Shown here one piece after another: positions 1 to 64,000 of a stretch of 64,000 bases of DNA; position 1 is the first letter of the stretch; each line of letters starts with the position of its first letter. The translations under genes were made by a program, and so were the position numbers. The stretch spans positions 2,858,501-2,922,500 of the forward strand of contig NZ_CP107811.1 of the NCBI RefSeq assembly GCF_036346105.1, in the 5' to 3' direction. Below the pieces are notes generated by a model. That model saw only the letters and a list, made by a program, of their open reading frames with translations, did no database searches and was not told where the DNA came from. Source of the stretch: Streptomyces sp. NBC_00539 (lineage in GTDB: Bacteria; Actinomycetota; Actinomycetes; Streptomycetales; Streptomycetaceae).

Positions 1-20
1 GCGGTACCGCTCGCAAGACG

Positions 21-60
21 GCGAAGGCCGCGCTCCCCGGACGGGGGGCGCGGCCTTCGC
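21..60. terminator. Terminator downstream of purH
   Basis: An 18-bp inverted repeat (21-38 with 43-60, one G-T pair) with a 4-nt loop lies 16 bp beyond the purH stop codon. There is no T-run, as is usual for Streptomyces terminators. The symmetry would let it act in both directions. Confidence 0.75.
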
Positions 61-76
61 CGTGTGCGGGGTGCGA

Positions 77-1672
77 TCAGTGGAAGAAGTGACGGGTACC
101 GGTGAAGTACATGGTCACGCCGGCCGCCTTCGCGGCCTCGATGACCAGCTCGTCACGGACCGAACCGCCCGGCTGCACGACGGCCTTGATGCCGGCCGCC
201 GTCAGGATCTCCAGCCCGTCCGGGAACGGGAAGAAGGCGTCGGAGGCCGCGTACGAGCCCTGCGCGCGCTCGGCGCCGGCCCGCTCGACCGCGAGCTTCG
301 CGGAGTCGACCCGGTTGACCTGGCCCATGCCGACGCCGACCGAGGCGCCGTCCTTGGCCAGCAGGATCGCGTTGGACTTGACGGCCCGGCAGGCCTTCCA
401 GGCGAAGGCGAGCTCGGCGAGCTCCTCGGCGGAGAGGGGCTCGCCGGTCGCGAGGGTCCAGTTCCGCGGGTCGTCGCCCTCAGCCTGGAACAGGTCGCTC
501 TGCTGGAGCAGCGCGCCGCCGGAGACGGGCTTGAGGTCACCCGGCTGGTGCGGGGTGCCGTCGACCTTCAAGACGCGGATGTTCTTCTTCTTGGCCAGGA
601 CCTCGACCGCGCCGTCCTCGTAGCCGGGGGCGGCGATGACCTCGGTGAAGATCTCCGCGACCTGCTCGGCGAGCTCGACGGTCACCGGGCGGTTGACGGC
701 GATGACGCCGCCGAACGCGGAGAGCGGGTCACAGGCGTGCGCCTTGCGGTGGGCGGCGGCGACGTCCGCGCCGACGGCGATCCCGCACGGGTTGGCGTGC
801 TTGATGATCGCGACGCAGGGCTCTTCGTGGTCGTAGGCGGCGCGGCGGGCCGCCTCGGTGTCCACGTAGTTGTTGAAGGACATCTCCTTGCCGTGCAGCT
901 GCTCGGCGTTGGCGATCCCGCCCGGCTGACCGTCCGTGTAGAGGGCGGCCGCCTGGTGGGGGTTCTCGCCGTAACGGAGGGTGGACTTGCGCTGCCAGGC
1001 ACCGGCCAGGAACTCGGGCAGGACGGCCTCGGGCTCGGGCGCGTAGCCGTTCGTGAACCAGGAGGCGACGGCCACGTCGTAGGCGGCGGTGTGCTGGAAG
1101 GCCTCGGCCGCGAGCCGCTTGCGGGCGGTCAGGTCGAAGCCGCCGCCCCGGGCTGCGGTCAGGACGTCGGCGTAGCGCTCGGGGCTGGTCACGACGGCGA
1201 CCGAGGGGTGGTTCTTGGCGGCTGCGCGGACCATCGAGGGGCCGCCGATGTCGATCTGCTCGACGCACTCGTCGGGCGTGGCACCGGACTGCACGGTGGC
1301 GAGGAAGGGGTAGAGGTTGACGACGACCAGGTCGAAGGGCTCCACGCCCAGCTCGGCCAGCTGGCGCCGGTGGTCCTCCAGGCGCAGGTCGGCGAGGATG
1401 CCCGCGTGCACGCGGGGGTGCAGGGTCTTGACCCGGCCGTCCAGGCACTCGGGGAAGCCGGTCAGCTCCTCGACCTTGGTGACGGGCACCCCGGCCGCGG
1501 CGATCTTGGAGGCGGTGGAGCCGGTGGAGACGAGCGCGACGCCCGCCTCGTGCAGGCCGCGGGCCAGCTCTTCCAGTCCCGTCTTGTCGTAGACGCTGAT
1601 CAGCGCACGACGGATCGGCCGCTGGGTCGTGGTCGGGTCGTTGCTGCTGTCTGCGGTCTCTACGGCGGTCAC
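77..1672 (-). CDS. purH: Bifunctional AICAR formyltransferase/IMP cyclohydrolase PurH
   Basis: Catalyses the last two steps of de novo purine synthesis: formylation of AICAR with 10-formyl-THF, then ring closure to IMP. The 531-residue length is normal. An N-terminal MGS-type cyclohydrolase domain (about 20-160, with [14 protein letters not shown] and [14 protein letters not shown]) precedes the AICARFT domain, with [10 protein letters not shown] and [12 protein letters not shown]. The GTG start at 1672 overlaps the purN stop as GTGA, with AAAGG just upstream, so translation is probably coupled to purN. The transcript ends at the hairpin 21-60. Function is firm from family conservation; no regulator site is evident inside the operon. 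Confidence 0.97.
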
Positions 1673-2292
1673 TGGATTGTTACCTTTCGTCCCTCAATGC
1701 GGTAGCCGTGCCGGGCCAGGCGCCCCACGACGTCGACGAGCAGCGTGCGCTCGACTTCCTTGATGCGCTCATGGAGAGCGGCTTCGTCTTCCCCGTCCCG
1801 GATCTCGACGACACCCTGGGCGATGATGGGGCCGGTGTCCACGCCGCTGTCCACGAAATGGACGGTGCAGCCGGTGAACTTGGCGCCGTAGGCGAGGGCG
1901 TCGCGGACGCCGTGCGCGCCCGGGAAGGCGGGCAGCAGGGCGGGGTGGGTGTTGATGAACCGGCCGCCGAAGCGGTCCAGGAACTCCGGCCCGACGATCT
2001 TCATGAACCCGGCGGAGACCACCAGGTCCGGCTCGTGGGCGGCGGTGGCCGCGGTGAGTGCGGCGTCCCACTCCGCGCGGGTGGCGTACGCCTTGACCGG
2101 GCACACGAAGGTCGGGATCCCCGCCTTTTCCGCGCGCTCCAGGCCGACGATGCCGTCGCGGTCGGCGCCGACGGCGACGACCCGGGCGCCGAAGCCCTCG
2201 GGGCCGTCGGGGTGGGCGTCGATGGCGTCGAGCAGGGCCTGGAGGTTGGTGCCGGAACCGGAGACCAGCACGACCAGGCGAGAGGCGGCCAT
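1669..2292 (-). CDS. purN: Phosphoribosylglycinamide formyltransferase PurN
   Basis: Transfers a formyl group from 10-formyl-THF to GAR in purine synthesis. The 207-residue product begins [16 protein letters not shown], the family's phosphate-binding start, and contains [14 protein letters not shown] with the catalytic His and the DTGPII segment. I chose ATG 2292 because AAAGGG lies 6 nt upstream and the family N-terminus starts here. An upstream ATG at 2316 would add MPPKKGPP and is less likely. It is the first gene of a purN-purH operon with a 4-nt stop/start overlap. The promoter should lie in 2293-2400. Confidence 0.95.
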
Positions 2293-2348
2293 GGGAGGCC
2301 CTTTCTTGGGGGGCATCGCTTGCACTTGTACGGTCATACGAAACTCCG

Positions 2349-2370
2349 GGTCCCCGATATACGGGGAACC
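2349..2370. promoter_or_regulatory. Imperfect palindrome upstream of purN
   Basis: In the 231-bp divergent gap (2293-2523) between purN and the next gene, TCCCCG and CGGGGA flank an AT-rich ATATA core, 57 bp upstream of the purN start. It could be an operator or a hairpin in the purN leader. No convincing -35/-10 pair was found in the gap, so the assignment is tentative. Confidence 0.3.
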
Positions 2371-2523
2371 ATACGAAGCGGCGGACCGCCTGCAACGATA
2401 CCGGCACACGGGACCGCCCCCGGGGGACGGGGGCACGGCCGGGCGGTAGCGTGAGGCGACGCGACGTGGCTCACGCCGACGCGCCGACGCCACGCCCACG
2501 ACACAGGGGAAGTAACGCACTCG

Positions 2524-3063
2524 ATGCCGGACCGCCGTCAGCCCGACTCTTCGACCGACGACAACCCCTTCGCAGCGCCGCCCGAGGGCAGGCCCGACGA
2601 GCCGTGGCAGCCGCGCGGCGGCCCCGGTCACACCGGCCCCGGCGGCCCCGGCCAGGACCCGGCCCCCGGGGGTCCGGCCCGCTGGGACCCGACGGACCCG
2701 CTCCAGCGCCGCGCCCGCTACGCGTTGTTCGCAGGCATGTGGGGGTTCTTCTTCGGCGTTTTCGGGATCCCGTCGGTGGGCCTCCTGCTGGGCGCACTCG
2801 CGCTGTACTGGGGCATCAGCGCCCTCCGCGCCGGCGTCGCCGACCTCGGCCCGGCGGCCCGCCCCCAGCGCACGGCGGCGGTCAGCGGCCTGGTGACGGC
2901 GACGCTCGCCCTGCTGCTGGCGTCGAGCTCGTACGCGGTCCAGCTGGCGTACAAGGACTTCTACGTCTGCCGCGACGACGCCCTGACGCGCACGGCCGAA
3001 CTCGAATGCAACACCCTCCTCCCGGACAACCTGGTGGGCAAGGCCCTCAAGGTCCGCCAGTAA
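2524..3063 (+). CDS. Small membrane protein of unknown function
   Basis: A 179-residue protein I cannot name. The first ~60 residues are Pro/Gly/Asp-rich and probably cytosolic. Two hydrophobic segments follow (about 65-95 and 118-143), then a short tail with two Cys (YVCRDD and LECNTLL) that may be extracytoplasmic and disulphide-bonded. This resembles the small DUF4190-like membrane proteins common in Streptomyces, but that is only a resemblance. The ATG at 2524 is preceded by GGGGAAG about 11 nt away. It is divergent from purN and convergent with the DUF6350-like gene. Confidence 0.7.
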   Translation: MPDRRQPDSSTDDNPFAAPPEGRPDEPWQPRGGPGHTGPGGPGQDPAPGGPARWDPTDPLQRRARYALFAGMWGFFFGVFGIPSVGLLLGALALYWGISALRAGVADLGPAARPQRTAAVSGLVTATLALLLASSSYAVQLAYKDFYVCRDDALTRTAELECNTLLPDNLVGKALKVRQ

Positions 3064-3082
3064 CCGACCGACGGGGGTTACC

Positions 3083-3190
3083 GGCCCGCCGGGGCAGCCT
3101 CAGCCCCGCGGGGCCAATCCCAGCCCCGCCGACAATTCCAGGCCCGCCGGGGCAATTGCAGGCCCGGCGGGGCATTTTCAGCCCCGCCGG
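3083..3190. repeat. Tandem 20-bp GC-rich repeats ending in a hairpin
   Basis: Five imperfect units begin at 3083, 3103, 3123 (18 bp), 3141 and 3161. Each reads roughly GSCCCGCCGGGGCAATTNCA, and a sixth truncated copy starts at 3181. The array fills the gap between two convergent genes and runs into a sequence (3181-3230) of the kind often seen at gene ends in Streptomyces genomes. Confidence 0.75.
3164..3190. terminator. Terminator between convergent membrane-protein genes
   Basis: A perfect 10-bp stem (3164-3173 with 3181-3190) has a 7-nt ATTTTCA loop. It is formed by the last two repeat units of the tandem array and lies between two gene ends, so it probably stops transcription from both sides. 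Confidence 0.55.
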
Positions 3191-3241
3191 CGTTTGAGGC
3201 GCGGGGTCCGGGGCGGAGCCCCGGCAACGGCGCCGCGCCCG

Positions 3242-4861
3242 TCAGACCGCCGGCCGCCGCGACAGCACCCGCGCCCCGGACACCCCCGGCACCAACTCCG
3301 CCGCAACCGGCACGGCCGCCACCGCCCCCGACGGCGCGTCACCATCCGCGGCCGCCACCGCCCCCGACGGTACGTCACCATCCGCGGCCGCCACCGCCGC
3401 AGGCGACCCACCACCCTCCCCCTCAACCGCCGCCACCGCCGGCGGCTCGGCAACCCCCACCGACTCCACCGCCGGGGCGACCATCGGCACGGCCGCCTCC
3501 CGCAACGCCGCCCACCTCAGCTCCCGCACACCCGGGTCGTGCCACTCGTCCGCCACTTCCACCGCCCCCGCCCCCCTCACCGGCCGCACCCGCCACCCGT
3601 GCACCGCCACGGCCACCGGCACGGCCAGCACCACCGCCCACCCCACCGCCGCTCCCCCCACCTGCCACCACACCGGCCCGAACCGCACCAGCTCCCGCGA
3701 TCCCAGCGGCCCCGCCGCCACCGCCGCGAGCCCCGCCATCAGCACCCCGCACACCACCGCCCCCAGCACCGCCGTCCACGCGGTCTCCCCGTACGAGACC
3801 TCCCGCGCCCGCCGCACCGCGAACCACCCCACCGCCAGCCCCGCCACGACCGGCACGGCGAACGCCGCCCACGTCAGCGGCGTCCCCGCCCCCGCCCCCG
3901 GCAGCGCCGCCAGCAGCGGGAACCTCGGCAGCGCCGCATGCGATCCCACAGAGCCGAACGGTGTCGCCGTCGCCCCCGCACCCAGCGCGAAGCCCGGCCC
4001 CAGGCCGTAGGCCGCGCCCCACACCATCGCGTTCGGGACCAGCGTCACCGCCAGCAGCAACACCGCGAACCGCCCCGACCACACCCCGGTCAGCCCCAGG
4101 AACGACCCCCGCACCTCCGCCCCGTGCCACACCAGCGACGCCCCGACCAGCAGCACGCCACCGCCCACCAGCACCAGGGCCCCCGCCGCACCCGAGCGCA
4201 GCGCCAGCTCGTAACGGGGGCGCGCGATGGCCCTCCGTACGCCCCCCGCCGCCCAGCCCGGCACCCACCGCGGGAACTCGCCCAGCGGCCTCCCCCGCGC
4301 CGCCCACACCCCGCTCGCTGCGGCCAGTACGGCCACCAGCGGCACGTGCCACGCCGCGCTCAGCGGGTCGGCCGGCATGGGACCGACCGAGGCGTAGACC
4401 GTCGCCAGCGCCCCGACGCCGAGGTAGCCGCAGGTCACCGCCGAGAACACGACACCGGCCGGCAGCACCTCGTCGTCGCCCGGGCCGTCCGCCCGGCCGT
4501 CGCCCGAGGCGCTGCCCAGCCGCGCGGCCCGCCGCATCAGCAGCACCGGCAGGGCCACCAGCAGCAACGGCGTCACCCCGACGGGTGCGGGCACCCCCGA
4601 CAGGGTTTCGTAGCGCACGAGTTCGGTCCCGTGGGCGAGCAGCCACAGCCCGGCCGCGAGGTGCAGCGCGCCGCCGGGGCCGCTGTCCGGATAGGGGGAG
4701 CTGATCCACAGCACGATCACGAGCACGGCCAGGAAGCCGAGCCCCAGTCCTGCGGCCACGGCGCCGCCCAGCACACACGCGGCGGCCGCCGGCGAGCGGC
4801 GCCGCACGGAGGCCGGCGGGGCCGCCGGCAACGAGGTACCGCGTTCGGTCACTTGGGTCAC
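3242..4861 (-). CDS. Multi-pass membrane protein, DUF6350-like
   Basis: A 539-residue polytopic membrane protein with about ten hydrophobic segments, starting at [20 protein letters not shown]. It resembles the DUF6350 family found beside purN/purH in streptomycetes. The function is unknown. The last ~120 residues are a low-complexity tail rich in Ala, Val and Glu. The GTG start at 4861 ([10 protein letters not shown]) is the most natural, but its ribosome site is weak (ACGGG), and an in-frame ATG at 4987 would add about 42 residues. It diverges from the XRE/sigma-like gene across an AT-rich 119-bp gap. Confidence 0.75.
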
Positions 4862-4980
4862 CCCGTCATGGTGCCAACGACACGCGCTATGGGTGGGTAA
4901 CAGGCGAATGTCCGTGGTGTCGCCCAATATACGTTTATGTACTTTTTCGCGCAGAGCTACCGGGTCGCGGGGAGAGTGGC

Positions 4981-6516
4981 ATGACACAAGGCGTCGGAAC
5001 GACCTCCGCCTCAGGAGAGGCCGACCTGCCCTCCCCCCAGGAACGCCGAAGGCTGCGCGAATCCGCGGAACTGACGCACGGTGAGGTGGCGGCGGCCGTC
5101 GGGGTCAGCCCTGCCACGGTCCGCTCGTGGGAGAACGGGCGGACGCAGCCGCGGGGCCGGAAACGAAAGGCCTACGCCCGTTTCCTCACCCGCCTCGCGG
5201 CGTCCGCCGACCCCGCCGAACCCGCAGCCCCGGCCCCGGCCGCCGGGCCTCCCGACACCGCAACCCCCCGAGCCCAGACCTCGGCCACCCGGGCCCCGGC
5301 CGCCGACGCCCCCGCGGCCCACGCCCCCGACACCCCGAAGGGTTCCGGCCCCGGCGCCGTACGGGTCTCCCCGGCCCCGGCGCGGCCCGTCGGCTCCCGC
5401 AAACGGCCCAAGGTGGCGGCCAAGCGGGCCCCGAAGCCGCCGGCCGGCTCCTCGCGCCACGACGGCAAGACGCCCGGCAAGGCCGCCGGGAGCAACCACA
5501 TCCCGCTCCCCCCGGAGCCCCCGGAGCCGCGGCCCGAGCCCCAGCCCCGGCCGCCCGCACCGCAGGCCCCCACCAACCCCGCTCCCGCCCCCGGGTCAGA
5601 CACGCCCACCGCCACGGCAGAGCCCGACGCCACGGCAGAGCCCACCGCCACGCCAGAGTCCGATGCCGTTGCCGAGCCCGAAGCCCCCGTCGACAGCGGC
5701 CCCCTGACCCCCGCCCAGGTGTACGACGCCCTGTACGCCTACGCCGCCCCGGCCCTCGTCCGCCAGGCGTACCTGCTCACCGGCCGCCGCTCCCTCGCCC
5801 TGGAGGCCGTCGAAAAGGCGTTCCTCCAGGCCTGGGCGCGCTGGCCGGAGGTCGCCACCGACCCCGATCCGGTGGGGTGGGTGCGCGCGGCCTCGTACGA
5901 GTACGCCCTCTCCCCCTGGCACCGGTTCCGACGGGCCTTCCGCCACCCCGACAAGGCCCCGGCCGAAGCCGCCGACCGGATCACGATGGACGCCCTGCTC
6001 GCGCTGCCGACCGCGTACCGCCGCGCCGTCCTGCTCTACGACGGCGTCGGCCTCGACCTCCCCGACACGGCCGCCGAGATCGAGGCGTCGACGCCCACGG
6101 CGGGCCTGCGCCTGCTGAACGCGCACGCCGCACTGGTCGCCCGGATCCCCGAGCTGGCCGCCCTGCCGCCCGCGCAGCGGTCCGCCCGGCTGCGCGAACG
6201 CATGGGTTCGGTCCGCCCGGCCGTCTCCCTCGAACCGCGCCCGGCAGCCGCCGTACGCACCTCCTGCGAGCGCCGCTCGCGCGCGCTGAGCCGGGCGGCG
6301 CTCGGGCTGACGGCGGTGATCGCGGTGGCGACGGCGTACACGGCGACCACGGCTCCGACCCAGTACATCCCGCCGCTCGCACCGGGTTCGAGCGTCTCCG
6401 GGGTCCCCCCGCTCAGCGGGCCCCAGCGGTTCACCGAGCAGAGCAAGGAGCTGCACGACAGGCTCCGCTCCGAGCCGGCGGCCGGACCGGCCCGCCTCGC
6501 TCCGAAGTCCGAGTGA
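4981..6516 (+). CDS. XRE helix-turn-helix / sigma-like / membrane fusion protein
   Basis: A 511-residue composite. Residues ~20-60 form an XRE-type helix-turn-helix ([20 protein letters not shown]). Residues ~75-240 are Pro/Ala-rich linker. Residues ~241-390 resemble an ECF sigma factor: a region-2-like helix ([19 protein letters not shown], then [11 protein letters not shown]) and a degenerate region 4 around [18 protein letters not shown] transmembrane helix sits at ~435-458, followed by an outside tail. The protein may be a membrane-tethered DNA-binding regulator. Whether the sigma-like part still binds polymerase is unknown. The intergenic DNA 4915-4950 is unusually AT-rich and probably holds the promoters for both divergent genes. 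Confidence 0.75.
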
Positions 6517-6540
6517 GCCGGGGCCGCACACGGCAGGAAC

Positions 6541-6579
6541 GGGCGTGGCCCGCACCCGTGAGGGGTGCGGGCCACGCCC
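6541..6579. terminator. Bidirectional terminator, sucD / XRE-sigma gene
   Basis: A perfect 17-bp stem (6541-6557 with 6563-6579) with a 5-nt loop lies between the convergent ends of the XRE/sigma-like gene (6516) and sucD (6601). Confidence 0.85.
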
Positions 6580-6600
6580 GTAGGCACGTACGGCTCCTGC

Positions 6601-7491
6601 TTACTGAGCGGCGTTCAGGATCTCGCGCGCCAGCTTGGCCGTCTCGGTCGGCGTCTTGCCGACCTTGACGCCCGCGGCCTCGAGGGCCTCCTTCTTGGCC
6701 TGTGCGGTGCCGGAAGAACCGGAGACGATGGCGCCCGCGTGACCCATGGTCTTGCCCTCGGGGGCGGTGAAGCCCGCGACGTAGCCGACGACCGGCTTGC
6801 TGACGTTCTTCGCGATGAAGTCCGCCGCACGCTCCTCGGCGTCGCCGCCGATCTCGCCGATCATGACGATGAGGTCGGTCTCGGGGTCCGCCTCGAACGC
6901 CGCGAGGGCGTCGATGTGCGTGGTGCCGATGACCGGGTCGCCACCGATGCCGACGGCGGAGGAGAAGCCGATGTCACGGAGCTCGTACATCATCTGGTAG
7001 GTCAGCGTGCCGGACTTCGACACGAGACCGATGCGGCCGGGCTTGGTGATGTCGCCCGGGATGATGCCGGCGTTGGACTGGCCGGGGGTGATCAGACCCG
7101 GGCAGTTCGGGCCGATGATCCGGGTCTTGTTGCCCTTGGCGGTCGCGTACGCCCACAAGGCGGCGGAGTCGTGCACCGCGATGCCCTCGGTGATGACGAC
7201 GGCCAGCGGGATCTCGGCGTCGATGGCCTCGACGACGGCGGCCTTGGCGAAGGCCGGCGGGACGAAGAGGACGGAGACGTTGGCGCCCGTCTTCTCCATC
7301 GCCTCGGCGACCGAGCCGAAGACCGGGACCTCGGTGCCGTCGAAGTCGACGGTGGTGCCGGCCTTGCGCGGGTTCACGCCGCCGACGATGTTGGTGCCGT
7401 CAGCCAGCATCAGCTTGGTGTGCTTCATGCCCGTGGCACCGGTCATGCCCTGGACGATGACCTTGCTGTCCTTGTTGAGGAAGATAGCCAT
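6601..7491 (-). CDS. sucD: Succinyl-CoA synthetase alpha subunit SucD
   Basis: Alpha subunit of succinate-CoA ligase, the TCA-cycle step that makes ATP or GTP from succinyl-CoA. The 296-residue product has the CoA-binding Rossmann start ([14 protein letters not shown]), GPNCPGLI, and the GHAGAIV segment carrying the phosphorylated His. It begins 21 nt after the sucC stop, forming a sucC-sucD operon that ends at the hairpin 6541-6579. Confidence 0.97.
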
Positions 7492-7512
7492 GTGAGTCTG
7501 TGACCTCTGCCC

Positions 7513-8691
7513 TTACTTCGCAGCCGCGAGCTCGGCGGCCTTGTCGGCCGCGCCGTCCATGGTGTCCACGCGCTGCACCAGCGGGTGGTTGGCGTCCGAG
7601 AGGATCTTGCGACCCAGCTCGGCGTTGTTGCCGTCGAGACGGACGACGAGCGGCTTGGTGACCGCCTCGCCCTTCTCCTCCAGCAGTGCCAGCGCCTGGA
7701 CGATGCCGTTGGCGACCTCGTCACAGGCGGTGATGCCACCGAAGACGTTGACGAAGACGGACTTGACGTCCGGGTCGCCGAGGATGATCTCAAGGCCGTT
7801 GGCCATGACGGCGGCGGAGGCGCCACCGCCGATGTCCAGGAAGTTGGCGGGCTTGACGCCGCCGTGGTTCTCACCGGCGTAGGCGACGACGTCGAGGGTG
7901 CTCATGACGAGACCCGCGCCGTTGCCGATGATGCCGACCTCACCGTCGAGCTTGACGTAGTTGAGGTTCTTCGCCTTGGCGGCGGCCTCGAGCGGGTTCG
8001 CGGCCGCGTGGTCCACGAACTCCTCGTGACCCGGCTGGCGGAACTCGGCGTTCTCGTCGAGCGAGACCTTGCCGTCGAGCGCGATGACGTCGCCGTTGGC
8101 GACCTTCGCGAGCGGGTTGACCTCGACGAGGAGCGCGTCCTCGGCGATGAAGGTCTGCCACAGGGTCACGAGGACCTCGGCGACCTTCTCGGCGACCTCG
8201 GCCGGGAACTTCGCGAGCGCGACGATCTCGCGGGCCTTCTCGATGGTCACGCCCTCGTTGGCGTTGACCGGCACCTTCGCGAGGGCCTCGGGGGTCTTCT
8301 CCGCGACCTCCTCGATGTCCATGCCGCCCTGCACCGAGGCCATGGCCAGGAAGGTGCGGTTGGTGCGGTCGAGGAGGTACGAGACGTAGTACTCCTCGAG
8401 GATCTCGGGAGCGGTCTCGGCGATCATCACCTTGTGGACCGTGTGGCCCTTGATGTCCATGCCGAGGATGTCCGTCGCCCGGGCGACGGCCTCGTCCGGG
8501 GTGGCGGCGAGCTTGACGCCGCCGGCCTTGCCTCGGCCACCGACCTTCACCTGCGCCTTGACGACCGACTTGCCGCCCAGCCGCTCGGTGGCCTCGCGAG
8601 CCGCCTCAGGCGTGTCGATCACTTCACCGGCCAGCACCGGTACACCGTGCTTGGCGAAGAGGTCCCTCGCCTGGTACTCGAACAGGTCCAC
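7513..8691 (-). CDS. sucC: Succinyl-CoA synthetase beta subunit SucC
   Basis: Nucleotide-binding (ATP-grasp) beta subunit, partner of SucD. The 392-residue length is normal. The sequence starts with the canonical [18 protein letters not shown], has [17 protein letters not shown] in the ATP-grasp domain, and ends with the CoA-ligase domain containing [20 protein letters not shown] is the start codon, with AAGGGA about 11 nt upstream. First gene of the operon; the 299-bp gap upstream contains several dyads that may bind regulators. Confidence 0.97.
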
Positions 8692-8772
8692 GCGCGTCCG
8701 TCCCTTGTCTTCAAAGATTCGCAGTGATTCGCGGTTGTCTGCTATCTGCGTGGGCGTGCCGCGGAGGGCAAC

Positions 8773-8899
8773 GTGACGGCGCTGTCACAAGGAAGGCGCA
8801 CACGGTGACCGTGGACGCGGCATGTCCGTCTCGCAGGTTATCCCCGTGGGACGTGGGTCCCTAAATCACAGGTCGCACCAGAGCGGTGATACCTGTCAC
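8773..8899. promoter_or_regulatory. Cluster of dyads upstream of sucC, one Crp-like
   Basis: Three dyads lie in the gap between sucC and the VWA gene (8692-8990). GTGAC-N6-GTCAC is at 8773-8788. The palindrome CACGGTGACCGTG is at 8801-8813. GTGATACCTGTCAC at 8886-8899 fits the Streptomyces Crp consensus GTG-N6-GNCAC exactly. Distances to the sucC start are 82-208 bp. No clear -35/-10 pair was identified. Confidence 0.35.
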
Positions 8900-8990
8900 A
8901 GATCGCCTCACGGTTGAGCTGCGCATTCGTACGATCCACCGACTGGCGGCCGCGGGTGCGGGGCAGGGACGCCGGGCGCGGCGGGGGCGT

Positions 8991-10157
8991 TCACGGGACG
9001 GGCAGCGGCCGCTTCTCCAGGGCGGCGGCCATCACGTCGGGGAAGAGGTCGGGGGTGCAGGCGAAGGCGGGTGCGCCGAGTGCGGCCAGAGCCGCCGCGT
9101 GCTCGCGGTCGTAGGCCGGGGCGCCTTCGTCGGACAGGGCGAGCAGGGTCACGAACTCCACCCCGGCGGCCTTCATCGCGGCGACCCGCTTGAGCATCCC
9201 GTCGCGTATCCCGCCCTCGTAGAGATCACTGATCAGGACCACGACGGTGTCGGCCGGCCGGGTGATCCTGGACTGGCAGTAGGCGAGGGCCCGGTTGATG
9301 TCGGTGCCGCCGCCGAGCTGGGTGCCGAAGAGCACGTCGACGGGATCGTCGAGCTGGTCCGTGAGGTCCACGACGGCGGTGTCGAACACCACCAGCCAGG
9401 TGGCGATCGTCCGCATCGAGGCGAGCACCGCCCCGAAGACCGAGGCGTAGACGACGGAGGCCGCCATCGAACCCGACTGGTCGATGCAGAGGATGACCTC
9501 CTTCTTCATGGACTGCGCCGCCCGGCCGTATCCGACCAGCCGTTCCGGGACGACGGTGCGGTACTCGGGGAGGTAGTTCTTGAGGTTGGCGCGGATCGTC
9601 CGGTCCCAGTCGATGTCCCGGTGACGGGGGCGGCTGATGCGGGCGGAGCGGTCGAGGGCTCCGGTGAGGGTGGCGCGGGTACGGGTCGCGAGGCGCTCCT
9701 CCAGCTGCCGGACCACCTTGGCGACCACCGTGCGGGCGGTCTCGCGGGTCGTCTCCGGCATGGCCTTGTTGAGGGAGAGCAGGGTGCCGACGAGGTGGAC
9801 GTCCGGTTCCACCGCCTCCAGCATCTCCGGCTCCAGCAGCAGGGAGGACAGGCCGAGCCGCTCGATGGCGTCCCGCTGCATGACCTGCACCACGGAGCCG
9901 GGGAAATACGTCCTGATGTCCCCGAGCCAGCGGGCCACCTGCGGCGCGGACCCGCCGAGCCCGGCCGACCGCTCCCCCGTCCTCTTGCGGGAGCCGCCGC
10001 CGCTCTGGCCGTACAGCGCCGTGAGCGCGGCGTCCATCTCCGCGTCGCGGCCGGAGAGCGAGCAGCCGGTGCCCTCGCCCTCGCCTCCCCCGAGCACCAT
10101 CCGCCACCGCCGCAGCCGCTCGCCCGCGTCCGTCGGCCGTCCCGTACCGGTCTCCAT
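8991..10157 (-). CDS. VWA-domain protein of MoxR-associated cassette
   Basis: A 388-residue cytosolic protein. The C-terminal half (from ~190) is a von Willebrand A domain with a complete metal-ion site: DQSGSM, the Thr in GGGTDINRAL, and the Asp in LISDLYEGG. The N-terminal half is helical and has no signal peptide or membrane segment. The ATG at 10157 follows a purine-rich site (GAGGGGGA). It is the last gene of the minus-strand arm AAA-DUF5682-VWA, 89 bp after the DUF5682-like gene. By analogy with other MoxR-VWA pairs, it probably acts as an adaptor or effector for the AAA ATPase; the substrate is unknown. Confidence 0.85.
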   Translation of the reverse strand: METGTGRPTDAGERLRRWRMVLGGGEGEGTGCSLSGRDAEMDAALTALYGQSGGGSRKRTGERSAGLGGSAPQVARWLGDIRTYFPGSVVQVMQRDAIERLGLSSLLLEPEMLEAVEPDVHLVGTLLSLNKAMPETTRETARTVVAKVVRQLEERLATRTRATLTGALDRSARISRPRHRDIDWDRTIRANLKNYLPEYRTVVPERLVGYGRAAQSMKKEVILCIDQSGSMAASVVYASVFGAVLASMRTIATWLVVFDTAVVDLTDQLDDPVDVLFGTQLGGGTDINRALAYCQSRITRPADTVVVLISDLYEGGIRDGMLKRVAAMKAAGVEFVTLLALSDEGAPAYDREHAAALAALGAPAFACTPDLFPDVMAAALEKRPLPVP

Positions 10158-10246
10158 CTGTCCGTCCCCCTCGTCCCGTGTCCTGAGCCGCCCGGCCCCT
10201 CGCCGGCGGCGCCTTCGCCGTGCCTTCTGCTGCGCGGCGCCCCACG

Positions 10247-12517
10247 TCAGTCCGCTCCCACCCCCGCCCCGGCGAGCAGCATGCGGACCACGTCCGCCAC
10301 CGCGTCCGCGCGGACGGGGTCCAACTCCCGGCCGAAGCCCTCGGGGGCCGGGCCGGGCCCCGCGGTGCGCGCCCGGGCGGCCGGTCCCCGCCGGACCAGT
10401 TCGCCCAGGGCCCGCTTCACGCCCGGCTCGTACGCCCCGAAGGTCCGCCGCAGCAGGGGCAGTACGTCGACGAAGGCACCCGCCGGCACCGACACCAGCC
10501 AGGCGTCGATCAGGCCGAGCAGCCGCTCGTCGTGGACCAGCAGGGTGCCGCCGCCCGCGCTGCCGCCGGCGAAGCCCTCGATCCAGCCCGCGGCGTCGGC
10601 CGGGGTGGCCGCCGGGGACAGCGCGAGCCCCATCAGCCGCGCCGTCTCCTCGGGCGGGAGCCTGCCGTCGTCCAGGAGCAGCCGTACGGCCCGGCCCCTG
10701 ATCAGCCCGGGCACGGTGTCCCGGCCGGCCAGCGTCCGCAGCACCGCCGCCCAGCGCTCGCGCAGCCCCTCGTCGGCGTCGGCCAGCAGGGCGATCGCCC
10801 CGTGGACGGCGTCGACGTGCCCCCGTAGCTCCGCCGCACCGTCGGCGTCCGCCCCGGCCGCGCAGGCGGGTGGCAGGGCCACGCATATCCGCTCCGCGAG
10901 CCCGGCGGCCACGGTGGCGAGCGCCTGCGCGTCGGTGCCCCGTACGTCCCCGTACCGCAGCGAGCGGGCCAGCGCGGGCAGCGCCTCGGCGAGGCGTGCC
11001 ACATCGGTGTCGAGTGCGGCCCGGTCCGCGAGGGCCCGCAGTACGGCGGGCAGGGCCTCGGAAAGCCCGGCCAGGAGGCACTGTTCGGCCAGGGCGGTGA
11101 CCTCGCCCAGTTCGGCGGCGTCCGCCGCGAGCGCCTCGGCCCGGGCGGTGGCCGCCCCCAGGACGGTCGTGCCCCAGATCCCCGCCTCCGCGACCCGCAC
11201 CGACAGCTCGGGCTCCCAGCGCAGCCGCCACGTCTCCCGGAACGTGCCGGTGCTGCCGCGGGAGGCGGTGGGTACGCCCCAGTCGATGCCGAGCAGCCGC
11301 AGCCGGTGCAGCAGCGAGGACTTGGCCGCGTCGGTGTCCTTGCGCAGGTCCAGTTCCAGCTCGCGGTCCTGTGCCTCCGCCTTGAGGCGCAGGGACCGCT
11401 GTCTGCGGGTGAGGTCCCGCTGGAGCGGTACGACGGGCGCCGCGTCCGGGACTTCGCCCAGTACGTCCCCGACCACCAGGCGGTCCTCGATCAGGGCGAG
11501 CGGTATGTCGGAGCCGTCGCACATGACCGCCCGTACCGCTTCGAGGGTCTCGGTGAGGCCGGGCACCGGCCGCCCCCGCACGGCGGCGAGGGTCTGCGCG
11601 AGCCGTACCGCCTCTATGACGTGGGCGGAGGAGACCTGCCGGTCCTCCTCCCGGAGCAGGCCCGCGACCTTGGTCAGCCAGCGCTCGACGGGCCGGTCGC
11701 GGGCGGTGAAGAGGTGCGCGTACCAGCCGGGCGAGGTGATGCCGGCGCCGTATCCCCCGGCGCGGGCGAGCCGGCGGTGCGTCCAGGGAACCCAGGTGGT
11801 CTCCACCTTGATCTTGGGGAGTCCGGTCAGCAGTGCCTTGTCGGCGGAGGCCGTGGCCGGGGCGCGCAGGGCCGGGACGTGCCAGGCCCCGCAGACCACG
11901 GCGTAGCTGTCGCCGAACTCGCGGCGGGCGGCCCGCATCCGCTGGCGCATGTACGCCTCCCGCACCAGGTCGCGCGGGTTGCCGCCGCAGCCGTACGCCT
12001 CGCGCAGCGCGCCCATCGCTTCACCGAGGGCTTCGAACGCGGCCAGGGGGTCTTCCCGTACGGCGTCACGGTGCTCGACGACGTCCTCCCACCAGCGCTC
12101 GGGGTCGTCGTACCCGGCGCTTTCGGCGAGCACCGCGAGCGGCTCGACCCGTACGGAGTCGGGCCGCTCCTCCTGGTCCTCGGTCACGGCCAGCGAGTGC
12201 GCGGCGGGGAGGTCGATGAACCGGACGGGCACCTCCCGCTCCTGGGCCCAGCGGATGGCGGCCCACTCCGGGGAGAACCCGGCCAGCGGCCAGAACGCGG
12301 CCCGCCCCGGATCGTCCGCGGCGTGGGCGAGCAGGGCGACGGGCGGTCGCATCTGCGGGTCGGCGGCGAGCGGCAGCAGCGCGTCCCCTTCCGGCGGCCC
12401 CTCTATGAGCACCGCCGCCGGCCGGACTCGGTCCAGCGCGGCCCGCACCGCGCGGGCGGAGCCCGGTCCGTGGTGGCGGACCCCCAGCAGGAGGGGTCCC
12501 CCGGTGCGCGGGTTCAT
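10247..12517 (-). CDS. DUF5682-family protein of MoxR-VWA cassette
   Basis: A 756-residue protein that opens with GVRHHGPGSARAVRAAL and then IEGPPEGDALLPL, the signature I associate with DUF5682. The His pair and Asp/Glu residues at the N-terminus look like a possible catalytic or metal site, but no activity is established. The rest is Ala/Leu/Arg-rich helical sequence, perhaps repeats. Its start overlaps the AAA gene's stop by 4 nt, so the two are translationally coupled, and the VWA gene follows. Confidence 0.8.
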   Translation of the reverse strand: MNPRTGGPLLLGVRHHGPGSARAVRAALDRVRPAAVLIEGPPEGDALLPLAADPQMRPPVALLAHAADDPGRAAFWPLAGFSPEWAAIRWAQEREVPVRFIDLPAAHSLAVTEDQEERPDSVRVEPLAVLAESAGYDDPERWWEDVVEHRDAVREDPLAAFEALGEAMGALREAYGCGGNPRDLVREAYMRQRMRAARREFGDSYAVVCGAWHVPALRAPATASADKALLTGLPKIKVETTWVPWTHRRLARAGGYGAGITSPGWYAHLFTARDRPVERWLTKVAGLLREEDRQVSSAHVIEAVRLAQTLAAVRGRPVPGLTETLEAVRAVMCDGSDIPLALIEDRLVVGDVLGEVPDAAPVVPLQRDLTRRQRSLRLKAEAQDRELELDLRKDTDAAKSSLLHRLRLLGIDWGVPTASRGSTGTFRETWRLRWEPELSVRVAEAGIWGTTVLGAATARAEALAADAAELGEVTALAEQCLLAGLSEALPAVLRALADRAALDTDVARLAEALPALARSLRYGDVRGTDAQALATVAAGLAERICVALPPACAAGADADGAAELRGHVDAVHGAIALLADADEGLRERWAAVLRTLAGRDTVPGLIRGRAVRLLLDDGRLPPEETARLMGLALSPAATPADAAGWIEGFAGGSAGGGTLLVHDERLLGLIDAWLVSVPAGAFVDVLPLLRRTFGAYEPGVKRALGELVRRGPAARARTAGPGPAPEGFGRELDPVRADAVADVVRMLLAGAGVGAD

Positions 12518-13620
12518 GCCGTCACCTCCCGGCAGGCGCGGTAGAAGTCCTTCCAGCCGTCCCGCTCGCGGACGACGGCTTCGAGGTACTCCTGCCAGAC
12601 CACCCGGTCGGCGGCCGGGTCGCGGACCACGGCACCGAGGATGCCGGCCGCCACGTCGGAGGGGCGCAGGACGCCGTCCCCGAAGTGGGCGGCCAGGGCC
12701 AGGCCGCCGGTGACCACGGAGATGGCCTCGGCGGTGGACAGGGTGCCGCTGGGTGACTTGACCTTGGTCCGGCCGTCGCCGGTGACCCCGTCGCGCAGCT
12801 CGCGGAAGACGGTGACGACGCGGCGGATCTCCTCCAGGCCCTCGGGCGCCGCCGGCAGGTCCAGGGCGCGGCCCATCTGGTCGACGCGGCGGGCGACGAT
12901 GTCGACCTCGGCGTCCGCGGTGGCGGGCAGGGGCAGCACCACTGTGTTGAAGCGGCGGCGCAGCGCGCTGGAGAGCTCGTTGACCCCGCGGTCACGGTCG
13001 TTGGCGGTGGCGATGAGGTTGAAGCCGCGCACGGCCTGCACCTCCTGGCCGAGCTCCGGTATGGGGAGCGTCTTCTCGGACAGGACGGTGATGAGGGTGT
13101 CCTGGACATCTGCGGGGATACGGGTGAGTTCCTCGACGCGGGCGGTCATGCCGTCGGCCATGGCCCGCATGACGGGGCTGGGGACGAGGGCTTCGCGGCT
13201 GGGGCCGTGGGCCAGGAGACGGGCGTAGTTCCAGCCGTAGCGGATGGCTTCCTCGGGGGTGCCGGCGGTGCCTTGCACCAGGAGGGTGGAGTCCCCGCTG
13301 ACGGCTGCGGCGAGGTGCTCGGACACCCAGGTCTTCGCGGTGCCGGGGACTCCGAGCAGGAGCAGCGCGCGGTCGGTGGCCAGCGTGGTGACGGCGACTT
13401 CGACGATGCGGCGCGGACCGACGTACTTGGGCGTGATCACGGTGCCGTCGTCCAGTGTGCCGCCGAGCAGGTAGGTGGCGACGGCCCACGGGGAGAGCTT
13501 CCAGCGGGTCGGGCGGGGCCGGTCGTCGGCGGCCGCCAGGGCTTTCAGTTCGTGTGCGAAGGCGTCTTCGGCGTGCGGTCGCAGTGCCTCTGCGCGGTGT
13601 TCGGTCTCGGGCGTGCTCAT
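12514..13620 (-). CDS. MoxR-type AAA ATPase
   Basis: A 368-residue ATPase. Walker A is GVPGTAKT (about residues 100-107). The Walker B region reads ARVEELTRI, with Glu where an Asp-Glu pair is usual. Sensor 1 is FNLIATANDRDRGVNEL and the arginine finger lies in SSALRRRFNTV. This is the MoxR/AAA_5 type that works as a chaperone-like remodeller together with VWA partners. First gene of the minus-strand arm; ATG 13620 has a strong GGAGGGGG site. The promoter is probably the TTGTCAGTG element at 13679-13687. Confidence 0.88.
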   Translation of the reverse strand: MSTPETEHRAEALRPHAEDAFAHELKALAAADDRPRPTRWKLSPWAVATYLLGGTLDDGTVITPKYVGPRRIVEVAVTTLATDRALLLLGVPGTAKTWVSEHLAAAVSGDSTLLVQGTAGTPEEAIRYGWNYARLLAHGPSREALVPSPVMRAMADGMTARVEELTRIPADVQDTLITVLSEKTLPIPELGQEVQAVRGFNLIATANDRDRGVNELSSALRRRFNTVVLPLPATADAEVDIVARRVDQMGRALDLPAAPEGLEEIRRVVTVFRELRDGVTGDGRTKVKSPSGTLSTAEAISVVTGGLALAAHFGDGVLRPSDVAAGILGAVVRDPAADRVVWQEYLEAVVRERDGWKDFYRACREVTA

Positions 13621-13664
13621 GGTCCCCCTCCAATGCTCGGCAGCCGCTTCCGACTGCTGACACC

Positions 13665-13687
13665 ACGGTGCACCACCCCACTGACAA
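13665..13687 (-). promoter_or_regulatory. PafBC/RecA-NDp-like promoter for the AAA-DUF5682-VWA arm
   Basis: On the minus strand TTGTCAGTG (13687-13679), eight bases, then CACCGT (13670-13665). The upstream element matches the RecA-independent DNA-damage promoter TTGTCRGTG-N8-TANNNT exactly; the -10 differs at its first base. A start about 7 nt further would leave a ~38-nt leader before the AAA gene. Confidence 0.6.
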
Positions 13688-13724
13688 CGGCCTTCGCTGG
13701 AGGCGTCGTTGCAGGTCAGGGCGA

Positions 13725-13747
13725 TTGTCAGTGGGGGTCTCTACGGT
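13725..13747 (+). promoter_or_regulatory. PafBC/RecA-NDp promoter for the SWIM gene
   Basis: TTGTCAGTG (13725-13733), exactly eight bases, then TACGGT (13742-13747): a full match to TTGTCRGTG-N8-TANNNT, the LexA-independent damage promoter activated by PafBC in mycobacteria. A transcription start 7-8 nt downstream falls on the ATG at 13755, so this mRNA is probably leaderless. Confidence 0.75.
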
Positions 13748-13754
13748 GGGACAC

Positions 13755-15092
13755 ATGACTGAGCAGGGGGTCCGCTGGACAGCGGAACAGGTACTGGCTC
13801 TGGCTCCTGACGATGCGTCGCGCAAGGCGGGGGGCAAGCTGGGTGGGGCGGGTCCGTGGTCGCAGACCGGAGGTTCCGCTTCCGGTGCGGTGTGGGGGTT
13901 GTGCAAGGGCAGCGGCAAGACGCCGTACCGGACGGTCGTGGATCTGACGGGCCCGGCGTACAAGTGCTCGTGCCCGAGCCGGAAGTTCCCGTGCAAGCAC
14001 GCGCTGGGGCTGCTGTTGCTCTGGGCAGCGGAGGGGGTGGGTGATCCGGCACCGGAACCGGAGTGGGCCGGCGAGTGGCTGGCGGAGCGGGCGGCGAAGG
14101 CGGCCCGGCCGGCGGTCGCCAAGCCGGTGGACGAGGAGGCGGCCAGGAAGCGGGCGGAGCGGCGGGCGGCCCGGATCGGGGCGGGGGTCACCGAGCTGGA
14201 GCAGCGGCTCCTGGATCTGCTGCGGGGCGGGCTCGCCGGCCAGGAGCAGGCGGGGTACGGGGCGTGGGAGGAGACGGCGGCCCGCATGGTCGACGCCCAG
14301 GCGCCCGGACTGGCCTCCAGGGTAAGGGAGTTGGCGACAATACCCGGTTGCGGCCCCGGCTGGCCCGCCCGGATGCTTGAGGAGTTCGCGCTGCTGCACC
14401 TGCTCGACCAGGCCTGGCTGGGGGTGTCCGGGCTGCCGGAACAGCTGGCCGCGACGGTGAGGACCCGGGTGGGGCTCGCGCCTTCGGCGGAGGGCGAAGC
14501 CGTCCGGGACCACTGGCTCGTGCTGTCGCAGTACGACTCGGTGTCCCCGGACGGCCGGCTCATCACCCGTCGGATATGGCTGCGTGGGCTGGCGGGCGGG
14601 CGGCCGGCCCTCGTGCTGGACTTCGGACCGCCGGGGCGGCCTCCGGGGCTGGCGCTGCCGGTCGGACTGGTATTGGAGGCGGAAGTCCGCTTCCGGCCCG
14701 GTTCGGCGGGACTGAGGGCGGATCTCGGGGAACGGTGTGCGGCGGCGGTGCCGGGCGGGCGGGCGCCGGTCGGGGTGAGTGCGGAGGCGGCGCTGGAGGC
14801 GTACGGTGCCGCACTGCGGGAGGACCCCTGGCTGGAGTCGTGGCCGGTGGTGCTGGGGCCGGTGGTTCCCGTACCGGGTGAGTGGGGCTGGCAGTTGGCG
14901 GACCTGGAGGGGACGTCGGCGCTGCCGGTACCGCTCGCGGGGCCGGGCGGCAGGTCCCGCTCGGGACTGTGGCAGCTCGCCGCGGTCTCCGGCGGGGGGC
15001 CGGTGACGGTGTTCGGGGAGGTCGGTCACCGGGGGTTCACGCCCCTGACGGCCTGGCAGCCGGATTCGCCGGAACCGGTGGCGCTGGTCTGA
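13755..15092 (+). CDS. SWIM zinc-finger protein of MoxR-VWA cassette
   Basis: A 445-residue protein with a SWIM motif near the N-terminus: YKCSCPSRKFPCKHALGL, giving the CxC...CxH zinc ligands (about residues 74-86). SWIM domains bind DNA or protein. The remainder is a helical region and then a mixed domain with no family I can name. The ATG at 13755 fits the transcription start predicted from the promoter at 13725-13747. It is divergent from the AAA gene and upstream of the DUF5691-like gene, and belongs with both arms by synteny. Confidence 0.85.
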   Translation: MTEQGVRWTAEQVLALAPDDASRKAGGKLGGAGPWSQTGGSASGAVWGLCKGSGKTPYRTVVDLTGPAYKCSCPSRKFPCKHALGLLLLWAAEGVGDPAPEPEWAGEWLAERAAKAARPAVAKPVDEEAARKRAERRAARIGAGVTELEQRLLDLLRGGLAGQEQAGYGAWEETAARMVDAQAPGLASRVRELATIPGCGPGWPARMLEEFALLHLLDQAWLGVSGLPEQLAATVRTRVGLAPSAEGEAVRDHWLVLSQYDSVSPDGRLITRRIWLRGLAGGRPALVLDFGPPGRPPGLALPVGLVLEAEVRFRPGSAGLRADLGERCAAAVPGGRAPVGVSAEAALEAYGAALREDPWLESWPVVLGPVVPVPGEWGWQLADLEGTSALPVPLAGPGGRSRSGLWQLAAVSGGGPVTVFGEVGHRGFTPLTAWQPDSPEPVALV

Positions 15093-15269
15093 CGGGTCGG
15101 CGCGACCGGCGCGGGCACAGCAAGAGGCGGGCGACGCGGGGGAGCGTCGGCGCTGGGGAGGGAACGGCGGCGCGGGGGCGCCGTCGTGCAGGACCGAGAT
15201 GAGCCGGGGGGCTTCGATGAACGACAACCACGCCAGCTGACGCGCGATTTGAGACGACATTTCACCATT

Positions 15270-15306
15270 GTGCTCCGGTCCCGCGGAGGGGGCGGGACCG
15301 GAGCAC
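15270..15306. terminator. Strong hairpin between SWIM and DUF5691-like genes
   Basis: A perfect 15-bp stem (15270-15284 with 15292-15306) with a 7-nt loop, only 29 bp before the next start codon. It could attenuate read-through into the DUF5691-like gene or terminate a minus-strand transcript. The rest of the 243-bp gap (15093-15335) holds no recognised gene. Confidence 0.6.
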
Positions 15307-15335
15307 CGCACGGCACGACACGAGGGAGGGGTCCG

Positions 15336-16955
15336 ATGGAGACGGCTGGGGCGGAGCGCACCGGACGCACGGCGCACGAGGGACACGCGGGGCAGCAGGG
15401 GCAGGAGGCGTACGCCGACTGGGACGGGCTGGTCGGTGCCGCACTGCTCGGCACCGAACGGCGCCGGGGCGGCTCACCTCGGGCGCTGTTGGACGAAGCG
15501 GCCGTCCAGACGCTGCGGCGCCGGGCCGGGCTGCGGCCCGCGCAGGCGCAGGAGCGCCCCGAGCCGGCGCCGCGCGATCCGCGCCCCGAACCGCCGGAAG
15601 CGGCCCGGCGGCGGTTCACGCAACTGCTGGCCGGCCGCGGCGCGGGCGGCTCGGGCGGGCGGCGGGGGGCCGCCCCGGATCTGACGGAGCTGCTGCCGCA
15701 GTGGCTGGCCGCCGCCGTACGGCACGGCTACCGCGCTCCGGCAGCGCTGGCCCCGGCGCTGCTGGACGCGGCCAAGGCCCGTACCGACCTCCGGCCGCAC
15801 GCACTGGCCCTGGCCGGGAGCCGGGGACTGTGGCTGGCCCGGCTGAATCCGGACTGGCGGTTCGCGCTGCGCGGCGGCGCGGCCGGCACGCCGGAGCTGC
15901 CCGGCCCGGAGGACCGCGAGGGGGTCGAACGGCTCTGGCAGGAGGGCCTGTTCGCCGAGCGGGTGGCTCTCCTGGGTGCCGTACGGGCGCACGACCCGGC
16001 CGCCGCGACCGCCCTGCTCACCACCACCTGGACCGCCGAACGGGCCGAGGACCGGCTGATGTTCCTGGACTCGCTGAGGGTGGGGCTGTCCGATCTGGAC
16101 GAGCCGTTCCTGGAGGCGGCCCTGGGCGACCGCAGCCGCAACGTCCGGGCGACGGCGGCCGAGCTGCTGTCGGCGCTGACGGGTTCCGCGCTGGCGGGGC
16201 GGATGGCGGAGCGGGCGCTGGCCTGCGTGGGGCCGGAGGGGATCGACCCCCCGACGGAGTGCGACGCGGGGATGCTGCGGGACGGCGTGGTCAAGCGGCC
16301 GCCCGCGGGGCGCGGGGAGCGGGCCTGGTGGCTGGGCCAGCTGGTGGAGGCGGCTCCGCTGTCCCGCTGGCGGGAGCGGTTCGGGGGGCTCGACCCGGCG
16401 GCGATAGTGGCCCTGCCCGTGGGCGACGGCTGGGCTGAGGAACTGCATGCGGCGTGGTGCCGGGCGGCGGTGCGCCAGCGTGACCCGCAGTGGTCGAAGG
16501 CGCTGCTCGGCTCGGCCTCGGCCCCGCCCGCGGCCGGCCCGGGCACGGCGTCGCTGGCGGAACGGGCGAAGCTGCTGTCGGTCCTGCCGGACGGGGAGCG
16601 GGCCGAATGGGTGGCGGAATTCGTACGGGCACACGGGCTGTCGGAAGCGTTCCAGCTGCTCGGGGTGTGCGTGGTGCCGTGGGCGGGGGCGCTGGGCCTG
16701 GCCGTGGTGGACGCGCTCGACGCGGCCCGGCAGGCGGGCAGCTACCCGTGGAGCTTCAGCGGGGTGATGGGCCTCGCGGAACGCTGCCTGGACCCTGCGG
16801 ACGCCTCACGGCTGGAGGCCCTGACCAGGGCGCCCGGGGACACCGTCGAGGTCTCCCCCGGCGCGGCGGCGTACTGGGAGGAGGCCTTCCAGCGCCTGGC
16901 CTCCACCCTCCACCTCCGCGCGACCATGCTGGCGGAGCTGACACCGCCGTCCTGA
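15336..16955 (+). CDS. DUF5691-family protein of MoxR-VWA cassette
   Basis: A 539-residue protein resembling DUF5691: WDGLVGAALLGTERR near the start, then helical repeat-like sequence. Segments such as RLMFLDSLRVGLSDLDEPFLEAALGD look like HEAT-type helical pairs, and RNVRATAAELLSAL supports this. No catalytic motif is recognised, so a scaffold role in the cassette is plausible. The ATG at 15336 follows GAGGGAGGGG. It is co-directional with the SWIM gene and ends before a repeat-rich gap. Confidence 0.8.
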   Translation: METAGAERTGRTAHEGHAGQQGQEAYADWDGLVGAALLGTERRRGGSPRALLDEAAVQTLRRRAGLRPAQAQERPEPAPRDPRPEPPEAARRRFTQLLAGRGAGGSGGRRGAAPDLTELLPQWLAAAVRHGYRAPAALAPALLDAAKARTDLRPHALALAGSRGLWLARLNPDWRFALRGGAAGTPELPGPEDREGVERLWQEGLFAERVALLGAVRAHDPAAATALLTTTWTAERAEDRLMFLDSLRVGLSDLDEPFLEAALGDRSRNVRATAAELLSALTGSALAGRMAERALACVGPEGIDPPTECDAGMLRDGVVKRPPAGRGERAWWLGQLVEAAPLSRWRERFGGLDPAAIVALPVGDGWAEELHAAWCRAAVRQRDPQWSKALLGSASAPPAAGPGTASLAERAKLLSVLPDGERAEWVAEFVRAHGLSEAFQLLGVCVVPWAGALGLAVVDALDAARQAGSYPWSFSGVMGLAERCLDPADASRLEALTRAPGDTVEVSPGAAAYWEEAFQRLASTLHLRATMLAELTPPS

Positions 16956-17049
16956 GCCCGGCCGCGCCCGCGCCGGGCGGGGTACGCCACCCGGGCGGGG
17001 CCCGCCACCGGGGCGGAGCACCGGCCAGCTCAGCACCGCCGGGCACTGG

Positions 17050-17088
17050 GCCGCCGGGCTCAGCACCGCCGGGCCCAGGGCCGGCGGC
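17050..17088. terminator. Terminator abutting the icmB stop codon
   Basis: GCCGCCGG (17050-17057) pairs with CCGGCGGC (17081-17088). The loop holds one copy of a 17-bp direct repeat (17028-17044 and 17058-17074). It lies between the convergent DUF5691-like gene and icmB. Confidence 0.5.
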
Positions 17089-17493
17089 TCAGTGCTGGCG
17101 GACGTTCGCGTTGACCCAGTCCACGATCGCGGTGGTGGTGGCGCCCGGAGTGAAGATCTCCGCCACGCCCTTGTCCTTGAGGGGGGCGATGTCGTCCTCG
17201 GGGATGATGCCGCCGCCGAAGACCTTGATGTCCTCCGCGTCACGCTCCTTCAACAGCTCCAGCACCCGCACGAACAGCGTGTTGTGGGCGCCCGAGAGGA
17301 TCGAGAGGCCGATCGCGTCGGCGTCCTCCTGGATCGCGGTGTCCACGATCTGCTCGGGGGTCTGGTGGAGGCCCGTGTAGATGACTTCCATGCCCGCGTC
17401 CCGCAGCGCACGCGCGATCACCTTGGCCCCGCGGTCGTGGCCGTCGAGACCCGGCTTGGCCACCACCACACGGATCGGACCGGTCACACCCAT
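17089..17493 (-). CDS. icmB: Isobutyryl-CoA mutase small subunit, B12-binding
   Basis: A 134-residue B12-binding protein: DGHDRGAKV (the DxHxxG motif with the cobalt-ligating His), GLSILSGAH and VFGGGIIP. The length and sequence match the small, stand-alone cobalamin subunit of isobutyryl-CoA mutase, which interconverts isobutyryl- and n-butyryl-CoA and feeds polyketide and fatty-acid precursors. The large subunit is not nearby, as is usual. ATG 17493 has GGGAGG 7-8 nt upstream. A TetR-like GAACGAACGTTAAG (17511-17524) sits just upstream and may be an operator. Confidence 0.88.
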
Positions 17494-17753
17494 CGCACTG
17501 CCTCCCGAGTGAACGAACGTTAAGTACAGCATCGCGCACCAGCCCGTTTCACAGTCAAGCAGGAGGGGGAAATCACACAGAGGGAGCGTGGAGCCACTGC
17601 CACTGGTTCACCGCCCCCACCAACTGGTTCATGCCGGCGGATACGCCACGGTGGAGCCGCACCGAGTCGTCCCGCCACCGCGCCGTCAGCCGCACGGCAC
17701 GGAGGCGGGCCGTCGGCGGTACGGCCCAGTACCCAAGAGGCCCGGAGGCCGCC

Positions 17754-18581
17754 ATGGGGCTGTCGATCACGCCGATATCCGTACCCTTACCGCTCGCCGC
17801 CTTCCGGTCGCCGGCGGCCCTTCGGGCAGCCGTCCTGGAGGCGGTGGTGCTCAGCGGGCACCTGCTCCTGTACCCCACCGGGGTTCTCGCGGAGCGGCTC
17901 GCCGCCGACACCGCGGCCGGGGCCGCCGGGCAGCGCCCCCCGGTGCTGCTGCTGCACGGCTTCACCGACAACCGCTCGGTATTCGTCCTGCTGCGCCGCG
18001 CCCTCGCGTCGGACGGCCTGCGCCGGGTGGAGACGTACAACTACTCTCCGTTCACCCGCGACCTCCGCGACACCGCCCGACAGCTGGCCCGTCGTGTCGG
18101 GGAGCTGTGCGAGCGCACCGGGCAGGAGCGGATCGACCTGGTCGGCCACAGCCTCGGCGGCCTGGTCGCCCGGTACTACATCCAGCGGCTCGGCGGCGAC
18201 GCCCACGTGCGCACCCTCGTCACGCTCGGTACCCCGCACGCCGGCACCATCGTGGCGCCCTTCATGGACGCCCACCCGCTGGTCCGCCAGATGCGGCCGG
18301 GCTCCGAGGTCATGGCGGAACTGGGCGCACCCGCTCCGGGCTGCCGGACCCGTTGCGTGGCCTTCTGGAGCGAGTTCGACGGGCTGATGTCGCCGCCGGG
18401 GACGGCCCGCCTCGACCACCCCGACCTGATCGCCGAGAACGTGCTGGTCACCGGCATCGGCCACCTGGCGCTCCCGGTCCACCCCACCGTCATCAATGCG
18501 ATCAGGCGCACTCTGGACGCCCCGCTCGCCCGCCCGTCGTCCGGCACCGACGGTGCCGAAGTGCGCCGCATCGCCATCTGA
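17754..18581 (+). CDS. Alpha/beta-hydrolase, lipase-like
   Basis: A 275-residue hydrolase with oxyanion-hole motif LLLHGFTDN, nucleophile elbow GHSLGG, a VTLGTPHAG strand typical of triacylglycerol lipases, and a late His in GIGHLALPVHP. There is no obvious cleavable signal peptide; one N-terminal hydrophobic stretch may anchor it. ATG 17754 follows GGAGG. The substrate is unknown; lipid ester hydrolysis is likely. The 260-bp gap upstream (17494-17753) must hold divergent promoters for it and icmB, but none is clear. Confidence 0.85.
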   Translation: MGLSITPISVPLPLAAFRSPAALRAAVLEAVVLSGHLLLYPTGVLAERLAADTAAGAAGQRPPVLLLHGFTDNRSVFVLLRRALASDGLRRVETYNYSPFTRDLRDTARQLARRVGELCERTGQERIDLVGHSLGGLVARYYIQRLGGDAHVRTLVTLGTPHAGTIVAPFMDAHPLVRQMRPGSEVMAELGAPAPGCRTRCVAFWSEFDGLMSPPGTARLDHPDLIAENVLVTGIGHLALPVHPTVINAIRRTLDAPLARPSSGTDGAEVRRIAI

Positions 18582-18705
18582 GGTACGGGCAACGCCACAC
18601 GGCGCGGAGTCGAACGCATATCGAACTCAAGGCCAAGGCTCGGTGTTCAGTCGACCGAAAGACAGCCGAATGCCCGGTTCCCGTGAGGCCGAAACCCTTC
18701 GAAGA

Positions 18706-18735
18706 TTGTCGTCGCCAGTAACCGCCGGGTACAGT
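18706..18735 (+). promoter_or_regulatory. Candidate promoter for the M23 peptidase gene
   Basis: TTGTCG (18706-18711), an 18-bp spacer, then TACAGT (18730-18735), giving a ~70-nt leader before the GTG at 18814. A small hairpin (18753-18760 with 18768-18775) lies in that leader. Confidence 0.35.
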
Positions 18736-18813
18736 CGCGCCACTGCTCTCCTCCGGGGAACCTCTCATTCCCCGGCCACCCAGGCCCCCACTGCCGAGGC
18801 GAAAGAGAAGTTG

Positions 18814-20406
18814 GTGAACGACCGCCCCTCGTCGGGCCAGTACCCCGAAAACGGGTACGACGGCCTCTCCACCACCACTTTCGCTGGTGACCAGGCCTAC
18901 GTTTCCTATGAAACGCAGGGCCAGGGCTACAACTACGGTGCTTCCGCGGCGTATGACGCCTACGGTTCGTACCAGTCGACCGGCACCTACGACGCCACCG
19001 CGTGGACGGGCCAGGAGAGTTACCTCTCCACCGTCCCCAGCCAGGCCATGCCCGAGGACACCACGGGCCAGTGGGACGCCAACGCCTGGAACGGCGCGAA
19101 CACCGCCGAGTACCAGCCGACTTCCTTCGGCTACGAGTCGGCGGGCGCCGAGCAGACCGCCGAGCAGACCGTCGACCAGACCGCGCAGTGGAACACCTTC
19201 ACCGCGTACGGGCAGCAGGACACCGGCGCCTACGACGCCACCGCCTGGAACACCGGCCACGGCGACGGCGGATACGACGACACGTCGCTCCACGCGGCCC
19301 ACCACGGCTACGAGACCTACGCGTACGAGGCGACCAGCGTCGTCCCGGTGGTCATGCCGGAGGACGGCGCCCCTGACACCGCAGGTCTCCACGCCGATAC
19401 CGCCGATACCGCCGACATCCACGCCGCCGAGACCGCCGTCTTCGAGGCCCTCTCCGACGATGACGCGCCGGAGCCGTCGGCCGGCGTGCACGCCATGGCC
19501 ACGCAGACCATGCCGGTCACGCCCGGTGCGACGCCGGCTGAGCCGCGCGCCTCACGCCGGGCCGGGAGCGCGAAGAGCGGGAGCGCGAAGAGCGGGACCG
19601 GGAAGTCCGGCAGCGCGAAGACGAGCGGCGCGAAGTCCGGCAACTCCAAGGCTTCGGGCGGCAGTAGCCGTCGCCGCACCCCGGCGAAGCGTTCCGCCCT
19701 CCTGACCGTCGCCGTTCCCTCGGCCTGCGTCATGGGGGTCGCGGGAGTCGCGGCCGCCTCGGTCGGCGGGCTCACCGGCACCGACAAGCCCGCCCAGGAC
19801 ACCACCACGATGGCCGCGGCCGACCCGGCCTCGGTGAAACCCGTCGCGGCGAACAACAAGCTCGACACCCAGCTCACCGCCCTCAGCGCGGACGCCGGCG
19901 ACTTCGCGGACCGCGCGAGCCGCACCCAGGAACGCCTGGACCTGAGGCAGCGTCAGGAAGAGGAGAAGAAGAAGCGGGCCGAGGAGGCCGCGGCCAAGGA
20001 GGCCGCCCGCCCCAAGTTCGCCATTCCGGTCACCCAGCACGGCCTGAGCGCCGGGTTCGGGCAGGCCGGCGGCATGTGGATGTCCGTGCACACCGGCATC
20101 GACTTCCCGGTCTCCTACGGCACTCCGGTCATGGCCGCCACCGACGGCACCGTGCGCACCCAGTGGAACAGCGCTTACGGGAACATGGCCATAGTGACCT
20201 CGCCCGACGGCACCGAGACCTGGTACTGCCACCTCAGCAGCACCAAGATCCGGTCCGGCAAGGTCAAGGCCGGTGACGTCATCGCGTACTCCGGCAACTC
20301 CGGCAACTCCACCGGTCCGCACCTCCACTTCGAGGTGCGCCCCGGCGCCGGATCGCCGATCGACCCCCAGGCGTGGCTGCGCAGCCACGGTCTCGACCCG
20401 ACGTAA
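18814..20406 (+). CDS. Membrane-anchored M23 peptidase
   Basis: A 530-residue predicted peptidoglycan endopeptidase. The first ~300 residues are low-complexity, rich in Tyr/Gln/Thr/Ala and then in Lys-Ser-Gly repeats (~248-290). A hydrophobic segment (SALLTVAVPSACVMGVAGVA, ~297-320) follows, then an Arg/Glu/Lys coiled coil (~360-400). The C-terminal M23 domain has zinc ligands in HTGIDFP and HLHFE. The long N-terminus is probably cytosolic, leaving the enzyme in the wall. The GTG start at 18814 has AGAGAAG upstream. Confidence 0.87.
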   Translation: MNDRPSSGQYPENGYDGLSTTTFAGDQAYVSYETQGQGYNYGASAAYDAYGSYQSTGTYDATAWTGQESYLSTVPSQAMPEDTTGQWDANAWNGANTAEYQPTSFGYESAGAEQTAEQTVDQTAQWNTFTAYGQQDTGAYDATAWNTGHGDGGYDDTSLHAAHHGYETYAYEATSVVPVVMPEDGAPDTAGLHADTADTADIHAAETAVFEALSDDDAPEPSAGVHAMATQTMPVTPGATPAEPRASRRAGSAKSGSAKSGTGKSGSAKTSGAKSGNSKASGGSSRRRTPAKRSALLTVAVPSACVMGVAGVAAASVGGLTGTDKPAQDTTTMAAADPASVKPVAANNKLDTQLTALSADAGDFADRASRTQERLDLRQRQEEEKKKRAEEAAAKEAARPKFAIPVTQHGLSAGFGQAGGMWMSVHTGIDFPVSYGTPVMAATDGTVRTQWNSAYGNMAIVTSPDGTETWYCHLSSTKIRSGKVKAGDVIAYSGNSGNSTGPHLHFEVRPGAGSPIDPQAWLRSHGLDPT

Positions 20407-20500
20407 GCGCGGGTCCCGGTCCCCGCCCCCGGCAACTCCGTAGCTCAGCGCTCCCTGCCTCAGCGCTCCCTGCCTCGGCACACTCCGCCTCGGCCCGCTG

Positions 20501-20531
20501 TTGACCCTCGACTTGGTCCAGGGCCCACAGT
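20501..20531 (+). promoter_or_regulatory. MerR-type promoter/operator
   Basis: TTGACC (20501-20506), a 19-bp spacer, then CACAGT (20526-20531). The spacer is the over-long type used by MerR regulators and holds the dyad CCCTCGAC...GTCCAGGG. A start at ~20538 coincides with the GTG at 20539, suggesting autoregulation and a leaderless transcript. Confidence 0.65.
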
Positions 20532-20538
20532 CCCGGGT

Positions 20539-21633
20539 GTGGAGAACGAGATGCGCAGTATCGGCGAGATGGCCCGCGACAGCGGACTGGGCGTGAGCGC
20601 CCTGCGGTTCTACGACGGCGCCGGCGTTCTGGTACCGGCGCGGGTGGATCCGGTGACCGGCTACCGCTGGTACGGCCCGGAGCAGCTCGAAGAGTCCCGG
20701 TTGCTGGCCCGGCTGCGCCGTACCGGTATGCCGCTGGCCGACATCCGGCTCGTCCTGGCCGGATGGTCCGGCAGGGACACCGACTTGGTACGCCGGCTGC
20801 TCCAGGCGCATCTGCGCCGTCTCGAACTGGGGCTGTCCGACGCCCGCAACGAGTTCTCCACGATCCGAGCGCTACTCGAAAACAGGGAGAACCCGATGGC
20901 TTCGCTCCACACCGCCCCGATCCGGCTGACCGTCTCCGCACCCGAACTGGCCGCCGCCCTGGACGCGGTGCGCTTCGCCGTCGGCAGCGACCCGGAACTG
21001 CCGGTGCTCGGCGGCGTCCTGTTCGACATCGAGGGCGACGGACTCCGTGTCGTGGCCACCGACCGGTACCGGATGGCTGTCGCAGCGGCCCGTACCGCCG
21101 GCCACGGCGGCCCCCGAGTGCAGGTCGTCGTGCCGTCCCCGCTCGCCGACGCGATGCGGGCGCTGCTCGGTGACGACGCCTCCGCCGAACTCACCGTGGA
21201 CGCAGACCGCGTGGCCCTGGAGACGGCGGACCGTGAAGTGGCCGGCCGACGCCTCGACCACGACTTTCCCGACTACCGTCGCCTCGTTCGCCTGCCGGCG
21301 GGCCGGCGGGCCCTCGTCGACGTCCCGGCCCTCCGCGAGGCGGTGGAAACCGGCCCCGTCCGCGCGGGCGTGGTGCGGGAGCCGGACGGCGTGCCCTGCG
21401 AGCTGACCGTGCTCAAGGTGGCGGCCGACGGCGTGGTCACCGTGTGCGAAGACGGTGACGACGACCGGGACCAGGTCGCCGTCAACCGCGAGTTCCTGCT
21501 GCACGCCCTCGCCGCCGGAGCCCGGGACCGGCTGGTCCTGGAGTTCGGCGCGCCGACGGCGCCCCTGGCGATCCGCCGGAGCGACAGCGAGGACACGTTC
21601 TCCCTGCTGATGCCGTTCCGCCTGGACGACTGA
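20539..21633 (+). CDS. MerR regulator fused to DNA sliding-clamp domains
   Basis: A 364-residue fusion. Residues ~5-75 form a MerR helix-turn-helix (SIGEMARDSGLGVSALRFYD, GYRWYGPEQL), followed by the usual dimerisation helix. Residues ~120-364 resemble domains 2 and 3 of the replication clamp DnaN: RFAVGSDPELPVLGGVLFDI, VVATDRYRMAVAAA, DFPDYRRLV, and the end SLLMPFRL. Clamp domain 1 is missing. The C-terminal half may serve as ligand-sensing or protein-binding domain rather than in replication. The GTG at 20539 fits a leaderless start; ATG 20551 with GGAG is the alternative. Confidence 0.85.
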   Translation: MENEMRSIGEMARDSGLGVSALRFYDGAGVLVPARVDPVTGYRWYGPEQLEESRLLARLRRTGMPLADIRLVLAGWSGRDTDLVRRLLQAHLRRLELGLSDARNEFSTIRALLENRENPMASLHTAPIRLTVSAPELAAALDAVRFAVGSDPELPVLGGVLFDIEGDGLRVVATDRYRMAVAAARTAGHGGPRVQVVVPSPLADAMRALLGDDASAELTVDADRVALETADREVAGRRLDHDFPDYRRLVRLPAGRRALVDVPALREAVETGPVRAGVVREPDGVPCELTVLKVAADGVVTVCEDGDDDRDQVAVNREFLLHALAAGARDRLVLEFGAPTAPLAIRRSDSEDTFSLLMPFRLDD

Positions 21634-21644
21634 CCCGCGCCTCA

Positions 21645-21675
21645 GGGTCCCCGGGTCCCGTGGAGCCGGGGACCC
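21645..21675. terminator. Bidirectional terminator, MerR-clamp / pcrA
   Basis: A perfect 10-bp stem (21645-21654 with 21666-21675) and an 11-nt loop between the convergent ends of the MerR-clamp gene and pcrA. Confidence 0.75.
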
Positions 21676-21692
21676 GGCGGAGCCCCGGCGCG

Positions 21693-24188
21693 CTACAGCT
21701 TCTGCACCGGCGCGTAGCGCAGCAGCAGTCGCTTCGGCTTGTCGTCCCCGAAGTCGATCGTCGCCTGCGCGTCGGCGCCCGCTCCCCGGACCTCCATGAC
21801 GGTGCCGAGACCGAACTGGTCGTGCGTGACCCGGTCTCCGACGGTCAGCGCGACGACCGGCTTGTCGGCGGCCCGGCGCGTCGCGAACCCCGAGGGGCCC
21901 GCCTTCGTACGCGACGAGGACAGGAACGCCTCGGGCGAGGTCCCGAACGAGGCCTTGCCGCCGCCGGAACCACGCAGGGGACCGGCCGGCTTCTGGGACG
22001 CGCCCGTCCGCTTCCACTGCAGGTACTCCGGCGGGATCTCCTCCAGGAAGCGCGAGGGCGGGTTGTACGAGGGGGTGCCCCATGCGCTGCGCATCGAGGA
22101 GCGGGTCAGGTAGAGCCGCTCGCGCGCCCGGGTGATGCCCACGTACGCGAGGCGTCGCTCCTCCTCCAGTTCCTTGGTCTGGCCGAGCGCGCGCATGTGC
22201 GGGAAGACCCCGTCCTCCATGCCGGTCAGGAAGACCACCGGGAACTCCAGGCCCTTCGCCGTGTGCAGGGTCATCAGCGTGATGACGCCAGAACCGTCCT
22301 CGTCCTCGTCCGGGATCTGGTCGGAGTCGGCGACGAGCGCGACCTGTTCCAGGAACTCGGCGAGCGTGCCGCCCGTGGCGCCGGCCGCCGATGTCCCGGC
22401 GGCGTCGTCGCCCTCACGGGCCTGCTCGAATTCGAGTGCCACCGCCGCGAGTTCCTGGAGGTTCTCGATCCGCGTCTCGTCCTGCGGGTCGGTCGACGCC
22501 TGGAGTTCGGCGAGGTAGCCCGTACGCTCCAGCACCGCTTCCAGTACCACCGCGGGGCCCGCGCCGGACTCGACGATCGTACGCAGCTCCTCCATCAGCG
22601 CGTTGAAGCGCTTGACGGCGTTGGTGGAACGCGCGGCCATGCCGAAGGCCTCGTCCACCCGCCGCAGCGCCTGCGGGAAGGTGATCTTCTCGCGCATCGC
22701 GAGGGCGTCGATCATCGCCTCCGCGCGCTCGCCGATGCCGCGCTTGGGGACGTTGAGGATGCGGCGGAGCGGGACGTTGTCCTCGGGGTTCGCCAGCACG
22801 CGCAGGTACGCGAGGACGTCGCGGACCTCCTTGCGCTCGTAGAAGCGGACGCCGCCGACGACCTTGTAGGGGAGGCCGACGCGGATGAAGATCTCCTCGA
22901 ACACGCGCGACTGCGCGTTGGTCCGGTAGAAGATCGCGACGTCGCCCGCCTTGGCGTCGCCGGCGTCCGTCAGCCGGTCGATCTCGTCGGCGACGAACTG
23001 GGCCTCGTCGTGCTCGGTGTCCGCGACGTAGCCGGTGATGACGGCGCCGGTCCCGGCCTCGGTCCACAGGTTCTTCGCGCGGCGGTTCTCGTTGCGTTCG
23101 ATGACCGCGTTGGCGGCGGAGAGGATCGTCTGGGTGGAGCGGTAGTTCTGCTCCAGCAGGATCGTCGTCGCGTTCGGATAGTCCTCCTCGAACTGGAGGA
23201 TGTTGCGGATGGTCGCGCCGCGGAAGGCGTAGATCGACTGGTCGGCGTCACCCACGACGCACAGCTCGGCGGGCGGCAGGTCCGGGTATCCGGTGCCCAC
23301 GAGCTCGCGCACCAGCGTGTACTGGGCGTGGTTGGTGTCCTGGTACTCGTCCACCAGGACGTGCCGGAAGCGGCGCCGGTAGTGCTCGGCGACGTCCGGG
23401 AACGCCTGGAGCAGGTGGACGGTGGTCATGATGATGTCGTCGAAGTCGAGCGCGTTCGCCTCGCGCAGCCGTCCCTGGTACATCGCGTACGCCTGCGCCA
23501 GGGTCTTCTCGAAGCCGTCCACGGCCTGGTCGGCGAAGGCTTCCTCGTCGATCAGCTCGTTCTTGAGGTTCGAGATCTTGGCGTTGAAGGCCTTCGGCGG
23601 GAACTTCTTCGGGTCCAGGTCGAGGTCCCGGCAGACGAGCGCCATCAGGCGCTTCGAGTCGGCCGCGTCGTAGATCGAGAAGGACGAGGTGAAACCGAGG
23701 CGCTTGGACTCGCGGCGCAGGATGCGGACGCACGCGCTGTGGAAGGTGGAGACCCACATGGCGTTCGCGCGGGGGCCGACGAGGCCTTCGACGCGCTCCT
23801 TCATCTCGCCGGCGGCCTTGTTGGTGAAGGTGATCGCCAGGATCTGACCGGGGTGGACCCCGCGCGCGGCCAGCAGGTGCCCGATGCGGTGGGTCAGCAC
23901 CCGGGTCTTGCCGGAGCCGGCGCCGGCCACGATGAGCAGCGGGGAGCCCGCGTGCACCACGGCGGCGCGCTGCTCCGCGTTCAGCCCCTCCAGGAGCGCC
24001 GCCGGGTCGATGACCGGCTTGGGCGCCCCGTTGCGGTAGTAGGCGTCCCCGGTCATGGGCACGTCGAACCGGCCCCCGAAGAGGTCGTCCGCGCCCGGCT
24101 CGGGGGCGGGGTGGTCCTCGGGTGGCGGGGGGACCTCGTCGGAGGGGGTGAGGTCCGCCAGGAAACTGTCGTCAAAGAGGCTGCTCAT
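21693..24188 (-). CDS. pcrA: ATP-dependent DNA helicase PcrA/UvrD
   Basis: An 831-residue superfamily 1A 3'-5' helicase for repair and replication restart. Walker A is GAGSGKT, motif Ia ITFTNKAAGEM, motif II VDEYQDTN, motif III GDADQSIYAFRGA, motif IV EQNYRST, and motif V TLHTAKGLEFPVVF. The C-terminus ends in a Tudor-like region (VGDRVTHDQFGLGTVMEV) typical of PcrA. The N-terminal ~60 residues are an acidic Pro-rich extension common in Streptomyces. The start overlaps the end of the arsR-like gene by 17 nt, so it may be co-transcribed with it. Confidence 0.95.
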   Translation of the reverse strand: MSSLFDDSFLADLTPSDEVPPPPEDHPAPEPGADDLFGGRFDVPMTGDAYYRNGAPKPVIDPAALLEGLNAEQRAAVVHAGSPLLIVAGAGSGKTRVLTHRIGHLLAARGVHPGQILAITFTNKAAGEMKERVEGLVGPRANAMWVSTFHSACVRILRRESKRLGFTSSFSIYDAADSKRLMALVCRDLDLDPKKFPPKAFNAKISNLKNELIDEEAFADQAVDGFEKTLAQAYAMYQGRLREANALDFDDIIMTTVHLLQAFPDVAEHYRRRFRHVLVDEYQDTNHAQYTLVRELVGTGYPDLPPAELCVVGDADQSIYAFRGATIRNILQFEEDYPNATTILLEQNYRSTQTILSAANAVIERNENRRAKNLWTEAGTGAVITGYVADTEHDEAQFVADEIDRLTDAGDAKAGDVAIFYRTNAQSRVFEEIFIRVGLPYKVVGGVRFYERKEVRDVLAYLRVLANPEDNVPLRRILNVPKRGIGERAEAMIDALAMREKITFPQALRRVDEAFGMAARSTNAVKRFNALMEELRTIVESGAGPAVVLEAVLERTGYLAELQASTDPQDETRIENLQELAAVALEFEQAREGDDAAGTSAAGATGGTLAEFLEQVALVADSDQIPDEDEDGSGVITLMTLHTAKGLEFPVVFLTGMEDGVFPHMRALGQTKELEEERRLAYVGITRARERLYLTRSSMRSAWGTPSYNPPSRFLEEIPPEYLQWKRTGASQKPAGPLRGSGGGKASFGTSPEAFLSSSRTKAGPSGFATRRAADKPVVALTVGDRVTHDQFGLGTVMEVRGAGADAQATIDFGDDKPKRLLLRYAPVQKL

Positions 24189-24519
24189 CGCTTTCCGAGT
24201 CTAGAGGCCGGGACCGACAAGCCAGTACGAGTTCCAGCAGACCGGGGAAACGCAGGTCCAGGTCGGCCCGGCGCAGCGTGAGGTAGAGCTTGCGGCCCTG
24301 CGGGCGCTGGCAGATCACGCCGCTCTCGCGGAGCGTCTTGAGGTGGTGCGTCACGCTCGACCGGGGCAGGTCCGGCGCCACCTCGCCGCAGAACGCCTCC
24401 CCGCCGGACGCGAGCTTGCGGACGATCTCCAGCCGGACGGGATGCCCGAGGGCCGCGAGGACCTCGGTGATCTCGAGGTCCTCGGCGGCGGGGTGGGTCA
24501 GCTCAGCAGCGGCAGCCAT
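24172..24519 (-). CDS. ArsR-family transcriptional regulator
   Basis: A 115-residue winged-helix regulator: EVLAALGHPVRLEIVRKLA, then recognition region DLPRSSVTHHLKTLRESGVI and wing PQGRKLYLTLR. No metal-binding Cys pair is seen in helix 3, so it probably senses something other than arsenic-type metals. It faces the alpha/beta-hydrolase gene across three similar dyads and likely represses both directions. Its 3' end overlaps the pcrA start. Confidence 0.9.
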   Translation of the reverse strand: MAAAAELTHPAAEDLEITEVLAALGHPVRLEIVRKLASGGEAFCGEVAPDLPRSSVTHHLKTLRESGVICQRPQGRKLYLTLRRADLDLRFPGLLELVLACRSRPLDSESDEQPL

Positions 24520-24529
24520 GGCCCAACTG

Positions 24530-24612
24530 TACGCAGATGTCGTAAGGACCTTGCCGGACCGTTCGAACATCTCGTACAGTCGCACCCACGGCGACCGTAC
24601 GAAATATTCGAA
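24530..24612. promoter_or_regulatory. Three ArsR-type operator dyads
   Basis: Three copies of TWCG-N7-CGWA lie in the divergent gap: 24530-24544, 24562-24576 and 24598-24612, with centres 32 and 36 bp apart. The last two also form a larger inverted repeat, with 24559-24582 matching the complement of 24592-24615 at 21 of 24 positions. The layout suggests cooperative binding by the adjacent ArsR protein. Confidence 0.65.
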
Positions 24613-24669
24613 CGGTTGCCATTGCCCCGTTGCCCCGTTGTCCGTCACCCGCGCTCCGGAAGGACCCCC

Positions 24670-25623
24670 ATGACCGACGCCGCCGTGCCCGACGCCGCCA
24701 TGACCCACGCCACGCCCGACGCCGCCACGCCCGACGCCCTGTCCGACCCCCTGTCCGACGCCGCCCTCGCCGCCTCCCTCGACGGCGGCTTCACCAGCCA
24801 CCACGCCGACGTCAACGGCACCCGCCTGCACTACGTCCAGGGCGGCAGCGGCGATCCGCTCGTGCTCCTCGGAGGCTGGCCGCAGACCTGGTGGCAGTGG
24901 CGCAAGGTGCTGCCCGCTCTCGCCGCCCGCTATCGCGTGCTCGCCGTCGACCTGCGCGGCATGGGCGGCTCCGCCAAGCCCGCGGCCGGCTACGACAAGA
25001 AGACCCTGGCCCACGACCTCCACGCGCTGCTCGGCCGGCTCGGCATCGGCTCCGCGCACGTCGTCGGCCACGACATCGGCGCGATGGTGGCCTACGCGCA
25101 CGCCGCCAACCACCCCGGGGCGACCCGCAAGATCGCCCTCCTGGACGTGTCCCACCCCGAGGAGAGCTGGGCCCACGAGACCCTGCTCCCGCGACAAGGG
25201 GTGTTCCACAAGTGGTGGTTCGCCTTCAACCAGGTCCACGGCCTGCCCGAGCAGCTGCTCGCCGGCCGCTCCCGCGTCCTGCTGGACTGGCTCTTCGACC
25301 ACGCCTGCGCCGACCCCGACTCCGTCGACGCGCACGCCCGCGCGGTGTACGCCCGCGCCTACGATGCACCGGAGGCCGTGCGGGCGGCCAACGACTGGTA
25401 CCGGACCTTCACCCAGGACATCGCCGACCTCGCGACGTACGACCCGGTGACCGCGCCGCTCCTGGCCCTCGGCGGCGAGTACAGCAACTACGAGAGCCTG
25501 GTCACGGCCGTTCCCGCCCTCGGGACCGACACCCGCGTCGTCCGCGTCGACGGCAGCGGCCACTACCTGCCGGAGGAGCGGCCGGAGGCCGTCGTGGAGC
25601 AGCTGACCCGCTTCCTGGGGTGA
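24670..25623 (+). CDS. Alpha/beta-hydrolase, epoxide-hydrolase-like
   Basis: A 317-residue hydrolase. LGGWPQTWW is the epoxide-hydrolase form of the oxyanion motif. The nucleophile elbow GHDIGAM carries Asp rather than Ser, as in epoxide hydrolases and haloalkane dehalogenases, and the late His is in VDGSGHYLPEE. About 40 N-terminal residues are Ala/Asp-rich with a repeated TPDA element and lack a counterpart in the family. ATG 24670 follows GGAAGGA. Its substrate and inducer are unknown; control by the divergent ArsR is likely. Confidence 0.88.
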   Translation: MTDAAVPDAAMTHATPDAATPDALSDPLSDAALAASLDGGFTSHHADVNGTRLHYVQGGSGDPLVLLGGWPQTWWQWRKVLPALAARYRVLAVDLRGMGGSAKPAAGYDKKTLAHDLHALLGRLGIGSAHVVGHDIGAMVAYAHAANHPGATRKIALLDVSHPEESWAHETLLPRQGVFHKWWFAFNQVHGLPEQLLAGRSRVLLDWLFDHACADPDSVDAHARAVYARAYDAPEAVRAANDWYRTFTQDIADLATYDPVTAPLLALGGEYSNYESLVTAVPALGTDTRVVRVDGSGHYLPEERPEAVVEQLTRFLG

Positions 25624-25649
25624 CCGGGAGCCCCCGTACGCTCGACGCC

Positions 25650-26003
25650 ATGGACGTACTGATCAGCGTTTTCCTCGGCCTTCACATCATCGGCATAGCC
25701 TCGCTCCTCGGCGGTTTCCTCACGCAGATGAAGGCGATGGGCGCCGGCACCGCCCGCTTCGTGCCCGCGATGCTGCACGGCGCGCTGACGATGCTGGTGA
25801 CCGGCGTGCTGCTGGTGGGCTTCCGCGAGATGGACGGCGGCACCGTCGACAACGTCAAGATCGGTGTGAAGCTGGCGGTCCTGTTCGTCGTCCTGGCGCT
25901 GGTCTACGTCAAGCGCGACGAGGAGCGGGTGGACAAGGCGTTGTTCGGCGCGGTCGGCGGTCTGACCATGGCCAATATCTTTATCGCCGTCCTCTGGCAC
26001 TGA
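25650..26003 (+). CDS. Small four-helix membrane protein
   Basis: A 117-residue protein with four hydrophobic helices (LISVFLGLHIIGIASLLGGF; a central pair; and a C-terminal one ending in IFIAVLWH). I do not recognise the family. It lies 26 bp after the hydrolase, co-directional, and is probably in the same transcript, which ends or is regulated at the palindrome 26000-26021. Confidence 0.7.
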   Translation: MDVLISVFLGLHIIGIASLLGGFLTQMKAMGAGTARFVPAMLHGALTMLVTGVLLVGFREMDGGTVDNVKIGVKLAVLFVVLALVYVKRDEERVDKALFGAVGGLTMANIFIAVLWH

Positions 26004-26021
26004 CCGTTCACTAACGGTCAG
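26000..26021. promoter_or_regulatory. Perfect inverted repeat after the small membrane gene
   Basis: CTGACCGTT (26000-26008), 4-nt loop CACT, AACGGTCAG (26013-26021). It overlaps the stop codon of the preceding gene and lies 81 bp before the NlpC/P60 start. It could be a short terminator or, since the GC content is modest, a TetR-type operator. Confidence 0.45.
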
Positions 26022-26101
26022 TTCGGAGCATCCCGTCATCTCTCCGTTACCTCCAGGCTTAGCGTCCTCCCCCAAGACCAACGGAAGGACGTGACGCCCC
26101 C

Positions 26102-27139
26102 GTGGCCAGTCATCGAAAGCCCAGGCAGCGCCCGCTCTCCGGCGGCCCCGTACGGACCGCGGCCACCACCCTCGCCCTTGCGGGCGCTGCCACCGCCACC
26201 GCCTTCGAAGGCACCTCGCAGGCCGAGCCCCGCCAGACGCCCACCCAGGTCAAGGCGGAGGTGGACCGGCTCTACCAGGACGCCGAAGCGGCAACGGAGC
26301 AGTACAACGGGGCGAAGGTGAAGGCCGACGAGGCCGAGCGCGCGCTGTCGGGCCTGCGCGACGAGGCCGCCCGCAAGGCCGACCGCCTGAACGCGGCCCG
26401 CAGCGCGCTCGGTGCGCTCGCCGCCGGCCAGTACCGCAGCGGCGGTCTGGGGCCCGCCGTCCAACTGGCGATGTCCGGGAACCCGCAGGAGTACCTCGAC
26501 CGGGCCGCGTTCCTCGCCCGGACCGGCAACCGCACGGCCGCGGAGGTGGCCTCCGTACGCCGCGGGCTCGACGAGGCCGACCGGGTGCGCGACCAGGCGG
26601 CCGGGCGGCTCGCGGACCTGCGGGCGCGCCAGGACGAACTCGCCGCCGCCAAGGCCGCCGTCGAGGGCAAGCTGAACGCCGCCGAGCGGCTGCTGGACAA
26701 GCTCACCGCCGAGGAACGGGCCGCCTACGAGGCGCAGTCCGCGCCCGCCTCCGGACCGCAGAGCCCGTCGTCCGTCCCGGTGGGGGACGGGAGCCGCGCC
26801 GCCCGCGCGGTGGCGTTCGCGTACGGGGCCGTCGGCAAGCCGTACGTGTGGGGCGCCACCGGACCGGCTTCCTTCGACTGCTCGGGCCTGACCCAGGCGG
26901 CCTGGGGCGCGGCCGGGGTCTCGCTGCCCCGCACCACCTACACCCAGATCAACGCCGGACAGCGCGTCTCCCGCGACCGGCTGGCCCCCGGCGACCTGGT
27001 GTTCTTCTACTCCGGCATCACGCACGTGGGCCTCTACATCGGCGACGGCAAGATGATCCACGCCCCGCACCCCGGCGCGACGGTCCGCGTCGCCCCCATC
27101 GACTCGATGCCCTGGGCCGGGGCGGCCCGCCCCGCGTAG
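26102..27139 (+). CDS. Secreted NlpC/P60 peptidoglycan hydrolase
   Basis: A 345-residue exported cell-wall hydrolase. The N-terminus has basic residues and a hydrophobic stretch (TAATTLALAGAATATA) ending near an Ala-x-Ala signal-peptidase site. A long coiled coil spans ~45-220. The C-terminal NlpC/P60 domain has catalytic Cys in FDCSGLTQ, His in ITHVGLYIG, and third residue His in MIHAPHPG. It cleaves stem peptides, and the coiled coil probably controls access. GTG start at 26102; GGAAGGAC is somewhat distant upstream. Confidence 0.92.
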   Translation: MASHRKPRQRPLSGGPVRTAATTLALAGAATATAFEGTSQAEPRQTPTQVKAEVDRLYQDAEAATEQYNGAKVKADEAERALSGLRDEAARKADRLNAARSALGALAAGQYRSGGLGPAVQLAMSGNPQEYLDRAAFLARTGNRTAAEVASVRRGLDEADRVRDQAAGRLADLRARQDELAAAKAAVEGKLNAAERLLDKLTAEERAAYEAQSAPASGPQSPSSVPVGDGSRAARAVAFAYGAVGKPYVWGATGPASFDCSGLTQAAWGAAGVSLPRTTYTQINAGQRVSRDRLAPGDLVFFYSGITHVGLYIGDGKMIHAPHPGATVRVAPIDSMPWAGAARPA

Positions 27140-27153
27140 CCGACGGCCGGGTC

Positions 27154-28257
27154 CTACGGCGCCTTGACCGTCTTGCTCAGCCAGCCGAAGGTCTGCGGGA
27201 TCTGCTTGGACCACGAGTCGAGGTTGTGGCCCCCGGTCACCCGCTCCGCGTGCACGGTGGTCGGGCTCTTCGCGATCGCCTGGAGGTCCAGGCCGGACAG
27301 GTAGCCGTCCTGCTCGGCCCCCGACATCCACAGCGACACGGCCGGCGGCGCGGGCGCGGCCGTCAGCACGTTCTTGAGGTTGTGGGTGCGGCGCAGCTCC
27401 GGGTCCTTGGCGATCAGCGACGAGGGCTCCTGGCCCGGGTCGTTGTAGCCGGACAGGGACACGGCCGCGCCGTACCGGTCCGGGTGGTTGATCGCCAGCT
27501 TGGCGGCGCAGTACGCGCCGGCCGAATACCCGGCGACGCCCCAGGTGCGGGGCTCCGCCGAGACCCGGAAGTTGTCGGTGACCATCTTGCGGACGTCGAC
27601 GCTGAACCAACTGTCGGCGTTGACCTTGCCCGGGATGTTCGCGCAGCCGGTGTCCGCGTTGCCGAGCAGCATGGCGCGCGGCGAGACCAGGACGAACGGC
27701 TGCACCTTGCCGCTCTTCATCAGCGGTTCCAGTACCTCGTGCGCCTTGAGGCCCTGGAACCAGGACTTGCCCGTTCCCGGTATGCCCGGGATCAGCTCGA
27801 CCACGGGGAACTTCTTGTCCTTGAAGGCGGGGTCGTCGTACTGGGGCGGCAGCCACACCATGACGTCGCCCTTGACCCCGGAGACCTTGCCGTCGAGCTC
27901 GGTCTTCCTGACGCGGCCGCCGAGTCCCTCGACCGGCTGGAAGTCCTGGCGCACCTTCGGCTCGGCCTCGACCTTCTTGCCGCCGAGCCCGTCCGCGCCG
28001 AGGTCGGGGGCGGCGGTGACGTAGCTGCCGGTGCCCAGCAGATCGCTCCAGGAGGCGTAGAAGGTCTCCTGCCGGTTCACCGCGACGAACACCAGCGCGA
28101 CGGCGGTGAGCTGGGCGAAGGCCACCATCAGGCAGCGCGTGGCGACGCGTACGAGGACCGGCCCGCGCGCCCTGCCCCACAGCAGCAGCGGCAGCAGTAC
28201 GGCGAGCACGGTCAGGGCGATCGCCGTGGCGAACAGGGGGGTGCCGGTCAAGCTCAT
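27154..28257 (-). CDS. Membrane-anchored esterase, antigen-85-like fold
   Basis: A 367-residue protein. Two N-terminal membrane helices (about 5-30 and 42-62) hold an extracytoplasmic alpha/beta-hydrolase domain with nucleophile elbow GYSAGA and final His in VTGGHNLDSW. Sequences such as FPVVELIPGIPGTGKSWFQG resemble the esterase/mycolyltransferase group. Streptomycetes lack mycolates, so another acyl ester is the likely substrate. ATG 28257 has GGCAGG nearby; an in-frame start at 28287 is possible. Convergent with the NlpC/P60 gene, 14 bp apart. Confidence 0.8.
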   Translation of the reverse strand: MSLTGTPLFATAIALTVLAVLLPLLLWGRARGPVLVRVATRCLMVAFAQLTAVALVFVAVNRQETFYASWSDLLGTGSYVTAAPDLGADGLGGKKVEAEPKVRQDFQPVEGLGGRVRKTELDGKVSGVKGDVMVWLPPQYDDPAFKDKKFPVVELIPGIPGTGKSWFQGLKAHEVLEPLMKSGKVQPFVLVSPRAMLLGNADTGCANIPGKVNADSWFSVDVRKMVTDNFRVSAEPRTWGVAGYSAGAYCAAKLAINHPDRYGAAVSLSGYNDPGQEPSSLIAKDPELRRTHNLKNVLTAAPAPPAVSLWMSGAEQDGYLSGLDLQAIAKSPTTVHAERVTGGHNLDSWSKQIPQTFGWLSKTVKAP

Positions 28258-28280
28258 CACGCCTGCCAAGAGGCGCGGCG

Positions 28281-28312
28281 GACGCACCGGGGTTCCCGTT
28301 CCCCGGTGCGTC
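28281..28312 (-). terminator. Terminator of the sensor kinase/regulator operon
   Basis: A perfect 12-bp stem (28281-28292 with 28301-28312), 8-nt loop, 47 bp downstream of the response-regulator stop and just upstream of the esterase start. Confidence 0.75.
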
Positions 28313-28358
28313 GTTGATCACAGCCGCCGCGGCGGAGGACCGCCCGGCGGCGGGCCCC

Positions 28359-29048
28359 TCAGACCAGGCGGCGGGCCGTCGCCCAGCGGGTCAGCTCGTG
28401 CCGGTTGGAGAGCTGGAGCTTGCGAAGGACCGCGGAGACGTGCGATTCGACCGTCTTGACGGAGATGAACAGCTGCTTGGCGATCTCCTTGTACGCGTAG
28501 CCGCGCGCGATCAGCCGCAGCACCTCGCGCTCGCGCTGGGTGAGCCGGTCCAGGTCCTCGTCCACCGGCGGGGCGTCCGTCGAGGCGAACGCGTCGAGCA
28601 CGAAGCCCGCGAGGCGCGGCGAGAACACCGCGTCGCCGTCCTGCACGCGGAAGACGGAGTCCACCAGGTCGGTGCCGGTGATGGTCTTGGTGACGTAGCC
28701 GCGGGCACCGCCGCGGATGACCCCGATGACGTCCTCGGCGGCGTCCGACACCGACAGGGCCAGGAACCGCACCGGGTTCTCGGCCGCCGCCATCAACGGG
28801 GCGCAGCGCCGCAGCACCTCCACTCCGCCGCCGCCGGGCAGGTGCACGTCGAGGAGCACCACCTCGGGGCGGGTGGCGGTGATGACGGTGACGGCCTGGT
28901 CCACGTCGGCCGCCTCGCCTACGACCTCGACGCCGGTCCGGGCGGTGTCGCCGATCTCGGCCTGCACGCCGGTGCGGAACATCCGGTGGTCGTCGACGAG
29001 CACCACCCGGACGTTCCTGGTCTGCTGCGCCCCGCTGTCGTCGGTCAT
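28359..29048 (-). CDS. NarL/LuxR-type response regulator
   Basis: A 229-residue regulator. The receiver domain has the acidic pair VLVDDH, phospho-acceptor Asp in VVLLDVHLPG and Lys in GARGYVTKTI. The C-terminal LuxR helix-turn-helix includes LTQREREVLRLIARGYAYKE and FISVKTVESHVS. It overlaps the kinase gene by 4 nt, so it is the kinase's partner. The likely target is the divergent gap 30350-30465, where a large inverted repeat lies. Confidence 0.93.
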   Translation of the reverse strand: MTDDSGAQQTRNVRVVLVDDHRMFRTGVQAEIGDTARTGVEVVGEAADVDQAVTVITATRPEVVLLDVHLPGGGGVEVLRRCAPLMAAAENPVRFLALSVSDAAEDVIGVIRGGARGYVTKTITGTDLVDSVFRVQDGDAVFSPRLAGFVLDAFASTDAPPVDEDLDRLTQREREVLRLIARGYAYKEIAKQLFISVKTVESHVSAVLRKLQLSNRHELTRWATARRLV

Positions 29049-30349
29049 GCCGCCCTCTCCATCTCCAGCTCGACTTCCGTGCCGCCGTCGGGCGCGGACC
29101 GCAGCCGTGCGGTCCCGCCGTGGCGCCGCATCCGGCCGATGATCGATTCTCGTACGCCCATGCGGTCGTCAGGTACCGCGTCGATGTCGAAGCCCGGCCC
29201 CCGGTCCCGTACGGAGACGAACACCGTGCGGCCCTCGACTTCCGCGTAGACCTGTACCGGCCCGCCGTCGCCACCGTACTTGGCGGCGTTGACCATCGCC
29301 TCGCGCGCGGCCTGGATCTGGGCGGCCAGCTTCTCGTCGAGCGGGCAGTCGCCGACGACGACGACCTCGATGGGGACGCCGTGGTGGTCCTCCACCTCGG
29401 CGGCCGTCTTCTTCACGGCCTCCGCGAGGGTGGCGGGTTCCTCGGCCTCGTCCTTGCCGGTGCCCTCGGGCTTGTACAGCCAGTTCCGCAGCTCGCGTTC
29501 CTGGGCGCGGGCGAGGCGGCGCACCTCGCCGACGTCCTCGGCGTTGCGCTGGATCAGGGTCAGGGTGTGCAGCACCGAGTCGTGGACGTGGGCGGCGACT
29601 TCGGCGCGTTCCTGGGCGCGGATGCGCATCAGGCGTTCCTCGGAGAGGTCCTGGGTCATCCGGATCAGCCAGGGCCCGGCGAGCAGGGCCACGCCGACGA
29701 GGACGGCGAGCGTGGCGGTGAGTACGTTGCCCAGCTGCGCGGCGGAGCCCCGTACGACGATGAAGACGGTCAGGCCCACTCCGACGAGTGCCACCCCCGC
29801 GAGCGCCCGGCCGGCCTGGAGCAGGCGCTTCTGGCGGCCCGCGGCGGCGCTCCAGTGGGCGCGGCGGGCGTTGTCGGCCTGCCGCCACACCAGGACGACC
29901 CCGGCGCCGACCAGCAGCGTCGGCCAGATGTAGCGGCCGTTGGAGCCGCCGACGCGCAGCTGGGAGAAGTAGATGGCGGCGCCCACGCACAGCGCGACCA
30001 GTGCGGTGACCTGGCCCTTGTCGGGCTTGCGCAGCCGCCGGGTGCCGTCGGGGAGGGTCTCGAAGTAGGAGCGGTGGCCGGTGCGGCCGCCCACGCCGAG
30101 CGGTACGAAGACCCAGAACGCGGCGTACAGCAGCACGCCGAGGCCGTCCCCCCACATGAACATGGCGAGGAACACGAGCCGGACCCAGATCACGGGCAGC
30201 CCGAGGTGCCCGGCGAGTCCGCGCGCGACCCCACCGAGCATCCGGCCGTCGGCGCTGCGGTAGAGCTTGCGGTGCGGGGCGTCCTCCGGGTCCTTCGGCG
30301 CGTTCGGGATGCGGGGGGCGGCGGCTACGGGCATGTCACCGATGGTCAC
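29045..30349 (-). CDS. PspC-domain sensor histidine kinase
   Basis: A 434-residue membrane kinase. It begins with a PspC domain (LYRSADGRMLGGVARGLAGH), has four to five transmembrane helices, then the HisKA_3 dimerisation region with the phospho-acceptor His in AEVAAHVHDSVLHTLTLIQ, and an ATPase domain with REAMVNAAKYGG and RDRGPGFD. A PspC sensor suggests monitoring of membrane stress. Start is GTG 30349; ATG 30334 is an alternative. First gene of a two-gene operon; divergent from the PspC membrane protein. Confidence 0.9.
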   Translation of the reverse strand: MTIGDMPVAAAPRIPNAPKDPEDAPHRKLYRSADGRMLGGVARGLAGHLGLPVIWVRLVFLAMFMWGDGLGVLLYAAFWVFVPLGVGGRTGHRSYFETLPDGTRRLRKPDKGQVTALVALCVGAAIYFSQLRVGGSNGRYIWPTLLVGAGVVLVWRQADNARRAHWSAAAGRQKRLLQAGRALAGVALVGVGLTVFIVVRGSAAQLGNVLTATLAVLVGVALLAGPWLIRMTQDLSEERLMRIRAQERAEVAAHVHDSVLHTLTLIQRNAEDVGEVRRLARAQERELRNWLYKPEGTGKDEAEEPATLAEAVKKTAAEVEDHHGVPIEVVVVGDCPLDEKLAAQIQAAREAMVNAAKYGGDGGPVQVYAEVEGRTVFVSVRDRGPGFDIDAVPDDRMGVRESIIGRMRRHGGTARLRSAPDGGTEVELEMERAA

Positions 30350-30366
30350 ATGCCCGGAGGTCCGGG

Positions 30367-30434
30367 GGCATCAGGGCGTTCCCCCAGTTCAACCCGGGGG
30401 ATATCAGGGTTGTGCCAGGGTCGGGCCTGATGCC
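30367..30434. promoter_or_regulatory. Candidate response-regulator operator in divergent PspC gap
   Basis: GGCATCAGG (30367-30375) and CCTGATGCC (30426-30434) form a perfect 9-bp inverted repeat, and a third ATCAGGG lies between at 30403-30409, 33 bp from the first. It sits between the divergent kinase and PspC genes, the natural place for autoregulation. Confidence 0.4.
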
Positions 30435-30465
30435 GGGGGTCCGGGCGGCCCGTCAACATGGACCC

Positions 30466-31776
30466 ATGACCGAAGTACACGACTCCCCGCCGCAGGATGC
30501 CGGGGCCGCCGCCCCGGACGGGCGTCCTGCGCTGCGCCGCAGCAAACGCGACAAGGTCCTCGCGGGCGTGTGCGGCGGTCTCGGCCGGTATTTCGACCTG
30601 GACCCGGTGGTCTTCCGCATCGTGCTCGGTGTGCTCGCGGTCACCGGAGGCGTCGGCCTGATCTTCTACGGGTTCGCCTGGCTGTTCCTCCCGCTGGACG
30701 GCGAGGAGGACTCCGAGGCGAAGAAGCTGCTCACGGGCCGGGTCGAGGGGGCGACGCTCGCGGCGCTGTTCGCGGCGCTGGTCGGATGCGCGCTGTTCCT
30801 GTCGATGCTGGACAACGGCGGCCTCGGCATCTTCTCGATCCTCGTGGTGCTGGCGCTCGGCGGGGCCGCCTACTGGTCCCGGCGCCACCGCGCCTCGGCG
30901 CCGCCGGAGCCGGCTTCGCCCGAGGCCCAGCGGTCGGCGGCCGCGCACCGGCCGGTGCCGCCGCCCGAGACCCAGGCGCCGCCCGTGCCCGGCACTCCTT
31001 CCTGGTGGCGGGATCCGCTGGTGAAGGACGGCACCACCGGCCCCGTCGGCTCGACGGGTTACCTGTGGGGGCCGGACGACAGCGCGGCCCCGAGCGGCCC
31101 GGCCCCGGCGGCCGCCGCGTCCCCCTCCCGGGCGGCGGTCCGGTCGGGCGGGATCGGCGGCAGGGTGTTCGTCCTGGCGCTGCTGGCGGGCGGGGGTTCC
31201 TGCGCGGCGGTGTGGCAGGGCAGCACCCTCTCGCACGCCCTCCAGGTCGGGCTGGCAGCGGCGCTGGCCGTCTTCGGACTGGGCCTCGCGGTCAGCTCGC
31301 TCAAGGGCCGCACCGGCTTCGGCACGATCCTGCTGTCCTTGATCACCGCCGGTCTGCTGGCGGGGGCGGCGGCGCTGCCCCGCGACGTGAGTACGGACTG
31401 GCACGACGTGCGGTGGCGGCCGGCCGCGGTGGCCGACGTACGGCCGCAGTACACCTCGGGGACCGGGCTCGCCACCTTGGACCTGAGCCGCCTGGACGTG
31501 GCGAAGGGCAGCACCCTGAGCATCCGGGCGTCGATCGACGCGGGCCGGCTCAAGGTGGTCGTGCCCCGCGAGGTCACCGCGCAGACGGACATCTCGATCC
31601 GGGTGGGCGACATCCGGCTGCCCGGCGAGTCGAGCCGGGACGTGCGGATCAAGAGCGGTGGCGAGACACGGCGGGCGACGCTGCCCCCGGCCGCCGGCAC
31701 CGAAGCCGGCGGAACGATCGAGCTGCACCTGGACGCGGGTGTGGGACAGGTGGAGGTGGCCCGTGCGGCGTCATGA
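30466..31776 (+). CDS. PspC-domain membrane protein
   Basis: A 436-residue protein. The N-terminal PspC domain (KVLAGVCGGLGRYFDLDPVV) is followed by a second and third hydrophobic segment, a Pro-rich linker (~140-225), more membrane helices (~228-300), and a C-terminal beta-rich domain like those of LiaF-type envelope-stress proteins (SGTGLATLDLSRLDVAKG). It probably inhibits or tunes the divergent kinase. ATG 30466 lies 6 nt after CAACAT, so the transcript may be leaderless; no ribosome site is seen. Confidence 0.85.
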   Translation: MTEVHDSPPQDAGAAAPDGRPALRRSKRDKVLAGVCGGLGRYFDLDPVVFRIVLGVLAVTGGVGLIFYGFAWLFLPLDGEEDSEAKKLLTGRVEGATLAALFAALVGCALFLSMLDNGGLGIFSILVVLALGGAAYWSRRHRASAPPEPASPEAQRSAAAHRPVPPPETQAPPVPGTPSWWRDPLVKDGTTGPVGSTGYLWGPDDSAAPSGPAPAAAASPSRAAVRSGGIGGRVFVLALLAGGGSCAAVWQGSTLSHALQVGLAAALAVFGLGLAVSSLKGRTGFGTILLSLITAGLLAGAAALPRDVSTDWHDVRWRPAAVADVRPQYTSGTGLATLDLSRLDVAKGSTLSIRASIDAGRLKVVVPREVTAQTDISIRVGDIRLPGESSRDVRIKSGGETRRATLPPAAGTEAGGTIELHLDAGVGQVEVARAAS

Positions 31777-31987
31777 GTTCCAGCCTGGACGGCTGATCGC
31801 GGGCCTGGTGCTGCTCGCGGGCGGGGTGCTCTACCTGCTCGACGCGACCGGCGAGACCGACGCGCCGTGGTACGCCGTCGTCCCGCTCACGGTCGGCGGT
31901 TTCACCCTGGCCGCCCTGGCCGGTCTGGTGACCTACGCCGTGCGCCGCGACCGGCGCGAGCGCAGCAGCGCGTCCAGCGACCAGTAG
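31763..31987 (+). CDS. Small two-helix membrane protein of PspC operon
   Basis: A 74-residue protein with two hydrophobic helices (GLVLLAGGVLYLLDA and VPLTVGGFTLAALAGLVTYAV) and basic ends. The GTG at 31763 lies inside the last codons of the PspC gene (14-nt overlap) and has GGAGGT 6 nt upstream, so it is translationally coupled. The 3' end overlaps the convergent DoxX gene by 55 nt. Confidence 0.75.
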   Translation: MRRHEFQPGRLIAGLVLLAGGVLYLLDATGETDAPWYAVVPLTVGGFTLAALAGLVTYAVRRDRRERSSASSDQ

Positions 31988-32436
31988 GGCGCCCCGGCCA
32001 GGACCAGCGGCAGCCAGGCCATCAGGTAGGCCAGGTCATTGCCGTAGTAGTACGGGGAGACGGCCCAGGAGACGGTGAGCCACAGGCTGAGCGAGATCAG
32101 CGCGCCGCCGGTGGCCGCCAGCCGGGTCAGCAGGCCCGCGAGGACGCCGAGGCCGACGAGCAGTTCACCGACGCCGATGGCCGCGGCGAAGCCGACGGGG
32201 GCGTTGAGGGCCAGGTCCACCAGGGCGGGGACCGCGGAGGTGTCCCGTACGCCGTGCATCAGCTCGCCGATGGAACCGGGGCCGGAGGCGGACAGGAACG
32301 CGGAGTCGGTCAGCTTGTCCAGACCCGCGTAGACGAAGGTCACGCCGAGGAAGATCCGCAGCGGGAGGAGCGCGTACCGGGCGGCGCGGTCCCGCGGGCC
32401 GGAAGGGGCGGCGGAAGCAACATCAGTTCGGGTCAC
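31933..32436 (-). CDS. DoxX-family membrane protein
   Basis: A 167-residue four-helix protein matching DoxX: PLRIFLGVTFVYAGLDKL, GVGELLVGLGVLAGLLTRLA, and a final helix around YLMAWLPLVLAG. DoxX proteins are linked to redox or thiol homeostasis in actinomycetes, but the activity is not settled. GTG start. It overlaps the convergent small membrane gene and follows the 421-residue membrane gene by 18 bp, suggesting co-transcription. Confidence 0.88.
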   Translation of the reverse strand: MTRTDVASAAPSGPRDRAARYALLPLRIFLGVTFVYAGLDKLTDSAFLSASGPGSIGELMHGVRDTSAVPALVDLALNAPVGFAAAIGVGELLVGLGVLAGLLTRLAATGGALISLSLWLTVSWAVSPYYYGNDLAYLMAWLPLVLAGAPYWSLDALLRSRRSRRTA

Positions 32437-32454
32437 GCCCCATGTGTACCCGGT

Positions 32455-33720
32455 TCACTCGGCCACGTCGATGGTGCAGCGGTTGGATTCCACTCCTGCG
32501 GCGGTGACCACTTGGACCTCGATGCGCCCGGGTTCCACTTCCGCGGGGACCGGCACCGTCAGGACCGTGTCCGACGGGTTGGCGAAGCCGCCCGCCACCG
32601 GCACCAGCGGCACGTGGACGTGCACGGCCCCGATCCGCACCACCAGCCGGGCCAGCATCTCCGGCGTCTGCGCCCCGGGCGGCACGAATCCCACGCCCCG
32701 GATCTCGATGTCGTCGCCGGGGCGGACGGCCGCGTCCAGGTCCCCGGGCTCCCGTCTGCGCACCACCGACAACACCAGCGGTCGGCTGCCCTCCGCGTAC
32801 TTCGCCGCGAGGTACACCGCCGCCGACAGCGCCACCAGCAGGGTCAGCGCCCACGGCAGCCGCGGCAGCCGGTCGGGGAAGCGGGCCAGCGACACCGCCG
32901 CGAAGGCCAGCACCACCGTGGAGACCAGCACGTACTGGGCGTCGGGGAAGCTGCCCCGCCCGGCGTCGTCGGTCAGCAGGTCGGCGCCGCTGGGCTGGTC
33001 CGCGGGGAGCTTCTGGAGCCGCTGGCCCATGATGCGTACGCACACCACCCGGCGCACCAGCACCGCCACGCCGGAGGTCAGCGCGAGCACCGCCAGCAGC
33101 GGCAGCGCCCGCCCGAGCGCGAGCCCCTGGTACAGGGCCTGGCGTTCCGGTCCCGGCGAGGAGGCGGCCAGGCGCAGCGCGGGCAGCAGTGCGGCGAAGG
33201 CGGTCAGCACCAGCCAGGCGACCGGTACCGCCTTGGAGGTGGACAGCCGGTTGTCCTCGCCGACCAGCGGGGCCAGCAGTCCGCCGCGCAGCGACTGCGC
33301 CCGTGCGGCGACGGTCAGCAGCCCGGCCAGCACCAGCGCCGCCAGCAGCCCCGCGGTGCGGGCGGTGGACCAGCCGGTGCCGAGCGCGGTGCCGATCTGG
33401 ACCACCAGCAGCACTCCGGCGGCGATCCACAGGGTGAGGACGGCCCGGCGGGAGAGCAGGTACAGCCAGGAGTGACCGGCCTCGCGGCCCCGGTCGGCGA
33501 CGGTGCGCGCGGACAGGGTCAGCTCGTCGGAGACCCACTGCCGCGACGCCCCGGCGGAACGGGCCACCGCGGCCGGCAGGCCCTGCCCGGCGGCGAACTC
33601 CTCCCGCTTCTCCAGGAACGCGGCCACCGCGCGGCGGTGGCCCTCCCGTGCGCCGTGCGGGCAGTCGTCGCAGGTGCAGGTGCCGCCGTGGGTGCTTCGG
33701 GGGATCTCTTGGACAGCCAC
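32455..33720 (-). CDS. Membrane protein with C-terminal Ig-like (TIG-type) domain
   Basis: A 421-residue protein of unknown function. A short Cys-rich motif (GGTCTCDDCPHG) near the N-terminus could bind metal. Eight or so hydrophobic segments follow (~85-320). The C-terminal ~90 residues form a beta-rich IPT/TIG-like domain (PGDDIEIRGVGFVPPGA, ending in GVESNRCTIDVAE). The GTG at 33720 has GAGAGG upstream. The 94-bp gap before it (33721-33814) contains GTGCAAT...ATTGTGCAC, an imperfect dyad. Confidence 0.7.
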   Translation of the reverse strand: MAVQEIPRSTHGGTCTCDDCPHGAREGHRRAVAAFLEKREEFAAGQGLPAAVARSAGASRQWVSDELTLSARTVADRGREAGHSWLYLLSRRAVLTLWIAAGVLLVVQIGTALGTGWSTARTAGLLAALVLAGLLTVAARAQSLRGGLLAPLVGEDNRLSTSKAVPVAWLVLTAFAALLPALRLAASSPGPERQALYQGLALGRALPLLAVLALTSGVAVLVRRVVCVRIMGQRLQKLPADQPSGADLLTDDAGRGSFPDAQYVLVSTVVLAFAAVSLARFPDRLPRLPWALTLLVALSAAVYLAAKYAEGSRPLVLSVVRRREPGDLDAAVRPGDDIEIRGVGFVPPGAQTPEMLARLVVRIGAVHVHVPLVPVAGGFANPSDTVLTVPVPAEVEPGRIEVQVVTAAGVESNRCTIDVAE

Positions 33721-33814
33721 GTGCGTGCCGCCTCTCTGAACTTCGGTGCAATGCCAGCGAATTGTGCACCACTGCGGCAGTGCTCCGGATTGCGCACGAT
33801 GTCAGAGCAGGTGA

Positions 33815-34642
33815 TTAACCGTTCATGATGTTGACGTCACCCGTCCGGCTGCCCTCCGTGCCGTGCGGCGGGGGCGCGTCCGCCACCGTCTGGCGCAGCG
33901 GCTGGTAGCTCACCCAGGCGGCCAGATCCGTCCCGAACCGCTCCCGCGTCGCCACCGCCGCGCGGTGCTCGATGGGCACCGGTTTCCCCGCAGCCCGCGC
34001 GATCAGCTGCACCTGCGCCGCCCGCTCGGCGGCGATGAACCACCACAGCGCCGCCTCCACGGAGTCCCCGACGGTCAGCAGGCCCCGGTTGCGCAGGATC
34101 AGCGCCTTGTACGGGCCGAGCGCGCGCCCGATCCGCGCCGGGTCGTCCGCCCCCGCGAACGCGTCCAGCAGCGCGTGGTCCTCGTAGAAGGCGCAGGCCT
34201 CCTCCGTGACCGGGGCCAGCAGTTCACCGAGGCAGGCCAGCGCCCTGCCGTACGGGCCCTGCGTGCGTACGACGGCCACCACTGCGGGCCGCTCCCGGTG
34301 GACGGCGGCGTGCACGGCGAAGGCCAGCTGGTTCACCCGCCGTTCCCCCCGCAGCACCCGGCCCTCCCCGTCGACCAGCAGCAGGTCGTCGGCGGTGAGC
34401 GAGCCGAAGGCCCGCCCGAAGGGGTTCACCCAGTAGCAGTCCTCGAACTCCGGGTCCCGTACGGAGACCTGCCCGGCCACCCCGTCCTCGTACCCCAGCC
34501 GCCCCAGCAGCCGCAGCCCCTCGGTGAGCCGCTCCCTGCGGTGCGCCCGGGCCTCCCTGGCGGTGGCGAAGACCGGCGGCATCGCGAAGCCGAGCCGCTC
34601 CGCGGGCACGGGTACGGGTACCGGTACGGGTCGTTCGGCCAC
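33815..34642 (-). CDS. Class II aldolase homologue lacking metal ligands
   Basis: A 275-residue protein with a class II aldolase/adducin fold. Family enzymes such as fuculose-phosphate aldolase bind zinc through an HxH pair and a later NHG His. Here these read VVRTQGPYG (Arg126, Gln128) and LRNRGLLTVG (Arg186), and the usual Ser-Ser-Glu region is RVNQLAF. Zinc catalysis is therefore unlikely; an adducin-like binding role or new chemistry is possible. Residues 1-14 repeat Val-Pro. The GTG at 34642 has AAGGAGG. Confidence 0.83.
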   Translation of the reverse strand: MAERPVPVPVPVPAERLGFAMPPVFATAREARAHRRERLTEGLRLLGRLGYEDGVAGQVSVRDPEFEDCYWVNPFGRAFGSLTADDLLLVDGEGRVLRGERRVNQLAFAVHAAVHRERPAVVAVVRTQGPYGRALACLGELLAPVTEEACAFYEDHALLDAFAGADDPARIGRALGPYKALILRNRGLLTVGDSVEAALWWFIAAERAAQVQLIARAAGKPVPIEHRAAVATRERFGTDLAAWVSYQPLRQTVADAPPPHGTEGSRTGDVNIMNG

Positions 34643-34712
34643 GGCCCCCCTCCTTCGTCTCGGGTCGCGGCGCAAGGTACCGGCGCCCGCCCGAAGAGGC
34701 CATACACGCGGC

Positions 34713-34746
34713 GGAGCCGCCGCTCCCCCCAGGGAACGGCGGCTCC
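34713..34746 (-). terminator. Terminator of guaA-aldolase interval
   Basis: A 15-bp stem with one mismatch (34713-34727 with 34732-34746), 4-nt loop, 43 bp downstream of the guaA stop. Confidence 0.8.
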
Positions 34747-34788
34747 GTCAGGCGCTTCGGAAGGGGCTGCCCCCCTCCGCGGGCGGCC

Positions 34789-36381
34789 CTACTCCCACTC
34801 GATGGTGCCCGGCGGCTTGCTGGTGCAGTCCAGGACCACGCGGTTCACGTCCGCCACCTCGTTGGTGATGCGGGTGGAGATCTTCGCGAGGACCTCGTAC
34901 GGCATGCGCGTCCAGTCCGCGGTCATCGCGTCCTCGGACGACACGGGACGCAGCACGATCGGGTGGCCGTAGGTGCGGCCGTCACCCTGCACGCCCACGC
35001 TGCGCACGTCGGCGAGCAGGACGACCGGGCACTGCCAGATCTCCCGGTCCAGGCCGGCCGCGGTGAGCTCCTCGCGGGCGATGGCGTCGGCCTCGCGCAG
35101 CAGGTCCAGGCGCTCCTTGGTGACCTCGCCGACGATGCGGATGCCGAGGCCGGGGCCAGGGAAGGGCTGGCGGTGGACGATCTCGTCCGGCAGGCCGAGC
35201 TCCTGGCCGACCATCCGGACCTCGTCCTTGAACAGCTGGCGCAGCGGCTCGACGAGCTCGAACTCGATGTCGTCGGGGAGGCCGCCCACGTTGTGGTGGG
35301 ACTTGATGTTGGCGGTGCCGGTGCCGCCGCCGGACTCCACGACGTCCGGGTACAGGGTGCCCTGGACCAGGAAGGCCACCGCCGGGCCGCCCTCGGCCTC
35401 CGCGATGATCTCGGCCTGGGCCTGCTCGAAGACGCGGATGAACTCGCGGCCGATGATCTTCCGCTTGGTCTCCGGGTCGGAGACGCCGGCGAGCGCGTTC
35501 AGGAAGCGCTCCTGTGCGTCGACGACCTTGAGCTGGACGCCCGTTGCGGCGACGAAGTCCTTCTCGACCTGCTCGGTCTCGCCCTTGCGCATCAGACCGT
35601 GGTCGACGTACACACAGGTCAGCTGCGAGCCGATGGCCTTCTGGACGAGGGCCGCGGCGACGGCGGAGTCCACGCCGCCGGAGAGGCCGCAGATGGCGCG
35701 CTTGTCGCCGACCTGCTCGCGGATGGCCTCGACCTGCTCCTCGACGATGTTGCCGGTGGTCCAGGTGGGCTTGAGGTTCGCCCCGCGGTAGAGGAAGTGC
35801 TCCAGCACCTGCTGGCCGTGCGTGGAGTGCATGACCTCGGGGTGGTACTGCACGCCGTACAGCTTCTTCTCGTCGTTCTCGAACGCGGCGACGGGGACGA
35901 CGTCGGTCGAGGCGGTGACGGAGAAGCCCTCGGGGGCGGCGGAGCAGGCGTCGCCGTGCGACATCCACACCGACTGGTTCTCGGGGGTGCCCTCGAAGAG
36001 GGTGGAGCCGGACTTGGAGACGGCAAGGGGGGTGCGGCCGTACTCGCGGGCGCCGGTGTTGTCGACCTGCCCGCCGAGGGTGGTCGCCATCAGCTGGAAG
36101 CCGTAGCACATGCCGAAGACGGGAACCCCGGCCTCGAAGATGGCGCGGTCGAGCTGCGGGGCGCCCTCTTCGTACACGGACGACGGGCCGCCGGAGAGGA
36201 TGATCGCCTTGGGGTCCTTGGCCAGCATTTCGGCCACGGGCATGGTGCTGGGCACGATCTCGCTGTAGACCCGTGCCTCGCGGACGCGGCGGGCGATGAG
36301 CTGGGCGTACTGCGCGCCGAAGTCGACGACGAGAACGGTGTCCGGGGCGTTGTCGTGGGCGGCGGAGGGTGCTTCTGGCAC
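34789..36381 (-). CDS. guaA: GMP synthase (glutamine-hydrolysing)
   Basis: Converts XMP to GMP with glutamine and ATP. The 530-residue product has a class I amidotransferase domain (nucleophile Cys in [11 protein letters not shown], then His/Glu in QYHPEV), the ATP pyrophosphatase loop GLSGGVDS, and the C-terminal dimerisation domain ending [11 protein letters not shown] 36381 was chosen because GGAAGG lies 8 nt upstream and the N-terminus then matches the family. A TAGAAT -10-like box on the minus strand is at about 36423-36428. Part of the window's guanine-nucleotide set with guaB. Confidence 0.96.
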
Positions 36382-36542
36382 GGGGGCGGCCTTCCGGCGG
36401 AGAAAAGGTGGCTGTTTTGTCGATTCTAACGGCGGTGGCACCCCCCGGTTCGTCGTACCGTCCGAAGGTCTGCGGCCGTCACCCAAGGTGACGGGCGGCT
36501 CACGAAAAGCACCCGGGGACGCGTCTCACCATCCGGGCCGGG

Positions 36543-36571
36543 TTGGCCGCGAGGGGTGCGGAGGGTAATAA
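36543..36571 (+). promoter_or_regulatory. Promoter of the chorismate mutase leader
   Basis: TTGGCC (36543-36548), 17-bp spacer, TAATAA (36566-36571). The expected start, 8-9 nt further, coincides with the ATG of the leader peptide at 36580, implying a leaderless leader ORF. Confidence 0.6.
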
Positions 36572-36579
36572 TCCGTCCC

Positions 36580-36648
36580 ATGCGCAAGCAGCTGAGCTTC
36601 CTCTTTACCTATGGCACCGGCCGGTCCGGTCGCCATGGGTCCTCGTGA
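36580..36648 (+). CDS. Phe/Tyr leader peptide of an attenuator
   Basis: A 22-codon ORF, MRKQLSFLFTYGTGRSGRHG plus two Ser. Phe7, Phe9 and Tyr11 are clustered, with rare TTT and TAT codons in a >70% GC genome. Phe and Tyr are the products that chorismate mutase feeds. A hairpin (36611-36636) starts right after the Tyr codon, and a terminator follows at 36675-36706. This is the layout of ribosome-mediated attenuation. No ribosome site precedes the ATG, which fits leaderless translation. No antiterminator pairing was worked out. Confidence 0.6.
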   Translation: MRKQLSFLFTYGTGRSGRHGSS

Positions 36649-36674
36649 TGCTCGCTTGAGCCGCTGAATTCCCA

Positions 36675-36706
36675 GAGCGCCCCGGTCCGACAGGACCGGG
36701 GCGCTC
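36675..36706 (+). terminator. Attenuator terminator before chorismate mutase
   Basis: A perfect 14-bp stem (36675-36688 with 36693-36706) and a 4-nt GACA loop, followed by CGCGTTT, 43 bp before the chorismate mutase ATG. Confidence 0.75.
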
Positions 36707-36748
36707 CGCGTTTCCGCTCCTGACGGCACGACCCACAGGAGAACCCCC

Positions 36749-37012
36749 ATGACCACGATCACCACCACCCCCGAGCAGCTGATCGCCGACTCCCGCGAGC
36801 GCATCGACGCGATCGACGACCGGATCATCGGCCTGATCCACGAGCGGATGGCCGTCTCGACGGTCATCCAGGAGGCCCGGATCTCCTCCGGCGGCCGACG
36901 GGTGCACCTGTCCCGCGAGATGGAGGTGCTCTCCCATTGGAGCGACGCCCTCGGCAAGCCCGGCACCTCGCTCGCCATGACCCTGCTGGAGCTGTGCCGC
37001 GGCCGCGTCTGA
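36749..37012 (+). CDS. Chorismate mutase, AroQ type
   Basis: An 87-residue all-helical AroQ-class chorismate mutase, converting chorismate to prephenate on the way to Phe and Tyr. The family pattern is clear: SRERIDAIDDRIIGLIHERM, then VSTVIQEARI and LSREMEVL. In the family the Arg in the first helix and the Lys/Arg of the second bind substrate. ATG follows AGGAG. It is alone in its transcript and preceded by a leader ORF and terminator, so expression probably responds to charged Phe/Tyr tRNA. Confidence 0.9.
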   Translation: MTTITTTPEQLIADSRERIDAIDDRIIGLIHERMAVSTVIQEARISSGGRRVHLSREMEVLSHWSDALGKPGTSLAMTLLELCRGRV

Positions 37013-37240
37013 GGCCTTCGGGCGCCCCGGTGGCCGGTTGTTCTTCACCCGTCCGGAGCGTGACCGGCACCGCGGGCCTTCGTTGATGCCGGTGACCGCG
37101 CCAGCCAGGCGCGGGTCGGCACCACCACGCGTGGCTCCACGGGAGCGATGAGACGCACCGCCCGGCGGGCGTGCGTCGTGGGACCTCGCTCCCGCGCGTG
37201 ACCGGACGGCAGGGGACAGCAGCCCGGTCACCCCCAAGAG

Positions 37241-37276
37241 GACGGCCGGCCCGGGGGACGCCCCGGACCGGCCGTT
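37241..37276. terminator. Bidirectional terminator, chorismate mutase / LASTG gene
   Basis: A 15-bp stem with one C-A mismatch (37242-37256 with 37261-37275), GACG loop. It lies in the 337-bp convergent gap (37013-37349). A second weaker inverted repeat (GTGACCGGCA ... TGCCGGTGAC, about 37060-37096) is also in the gap; no RNA gene was found there. Confidence 0.65.
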
Positions 37277-37349
37277 CTCACCTCACTCCCCGGGGGCGAC
37301 CGCAAGGCCCTGCCCCCAGGACCGCCGGGCCCTGTCCCGGCGACAGGAA

Positions 37350-38990
37350 TTAGCCGCGGACGCCCCGCCGACGGACGGCCACGTACAGCGCGCCGCCCGC
37401 CGCGACCAGCGCCGCGGCGCCGACGGCGATCGGTGCGACCGTGCTGCCGGTGGAGGCCAGGTTGCCGCCCTGCGCGGTGGTTCCCGTACCGGCGGCGGAC
37501 GCCTTCGCCGAGGGCGAGGCGCTCGCCGACGCGCTCGCGCTCGGCGTCGGGGACGGAGACGGGCTGCCGCTCGCCGACGGGCTCGGGCTCGGGCCGGTGC
37601 CCGTACCGCCCTTGGCGTTGATGACGACGGCCGCGGTGTTGTCCGCCGCGTTCGGGTCGAAGGCGTGCGGGCGCGGCGCGCTCGTGCCCCAGTCGCCGAC
37701 GGTGACGGTGCCCTTGGCGTCCTCCACCACCTTCTCGATCTTCACGTCGAAGGGGTAGACGACCTTCTCGTTCTCGCCGACCCGGCTGCCGAGCGCGCAC
37801 TCGTAGCGCGGCGCGCCGAGCTGCTCGGCGCGCTTGGTGCCGTCCGCGTCGACGGCGAGGCACTCCTGCGGCTTGGCGGTGACCTTCGCGCCCTCGGGGA
37901 CGACGACGACCGTACGGGCCAGGGAGTCGGCCGGGTTCGCGGCGTGGATCCAGGCCGGGCCCTTGTTCTCGAACACGAACGCGGTGGAGAGGGTGTCGCC
38001 CACCTTGCCCTTGAGGGACACCGGGCTCGTCGTGAAGTCGGCGGTGTTCTCGGTGTGGAACGCGAACTCGCGCCGGTTGTCCCCCGGGTTCAGGTCCGAG
38101 GCGCGCAGCGCGGGCGCTGCCGGGGCGCTCTTGGCGGGGCTCACGCCCAGCTTCCGGCCGGCCCGGGCCTTGCTGCTCGACGCCGCGGCCTTCGGCTCGT
38201 CGCCGGCCGGGTAGATGCCGTAGCGCAAGACGTCGTCGTAGGCGCGCTTCGTGGCCTTGATGTGGAGCGGGCTGTCACCGGCCAGCTCGTAGACCGCGCC
38301 GGGGACGAAGTCCCCCTCGACGGTGCACAGGACGGTGGTCAGGTCACCGGCGGTGCGGGTGCGGCAGTTGTCGTACGCCTCGACGAGCTCCATGCCGCGC
38401 GTCGTGCCCAGTTCGAGGACCACGCCCTTCGCCGCCTGCGTGCCCTCGTTGGCGAACACGAGGGGCATGGGCTGGCTTTCGCCCGGCTTGAGGTCCTTCT
38501 TGAGCTGCATCTCCCGCATCACCAGGTCGGGGCCCCCGACGCTGACCTTGGTGGTGAGGGGGGTGACGGTGGCGCCGGGAACCTTGCCCGTCACCGTGAT
38601 CTCGCCCGTCGCTCCCTTCGCGGCGCCCTTCGCGGCGGCGACGTCCAGTTCGAGGCTGACCGGCAGGCCCTTGTAGGCGCAGACCAGCTCGCCGTCCTTC
38701 TCCTCGCACTGGTGGGAGGAGTCACTCGCGTGGTCCCTGACGGTCGCGACCCCGGCCACCTTGCGCAGGTCGACCGTGAACAGGCCGGCGAAGGGGGCGC
38801 CGGTGGCGGGGTGGTCCAGGGTGATGCTCAGCCGCTGTTCCCTGGCGCCGGCGCCGTCCATGGGCAGCGGGAGTTCCAGGGCGGAGGGGCCGACGAGGGG
38901 AAAGACGGAGTCCGCGGCGTTCGCGGGAATGGCGGCCGTCCCCAGGGCCACCAGGCCGCACGCGGCCAGCAGGGAGATGCGCTTTCTCAT
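37350..38990 (-). CDS. LASTG-type sortase-anchored surface protein
   Basis: A 546-residue exported protein. A signal peptide (RKRISLLAACGLVALGTAAIPANA) starts it. The body is beta-rich, probably two or three Ig-like domains with paired Cys. A Pro/Ser/Ala-rich wall-spanning linker (~470-510) follows. The C-terminus has LASTG, a hydrophobic helix (APIAVGAAALVAAGGALYVA) and a basic tail RRRG, the sorting signal recognised by Streptomyces class E sortases (LAXTG). It probably coats aerial structures or the wall. ATG 38990 has AAGGGGG. Confidence 0.85.
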   Translation of the reverse strand: MRKRISLLAACGLVALGTAAIPANAADSVFPLVGPSALELPLPMDGAGAREQRLSITLDHPATGAPFAGLFTVDLRKVAGVATVRDHASDSSHQCEEKDGELVCAYKGLPVSLELDVAAAKGAAKGATGEITVTGKVPGATVTPLTTKVSVGGPDLVMREMQLKKDLKPGESQPMPLVFANEGTQAAKGVVLELGTTRGMELVEAYDNCRTRTAGDLTTVLCTVEGDFVPGAVYELAGDSPLHIKATKRAYDDVLRYGIYPAGDEPKAAASSSKARAGRKLGVSPAKSAPAAPALRASDLNPGDNRREFAFHTENTADFTTSPVSLKGKVGDTLSTAFVFENKGPAWIHAANPADSLARTVVVVPEGAKVTAKPQECLAVDADGTKRAEQLGAPRYECALGSRVGENEKVVYPFDVKIEKVVEDAKGTVTVGDWGTSAPRPHAFDPNAADNTAAVVINAKGGTGTGPSPSPSASGSPSPSPTPSASASASASPSAKASAAGTGTTAQGGNLASTGSTVAPIAVGAAALVAAGGALYVAVRRRGVRG

Positions 38991-39113
38991 GTCCCCCTTG
39001 ACCCCCGAACGTGCGGTCCAGTTGCCCGCCCCGCTGTGTGATGGACACCACAGCCCCCTTGAGGGGATTCCGCTACAACCTTCTACGTCGGCCACCGGTC
39101 ACTCATGTGTGAT

Positions 39114-39154
39114 CGGCGGGTACCGCGCTCGGAGGGGGAGCGCGGTGCCCGCCG
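39114..39154. terminator. Terminator of the aldehyde dehydrogenase-GMC operon
   Basis: A 17-bp stem with one G-T pair (39114-39130 with 39138-39154), 7-nt loop, 25 bp downstream of the GMC oxidoreductase stop. Confidence 0.8.
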
Positions 39155-39178
39155 CTGTCGTACCGGGGTCCCGAGCCG

Positions 39179-40978
39179 TCAGTTCCCGGATTCCGTTTGC
39201 CGCGGCGGAACCTGCGGCACCGCGAGGAACGGCAGCCGCAACGCGCCGAAGGCCTCCTTCGGGACGGCCGGGGCGACCGGTTCCACCGCGGCGAGACGGA
39301 CGTATCCGGCGCCCTGCTCGGGACGCGGGTCGGGCTCACCGTTGTTGGGCCAGTACGACATCGCCCGCTCCGCCTGCGCCGTGATCGTCAGCGACGGATT
39401 GACGCCGAGGTTCGCGGAGACGGCCGCACCGTCGACCACCGAGATGCCCGGGTGCCCGTACAGCCGGTGGTAGGGGTCCACGACGCCCTCCTCGGGCGAG
39501 GCGCCGATCGGGCAGCCGCCGAGGAAGTGCGCGGTCAACGGGGTGCCCATGAGCTCGCCGACGTTGCTGCCGGGGAAGCCGTTGATCTCCTCGGCGAGCA
39601 GGGTGGCGGCTTCGGTGGCTTCCGCGATCTGTACCGGGTTGGGCGCGCCGTGGCCCTGGCGGGCGGTCAGCAGGCCCTTGCCCAGACCGCCGGGCTTGCG
39701 GTACGTGGTCAGGGAGTTGTCCAGCGACTGCATGACGAGGCCGATGATGGTCCGCTCCGACCAGCGGCGGTTGGAGAGCGAACGCAGCAGCTGCACCGGG
39801 TGGGTGGCGGTCCGGGCGAACCAGGACCGTACCCGGTGCTTGTGGTGGGGGACTTGGAGGATGGTCAGGAACCCCATGGCGTTGGAGCCCTTGCCGTAGC
39901 GGACGGGCTCGATGTGGGTGTCCGCGTTGGGGTGCACCGACGAGGTGATGGCCACGCCCCTGGTGAAGTCGGCCCGGGCGGCGGCACCGTGGCGCCTGCG
40001 GTAGCGGCGGTCGTCGGTCTGGGCGCCGACCAGGCCCTCGGAGTTGGTGCGGGTGAGGTCGCCGAGCCGGTCGGAGACGCGGGGAAGTTCACCGCGGTCC
40101 TTCATCGCGTGCAAGAGGGTCTGGGTGCCGTACGTACCCGCGGCGACGACCACGTACCGGGCGCGCAGCACCTTCGCCGGACCCCTGCGCCGGTTGTCGG
40201 TCGGCACGGTGCGCACGCGGTGGCCGCCGTCTGGGTGTTCGGACAGGGCGGTGACGGTGGTCATGGGGTGGATGACGGCGCCCGCGCGTTCCGCGAGGTG
40301 GAGGTAGTTCTCGGCGAGGGTGTTCTTGGCGCCGTGGCGGCAGCCGGTCATGCACTCGCCGCATTCGGTGCAGGCCTTGCGGGCGGGCCCGGCGCCGCCG
40401 AAGTACGGGTCGGGCACCTCCTCGCCCGGCCGGGCCTTCCCGTGCCCGTCGGCGTCCTCGCCGTCCCCGAAGAAGACGCCGACCGGGGCCATGTGGAAGG
40501 AGTCCCCGACGCCCATCTTCTCCGCGACGGCCTTGAGGTGGACGTCGGAGGGGGTCATCGTCGGGTTGAGCCGTACGCCGAGCATCCGCTTGGCCTGGTC
40601 GTAGTACGGGGCGAGTTCCTCGCGCCAGTCGGTGATGGACGCCCACTGCCGGTCCTCGAAGAAGGCGGCGGGCGGCACGTACAGGGTGTTGGCGTAGTTG
40701 AGGGAGCCGCCGCCCACCCCGGCGCCCGCGAGCACCATCACGTTGCCGAGCAGGTGGATGCGCTGGATCCCGTACAGCCCGAGCGCCGGGGCCCACAGGT
40801 AGTTGCGCAGGTCCCAGCTGGTGCGGGGCAGGCTCTCGCGGGTGAAGCGGCGTCCTGCCTCCAGGACGCCGACCCGGTACCCCTTCTCGGTGAGCCGCAG
40901 TGCCGAGACCGACCCCCCGAAGCCCGATCCGATGACGATGACGTCGTAGTCGTATGCGTTGCCGTGGTCGTGCGACAC
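39179..40978 (-). CDS. GMC-family FAD oxidoreductase, cholesterol-oxidase-like
   Basis: A 599-residue flavoenzyme. VIVIGSGFGGSVSALRL is the FAD-binding fold; GAGVGGGSLNYANTLY is the second GMC signature; the C-terminal active-site region has THFLGGCPIG-like sequence (TAHFLGGCPIGA) and VVDGAAVSANLGVNPSLTI. A Cys cluster CTECGECMTGCRHGAKNTL in the middle resembles an iron-sulphur site. It oxidises an alcohol, perhaps a sterol or other polycyclic substrate. It starts 24 bp after the aldehyde dehydrogenase, so an alcohol/aldehyde oxidation pathway is possible. Confidence 0.88.
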   Translation of the reverse strand: MSHDHGNAYDYDVIVIGSGFGGSVSALRLTEKGYRVGVLEAGRRFTRESLPRTSWDLRNYLWAPALGLYGIQRIHLLGNVMVLAGAGVGGGSLNYANTLYVPPAAFFEDRQWASITDWREELAPYYDQAKRMLGVRLNPTMTPSDVHLKAVAEKMGVGDSFHMAPVGVFFGDGEDADGHGKARPGEEVPDPYFGGAGPARKACTECGECMTGCRHGAKNTLAENYLHLAERAGAVIHPMTTVTALSEHPDGGHRVRTVPTDNRRRGPAKVLRARYVVVAAGTYGTQTLLHAMKDRGELPRVSDRLGDLTRTNSEGLVGAQTDDRRYRRRHGAAARADFTRGVAITSSVHPNADTHIEPVRYGKGSNAMGFLTILQVPHHKHRVRSWFARTATHPVQLLRSLSNRRWSERTIIGLVMQSLDNSLTTYRKPGGLGKGLLTARQGHGAPNPVQIAEATEAATLLAEEINGFPGSNVGELMGTPLTAHFLGGCPIGASPEEGVVDPYHRLYGHPGISVVDGAAVSANLGVNPSLTITAQAERAMSYWPNNGEPDPRPEQGAGYVRLAAVEPVAPAVPKEAFGALRLPFLAVPQVPPRQTESGN

Positions 40979-41002
40979 TGCCGTGCCTCCCGGTCGGTGC
41001 TG

Positions 41003-42634
41003 CTAGCGCAGGCGGAGAGCCTTCATGATCTTGAGGCTGCGGGTCATGAACTCGGCGTACTTCTCGTCGTCCATGCCCAGCGAGGGCGCCATCGGCAGCA
41101 GCCGCTGGTGGGCGACGGTCTGTGCCTCGGTGTACTTGAGGATGCCCTCGGAGCCGTGCCTGCGGCCGAGGCCGGACTCCTTCATCCCGCCCATGGGCGA
41201 CTGGGCGCTGCCGTAGGCCGGCGCGTACCCCTCGTTGATGTTGACGGTGCCGGTGCGCAGGCGGGCGGCGACGGCGTGGCCGCGGCGGGCGTCCTTGGTC
41301 CACACGCTGGAGTTGAGCCCGTACGGGGTCGCGTTGGCCAGGGCGACGGCCTCGTCCTCGTCGGTGAACCGGTAGACGGAGACGACGGGCCCGAAGGTCT
41401 CCTCCCCGCACACCGCCATCGGGGCGTCGACGCCGTCGAGGATGGTCGGCTCGTAGAAGAGCGGGCCGATGTCGGGGCGGGCGACGCCGCCCGCGACCAG
41501 GGTGGCGCCCTTGGCGACGGCTTCGTCCACGTGCCGCCGTACCGTCTCCAGCTGGCGCTCTCCGACGAGGGAGCCCATGTCGGCGCCATAGGCGAGGGAG
41601 TTGCCGAGCCGCATGGCCTTCGTACGGGCGGCGAAGCGCTCGACGAACGCGTCCGCGACCGAGGCGTGGACGTAGATCCGCTCGATGGAGATGCACAGCT
41701 GGCCCGCGGAGGAGAAGCAGGCGCGGACGGCGCCCGCGGCCGCCTTCTCCACGTCGGCGTCGTGCAGGACGAGCATGGCGTTCTTGCCGCCGAGCTCCAG
41801 GCTGACGCCGACCAGGCGGGCGGCCGCGCCCTGGGCCACCTCGCGGCCGGTGCGGGTGGAGCCGGTGAAGGAGACGTAGTCGGCGTGCCGGACCACCTCG
41901 GGGCCGACGACGGGGCCCTCGCCGAGCACGATCTGGAACACCTCGGCGGGCAGTCCCGCCTCGATCAGCAGGTCACGGGCCCACAGCGCGGTGAGCGCGG
42001 TCTCCGTGTCGGGCTTCATCACGACCGCGTTGCCGGCGACGAAGGCGGGCAGCGCGTCGCCGACGGACAGTTCGAGGGGGTAGTTCCACGGGGCGATCTG
42101 ACCGACGACACCGCGCGGCTGGCGCAGCTCGGTGACCTTGGTCAACGTGGGCATCGCCCCCGTGTGGCTCTTGGGCCGCAGGTAGGAGGCGGCCTTGCGG
42201 CCGTAGTGGCGGGCGCCGACGGCGACGGCCTGGACCTCTTCGTGGGCGTGCAGGCGGGCCTTGCCGGTCTCCAGCTGGATCAGGTCGAGCACCTCGGCCT
42301 GCCGCTCCAGGACCAGGTCGTGGAAGCGGAGCAGGACGGCCGCGCGCCTGCGTACGGGGACGGCCGCCCAGGCGCCCTGTGCGGCCCGGGCCCGGTCGAA
42401 GGCCGTGGCCACCTCCTCGGGGGTGGCCTCGGGCAGGTCCGCGAGCTTGGCGCCGGTGAAGGGCGAGTGGTTCGCGGTACGGCCGGAGCCGATCACCCCG
42501 CGGGTCAGCCGGGTGACCAGATCGGGGGTCACCACGTCGGCCGCGGTGCGGGCGCCGGCCGGGGCGGCGGCCACCGGGTTGGTGGGCTGGGGTGCGGAGC
42601 AGAGGGGGGCGGCGGGGGCCTGCGAGTCCGTCAT
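41003..42634 (-). CDS. Succinate-semialdehyde-type aldehyde dehydrogenase
   Basis: A 543-residue NAD(P)-dependent aldehyde dehydrogenase. The oxyanion Asn is in IAPWNYPLEL, the catalytic Glu in VSLELGGKNAML, the catalytic Cys in FSSAGQLCISIERI. The combination resembles the actinobacterial succinic semialdehyde dehydrogenase group. ATG 42634 was chosen by family start; no ribosome site precedes it, so leaderless translation is possible. First gene of a two-gene operon with the GMC oxidoreductase. Confidence 0.85.
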   Translation of the reverse strand: MTDSQAPAAPLCSAPQPTNPVAAAPAGARTAADVVTPDLVTRLTRGVIGSGRTANHSPFTGAKLADLPEATPEEVATAFDRARAAQGAWAAVPVRRRAAVLLRFHDLVLERQAEVLDLIQLETGKARLHAHEEVQAVAVGARHYGRKAASYLRPKSHTGAMPTLTKVTELRQPRGVVGQIAPWNYPLELSVGDALPAFVAGNAVVMKPDTETALTALWARDLLIEAGLPAEVFQIVLGEGPVVGPEVVRHADYVSFTGSTRTGREVAQGAAARLVGVSLELGGKNAMLVLHDADVEKAAAGAVRACFSSAGQLCISIERIYVHASVADAFVERFAARTKAMRLGNSLAYGADMGSLVGERQLETVRRHVDEAVAKGATLVAGGVARPDIGPLFYEPTILDGVDAPMAVCGEETFGPVVSVYRFTDEDEAVALANATPYGLNSSVWTKDARRGHAVAARLRTGTVNINEGYAPAYGSAQSPMGGMKESGLGRRHGSEGILKYTEAQTVAHQRLLPMAPSLGMDDEKYAEFMTRSLKIMKALRLR

Positions 42635-42747
42635 GGCGGTGAGCGTATGCCGCCCCGGGGCCTTTGGGTACCCGTGGGTAACCGGATTTTGCCATGAACG
42701 CCAGTGTTCACTGGCAGGATGACCGGTCGGCGCCGGTTCCGGCGGCC

Positions 42748-42802
42748 GGCCGGGGCGGGTCCGGCCACCGGCCGGGGCGGGTCCGGCCACCGGCCGGGGC
42801 GG
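42748..42802. repeat. 22-bp tandem repeat, 2.5 copies
   Basis: Units at 42748-42769 and 42770-42791 are identical and a partial copy runs to 42802. The array lies immediately after the Ser/Thr kinase stop codon (42805 on the minus strand) and may function as a transcription end. Confidence 0.7.
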
Positions 42803-42804
42803 AT

Positions 42805-44418
42805 TCAGCTCCCGTTCGCGGCGGGCTGCCAGCCGCTGAGGACCGTGTCGAACTGCTGGCGGGTCGTCGCCCAGTCGGCCGCGGGCCCCGACATGTACAC
42901 CGCGTACTCGGTGTTCTCGGGCGTCACGTACATCTGCTCGATGGCCCGGCGCGGCCCGGCCTGGACGCCCTTCTCGGTCCAGCTGAACTCCCACAGGGCC
43001 GCGTGCGTGGTGTTCCGGAAGGTGTTCCCGTGCAGGTCGTGGCGCTTGTAGTCGGTCCGCTGGCTCACCTGCTTCTCCAGCTCGAGCTGGTGCACGTACG
43101 GGTTCTCGTAGTCCGGGCTCTTGTCGACGGCGATCCGGATGAAGTGCCTGCCACCGTCCGGCGTGTAGTCGATCTGGTCGCCGTCCATCCGGCGCGACCA
43201 GGAGTTCGGCACGAACAGCGAGAAACCGGCCGGGTCGACGACCTTCTTCCAGCCGGACGGCGGGACGACGGCATCGTTGTCACCCTTCGCCTGCCCGTCC
43301 GGGGCGCTCACGTTCTTGTCGGAGCCGCCGCCCTCCTGGGTGTCCCCCGTCAGCTTGAGCACGCCGAAGACCCCGCCGCCGCCGAGCAGCGCCGCCACCA
43401 GGGCCACGATGGCGGCCCGCCGGACCCGGCCGCCCGCCGGGACGACGGGCGCCGGAGCCGGCCCGGGCTGTTCCTCGAGGTGGGCCGTCCGCGTCTCGGG
43501 GGCCCGCTCCGCGTGCGCCTCCTGCGCCGGGGCGAGCTCCTCCGCAGAGACCGCGCGGGTGGGTACGTACGCCTGCGCCGCCTTCGGCTCCCGGCCCTCC
43601 ATCGCCTCCAGCAGCATCCGCTCGGCCTCCTGGGCCGAGGGCCGCTCGGCCGGGTCCTTGCGCAGCAGGGCGGTGATGACCGGACCCAGCGCGCCCGACT
43701 GGCGCAGTGCGGGCGGCTCGTCGTTGACGACGGCCTGGAGACTGGAGATGGGCGACGTGCGGCGGAACGGCGAACGGGCCTCCACGGCCGTGTAGAGGGT
43801 CGCGCCCAGCGACCACAGGTCGGAAGCCGGATCCGGGGCCCCGCCCGTGACCCGCTCGGGGGCCAGGTAGTCGATGGAGCCGACCAGTTCGCCGGTACGG
43901 GTGATCGAGGTGTCCCCCTCGATCGCCGCGATCCCGAAGTCGGTGAGCAGCACCCGGCCGTCCTTGGCGAGCAGCACGTTGCCCGGCTTCACGTCCCGGT
44001 GCAGCACGCCGACCGCGTGCGCGGCGCGCAGGGCGCCCAGCACGTGCAGCCCGATCCGGGCCGCCTCACGGGGCTCGATCCGGCCCGCGGCCTTGGCCGC
44101 TTCGGCCAGCGAGGGGCCGTCGATGTACTCCATGACGATCCAGGGCCGGTCGTCGTGCTCCAGCACGTCGTGGACGGTGACCACCGCCGGATGCTGGATC
44201 CGGGCGGCCGCCCGGGCCTCCTTCTGCGTCCGCGCGTGCAGGACCTCCCGGTCGGCCTGCGCGACGTACAGACCCGCCGTCAGTTCCTTGACGGCCACCG
44301 TGCGGTGCAGCAGCTCGTCATGCGCGCGCCACACCTTGCCCATGCCGCCGCTGCCGATCGGCTCGACGAGCCGGTACCGACTCGCGAGCACCGCGCCCGC
44401 ACCTGTCTGCTGTTCCAC
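42805..44418 (-). CDS. Transmembrane Ser/Thr protein kinase (first of three)
   Basis: A 537-residue PknB-type kinase: Gly loop IGSGGMGKVW, ATP-binding Lys44 in VAVKEL, catalytic loop HRDVKPGNVLL, and LLTDFGIA. After a linker (~285-330) there is one membrane helix (AAIVALVAALLGGGGVFGVL), then an extracytoplasmic domain of ~160 residues. GTG start. In S. coelicolor a kinase cluster at the corresponding place is reported to affect the spore wall; that is from memory and not shown here. Follows the pseudokinase by 125 bp. Confidence 0.9.
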   Translation of the reverse strand: MEQQTGAGAVLASRYRLVEPIGSGGMGKVWRAHDELLHRTVAVKELTAGLYVAQADREVLHARTQKEARAAARIQHPAVVTVHDVLEHDDRPWIVMEYIDGPSLAEAAKAAGRIEPREAARIGLHVLGALRAAHAVGVLHRDVKPGNVLLAKDGRVLLTDFGIAAIEGDTSITRTGELVGSIDYLAPERVTGGAPDPASDLWSLGATLYTAVEARSPFRRTSPISSLQAVVNDEPPALRQSGALGPVITALLRKDPAERPSAQEAERMLLEAMEGREPKAAQAYVPTRAVSAEELAPAQEAHAERAPETRTAHLEEQPGPAPAPVVPAGGRVRRAAIVALVAALLGGGGVFGVLKLTGDTQEGGGSDKNVSAPDGQAKGDNDAVVPPSGWKKVVDPAGFSLFVPNSWSRRMDGDQIDYTPDGGRHFIRIAVDKSPDYENPYVHQLELEKQVSQRTDYKRHDLHGNTFRNTTHAALWEFSWTEKGVQAGPRRAIEQMYVTPENTEYAVYMSGPAADWATTRQQFDTVLSGWQPAANGS

Positions 44419-44543
44419 GAAACCCCGCCACTCTGTGCACCTCGGGCCAGATTACGGAGCACCCGGCCGATGCTCCCACCACGCGGGGGCGGTGAGACAG
44501 CACTGTGACGCAATCGCCGTACTGACTGTCCGTCAATCTGCGG

Positions 44544-47021
44544 TCAACCGCCGGTACGGTAACTCGCCGTGGCCTTGTCGAAGACCTCGGTCACCTTGCC
44601 CTCTTCGTCCTGCGGACCCGTCACCAGCACCACGTGGTAGCTGCCGCCGAGCGCGACGACGAAGTTGCGCGCGACGACGGACCGGCCGGTGGCGTCGATC
44701 CACGTGTACCGGCCGGTGGCCCGCAGCTGGTTGCCGACCTTGGTGGTCTTCACGTCGCCGCCGCTCGCCCAGGTGGAGGAGCGGTACGGGGACAGTTCCG
44801 GCTCCTTGTCCTTCTGGTACGTCGCCGGGTCGGGGCCGCCCTCCACCTTGTCCCGGCCCGGCACGACGGTCAGCGTGAACTGGCCGTCGGTGTAGCGGAC
44901 CTGGCCCGCTTCGTTGATGCCGCGCCGCTCCCAGCCCTGGGGGACGGCGATCTCGAAGTGCTCGGGGTCCTGTTGCGTGGTGTACCCGGGCGGCGCCGGG
45001 GCGTTGGTCTGCGGGGCCGGCTTGGACTCGGGGCTGCCCGAGGGCGTGCCGGCGCTCGCCTTGGGCGGGGCCTGGCCGGGCGGGGCCGTCGTGGGCGCGC
45101 CGGTGGCGGCCCGGGGGGGCTCCGCCGCCCCCGGACCGGCGGACCGGGGCATGAACAGCACCGCGTACGCCACCGCCGCGGCGAGGACGGCGAGGATCCC
45201 GACCAGCAGGGTCCGCCCGAGGGAGCGCGGGGCGCGGGAGGTGTCCGCGCTGCGGTGGCGGCCGTGCAGGTCACCGCGCCTGCGCACGACGGGCAGCCGT
45301 GCCGGGTCCGGCTCCGCCATCGGCAGCACCCCGAAGCCGGCGTCGGGCTCGGGGGCGGAACGGATCAGGGACCGCAGCCAGCCGCGGAGCTCCTCGAAGT
45401 CGGGCCGCTCGGTGGGGTCCTGGCGCAGCAGTGACTCCACGACGGGGCGCAGCGGGCCGCACTCCTCGGCGAAGGCGGGCGGCTCCGCGCACACCATCTC
45501 GACCAGCTCGGCGACGCTGTCCTCGGGGTACGGGGCGTGTCCCTGGACGGCGCGGTACAGCAGCGCGCCGAGCGCCCACAGGTCGGTGGCGGGGCCGACG
45601 GGCGGGGCCAGCTGCCAGTGTCCGTGCACGGGGCCGGCCTGTTCGGGCGCCCACCGCTCGGTGACGGCCCCCACGACGGCCATCCGGGTCTGCCGCGCGC
45701 GCTCGGCGTCGAGGCCGGTGCGGGGGCCGCCGGCCCAGCCGTCGGCAGCGGCCTGCGGGGCGGGGTGCGGCGCGGGGCCGGCGTCGGGGTGGAGGCCGGT
45801 GTCGGGGTCGGCGTCGGGGTCGGCGTCGGGGTGGAGGCCGGTGTCGGGGGCTTCGGCTTGGCGGTAGCCCCGGGGCAGGGCGAGTTGCGCGGGCAGCCCG
45901 GACGCGGGCCGGGGCGCGGGCAGCTCGGCGGGACCCGGCCGGGGGCCGGTCGCGCGCGGGGTGGCGCCGTGCCAGGGCGCGGCGGCGGTGTCCGGGCCGC
46001 CGTACGGGTACGAGTACCCCTGCGGCAGGTTCGACCCCCCGGGCAGGGCTTCCGGCAGAGCTCCGGGCAGGGCGTCCGGTAGGTCCGCAGCCGCGGCCCG
46101 GCGCTCCTCCTCCACCCGGGCGGCGGCGGCCCGCGCCCCGGCCCGGTAGGCGGCGATGGTCCCGGCGCGCGCGGCGGCCTCCCGGTCGGCCCCGTCCTGG
46201 GTCCGGTCGTCGGGGCGGATGTGGTCGGAGTACCGCGGCCCGGTGTCGTACCCCGGTGCCACCAGCGGCGCGTAGACCGGCGCGTACGGCTCGGCCTGCG
46301 GGGCGGGGGCGTACGGCTCGGCCTGCGGGGCGGGGGCGTACGGCTCGGGGGCGGGCGCGTACGGCTCGGCCTCGGGGGCGTACGGCTCTTCCGCGTGCGC
46401 ACCGCCGTCCGGAGCCTCCCATTCGGCGACACCGCCGCCGCCGGGATCCTCCGGTACCGGGTCGTACCCGCACAGGGCCTCCTCGGCGGCGCCGGCCGCC
46501 AGGCCCGTCAGGACGACGCGGCCGTCCTCGCATATCAACACGGTCCGGACCGTGATGTTCCGGTGGGTCCAGCCGTGGGCGTGCAGCACCCGCAGCGCGG
46601 TCAGCACGTCGGAGGCCACCTCCGCCGCCCTGTACGGGCTCAGCGGCTCATCGGCGATCAGCGCGGCCAGCGGCCTCGCCGGGACCAGCTCGCTGACTAT
46701 CCACAGCGACCCGTCCTCCGGGAACACGTCGAAGACCTGGTCCAGTCGCGGATGGTCCGGCACCGAAGCCGCCGCCTGCGCCGCCGCGATCGCCCGGCGC
46801 ACCGCGGGGAGTTCCCCCGACGGGCGCCGGCCATTGACCGGCCCGCGCGTCCCGTCCAGCAGCTCCGCGTCCACGACCTCCGGCAACGGCACCTGCCGGA
46901 CGAGGACTTCCTGCCCGCTGCGCGTGTCGAAGGCACGCGTCTCGACCAGCTCGTACTCGTCCGACGGCGGCAGCGGCAGACGGTAGCGGTCGGCCAGGAT
47001 CCGCCCCGCGTAGTCCTCCAC
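44544..47021 (-). CDS. Transmembrane pseudokinase (second of three)
   Basis: An 825-residue protein with a kinase-like N-terminal domain missing the catalytic residues. The Gly loop is PPSDEYELVETRAFD, the Lys position reads VLVRQVP, the catalytic loop is THRNITVRTVLI (HRN for HRD), and the DFG position is VLTGLAAG. A Pro/Ala/Tyr-rich linker (repeats of AEPYAPAP, ~240-330) leads to another kinase-like segment, a membrane helix (GRTLLVGILAVLAAAVAYAVLF) and an outer domain. GTG 47021 has GGGGGAGG. It probably scaffolds or regulates its active neighbours. Confidence 0.85.
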   Translation of the reverse strand: MEDYAGRILADRYRLPLPPSDEYELVETRAFDTRSGQEVLVRQVPLPEVVDAELLDGTRGPVNGRRPSGELPAVRRAIAAAQAAASVPDHPRLDQVFDVFPEDGSLWIVSELVPARPLAALIADEPLSPYRAAEVASDVLTALRVLHAHGWTHRNITVRTVLICEDGRVVLTGLAAGAAEEALCGYDPVPEDPGGGGVAEWEAPDGGAHAEEPYAPEAEPYAPAPEPYAPAPQAEPYAPAPQAEPYAPVYAPLVAPGYDTGPRYSDHIRPDDRTQDGADREAAARAGTIAAYRAGARAAAARVEEERRAAAADLPDALPGALPEALPGGSNLPQGYSYPYGGPDTAAAPWHGATPRATGPRPGPAELPAPRPASGLPAQLALPRGYRQAEAPDTGLHPDADPDADPDTGLHPDAGPAPHPAPQAAADGWAGGPRTGLDAERARQTRMAVVGAVTERWAPEQAGPVHGHWQLAPPVGPATDLWALGALLYRAVQGHAPYPEDSVAELVEMVCAEPPAFAEECGPLRPVVESLLRQDPTERPDFEELRGWLRSLIRSAPEPDAGFGVLPMAEPDPARLPVVRRRGDLHGRHRSADTSRAPRSLGRTLLVGILAVLAAAVAYAVLFMPRSAGPGAAEPPRAATGAPTTAPPGQAPPKASAGTPSGSPESKPAPQTNAPAPPGYTTQQDPEHFEIAVPQGWERRGINEAGQVRYTDGQFTLTVVPGRDKVEGGPDPATYQKDKEPELSPYRSSTWASGGDVKTTKVGNQLRATGRYTWIDATGRSVVARNFVVALGGSYHVVLVTGPQDEEGKVTEVFDKATASYRTGG

Positions 47022-47144
47022 TCCGCCTCCCCCGAGTGCGCGCCGGGCCCCTTTGGTACCCGTGGACACGATACGTCGCCCGAGCCGCCCGCGTCCCGGG
47101 CCTGAAGAGGCCCGCCCCGACGGGGGGACCCGCCGGGCCCCGGC

Positions 47145-49874
47145 TCAGCCCAGGGGCTGGAAGGTCTGGAACGCCGCGTTGCGCAGCTGGGTGCACTCCG
47201 GCCCGTCCCACTGGTCGGCGGCGCAGCTGATCATGATGGCGAAGCCGTGGTTGGGGTCGGCCCGGAAACCCCGGTCGAGCACCCGGACCCGGGTGCCCTG
47301 CTGCTCCCGTTCGAACTCGTAGTCGGCGACGGTGGGGTAGCCGCGGTAGTCGACGGTTTCGAGGCGCAGCAAGCGGTAGCCCGTGCTGCTGGACTTGACG
47401 CCGGAGGCCATCTCGACCCAGGCGGCGCGGGCGTCCTTGCCGGGACTGCCGGTGAAGTCGACCTGCACGCGCGGGAAGCCGCCGTCGCGGCTGTAGATGA
47501 CGCCGGAGTTCTCGCCCGCGATCCCGGTCTGGTGGAAGCCGTCGGGCATGGCCATGGAGAAGTGGAACCGAACGTCCGTCACCTGCGTGTAGCCGGACGG
47601 AAGTCCGCCGCCGCCCGGCGACCCCGGGGTGGACCCCTGCCCCTGGCCCTGGCCCTGCCCCGGTTTGTTGGGCTGAGCACTCGGGGTGGGGGTCGGGGTC
47701 GGCGTCGGAGTGGGCGTCGGGGTCGGGTTGGCGGCCGGGGAACCGTTCGCGGAACCGTGGGGCGACGGGGTCCTGGACGCCGACGGCTGCGGGCCGCCCT
47801 TGCCCTCGTTCTTGTGCGCGTCGTCACCGCTGAGCGCGTAGGCGATCAGGGAGCCGACCAGTGCCAGCACCACCACCAGGCCGGCTATCGCCAGGGCTAT
47901 GGTGCGGCGCGGCATCACATCGGTCAGCGGCGCCACGGCCTTCGCGGGCCGCGCGGGCGGCGCCTCGGCGGCCGCGGCGGCGGCAGCCGCCTTGCGGGCG
48001 GACCTCAGTGCGGCGCGGGCCCGCTCACGCTGCTCCCGCTCGCGTTCCTTCTTCTCCGCCTTCGCCGCCCTCTCCGCCTTCTCGGCGGCGGCCTTGTCCG
48101 CCTTGTCCGCCGCGGCCTTCTCGGCCGCGGCCTTGGTGTCGGCAAGGGATATGGCGCGCGTCTGCTCGACGGCCGGGGGCAGCACCTCCGCGACGGGCGC
48201 CGGCTCCGGGGCGTTGATGACGGCGGTGAGCATGGCCCGCGCCCCGGCGTCGTCCAGCCGCTGGGCCGGGTCCTTGGCCAGCAGTCCGTAAATCAGCTCG
48301 GTCAGCGGCCCGGCGTTCTTCGGCGGGTCCACCTGCTCGGTCATCACGGCGGTGAGGGTGGCGAGCGCGGAGCCCTTGTCGTACGGGGGCACTCCCTCGA
48401 CGGAGGCGTACAGCAGGCCGCCGAGCGACCACATGTCGGCGGGCGGGCCCGGCTTGTAGCCGCGTGCGCGCTCGGGGGAGATGTAGGAGGGGGCGCCGAC
48501 GAGCATGCCGGTGGAGGTGATGGACGGGTCGCCCTCAACCTGGGCGATGCCGAAGTCGGTCAGGACGACGCGGCCGTTGGCGGCCATGAGCACATTGGAC
48601 GGCTTCACGTCCCGGTGCAGGATGCCCTGGCGGTGGGCGGCGCGCAGCACGTCGAGCACGGCGAGCCCGACCTCGGCCGCGCGACGCGGGGTCAGGGTGC
48701 CGTGCTCGCGTATGAACTCCGCGAGCGAGGGCCCCTCGATGAGCTCCATGACGATCCACGGCCGGGCGTCCTCGTCCACGACGTCGTAGACGGTGACGGC
48801 GCCGCCGCTGCGGATGCGGGCGATGGCCTTGGCCTCGCGGAGGGTACGGGTGATGAGGCGGCGCTTCTCGTCCTCGTCGACACCGTTGCCGAAGCGGAGC
48901 TCCTTGACGGCGACCGTCCGCCCGAGGACCTCGTCCTCGGCGCGCCACACGGTGCCCATCCCGCCCTTCCCGAGCACGGCCCCCAACCGGTACCGCCCGG
49001 CCAGCAGCCGACCGCGGTCCGCCGCCTCCGCCTTGGCGTCCCCGGGGCCGGCACCCGCCACCCCGGCCACGGGAGCGGCCTTGTTCAGGTCCGCCTTCCC
49101 GGCACCCTTCGGCTTCGCCGCAACGTCCTCGGCCTCCACAGGCGCAGCCTTCGCCGGCCCGGCGTCAGCCGGCTCGTCGGAGCCGCGCTTCCCCGCCACG
49201 GGGGTCGCCTTGTTCAGGTCCGCCTTCCCGGCACTCTTCGGCTTCGCCGCAACGTCCTCGGCCTCCACAGGCGCAGCCTTCGCCGGCCCGGCGTCAGCCG
49301 GCTCGTCGGAGCCGCGCTTCCCCGCCACGGGGGTCGCCTTGTCCGGCCCGGCCTTCGCAACACCTGCGGCGGCCACCGGCTTGGCGCTCCGCGCCTTCAC
49401 CCCGACGGGCTCGCCCTCCGCAAGCGCGCTCCCGCCATCCTTGGGCGCGCCGCCCGCAGCCTCGGCGTCCTGCGCCTCCGCGGCCGCCGGCTCGGCGTCA
49501 GCCGACTCCCCGGGCGCGGGCTTGCGCGCCGCGGGGACCGCCTTGTCCGGCCCGGCCTTCGCAACACCTGCGGCAGGCACCGGCTTCGGCGCAACTTCCT
49601 CGGCGTCCACAGGGGCAGCCTTCGCCGACTCGGCGTCAGCCCTCTCCCCGGGCGCGGGCTTGCGCGCCGCAGGGACCGCCTTGTCCAGGCGGCCCTTCAC
49701 GGCGCCACCGGCATCCGCCGGCTCGGGCGCGGGGCGGCCCGCCGCCCGGTCCTGCTTCCCCGCGGCAGCGGGATCCGCGTCGGCGTGCTCGGACCCCGCC
49801 CTACCCCGGTCCGGCTTCGCGGCGCCAGCGCCAGCGACACCGGCAGGCGATTCGGTGTGATCCGGCTTCGACAT
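47145..49874 (-). CDS. Transmembrane Ser/Thr protein kinase with repeat-rich N-terminus (third of three)
   Basis: A 909-residue kinase. The first ~290 residues are low-complexity Ala/Lys/Pro/Asp-rich sequence with 43-residue repeats. The kinase domain (~300-560) is intact: GKGGMGTVWRA, VAVKEL, HRDVKPSNVLM, LTDFGIAQ. A charged coiled coil (~590-650), one membrane helix (LAIAGLVVVLALVGSLIAYA), a Pro-Thr linker and a ~150-residue outer domain with one CAADQWDGPEC loop follow. ATG 49874 has AGGGG. The first gene of the kinase trio. Confidence 0.9.
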   Translation of the reverse strand: MSKPDHTESPAGVAGAGAAKPDRGRAGSEHADADPAAAGKQDRAAGRPAPEPADAGGAVKGRLDKAVPAARKPAPGERADAESAKAAPVDAEEVAPKPVPAAGVAKAGPDKAVPAARKPAPGESADAEPAAAEAQDAEAAGGAPKDGGSALAEGEPVGVKARSAKPVAAAGVAKAGPDKATPVAGKRGSDEPADAGPAKAAPVEAEDVAAKPKSAGKADLNKATPVAGKRGSDEPADAGPAKAAPVEAEDVAAKPKGAGKADLNKAAPVAGVAGAGPGDAKAEAADRGRLLAGRYRLGAVLGKGGMGTVWRAEDEVLGRTVAVKELRFGNGVDEDEKRRLITRTLREAKAIARIRSGGAVTVYDVVDEDARPWIVMELIEGPSLAEFIREHGTLTPRRAAEVGLAVLDVLRAAHRQGILHRDVKPSNVLMAANGRVVLTDFGIAQVEGDPSITSTGMLVGAPSYISPERARGYKPGPPADMWSLGGLLYASVEGVPPYDKGSALATLTAVMTEQVDPPKNAGPLTELIYGLLAKDPAQRLDDAGARAMLTAVINAPEPAPVAEVLPPAVEQTRAISLADTKAAAEKAAADKADKAAAEKAERAAKAEKKEREREQRERARAALRSARKAAAAAAAAEAPPARPAKAVAPLTDVMPRRTIALAIAGLVVVLALVGSLIAYALSGDDAHKNEGKGGPQPSASRTPSPHGSANGSPAANPTPTPTPTPTPTPTPSAQPNKPGQGQGQGQGSTPGSPGGGGLPSGYTQVTDVRFHFSMAMPDGFHQTGIAGENSGVIYSRDGGFPRVQVDFTGSPGKDARAAWVEMASGVKSSSTGYRLLRLETVDYRGYPTVADYEFEREQQGTRVRVLDRGFRADPNHGFAIMISCAADQWDGPECTQLRNAAFQTFQPLG
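49081..49338. repeat. 129-bp in-frame tandem duplication within a kinase gene
   Basis: Units 49081-49209 and 49210-49338 are identical except for one base that I can find (CACCC against CACTC). The 43-codon unit encodes KATPVAGKRGSDEPADAGPA and following residues. It is flanked by older, diverged copies of about the same length. Confidence 0.85.
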
Positions 49875-50023
49875 GCGTCCCCTCTGCGTTCGTGCAGCCT
49901 GCCCCGGCTGCCCCGGCAGCCGCCGGGGGGCACGGTAAACCGCCCCGGCAGAACCCTCATTGTTGCTCACTCCGCAACGGACGGACGCCCCGGGTCCGCG
50001 GTTCCCCCTCCCGGATCCCGGAG

Positions 50024-51730
50024 TTACAACGGAACGATGTCGGGCGCCCCCAGCCGCGCCGCGTCCGCCGTCTGGTCGTCCGGCTGGCGCTGCGATTCCC
50101 TTTCGGCTTCCACCCGCTTCTCGTAGTGCTCGACCTCCTTCTCGATCTGCTGCTTGTCCCACCCCAGAACCGGAGCCATCAACTCCGCGCACTCCCGCGC
50201 CGATCGCGTCCCACGGTCGAACGTCTCGATCGAGATCCGCGTGCGCCGCGTGAGCACGTCCTCCAGGTGCCGCGCGCCCTCGTGCGACGCGGCATACACC
50301 ACTTCTGCCCGCAAGTAGTCGTCCGCACCCGACAACGGCTCCCCCAACCCGGGATCGGCCGCGATCAGGTCGAGCAGTTCCTCCGTCAGCGACCCGTACC
50401 GGTTCAACAGGTGTTCGACCCGCACGACGTGCAGGCCCGTCCGGCCGGCGATCCGCGCGCGCCCGTTCCACAGCGCCCGGTAGCCCTCCGCCCCGACCAG
50501 CGGGACGTCCTCCGTCACGCAGTCGGCGACCCGCTGGTCCAGCCCGTGTACGGCCTCGTCCACCGCGTCCTTCGCCATGACCCGGTACGTCGTGTACTTG
50601 CCGCCCGCGACCACCACCAGCCCCGGCACCGGGTGCGCGACCGTGTGCTCGCGCGAGAGCTTGCTCGTCGCGTCCGACTCGCCCGCCAGCAGGGGCCGCA
50701 GGCCCGCGTACACGCCTTCGACGTCGTCCCGTGTCAGCGGCACCGCCAGCACCGAGTTCACGTGCTCCAACAGGTAGTCGATGTCGGCGCTCGACGCCGC
50801 CGGATGCGCCTTGTCGAGGTCCCAGTCGGTGTCCGTGGTCCCCACGATCCAGTGCCGGCCCCACGGGATGACGAACAGCACGGACTTCTCGGTCCGCAGG
50901 ATCAGCCCGGTGGAGGAGTTGATCCGGTCCTTCGGTACGACCAGGTGGATGCCCTTCGACGCCCGGACGTGGAACTGGCCCCGCTCCCCGATCAGCGCCT
51001 GCGTGTCGTCCGTCCACACCCCGGTGGCGTTCACGATCTGCTTGGCGCGGATCTCGTACTCCCCGCCGCCCTCGACGTCCCGCACCCGCGCCCCGACCAC
51101 CCGTTCGCCCTCGCGCAGGAAGCCGATGACCCGCGCCCCGTTGGCGCAGTGCGCCCCGTAGACCGCGGCCGTCCGGACCAGCGTCGTCACGTACCGGGCG
51201 TCGTCCATCTGGGCGTCGTAGTACTGCAGGGCCCCCACCAGGGCGTCCTTGCGCAGCGCGGGCGCGATCCGCAGGGCGTGCTTGCGCGAGAGGTGCCGGT
51301 GGGTCGGCAGGCCCCGTCCGTGCCCGCTGGAGACCGACATCGCGTCGTAGAGGGCCACGCCCGAACCGGCGTAGAACCGCTCCCAGGCCTTGTGCTGGAG
51401 CGGGTAGAGGAACGGCACGGGCTTGACCAGGTGCGGGGCCAGCCGCCCCAGCAGCAGGCCGCGCTCTTTCAGCGCCTCGCGCACGAGCGCGAAGTCCAGC
51501 ATCTCCAGGTACCTGAGGCCGCCGTGGATCAGCTTGCTCGACCTGCTCGACGTGCCCGACGCCCAGTCCCTGGCCTCCACCAGGCCGGTCGAGAGGCCTC
51601 TGGTCACGGCGTCGAGCGCGGTTCCGGCGCCGACCACGCCCGCGCCGACCACCAACACGTCCAGTTCGCGTTCGGCCATTGCGGCGAGCGCCTCGGCGCG
51701 CTGCGCCGGTCCCAGTGTCGCTGTCCTCAC
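50024..51730 (-). CDS. glpD: Glycerol-3-phosphate dehydrogenase, FAD-dependent
   Basis: A 568-residue membrane-associated flavoenzyme oxidising sn-glycerol-3-phosphate to dihydroxyacetone phosphate and feeding electrons to the quinone pool. DVLVVGAGVVGAGTALDAVT is the FAD fold; LIHGGLRYLE and WIVGTTDTDWD are GlpD signatures; the C-terminal DAO_C domain is present. GTG 51730 has GGGAGG 6 nt upstream. glpF and glpK are not adjacent. The 5' leader holds a 38-bp repeat that may fold into hairpins. Confidence 0.95.
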   Translation of the reverse strand: MRTATLGPAQRAEALAAMAERELDVLVVGAGVVGAGTALDAVTRGLSTGLVEARDWASGTSSRSSKLIHGGLRYLEMLDFALVREALKERGLLLGRLAPHLVKPVPFLYPLQHKAWERFYAGSGVALYDAMSVSSGHGRGLPTHRHLSRKHALRIAPALRKDALVGALQYYDAQMDDARYVTTLVRTAAVYGAHCANGARVIGFLREGERVVGARVRDVEGGGEYEIRAKQIVNATGVWTDDTQALIGERGQFHVRASKGIHLVVPKDRINSSTGLILRTEKSVLFVIPWGRHWIVGTTDTDWDLDKAHPAASSADIDYLLEHVNSVLAVPLTRDDVEGVYAGLRPLLAGESDATSKLSREHTVAHPVPGLVVVAGGKYTTYRVMAKDAVDEAVHGLDQRVADCVTEDVPLVGAEGYRALWNGRARIAGRTGLHVVRVEHLLNRYGSLTEELLDLIAADPGLGEPLSGADDYLRAEVVYAASHEGARHLEDVLTRRTRISIETFDRGTRSARECAELMAPVLGWDKQQIEKEVEHYEKRVEAERESQRQPDDQTADAARLGAPDIVPL

Positions 51731-51745
51731 GGCTGCCTCCCGTTG

Positions 51746-51820
51746 TGCGGGCGTACCCGCCTGCTGCGGGCGAACCTGCTCGATGCGGGCGTACCCGCCT
51801 GCTGCGGGCGAACCCGCACC
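51746..51820. repeat. 38-bp hairpin repeat in the glpD leader
   Basis: Units 51746-51783 and 51784-51820 share TGCGGGCGTACCCGCCTGCT and the following GCGGGCGAACC. Each unit contains two inverted repeats (GCGGGCGTACCCGC and GCGGGCGAACCYGC) that would fold into small stems in the glpD leader RNA. Confidence 0.7.
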
Positions 51821-52016
51821 CACCCCCGTCCACGATTCTCACCGGCCGCTCCCGACTCGGCCACCGGCTGTGGACAACACAACGGTAGCCATCACCGCGG
51901 AATGCGACATTTCAGTCATATATACGCCTAGTCTGACATTGCGCCAGCCTTGGTCATCCACAGGACTTGCGCGCCCAGCCCGCTCATGCAAGGGAAGGGA
52001 AGGGACGGCTACCCCC

Positions 52017-53246
52017 ATGCCCGCAGATCTCGCCGTCATCGGACTCGGCCACCTCGGCCTCCCCCTCGCCCAGGCGGCTGTCGCCGCCGGAATCGAGACA
52101 GTCGGCTACGACAGCGGTCCGGCCACGGACAGCAGCCTCACCGCCGCCGAAATCCGCCGCATGTCGGCGGCCGGCTTCCGCATCACCACCAACCCCGCCG
52201 AGCTCGGCCGGGTCCGCACCGCCGTCATCTGCGCCCCCACCCAGCTCGGCGCCGACCGGGCACTGGACCTCTCCGCCGTCGGCGAGGCCGGCCACGCGCT
52301 CGCCGCCCGGCTGCGGCCCCACACCACCGTCATCCTCGAATCCGCGGCCCACCCCGGCGTCACCGAGGACTACCTGCGCCCGATCCTCGAAGCCGGCTCC
52401 GGACTGCGCGCCGGCCGGGACTTCCACCTGGCCTACTCCCCCAGCCGCCTCGACCCCGGCAACCGCACCCACGGCATCGCCAACACCCCCAAGGTCATCG
52501 GCGGCCTCACCCCCGCCTGCACCGAGTCGGCGCACGCCTTCTACGCCCGCATCACCGAGAAGGTGGTCCGCGCCCGGGGCCTGCGCGAGGCGGAGACCGT
52601 ACAGCTGCTGGAGACCAACTACCGGCACGTCAACATCGCCCTCATGAACGAGATGGCGGTCCTGTGCCACGACATCGGCGTCGACCTGTGGGACGTCATC
52701 CGCTGCGCCGAGACGAAGCCGTACGGGTTCCAGGCGTTCCGACCCGGCCCCGGCGTCGGCGGCCACGGCGTCCCCCTGGACCCCACCTATCTCCCCCACA
52801 CCACCCGCACCCCGGGCCACCCGCTGCGCATGGTCGGTCTGGCCCAGGAGATCAACACCCGGATGCCGCAGTACGTCATCCAGCGCTCCGCCACCCTGCT
52901 GAACGAGCACGGAAAATCCGCCCGCGGCGCCCGCGTCCTGCTGCTCGGGGTCACCTACAAGCCGGACCTCGCGGACCAGGAGGGTTCCCCGGCCCCGGAG
53001 ATCGCCAGCCGGCTCATCGACCTCGGCGCGCTGATCAGCTACCACGATCCGTACATCTCGGGCTGGCGCGTCCGGGACCGGCCGGTCCCGCGGGCCGAAT
53101 CGTTGTACGAGGCCGCCGCCAACGCCGACCTGACGATCCTGCTCCAGCACCACCGCACGTACGACCTCCAAGGCCTCGCGGTCAAAGCCCAGTTGCTGCT
53201 GGACACCCGCGGGGCCAGTCCGGCCGGCGCGGCCCATCGGCTCTGA
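52017..53246 (+). CDS. Nucleotide-sugar dehydrogenase homologue lacking the catalytic Cys
   Basis: A 409-residue protein of the UDP-glucose/UDP-ManNAc dehydrogenase family. The NAD-binding start AVIGLGHLGLPLAQAAVAAG and the middle-domain sequence ETNYRHVNIALMNEM are present, as is TKPYGFQAF. The motif that normally reads GPGVGGHCIPLDP reads GPGVGGHGVPLDP, so the catalytic Cys is Gly251. NAD-dependent double oxidation is therefore doubtful. It may be a pseudo-enzyme, an epimerase-like protein or a partial oxidase. ATG 52017 follows a run of GGGAAGGGAAGGGA. Confidence 0.85.
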   Translation: MPADLAVIGLGHLGLPLAQAAVAAGIETVGYDSGPATDSSLTAAEIRRMSAAGFRITTNPAELGRVRTAVICAPTQLGADRALDLSAVGEAGHALAARLRPHTTVILESAAHPGVTEDYLRPILEAGSGLRAGRDFHLAYSPSRLDPGNRTHGIANTPKVIGGLTPACTESAHAFYARITEKVVRARGLREAETVQLLETNYRHVNIALMNEMAVLCHDIGVDLWDVIRCAETKPYGFQAFRPGPGVGGHGVPLDPTYLPHTTRTPGHPLRMVGLAQEINTRMPQYVIQRSATLLNEHGKSARGARVLLLGVTYKPDLADQEGSPAPEIASRLIDLGALISYHDPYISGWRVRDRPVPRAESLYEAAANADLTILLQHHRTYDLQGLAVKAQLLLDTRGASPAGAAHRL

Positions 53247-53364
53247 CCTGCCGGGAAATCCCCCCTGCGATCGTCGGAGCGGCCTGCTAGCCTGCGGCGT
53301 CGCTTATCTCGCACTTACGTCCGATGGACACCCGTGCGTCCGCATCCCTGGGGGGACCTTCTTC

Positions 53365-53838
53365 ATGAGCCAGCAGTTCCAGCCGCCCGCGCCCTCGTCC
53401 TACACCCCGGCCCCCGACCAGGCGCCGGCCCGCACGGGCAACGTCGGTCTCGGCATCCTCGCGGCCGTCGTGGCGGCCCTGGTCGCGGCCGGCGTCTACG
53501 GCGCGATCATGAACGCCATCGAGCGCCAGATCGGCTACGCCGCGGTCGGTGTCGGCCTCCTCGTCGGCCTCGCGGCCGGCAAGCTCGGCGGCCGGAACCC
53601 GGTCCTGCCCGTGGTCGGTGCGGTCCTGTCGATCGGGGCCGTCTACCTCGGCCAGCTGTTCTTCCTCGCGCTCGCGCTCGCCGACTACACCCACATCGGC
53701 GTCGTCGACGTGCTGAGCGACCCGGGCATCGGCGGCCTGAACGACATCTGGAAGGAAGCGGCCGAGCCGATGGACTACCTCTTCCTCGCCATCGGCGGCT
53801 TCATCTCCTTCGGCGCGGCCAAGAAGGCCGCCGCCTGA
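53365..53838 (+). CDS. Small membrane protein of unknown function
   Basis: A 157-residue protein. A Pro/Gln-rich N-terminus (QQFQPPAPSSYTPAPDQAPA) leads to four hydrophobic segments (~28-48, 55-75, 82-104, 137-150). I do not recognise the family. A TAGCCT -10-like element at 53288-53293 lies about 70 bp upstream. Its 3' end is followed by a 21-bp perfect hairpin shared with guaB3. Confidence 0.7.
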   Translation: MSQQFQPPAPSSYTPAPDQAPARTGNVGLGILAAVVAALVAAGVYGAIMNAIERQIGYAAVGVGLLVGLAAGKLGGRNPVLPVVGAVLSIGAVYLGQLFFLALALADYTHIGVVDVLSDPGIGGLNDIWKEAAEPMDYLFLAIGGFISFGAAKKAAA

Positions 53839-53849
53839 CCCGCCCGCAG

Positions 53850-53895
53850 ACGCCGGAGGGCCGGCACCCCACCCGGGGTGCCGGCCCTCCGGCGT
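53850..53895. terminator. Strong bidirectional terminator
   Basis: A perfect 21-bp stem (53850-53870 with 53875-53895) and a 4-nt loop between the convergent small membrane gene and guaB3. Confidence 0.9.
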
Positions 53896-53917
53896 ACGTA
53901 CGGAAGAAAACGTCCGG

Positions 53918-55042
53918 TCAGCGGCTGTGCTGCGAGTCCGCGACCGTGACCTCGACCCGCTGGAACTCCTTGAGCTCGCTGTAGCCGGTGGTGGCCATCG
54001 AGCGGCGCAGCGCGCCGAAGAGGTTCATCGAACCGTCCGGGGAGTGCGACGGGCCGGTGAGGATCTCCTCGGTGGTGCCGACCGTACCGAGGTCGACCTT
54101 CTTGCCGCGCGGCACGTCCTCGTGGACGGCCTCCATGCCCCAGTGGTTGCCCTTGCCGGGCGCGTCCGTGGCACGGGCCAGCGGGGAGCCCATCATCACC
54201 GCGTCCGCGCCGCAGGCGACGGCCTTGGGGATGTCCCCGGACCAGCCCACGCCGCCGTCGGCGATGACGTGCACGTAGCGGCCGCCGGACTCGTCCATGT
54301 AGTCGCGGCGGGCCGCGGCCACGTCCGCGACGGCGGTGGCCATCGGGACCTGGATGCCGAGCACGTTGCGCGTGGTGTGCGCGGCGCCGCCGCCGAAGCC
54401 GACCAGGACGCCCGCCGCGCCGGTGCGCATCAGGTGCAGGGCCGCGGTGTAGGTGGCGCAGCCGCCGACGATGACCGGCACGTCGAGCTCGTAGATGAAC
54501 TGCTTGAGGTTCAGCGGCTCGGCGGCGCCGGAGACGTGCTCCGCCGACACGGTGGTGCCGCGGATCACGAAGATGTCCACGCCCGCCTCGACGACGGCCT
54601 TGGAGAACTCGGCGGTGCGCTGCGGGGAGAGCGCGGCGGCGGTGACGACACCGGAGTCGCGCACCTCCTTGATGCGCCGGCGGATCAGGTCCGCCTGGAT
54701 CGGCGCGGAGTAGATCTCCTGGAGGCGGCGGGTCGCGGCCGCCTCGTCCAGCTCCGCGATCTCGTCCAGCAGCGGCTGCGGGTCCTCGTAGCGGGTCCAC
54801 AGACCTTCGAGGTTCAGCACGCCGAGGCCGCCGAGCTCGCCGATGCGGATCGCGGTCTGCGGGGATACCACCGAGTCCATGGGAGCGGCCAGGAAGGGGA
54901 GCTCGAAGCGGTACGCATCGATCTGCCAGGCGATCGAGACCTCCTTCGGGTCCCGCGTACGCCGGCTCGGGACGATGGCGATGTCGTCGAACGCGTACGC
55001 CCTGCGGCCGCGCTTGCCGCGCCCGATCTCGATCTCAGTCAC
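53918..55042 (-). CDS. guaB3: GuaB3-type IMP dehydrogenase paralogue
   Basis: A 374-residue protein of the IMPDH/GMP reductase family. It lacks the CBS pair. It begins AYAFDDIAIVPSRRTRDPKE and contains FLAAPMDSVVSPQTA. The loop that carries the catalytic Cys in IMPDH (GSICTTR) reads GGGAAHTTRNVLG, so that Cys is absent. It lies downstream of guaB, separated by a terminator (55134-55165), so it has its own promoter in 55043-55130. Activity on IMP is uncertain. Confidence 0.87.
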   Translation of the reverse strand: MTEIEIGRGKRGRRAYAFDDIAIVPSRRTRDPKEVSIAWQIDAYRFELPFLAAPMDSVVSPQTAIRIGELGGLGVLNLEGLWTRYEDPQPLLDEIAELDEAAATRRLQEIYSAPIQADLIRRRIKEVRDSGVVTAAALSPQRTAEFSKAVVEAGVDIFVIRGTTVSAEHVSGAAEPLNLKQFIYELDVPVIVGGCATYTAALHLMRTGAAGVLVGFGGGAAHTTRNVLGIQVPMATAVADVAAARRDYMDESGGRYVHVIADGGVGWSGDIPKAVACGADAVMMGSPLARATDAPGKGNHWGMEAVHEDVPRGKKVDLGTVGTTEEILTGPSHSPDGSMNLFGALRRSMATTGYSELKEFQRVEVTVADSQHSR

Positions 55043-55133
55043 GTGTGGTGGCCTTTCCTCTGGGTCTGCCCGTCCAGTATCCCCGAACCCCGGGGGCCCG
55101 CGTTCCGGTGACCGCTGTACGGACGCACGACGA

Positions 55134-55165
55134 AGGGGCGGACCCCCGTCAGCGGGTCCGCCCCT
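55134..55165 (-). terminator. Terminator of guaB
   Basis: A perfect 12-bp stem (55134-55145 with 55154-55165), 8-nt loop, 12 bp downstream of the guaB stop. Confidence 0.8.
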
Positions 55166-55177
55166 GTCCGGAACCGA

Positions 55178-56764
<1,587 letters not shown>

Positions 56765-56818
56765 TCAACCGTCAGTTTCGTGGGTTCCTACGACCACCTG
56801 CCGTGACGGGACGGGCGC

Positions 56819-57538
56819 CTACTGCTCGGCGAGGGCGCGCAGCCGGCTGAGGGCACGGTGCTGGGCCACGCGTACCGCGCCGGGCGACATCCCGAGCATC
56901 TGCCCGGTCTCCTCGGCGGTGAGGCCCACCGCCACCCGCAGGACGAGCAGCTCGCGCTGGTTCTCCGGGAGGTTGGCCAGCAGTTTCTTGGCCCAGGCGG
57001 CGTCGCTGCTGAGCAGCGCCCGCTCCTCGGGGCCCAGCGAGTCGTCGGGCCGCTCCGGCATCTCGTCGGACGGGACGGCGGTGCTCCCGGGGTGGCGCAT
57101 GGCTGCCCGCTGGAGGTCGGCGACCTTGTGCGCGGCGATGGCGAAGACGAAGGCCTCGAAGGGGCGGCCGGTGTCCCGGTAGCGGGGCAGCGCCATCAGG
57201 ACGGCGACGCACACCTCTTGCGCCAGGTCCTCCACGAAGTGACGAGCGTCACCGGGAAGCCGGGACAGCCGGGTGCGGCAGTAGCGGATGGCGAGGGGGT
57301 GCACGAAGGCGAGCAGGTCGTGAGTGGCCTGCTCGTCGCCTTCCACCGCTCGGCGTACGAGCGCGCTGACGGCCCCGGCACCGCCGCCTTTGGCGGCGTC
57401 CGTGTGGCTTGTGGCCGTGGGTGACCCCTGGGCCTCGTCGTCGCGCATCGATCCATGGTGCCTTGGCGCGGGACCGTTCGTGGCACCGCGGCCCTGGTTG
57501 TGCGTCGAAGCGTTATGAGCGGGTGCGCCGGAACTCAT
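56819..57538 (-). CDS. sigD: RNA polymerase sigma factor, SigD-type
   Basis: A 239-residue ECF-like sigma factor resembling mycobacterial SigD. Region 2 is clear ([20 protein letters not shown], then [20 protein letters not shown]) and region 4 has [20 protein letters not shown] followed by [17 protein letters not shown]. The N-terminal ~40 residues before MRDDEAQG are His/Asn/Gly-rich. ATG 57538 was chosen for its GGGGAGGG site; ATG 57448 would give 209 residues. No adjacent anti-sigma factor is seen. It lies downstream of bldM on the same strand. Confidence 0.85.
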
Positions 57539-57712
57539 GGTGTGCGCCCTCCCCTCCGCTCGGCCCGAATGGTCCCTGAGGCCACATCTTCGAAAATGCG
57601 GCACACCCTCAAGGATGCGGCATCGCGCCCGAAGCGACACGTCCCCCGGATTGTGCCCCGCCAACCCCCGCTTGCGCACCGGGTACGGCGGGACACTCTG
57701 GGTGCTCCGCCG

Positions 57713-58324
57713 TCAGCGGACCAGGCCCCAGCGGAACCCGAGTGCCACGGCGTGCGCCCGGTCCGAGGCGCCGAGCTTCTTGAAGAGCCTGCGGGCGTGC
57801 GTCTTGACCGTGTCCTCGGAGAGGAAGAGCTCGCGCCCGATCTCCGCGTTGGAACGGCCGTGGCTCATGCCCTCCAGCACCTGGATCTCGCGCGCGGTGA
57901 GGGTGGGCGCGGCGCCCATCTCGGCCGAGCGGAGCCGGCGCGGTGCCAGTCGCCAGGTCGGGTCGGCGAGCGCCTGGGTGACCGTGGCCCGCAGTTCGGC
58001 GCGCGAGGCGTCCTTGTGCAGATAGCCCCGGGCTCCGGCGGCGACCGCGAGGGCCACGCCGTCCAGGTCCTCGGCGACCGTCAGCATGATGATGCGGGCG
58101 CCCGGATCGGCCGAGAGCAGCCGGCGAACCGTCTCCACACCGCCGAGGCCCGGCATCCGGACGTCCATCAGAATGAGATCGGAGCGGTCGGCACCCCAGC
58201 GGCGGAGGACTTCCTCGCCGTTGGCAGCCGTCGTCACACGCTCGACGCCGGGCACGGTGGCAACCGCGCGACGGAGCGCCTCTCGGGCAAGCGGGGAGTC
58301 GTCGCAGACGAGGACGGAAGTCAT
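57713..58324 (-). CDS. bldM: Developmental response regulator BldM
   Basis: A 203-residue FixJ/LuxR-type orphan regulator, the expected BldM length, needed for aerial hyphae. The receiver has VLVCDDSPLAREAL, the phosphoacceptor position Asp in LILMDVRMPG and Lys in GYLHKDAS. The DNA-binding domain has LTAREIQVLEGMSHG and LSEDTVKTHARRLFKKLG. No kinase lies nearby, and BldM is known to act without classical phosphorylation. Its neighbours sigD and whiD and the sigma-BldN promoter at 58448-58475 support the identification. Confidence 0.94.
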   Translation of the reverse strand: MTSVLVCDDSPLAREALRRAVATVPGVERVTTAANGEEVLRRWGADRSDLILMDVRMPGLGGVETVRRLLSADPGARIIMLTVAEDLDGVALAVAAGARGYLHKDASRAELRATVTQALADPTWRLAPRRLRSAEMGAAPTLTAREIQVLEGMSHGRSNAEIGRELFLSEDTVKTHARRLFKKLGASDRAHAVALGFRWGLVR

Positions 58325-58447
58325 GACCGCCCTCCGCAGCTGATGCGCGTCACCTTGAGCCTCCAGGCTGGTACGTATCGTCACCTGTGCGGTCGATGCC
58401 CCCGGACACCTGTCCGAGAACTTCTTGGTTCAACCGCCTTCGCACTC

Positions 58448-58475
58448 TCAACGATGGTCACTCGAAAGAGTTACG
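58448..58475 (-). promoter_or_regulatory. Sigma-BldN-type promoter of bldM
   Basis: On the minus strand CGTAAC (58475-58470), 16 bases, CGTTGA (58453-58448), an exact match to the sigma-BldN promoter CGTAAC-N16-CGTTGA. The start would be about 117 nt upstream of the bldM ATG. bldM is the known target of sigma-BldN. Confidence 0.85.
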
Positions 58476-58581
58476 GGTCGGACGGACACCTTCGGCACTC
58501 TACGTGAGGATGCGATCACGGCGCAGGAGCCACGAGCCCCCGGTCCTCCATCTGGAGCTATGCCCTATTTGGCGGCTTTCC

Positions 58582-58651
58582 TTCCGTTCGCCCTGTGTCT
58601 GAGGCTAGATTCCCAATGAGTCATATTTACATCTACTACGACTGTAGATGT
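58582..58651 (+). promoter_or_regulatory. whiD promoter and downstream inverted repeat
   Basis: TTCCGT (58582-58587), 18-bp spacer, TAGATT (58606-58611). Just downstream, ACATCTAC (58629-58636) and GTAGATGT (58644-58651) form a perfect 8-bp inverted repeat with a 7-nt centre, 50 bp before the whiD ATG. It could be an operator or a leader hairpin. Confidence 0.5.
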
Positions 58652-58700
58652 GGAGACATGGACCCTACCCGCCTCAGTACCGGCACCAAGAGGACTACCC

Positions 58701-59027
58701 ATGGCAGATTTCTCCAGGCTCCCCGGACCGAACGCCGACCTCTGGGACTGGCAGCTACTGGCTGCCTGCCGCGGGGTCGACAGCTCCCTCTTCTTCCACC
58801 CGGAGGGCGAGCGGGGTGCGGCCAGGAGCGCGCGCGAGGCCTCGGCTAAAGAGGTCTGCATGCGCTGTCCGGTGCGCGCGGAATGCGCCGCGCACGCACT
58901 CGCCGTCCGTGAGCCCTACGGGGTGTGGGGCGGCCTCACCGAGGACGAACGCGAGGAACTGATGGGGCGCGCACGGCACCGGCTGATCCCCGCGTCAAGC
59001 GCCACCGGGCCGGCCGCTCCGCGCTGA
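58701..59027 (+). CDS. whiD: WhiB-family sporulation regulator WhiD
   Basis: A 108-residue [4Fe-4S] protein required for late sporulation. Cluster ligands are Cys23, Cys53, Cys56 and Cys62 (AACRG and CMRCPVRAEC). The Wbl turn GVWGGLTEDERE and basic tail follow. WhiD binds the C-terminus of the principal sigma factor HrdB. ATG 58701 has AAGAGGAC upstream. Divergent from bldM with a 376-bp regulatory gap (58325-58700). The 172-bp gap after it (59028-59199) shows no strong terminator. Confidence 0.95.
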   Translation: MADFSRLPGPNADLWDWQLLAACRGVDSSLFFHPEGERGAARSAREASAKEVCMRCPVRAECAAHALAVREPYGVWGGLTEDEREELMGRARHRLIPASSATGPAAPR

Positions 59028-59199
59028 CCCCCACCCTCCGAGCCGTCCGAAGGAACGTTTCTTCACTCCAAGGGCGGATCATCCGAAGATCACCTCATCC
59101 CACCCGGAACCTTTGCGGCGAACCTCCGGAAGCCCCTTCCACGGAACTCTGCCGACGCGGCGCGCCCGGGCGTGTCGCACCGCCCCCGGACCGGGACCG

Positions 59200-60108
59200 T
59201 CACGCCCCCATGGACGCGGCGGCCCGCTCCAGTTCCACCAGGGTCGCGGCCACCGCCGGGACCCGCGCGAGGTCGGGCAGGGTCAGCGCCACGACCTCCC
59301 GCTCGACGGCCGGTTCGACCACCACGGCGCTGACCCCCTTGGCCCGCACGGACTCCACCGCGAGCTCCGGCAGCACCGCCACCCCCAGCCCCGCCCCGAC
59401 CAGGCCGACCACCGCCGGGTAGTCGTCGGTCGCGAAGTCGATGCGCGGGGTGAACCCGGCCTCCTCGCACACCTCCACCAGATGGCGGCGGCAGCGCGGG
59501 CAGCCCGCGATCCACGGCTCCCCGGCCAGCTCGGCCATGCCCACCCGGCCGGCTCCGGCCAGCCGGTGCGCCTCGGGGACCAGCCCCACGAGCCGGTCGG
59601 TCAGCAGGGGCCGCACCACCAGGTCCTCCCACTCGGCGGCGGGCCCGGCCGAAGCCCCGTACCGGAAGGCCAGCGCCAGGTCGCAGTCCCCCTCGCGCAG
59701 CATCTCCACCGAGCGCGGCGGTTCCGCCTCGACCAGCGAGATCCGGGTGCCGGGGTGCTCGGCGCGCATGGCCGCCAGCGCCGTGGGGACCAGCGTGGAA
59801 CTGCCGCTGGGGAACGACACGAGCCGCACCCGGCCCGCGCGCAGCCCGGCGATCGCCGCGACCTCCTCCTCGGCGGCGGTCAGCCCGGCCAGGATGCCGG
59901 CGGCATGCCTGACCAGCGCCTCGCCGGCCTGGGTGAGCCGCATCTCGCGGCCGGTCCGGATCAGCAGCGGAGTGCCGGCCGACTGCTCCAGCGCCTTCAT
60001 CTGCTGGGAGACGGCCGGCTGGGTGCAGCCCAGTTCGCGGGCTGCGGCGGAGAAGGAACCGGTCCCGGCGACGGCGCGCAGGACCCGTAGATGACGTGCC
60101 TCGATCAC
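59200..60108 (-). CDS. LysR-family transcriptional regulator
   Basis: A 302-residue regulator. The helix-turn-helix is LRVLRAVAGTGSFSAAAREL with GCTQPAVSQQMKALE; the C-terminal periplasmic-binding-like effector domain contains a CPRCRR motif (Cys pair, ~residues 209-212) that might be redox-active. GTG start at 60108. It is divergent from the SDR gene (117-bp gap), the classical arrangement for LysR control; ATAAGCCCAGCTTTG near 60118-60132 resembles a LysR box. Confidence 0.9.
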   Translation of the reverse strand: MIEARHLRVLRAVAGTGSFSAAARELGCTQPAVSQQMKALEQSAGTPLLIRTGREMRLTQAGEALVRHAAGILAGLTAAEEEVAAIAGLRAGRVRLVSFPSGSSTLVPTALAAMRAEHPGTRISLVEAEPPRSVEMLREGDCDLALAFRYGASAGPAAEWEDLVVRPLLTDRLVGLVPEAHRLAGAGRVGMAELAGEPWIAGCPRCRRHLVEVCEEAGFTPRIDFATDDYPAVVGLVGAGLGVAVLPELAVESVRAKGVSAVVVEPAVEREVVALTLPDLARVPAVAATLVELERAAASMGA

Positions 60109-60225
60109 CCTTCGAGCATAAGCCCAGCTTTGACCGGAGCGGCAATGCTCCAGGCTCACTTTGGGGTGCGGGGCGTGCGGGGACCGACGGAAGACCCCCG
60201 TCCGGAATGAAGCTAGGTTGCGCCT

Positions 60226-60999
60226 ATGACGACCGCGTTGATTACGGGATCCACGGCGGGCATCGGCGCCGCCTTCGCCCGGCGGCTCGCCGCCCAGGGG
60301 CACAACCTGGTGCTGGTGGCGCGGGACACCGAGCGCCTGGGCGAGCAGGCCACCGAACTGCACGACCGGCACGGCATCGAGGCCGAGGTGCTGGCCGCCG
60401 ACCTGTCCACGGACAAGGGCATCGCCGCGGTCGAGGCACGCCTCGGCGACCGCACGCACCCGGTGGACCTGCTGGTCAACAACGCCGGCTTCGGCAACAA
60501 GGGCAGCTACCTCCAGGTCTCCATGGCGGACGAACTGACGATGCTGAAGGTGCACGTCGAAGCGGTGCTGCGGCTGACCTCGGCGGCGGCCGAGTCGATG
60601 CGCTCGCGCGGGCGCGGCGGTGTCGTCAACGTGGCCTCGGTGGCCGCCTTCGTACCGCGCGGGACCTACGGGGCGAGCAAGGCCTGGGTCGTGCAGTTCA
60701 CCCAGGGCGCGGCGAAGGACCTGGCCGGGAGCGGGGTGCGGCTGATGGCGCTGTGCCCGGGCTTCGTACGGACCGAGTTCCACGAGCGGGCCGGGATGGG
60801 CACCGACAACATCCCGGGCTGGATGTGGCTGGACGCCGACAAGTTGGTGGCGGCGGCGCTGGCCGACCTGGCGCGCGGCAAGACCGTGTCCATCCCCGAC
60901 CCCCGGTACAAGGCGCTGATGGGCGTGGTGAAACTGACGCCGCGCGGGCTCCTGGGTGGGGTGTCGTCGCGCACGGGCCGCAAGTACGGGCCCCGGTAA
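60226..60999 (+). CDS. Short-chain dehydrogenase/reductase
   Basis: A 257-residue classical SDR. TALITGSTAGIGAAFARRLA binds the cofactor, NNAGFGNKG is the structural motif, and the catalytic Ser and YGASK are present (TYGASKAWVV). Similar to DltE-type short-chain oxidoreductases; the substrate is unknown. TAGGTT at 60211-60216 lies 9 nt before the ATG, so translation may be leaderless. Probably regulated by the divergent LysR. Confidence 0.9.
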   Translation: MTTALITGSTAGIGAAFARRLAAQGHNLVLVARDTERLGEQATELHDRHGIEAEVLAADLSTDKGIAAVEARLGDRTHPVDLLVNNAGFGNKGSYLQVSMADELTMLKVHVEAVLRLTSAAAESMRSRGRGGVVNVASVAAFVPRGTYGASKAWVVQFTQGAAKDLAGSGVRLMALCPGFVRTEFHERAGMGTDNIPGWMWLDADKLVAAALADLARGKTVSIPDPRYKALMGVVKLTPRGLLGGVSSRTGRKYGPR

Positions 61000-61073
61000 G
61001 TCCCTGCACGCGGCGCCGAACGGGGCAAATCTCCCTAAACTGGATGTGTCTCATCCACCCGGGAGGCGACGCG

Positions 61074-61808
61074 ATGACTTTCGTGCAGGTAATTGATTAC
61101 GAAACCAAGCGGTTCGAGGAGATGAACGCGCTCATCGACCGCTGGGCGGAGCAGGCGAGCGGCCGGCGGACGGTCACCCACACGATGATCGGACGGGACC
61201 GCGACGCCAAGACGCACTACGTCGATCTCGTCGAATTCCCCTCGTACGAGGAGGCCATGAGGAACTCTCAGCTGCCCGAGACGGACCGGATGTTCCAGGA
61301 AATGGTGTCCCTCTGCGACGGAATGCCGAAGTTCATGAACCTGGACGTCGTCCGCGACGAGTACCTCAACAAGCTGCTCGTGAACCGGATCTTCGAGGAC
61401 CTGGCGGAGAAGGGGGACTTCGACGTCATGGAGGAGTGCGTCGCGGCCGGCTACATGGACCACGACATGATGCAGATGCCCGGCAATGCCGACGGCCGCG
61501 AGGGGCTGCGCCGGAGCATGACGATGTGGCGCGACGCCTTCGACTTCACCTTCGACCTGCACCGCCAGATCGCCGAAGGCGACTGCGTCAGCACCCTGTG
61601 GAACTGGACCGGCAGGCAGAAGGGCGAGTTCATGGGGGTCCCCTCGACGGGACAGGAAGTCAGCATGTCGGGCTGCACCACCTTCCGGATCGAGAACGGC
61701 CAGGTCGCGGAGGGCTGGTGGTACTACGACGCCCCCGGCCTGATGCGCCAGCTGGGCATGAACATGGGCATGACCTCGGGCGGCACCACCCGGGACATGG
61801 GCATGTGA
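61074..61808 (+). CDS. SnoaL-like (ester-cyclase family) protein
   Basis: A 244-residue protein of two parts. Residues ~1-90 resemble an antibiotic-monooxygenase-like dimeric alpha/beta domain (HYVDLVEFPSYEEAMRNSQ). Residues ~100-230 form a SnoaL/NTF2-like cone with GDFDVMEECVAAGYMDHD and a Met-rich C-terminus (GMNMGMTSGG). Ester-cyclase members act on polyketide-like substrates, but many are of unknown function. ATG 61074 follows GGGAGGCG. Co-directional with the SDR gene after 74 bp. Confidence 0.78.
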   Translation: MTFVQVIDYETKRFEEMNALIDRWAEQASGRRTVTHTMIGRDRDAKTHYVDLVEFPSYEEAMRNSQLPETDRMFQEMVSLCDGMPKFMNLDVVRDEYLNKLLVNRIFEDLAEKGDFDVMEECVAAGYMDHDMMQMPGNADGREGLRRSMTMWRDAFDFTFDLHRQIAEGDCVSTLWNWTGRQKGEFMGVPSTGQEVSMSGCTTFRIENGQVAEGWWYYDAPGLMRQLGMNMGMTSGGTTRDMGM

Positions 61809-61850
61809 CGGCACACGGGGTGCGCACGCCGCGCCCCGCGGCACGGGAAA

Positions 61851-61890
61851 GCCCCGGTCACCACCGCTTCGCAGCGGCGGGAACCGGGGC
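61851..61890. terminator. Bidirectional terminator, SnoaL-like gene / groEL
   Basis: GCCCCGGT (61851-61858) pairs with ACCGGGGC (61883-61890); an inner CCGCT/AGCGG stem lies within the loop. It sits between the convergent SnoaL-like gene and groEL. Confidence 0.75.
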
Positions 61891-61919
61891 CTTCTCGGTT
61901 CAGCTCAGCTCTGACGGGG

Positions 61920-63557
<1,638 letters not shown>

Positions 63558-63686
63558 TCAGTCCTCTCGTTGCGATCCTCGGCCGCTCACCGCGACCGCC
63601 ACCGCCTAGAACGAACTACGCCCCTCGCCCCCCGGCATCAGCAGGGTGACCAGGGGCGCAGCTCAAAGCAAAACTGGAGAAGTGTC

Positions 63687-63995
63687 TTACTTCTCGACGA
63701 TCGCGAGCACGTCGCGGGCCGAGAGGACGAGGTACTCCTCGCCGCTGTACTTCACTTCGGTGCCGCCGTACTTGCTGTACAGCACGATGTCGCCGACGCT
63801 GACGTCCAGCGGGAGACGCTGGCCGTCCTCGAAGCGACCCGGACCGACCGCAAGGACGACGCCCTCCTGGGGCTTCTCCTTCGCGGTGTCCGGGATGACC
63901 AGGCCGGAGGCCGTGGTCTGCTCGGCGTCGAGCGGCTGGACCACAATGCGGTCCTCAAGCGGCTTGATGGCAACCTTGGAGCTGGCGGTCGTCAC
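63687..63995 (-). CDS. groES: Co-chaperonin GroES
   Basis: A 102-residue co-chaperonin: [15 protein letters not shown] at the start, the mobile loop around [33 protein letters not shown] at the end. GTG start at 63995 (MTTASSK). Only five bases remain upstream, so the CIRCE/HrcA control region expected for groESL cannot be seen here. Confidence 0.96.
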
Positions 63996-64000
63996 GATCC

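Follow-up and report, generated by a model that had tools for sequence, protein, structure and literature searches.

The locus considered here raises the question of whether two gene groups that point away from each other, and that together encode an uncharacterised machine, are controlled by the same kind of promoter, and to what signal such promoters would respond. The window, that is, the whole 64,000-nucleotide stretch of Streptomyces sp. NBC_00539 DNA that was analysed, contains a cassette of five genes in which the leftward half (MoxR, DUF5682 and VWA_CoxE genes) and the rightward half (SWIM and DUF5691 genes) are separated by a gap of 134 bp between the two ATG codons (MoxR, 13620, minus strand; SWIM, 13755, plus strand). 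The original prediction placed in this gap back-to-back promoters of the type used by the DNA damage activator PafBC. The relevant features are collected in Table 1.

Table 1. Features of the cassette, of the divergent gap and of the neighbouring pcrA/uvrD region (window coordinates)
Feature	Position	Strand	Basis or remark
VWA_CoxE protein, 386 aa, YehP-like	8991..10151	-	Pfam PF05762; start codon approximate
DUF5682 protein, 756 aa, YehM-like	10247..12517	-	Pfam PF18934
MoxR-type AAA+ ATPase (AAA_5), 368 aa, YehL-like	12514..13620	-	Pfam PF07728
Shine-Dalgarno-like GGAGGGGGA before the MoxR ATG	13623..13631	-	sequence reading
Minus promoter, RecA-NDp/PafBC-type, MoxR half, CANNNT variant	13665..13687	-	sequence reading, conservation
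Minus box TTGTCAGTG	13687-13679	-
Minus spacer GGGTGGTG	13678-13671	-
Minus -10-like CACCGT	13670-13665	-
Plus promoter, RecA-NDp/PafBC-type, SWIM half	13725..13747	+	sequence reading, motif scan, conservation
Plus box TTGTCAGTG	13725-13733	+
Plus spacer GGGGTCTC	13734-13741	+
Plus -10-like TACGGT	13742-13747	+
12-bp arms of the inverted repeat	13676-13687 / 13725-13736		perfect complements
Putative leaderless SWIM transcript start, A of ATG, 7 nt after the -10	13755	+	inferred
SWIM zinc-finger protein, 445 aa	13755..15092	+	Pfam PF04434
DUF5691 protein, 589 aa	15186..16955	+	Pfam PF18944
MerR-type helix-turn-helix/sliding clamp fusion	20539-21633	+
pcrA/uvrD gene	24188-21693	-
Degenerate RecA-NDp site TTGTCGGTC-N8-TAGACT before pcrA/uvrD	24220-24198	-	one mismatch

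Direct reading of the sequence bears out, at the coordinates originally given, the two perfect, outward-facing copies of TTGTCAGTG on which the prediction was built, the exact fit of the plus copy to TTGTCRGTG-N8-TANNNT, with the site ending 7 nt 5' of the SWIM ATG, and the combination, in the minus copy, of an exact upstream element with a near-match -10. The minus site carries the TTGTCRGTG box but has CACCGT in place of TANNNT, and is a variant of the textbook motif, not a strict member. TTGTCAGTG occurs twice in the 64-kb window, both times in the gap and facing outward, compared to a mean of 0.11 occurrences in the shuffled window, where 2 copies were reached in 0 of 100 shuffles; when 2 mismatches are tolerated, the complete motif matches the window 6 times vs 1.28 expected. 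The window had also been said to hold no other intergenic copy, which is correct for the perfect motif and incorrect for a one-mismatch copy that precedes pcrA/uvrD. Control by LexA was considered and rejected, the SOS box GAACN4GTTC recognised by LexA having no exact match in the whole window, gap included.

Promoters with this box are an established class. RecA-NDp promoters were described at recA of S. rimosus (Ahel 2002, as cited in PMC2375139 and PMC5087735) and the corresponding mycobacterial promoter is recA P1 (Gamulin 2004, as cited in later papers), the class being read by PafBC. SIGffRid assigned such promoters to 67 S. coelicolor genes (PMC2375139), and SCO6735 of the same species has a promoter of this type and is UV-inducible (PMC5087735). 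The cassette sites resemble the class in the box, in the 8-nt spacing and in the TANNNT -10 of the plus site, with a recA example known in the same genus; they differ in forming a divergent pair that faces two halves of a gene cluster, in the CANNNT -10 of the minus site and in the placement of the plus promoter 7 nt before a start codon. Among the open papers listed by our searches, we found none whose main text ties this cassette to DNA damage, and the list of 67 S. coelicolor genes might already include the SWIM or the MoxR gene. What is new is the occurrence of a known kind of promoter as a pair at the genes of an uncharacterised machine. On account of an initial search, which suggested that S. 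venezuelae does not conserve the M. smegmatis motif, a 2022 study left open whether Streptomyces has a LexA-independent response of the PafBC type (PMC9380542).

The scan of the genome for the motif, named as a check in the original prediction, gives 9 exact matches to TTGTCRGTG-N8-TANNNT in the 7.5-Mb genome of this strain and 0 for the backward control. The genes that follow include the repair-linked recA, dnaX and ung along with the SWIM gene; the others encode a YcaQ-like winged-helix protein, a WGR protein, a transport (ABC) permease, an 84-aa ORF and one unassigned protein (recA, dnaX and the YcaQ-like gene were named from sequence, and ung, WGR and the permease by Pfam). Given that exact motifs also precede genes without an evident repair role, the motif by itself does not make a gene a member of the regulon. 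The motif is present in 199 of the 199 Streptomyces genomes searched, in 5-44 copies each (control, 0-2). The genome-wide recurrence, several times before repair genes, along with the pafA-pafB-pafC block of this genome and the conservation and outgroup arrangement described below, supports the predicted promoter class, its arrangement and PafBC as the likely regulator. The WGR protein also contains a beta-propeller, and its gene (1909-3354, minus strand, of stretch L199) has the exact RecA-NDp site upstream, within stretch L007 of the same genome; E. coli yehF, which lies near yehLMPQ, encodes a WGR protein as well.

When the first base of the -10 is allowed to vary after TTGTCRGTG-N8, this genome contains 9 sites of the TA class, 15 of the CA class and 8 of the GA class, the last serving as a composition control, and 41 genomes together contain 1031, 842 and 535, respectively. 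The CA class thus stands modestly above the GA composition control, and a separate genome-wide class of CA-type promoters is not firmly established by these counts; possibly, the CA-type sites represent a second promoter subclass. Look-alikes of the minus promoter with GTGCACGAT ends are found in this genome at, among other places, 3010942-3010964 and 2021025-2021047.

The degenerate site before pcrA/uvrD begins 32 nt and ends 9 nt upstream of the ATG. All 30 of the Streptomyces pcrA loci compared (loci from 30 of 61 genomes) have a site at precisely this distance, with 0 mismatches in 7, 1 in 14 and 2 in 9. Here, as in five further Streptomyces genomes (G013, G016, G023, G026 and G056), approximately 10 kb separate pcrA from the cassette. 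The window also encodes a MerR-type helix-turn-helix fused to the central domain of the DNA polymerase III beta subunit (sliding clamp), which gives a weak PADLOC match to mad1.

The reading that we consider very probable is that the gap contains two independent, outward-facing RecA-NDp promoters which, activated by PafBC in response to single-stranded DNA, would raise the expression of both halves of a YehL-type MoxR/VWA/SWIM machine together. Under this scheme, DNA damage would generate single-stranded DNA that activates the WYL-domain protein PafBC; the winged helix of PafB would recognise the box approximately 26 bp before the start site, PafC would bridge to region 4 of the sigma factor of the housekeeping RNA polymerase, and transcription would start both ways, yielding a leaderless SWIM-DUF5691 mRNA to the right and a leadered MoxR-DUF5682-VWA mRNA to the left. 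The genome of the strain encodes the candidate regulator in a pafA-pafB-pafC block, with pafB and pafC behind pafA. The two proteins match the chains of 7p5x, which we take to be the M. smegmatis PafBC complex, with E-values of 4e-57 and 8.8e-47, respectively, the PafB alignment with the solved chain extending through the helix-turn-helix region. In mycobacteria, the WYL domains bind single-stranded DNA, while PafB is seated on the -26 motif and PafC on region 4 of sigma (PMC11804915).

The same two promoters could instead be read in Streptomyces by ClgR or by another WYL regulator. For M. smegmatis, recognition of this motif (the P1 motif) by ClgR has been reported as well (cited in PMC5656591), and the genome of this strain yields 11 WYL matches; set against this are the position of pafB and pafC behind pafA and the alignment of PafB with the solved chain through precisely the region, the helix-turn-helix, that engages the -26 motif in M. 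smegmatis (PMC11804915), so that a different activator appears unlikely.

The remaining alternatives to activation of two separate promoters by PafBC bear on the sites themselves, and are best judged by conservation. The Streptomyces comparison set consists of the best 80 of 563 confirmed named loci, all 80 from Streptomyces. The plus box is found in 80 of 80 (75 exact and 5 with the one-mismatch TTGTCAGAG), followed by a TANNNT -10 (T1, A2, T6) in all 80; the minus box is exact in 78, with CTGTCAGTG, one mismatch, the same spacing and the -10 CACGGT in the other 2, and CANNNT follows in all 78 exact minus sites, with A2 and T6 kept. The conservation scores of 0.99-1.00 for the boxes themselves reflect the fact that the boxes were chosen by pattern, the -10 being ignored in the choice. 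Not produced by this construction are the presence of a box in every locus, the uniformity of the -10s and the weak agreement upstream, which is 0.58 over 60 bp and drops to 0.53-0.54 once the set is dereplicated to 45 loci. The gap spans 124-261 bp in 68 of the 80 loci and 569-826 bp in the other 12, and even in these 12 wide gaps each gene is preceded by a box (on the MoxR side, 10 exact and 2 with one mismatch). At window 13665-13678 and in the Streptomyces relatives, the minus-promoter spacer, which contains the short palindrome GTGCAC, has a conservation of 0.93, as against 0.69 for that of the plus promoter.

An in-frame start codon lies 7 nt after the plus -10 in 78 of the 80 loci and 6 nt after it in the other 2, and it is this fixed distance, together with its being too short to accommodate a ribosome-binding site, that points to a leaderless SWIM mRNA. 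Counted from the putative start, the plus box spans -30 to -22, with its centre at -26. The MoxR transcript, for its part, would be leadered, with a predicted 5' UTR of about 37 nt, and the length of the leader on this side is variable among relatives.

Of 24 loci examined from other genera of the family, 19 are divergent, and both boxes are present in 19 of these 19 (0-2 mismatches). In genus g145 (loci L193 and L194), the halves lie kilobases apart and each keeps its own box. The 4 loci of genera g138 and g141 are co-directional, and the 1600 bp upstream of MoxR contain no box in any of them; for the two loci of g138, the SWIM start falls outside the stretch read, so the coverage does not extend to a box before SWIM. 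The g151 locus L176 has a MoxR box with 2 mismatches, and no SWIM gene was seen in the stretch read.

As an outgroup, we selected 40 loci from other families of the class, mainly by full-length DUF5682 matches and with the VWA gene outside the stretches; L163, with a distant MoxR and no SWIM gene, was dropped, leaving 39, and L136, where the contig ended before any SWIM gene, was set aside for the SWIM counts, leaving 38. The SWIM gene is co-directional with MoxR in 38 of 38, in the order SWIM-DUF5691-MoxR-DUF5682 (DUF5691 was undetected in one). A box and -10 with 0-2 mismatches lie just before SWIM in 25 of the 38 (22 in another count), the start codon following 7 nt after the -10 in 20 of the 25; the other 13 have no site within 2 mismatches before SWIM. 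Within 200 bp before MoxR, the box is found in 0 of 39 (the best candidate has 3 mismatches), while 148 of 4000 random windows of the same loci reach up to 2 mismatches. A look at 300 bp brings up a match with one mismatch in each of L150 and L153, inside the DUF5691 gene and 213 bp upstream of MoxR.

On the simplest reading of this distribution, the whole operon would originally have depended on a single RecA-NDp promoter, and the MoxR half would have gained its own at the split in Streptomycetaceae. A careful MoxR tree is in line with this, the 34 divergent rows falling on one branch (support 85/85), but 2 changes are required in a quick tree from which E. coli was omitted. The tree samples 13 of the 80 named Streptomyces loci plus the window, the label of L176 as divergent is assumed and the E. 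coli row has an implausibly long branch; for these reasons, the direction of change, from co-directional to divergent, is likely, not proven.

These comparisons bear on the possibility that a different promoter drives the MoxR half, the minus copy being a relic or a mere binding site. The uniform C at the first position of its -10, in 78 of 78 exact sites, fits this view, as does the modest excess of CA-type sites over the composition control; yet the box, the 8-nt spacing, A2 and T6 and the spacer (0.93) are all kept, the site accompanies MoxR even where the gap is wide and it is missing from the 200 bp before MoxR precisely where MoxR lies inside a co-directional operon (0/39). We accordingly give a relic little credence. 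It is very improbable that TTGTCA is an ordinary sigma-70 -35 box, which it resembles (TTGACA), and that the promoters are constitutive: the -35 and -10 elements of sigma-70 promoters are 16-18 nt apart, and the idea is rejected on the spacer of 11 nt found at both sites, the GTG that follows TTGTCA being, moreover, kept in 75 of the 80 plus and all 78 exact minus sites. Hardly tenable, finally, is a single palindromic operator through which a dimeric regulator would control both genes at once: the 12-bp arms, as originally described, are indeed perfect in the window, but they are merely the ends of two 23-bp promoters, each keeps its orientation to its own gene, variation sets in beyond the 9-mer and the minus arm lies 66-134 bp upstream of SWIM in short gaps and several hundred bp in the 12 wide ones, a variability on which we reject the operator and regard the inverted repeat as incidental to two separate promoters.

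What these two separate promoters would switch on is a machine with recognisable relatives. The start of the DUF5682 gene and the stop of MoxR overlap by 4 nt. The MoxR protein is 40% identical to E. coli YehL, the VWA_CoxE protein 37% identical to YehP and the DUF5682 protein 29% identical to YehM over 611 aligned columns; these three occur in the same order in E. coli yehLMPQ, and on identity and order together we assign the cassette to the YehL-type MoxR/VWA machines, YehL being one of seven MoxR subfamilies (PMC3893208). Both clusters also contain a SWIM gene, with YehQ and the cassette protein each matching the Pfam SWIM domain, and the alignment beyond the domain is not significant (E 0.26). 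The Streptomyces cassette differs from yehLMPQ in its gene order and in the additional DUF5691 protein, which is not alignable with YehQ. Among the open papers listed by our searches, as judged by titles and the beginnings of abstracts, we found no functional study of E. coli yehLMPQ, and none on DUF5682 or DUF5691 turned up either. The actinobacterial pairing of a MoxR ATPase with a vWA protein recalls the MoxR-vWA ternary systems (Kaur et al. 2020, PMC7159879); the cassette gives no general-Pfam match to VMAP, iSTAND or a related third component, with bpMoxR below the cut-off, and a search for the term 'SWIM' finds it absent from the main text of that paper. A role in anti-phage defence was considered and set aside, PADLOC giving no match for the MoxR, DUF5682, SWIM and DUF5691 proteins that made up the scan, and an NCBIfam scan of the same four proteins returned only MadB and GvpN for MoxR, far below the cut-offs.

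The position of conserved back-to-back promoters between the two halves of the machine ties it to DNA damage and suggests that the machine belongs to the DNA damage response. The link comes from an evolutionary pattern, in which divergent units each carry such a promoter, rather than from a single motif match. A more specific scenario, which we regard as evenly balanced on the genomic evidence, is that a YehL-type MoxR/VWA machine with SWIM serves as a dedicated actinobacterial DNA damage remodeller, in which the MoxR half gained a second PafBC promoter at the split and inversion and selection kept both halves inducible. If so, there would be a function for an operon related to E. coli yehLMPQ, and PafBC control would become directly testable in Streptomyces. 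The motif, present throughout the 199 genomes, bears on the question of a PafBC-type response in this genus as posed in PMC9380542, and the gap between the two halves would constitute a compact double reporter for that response.
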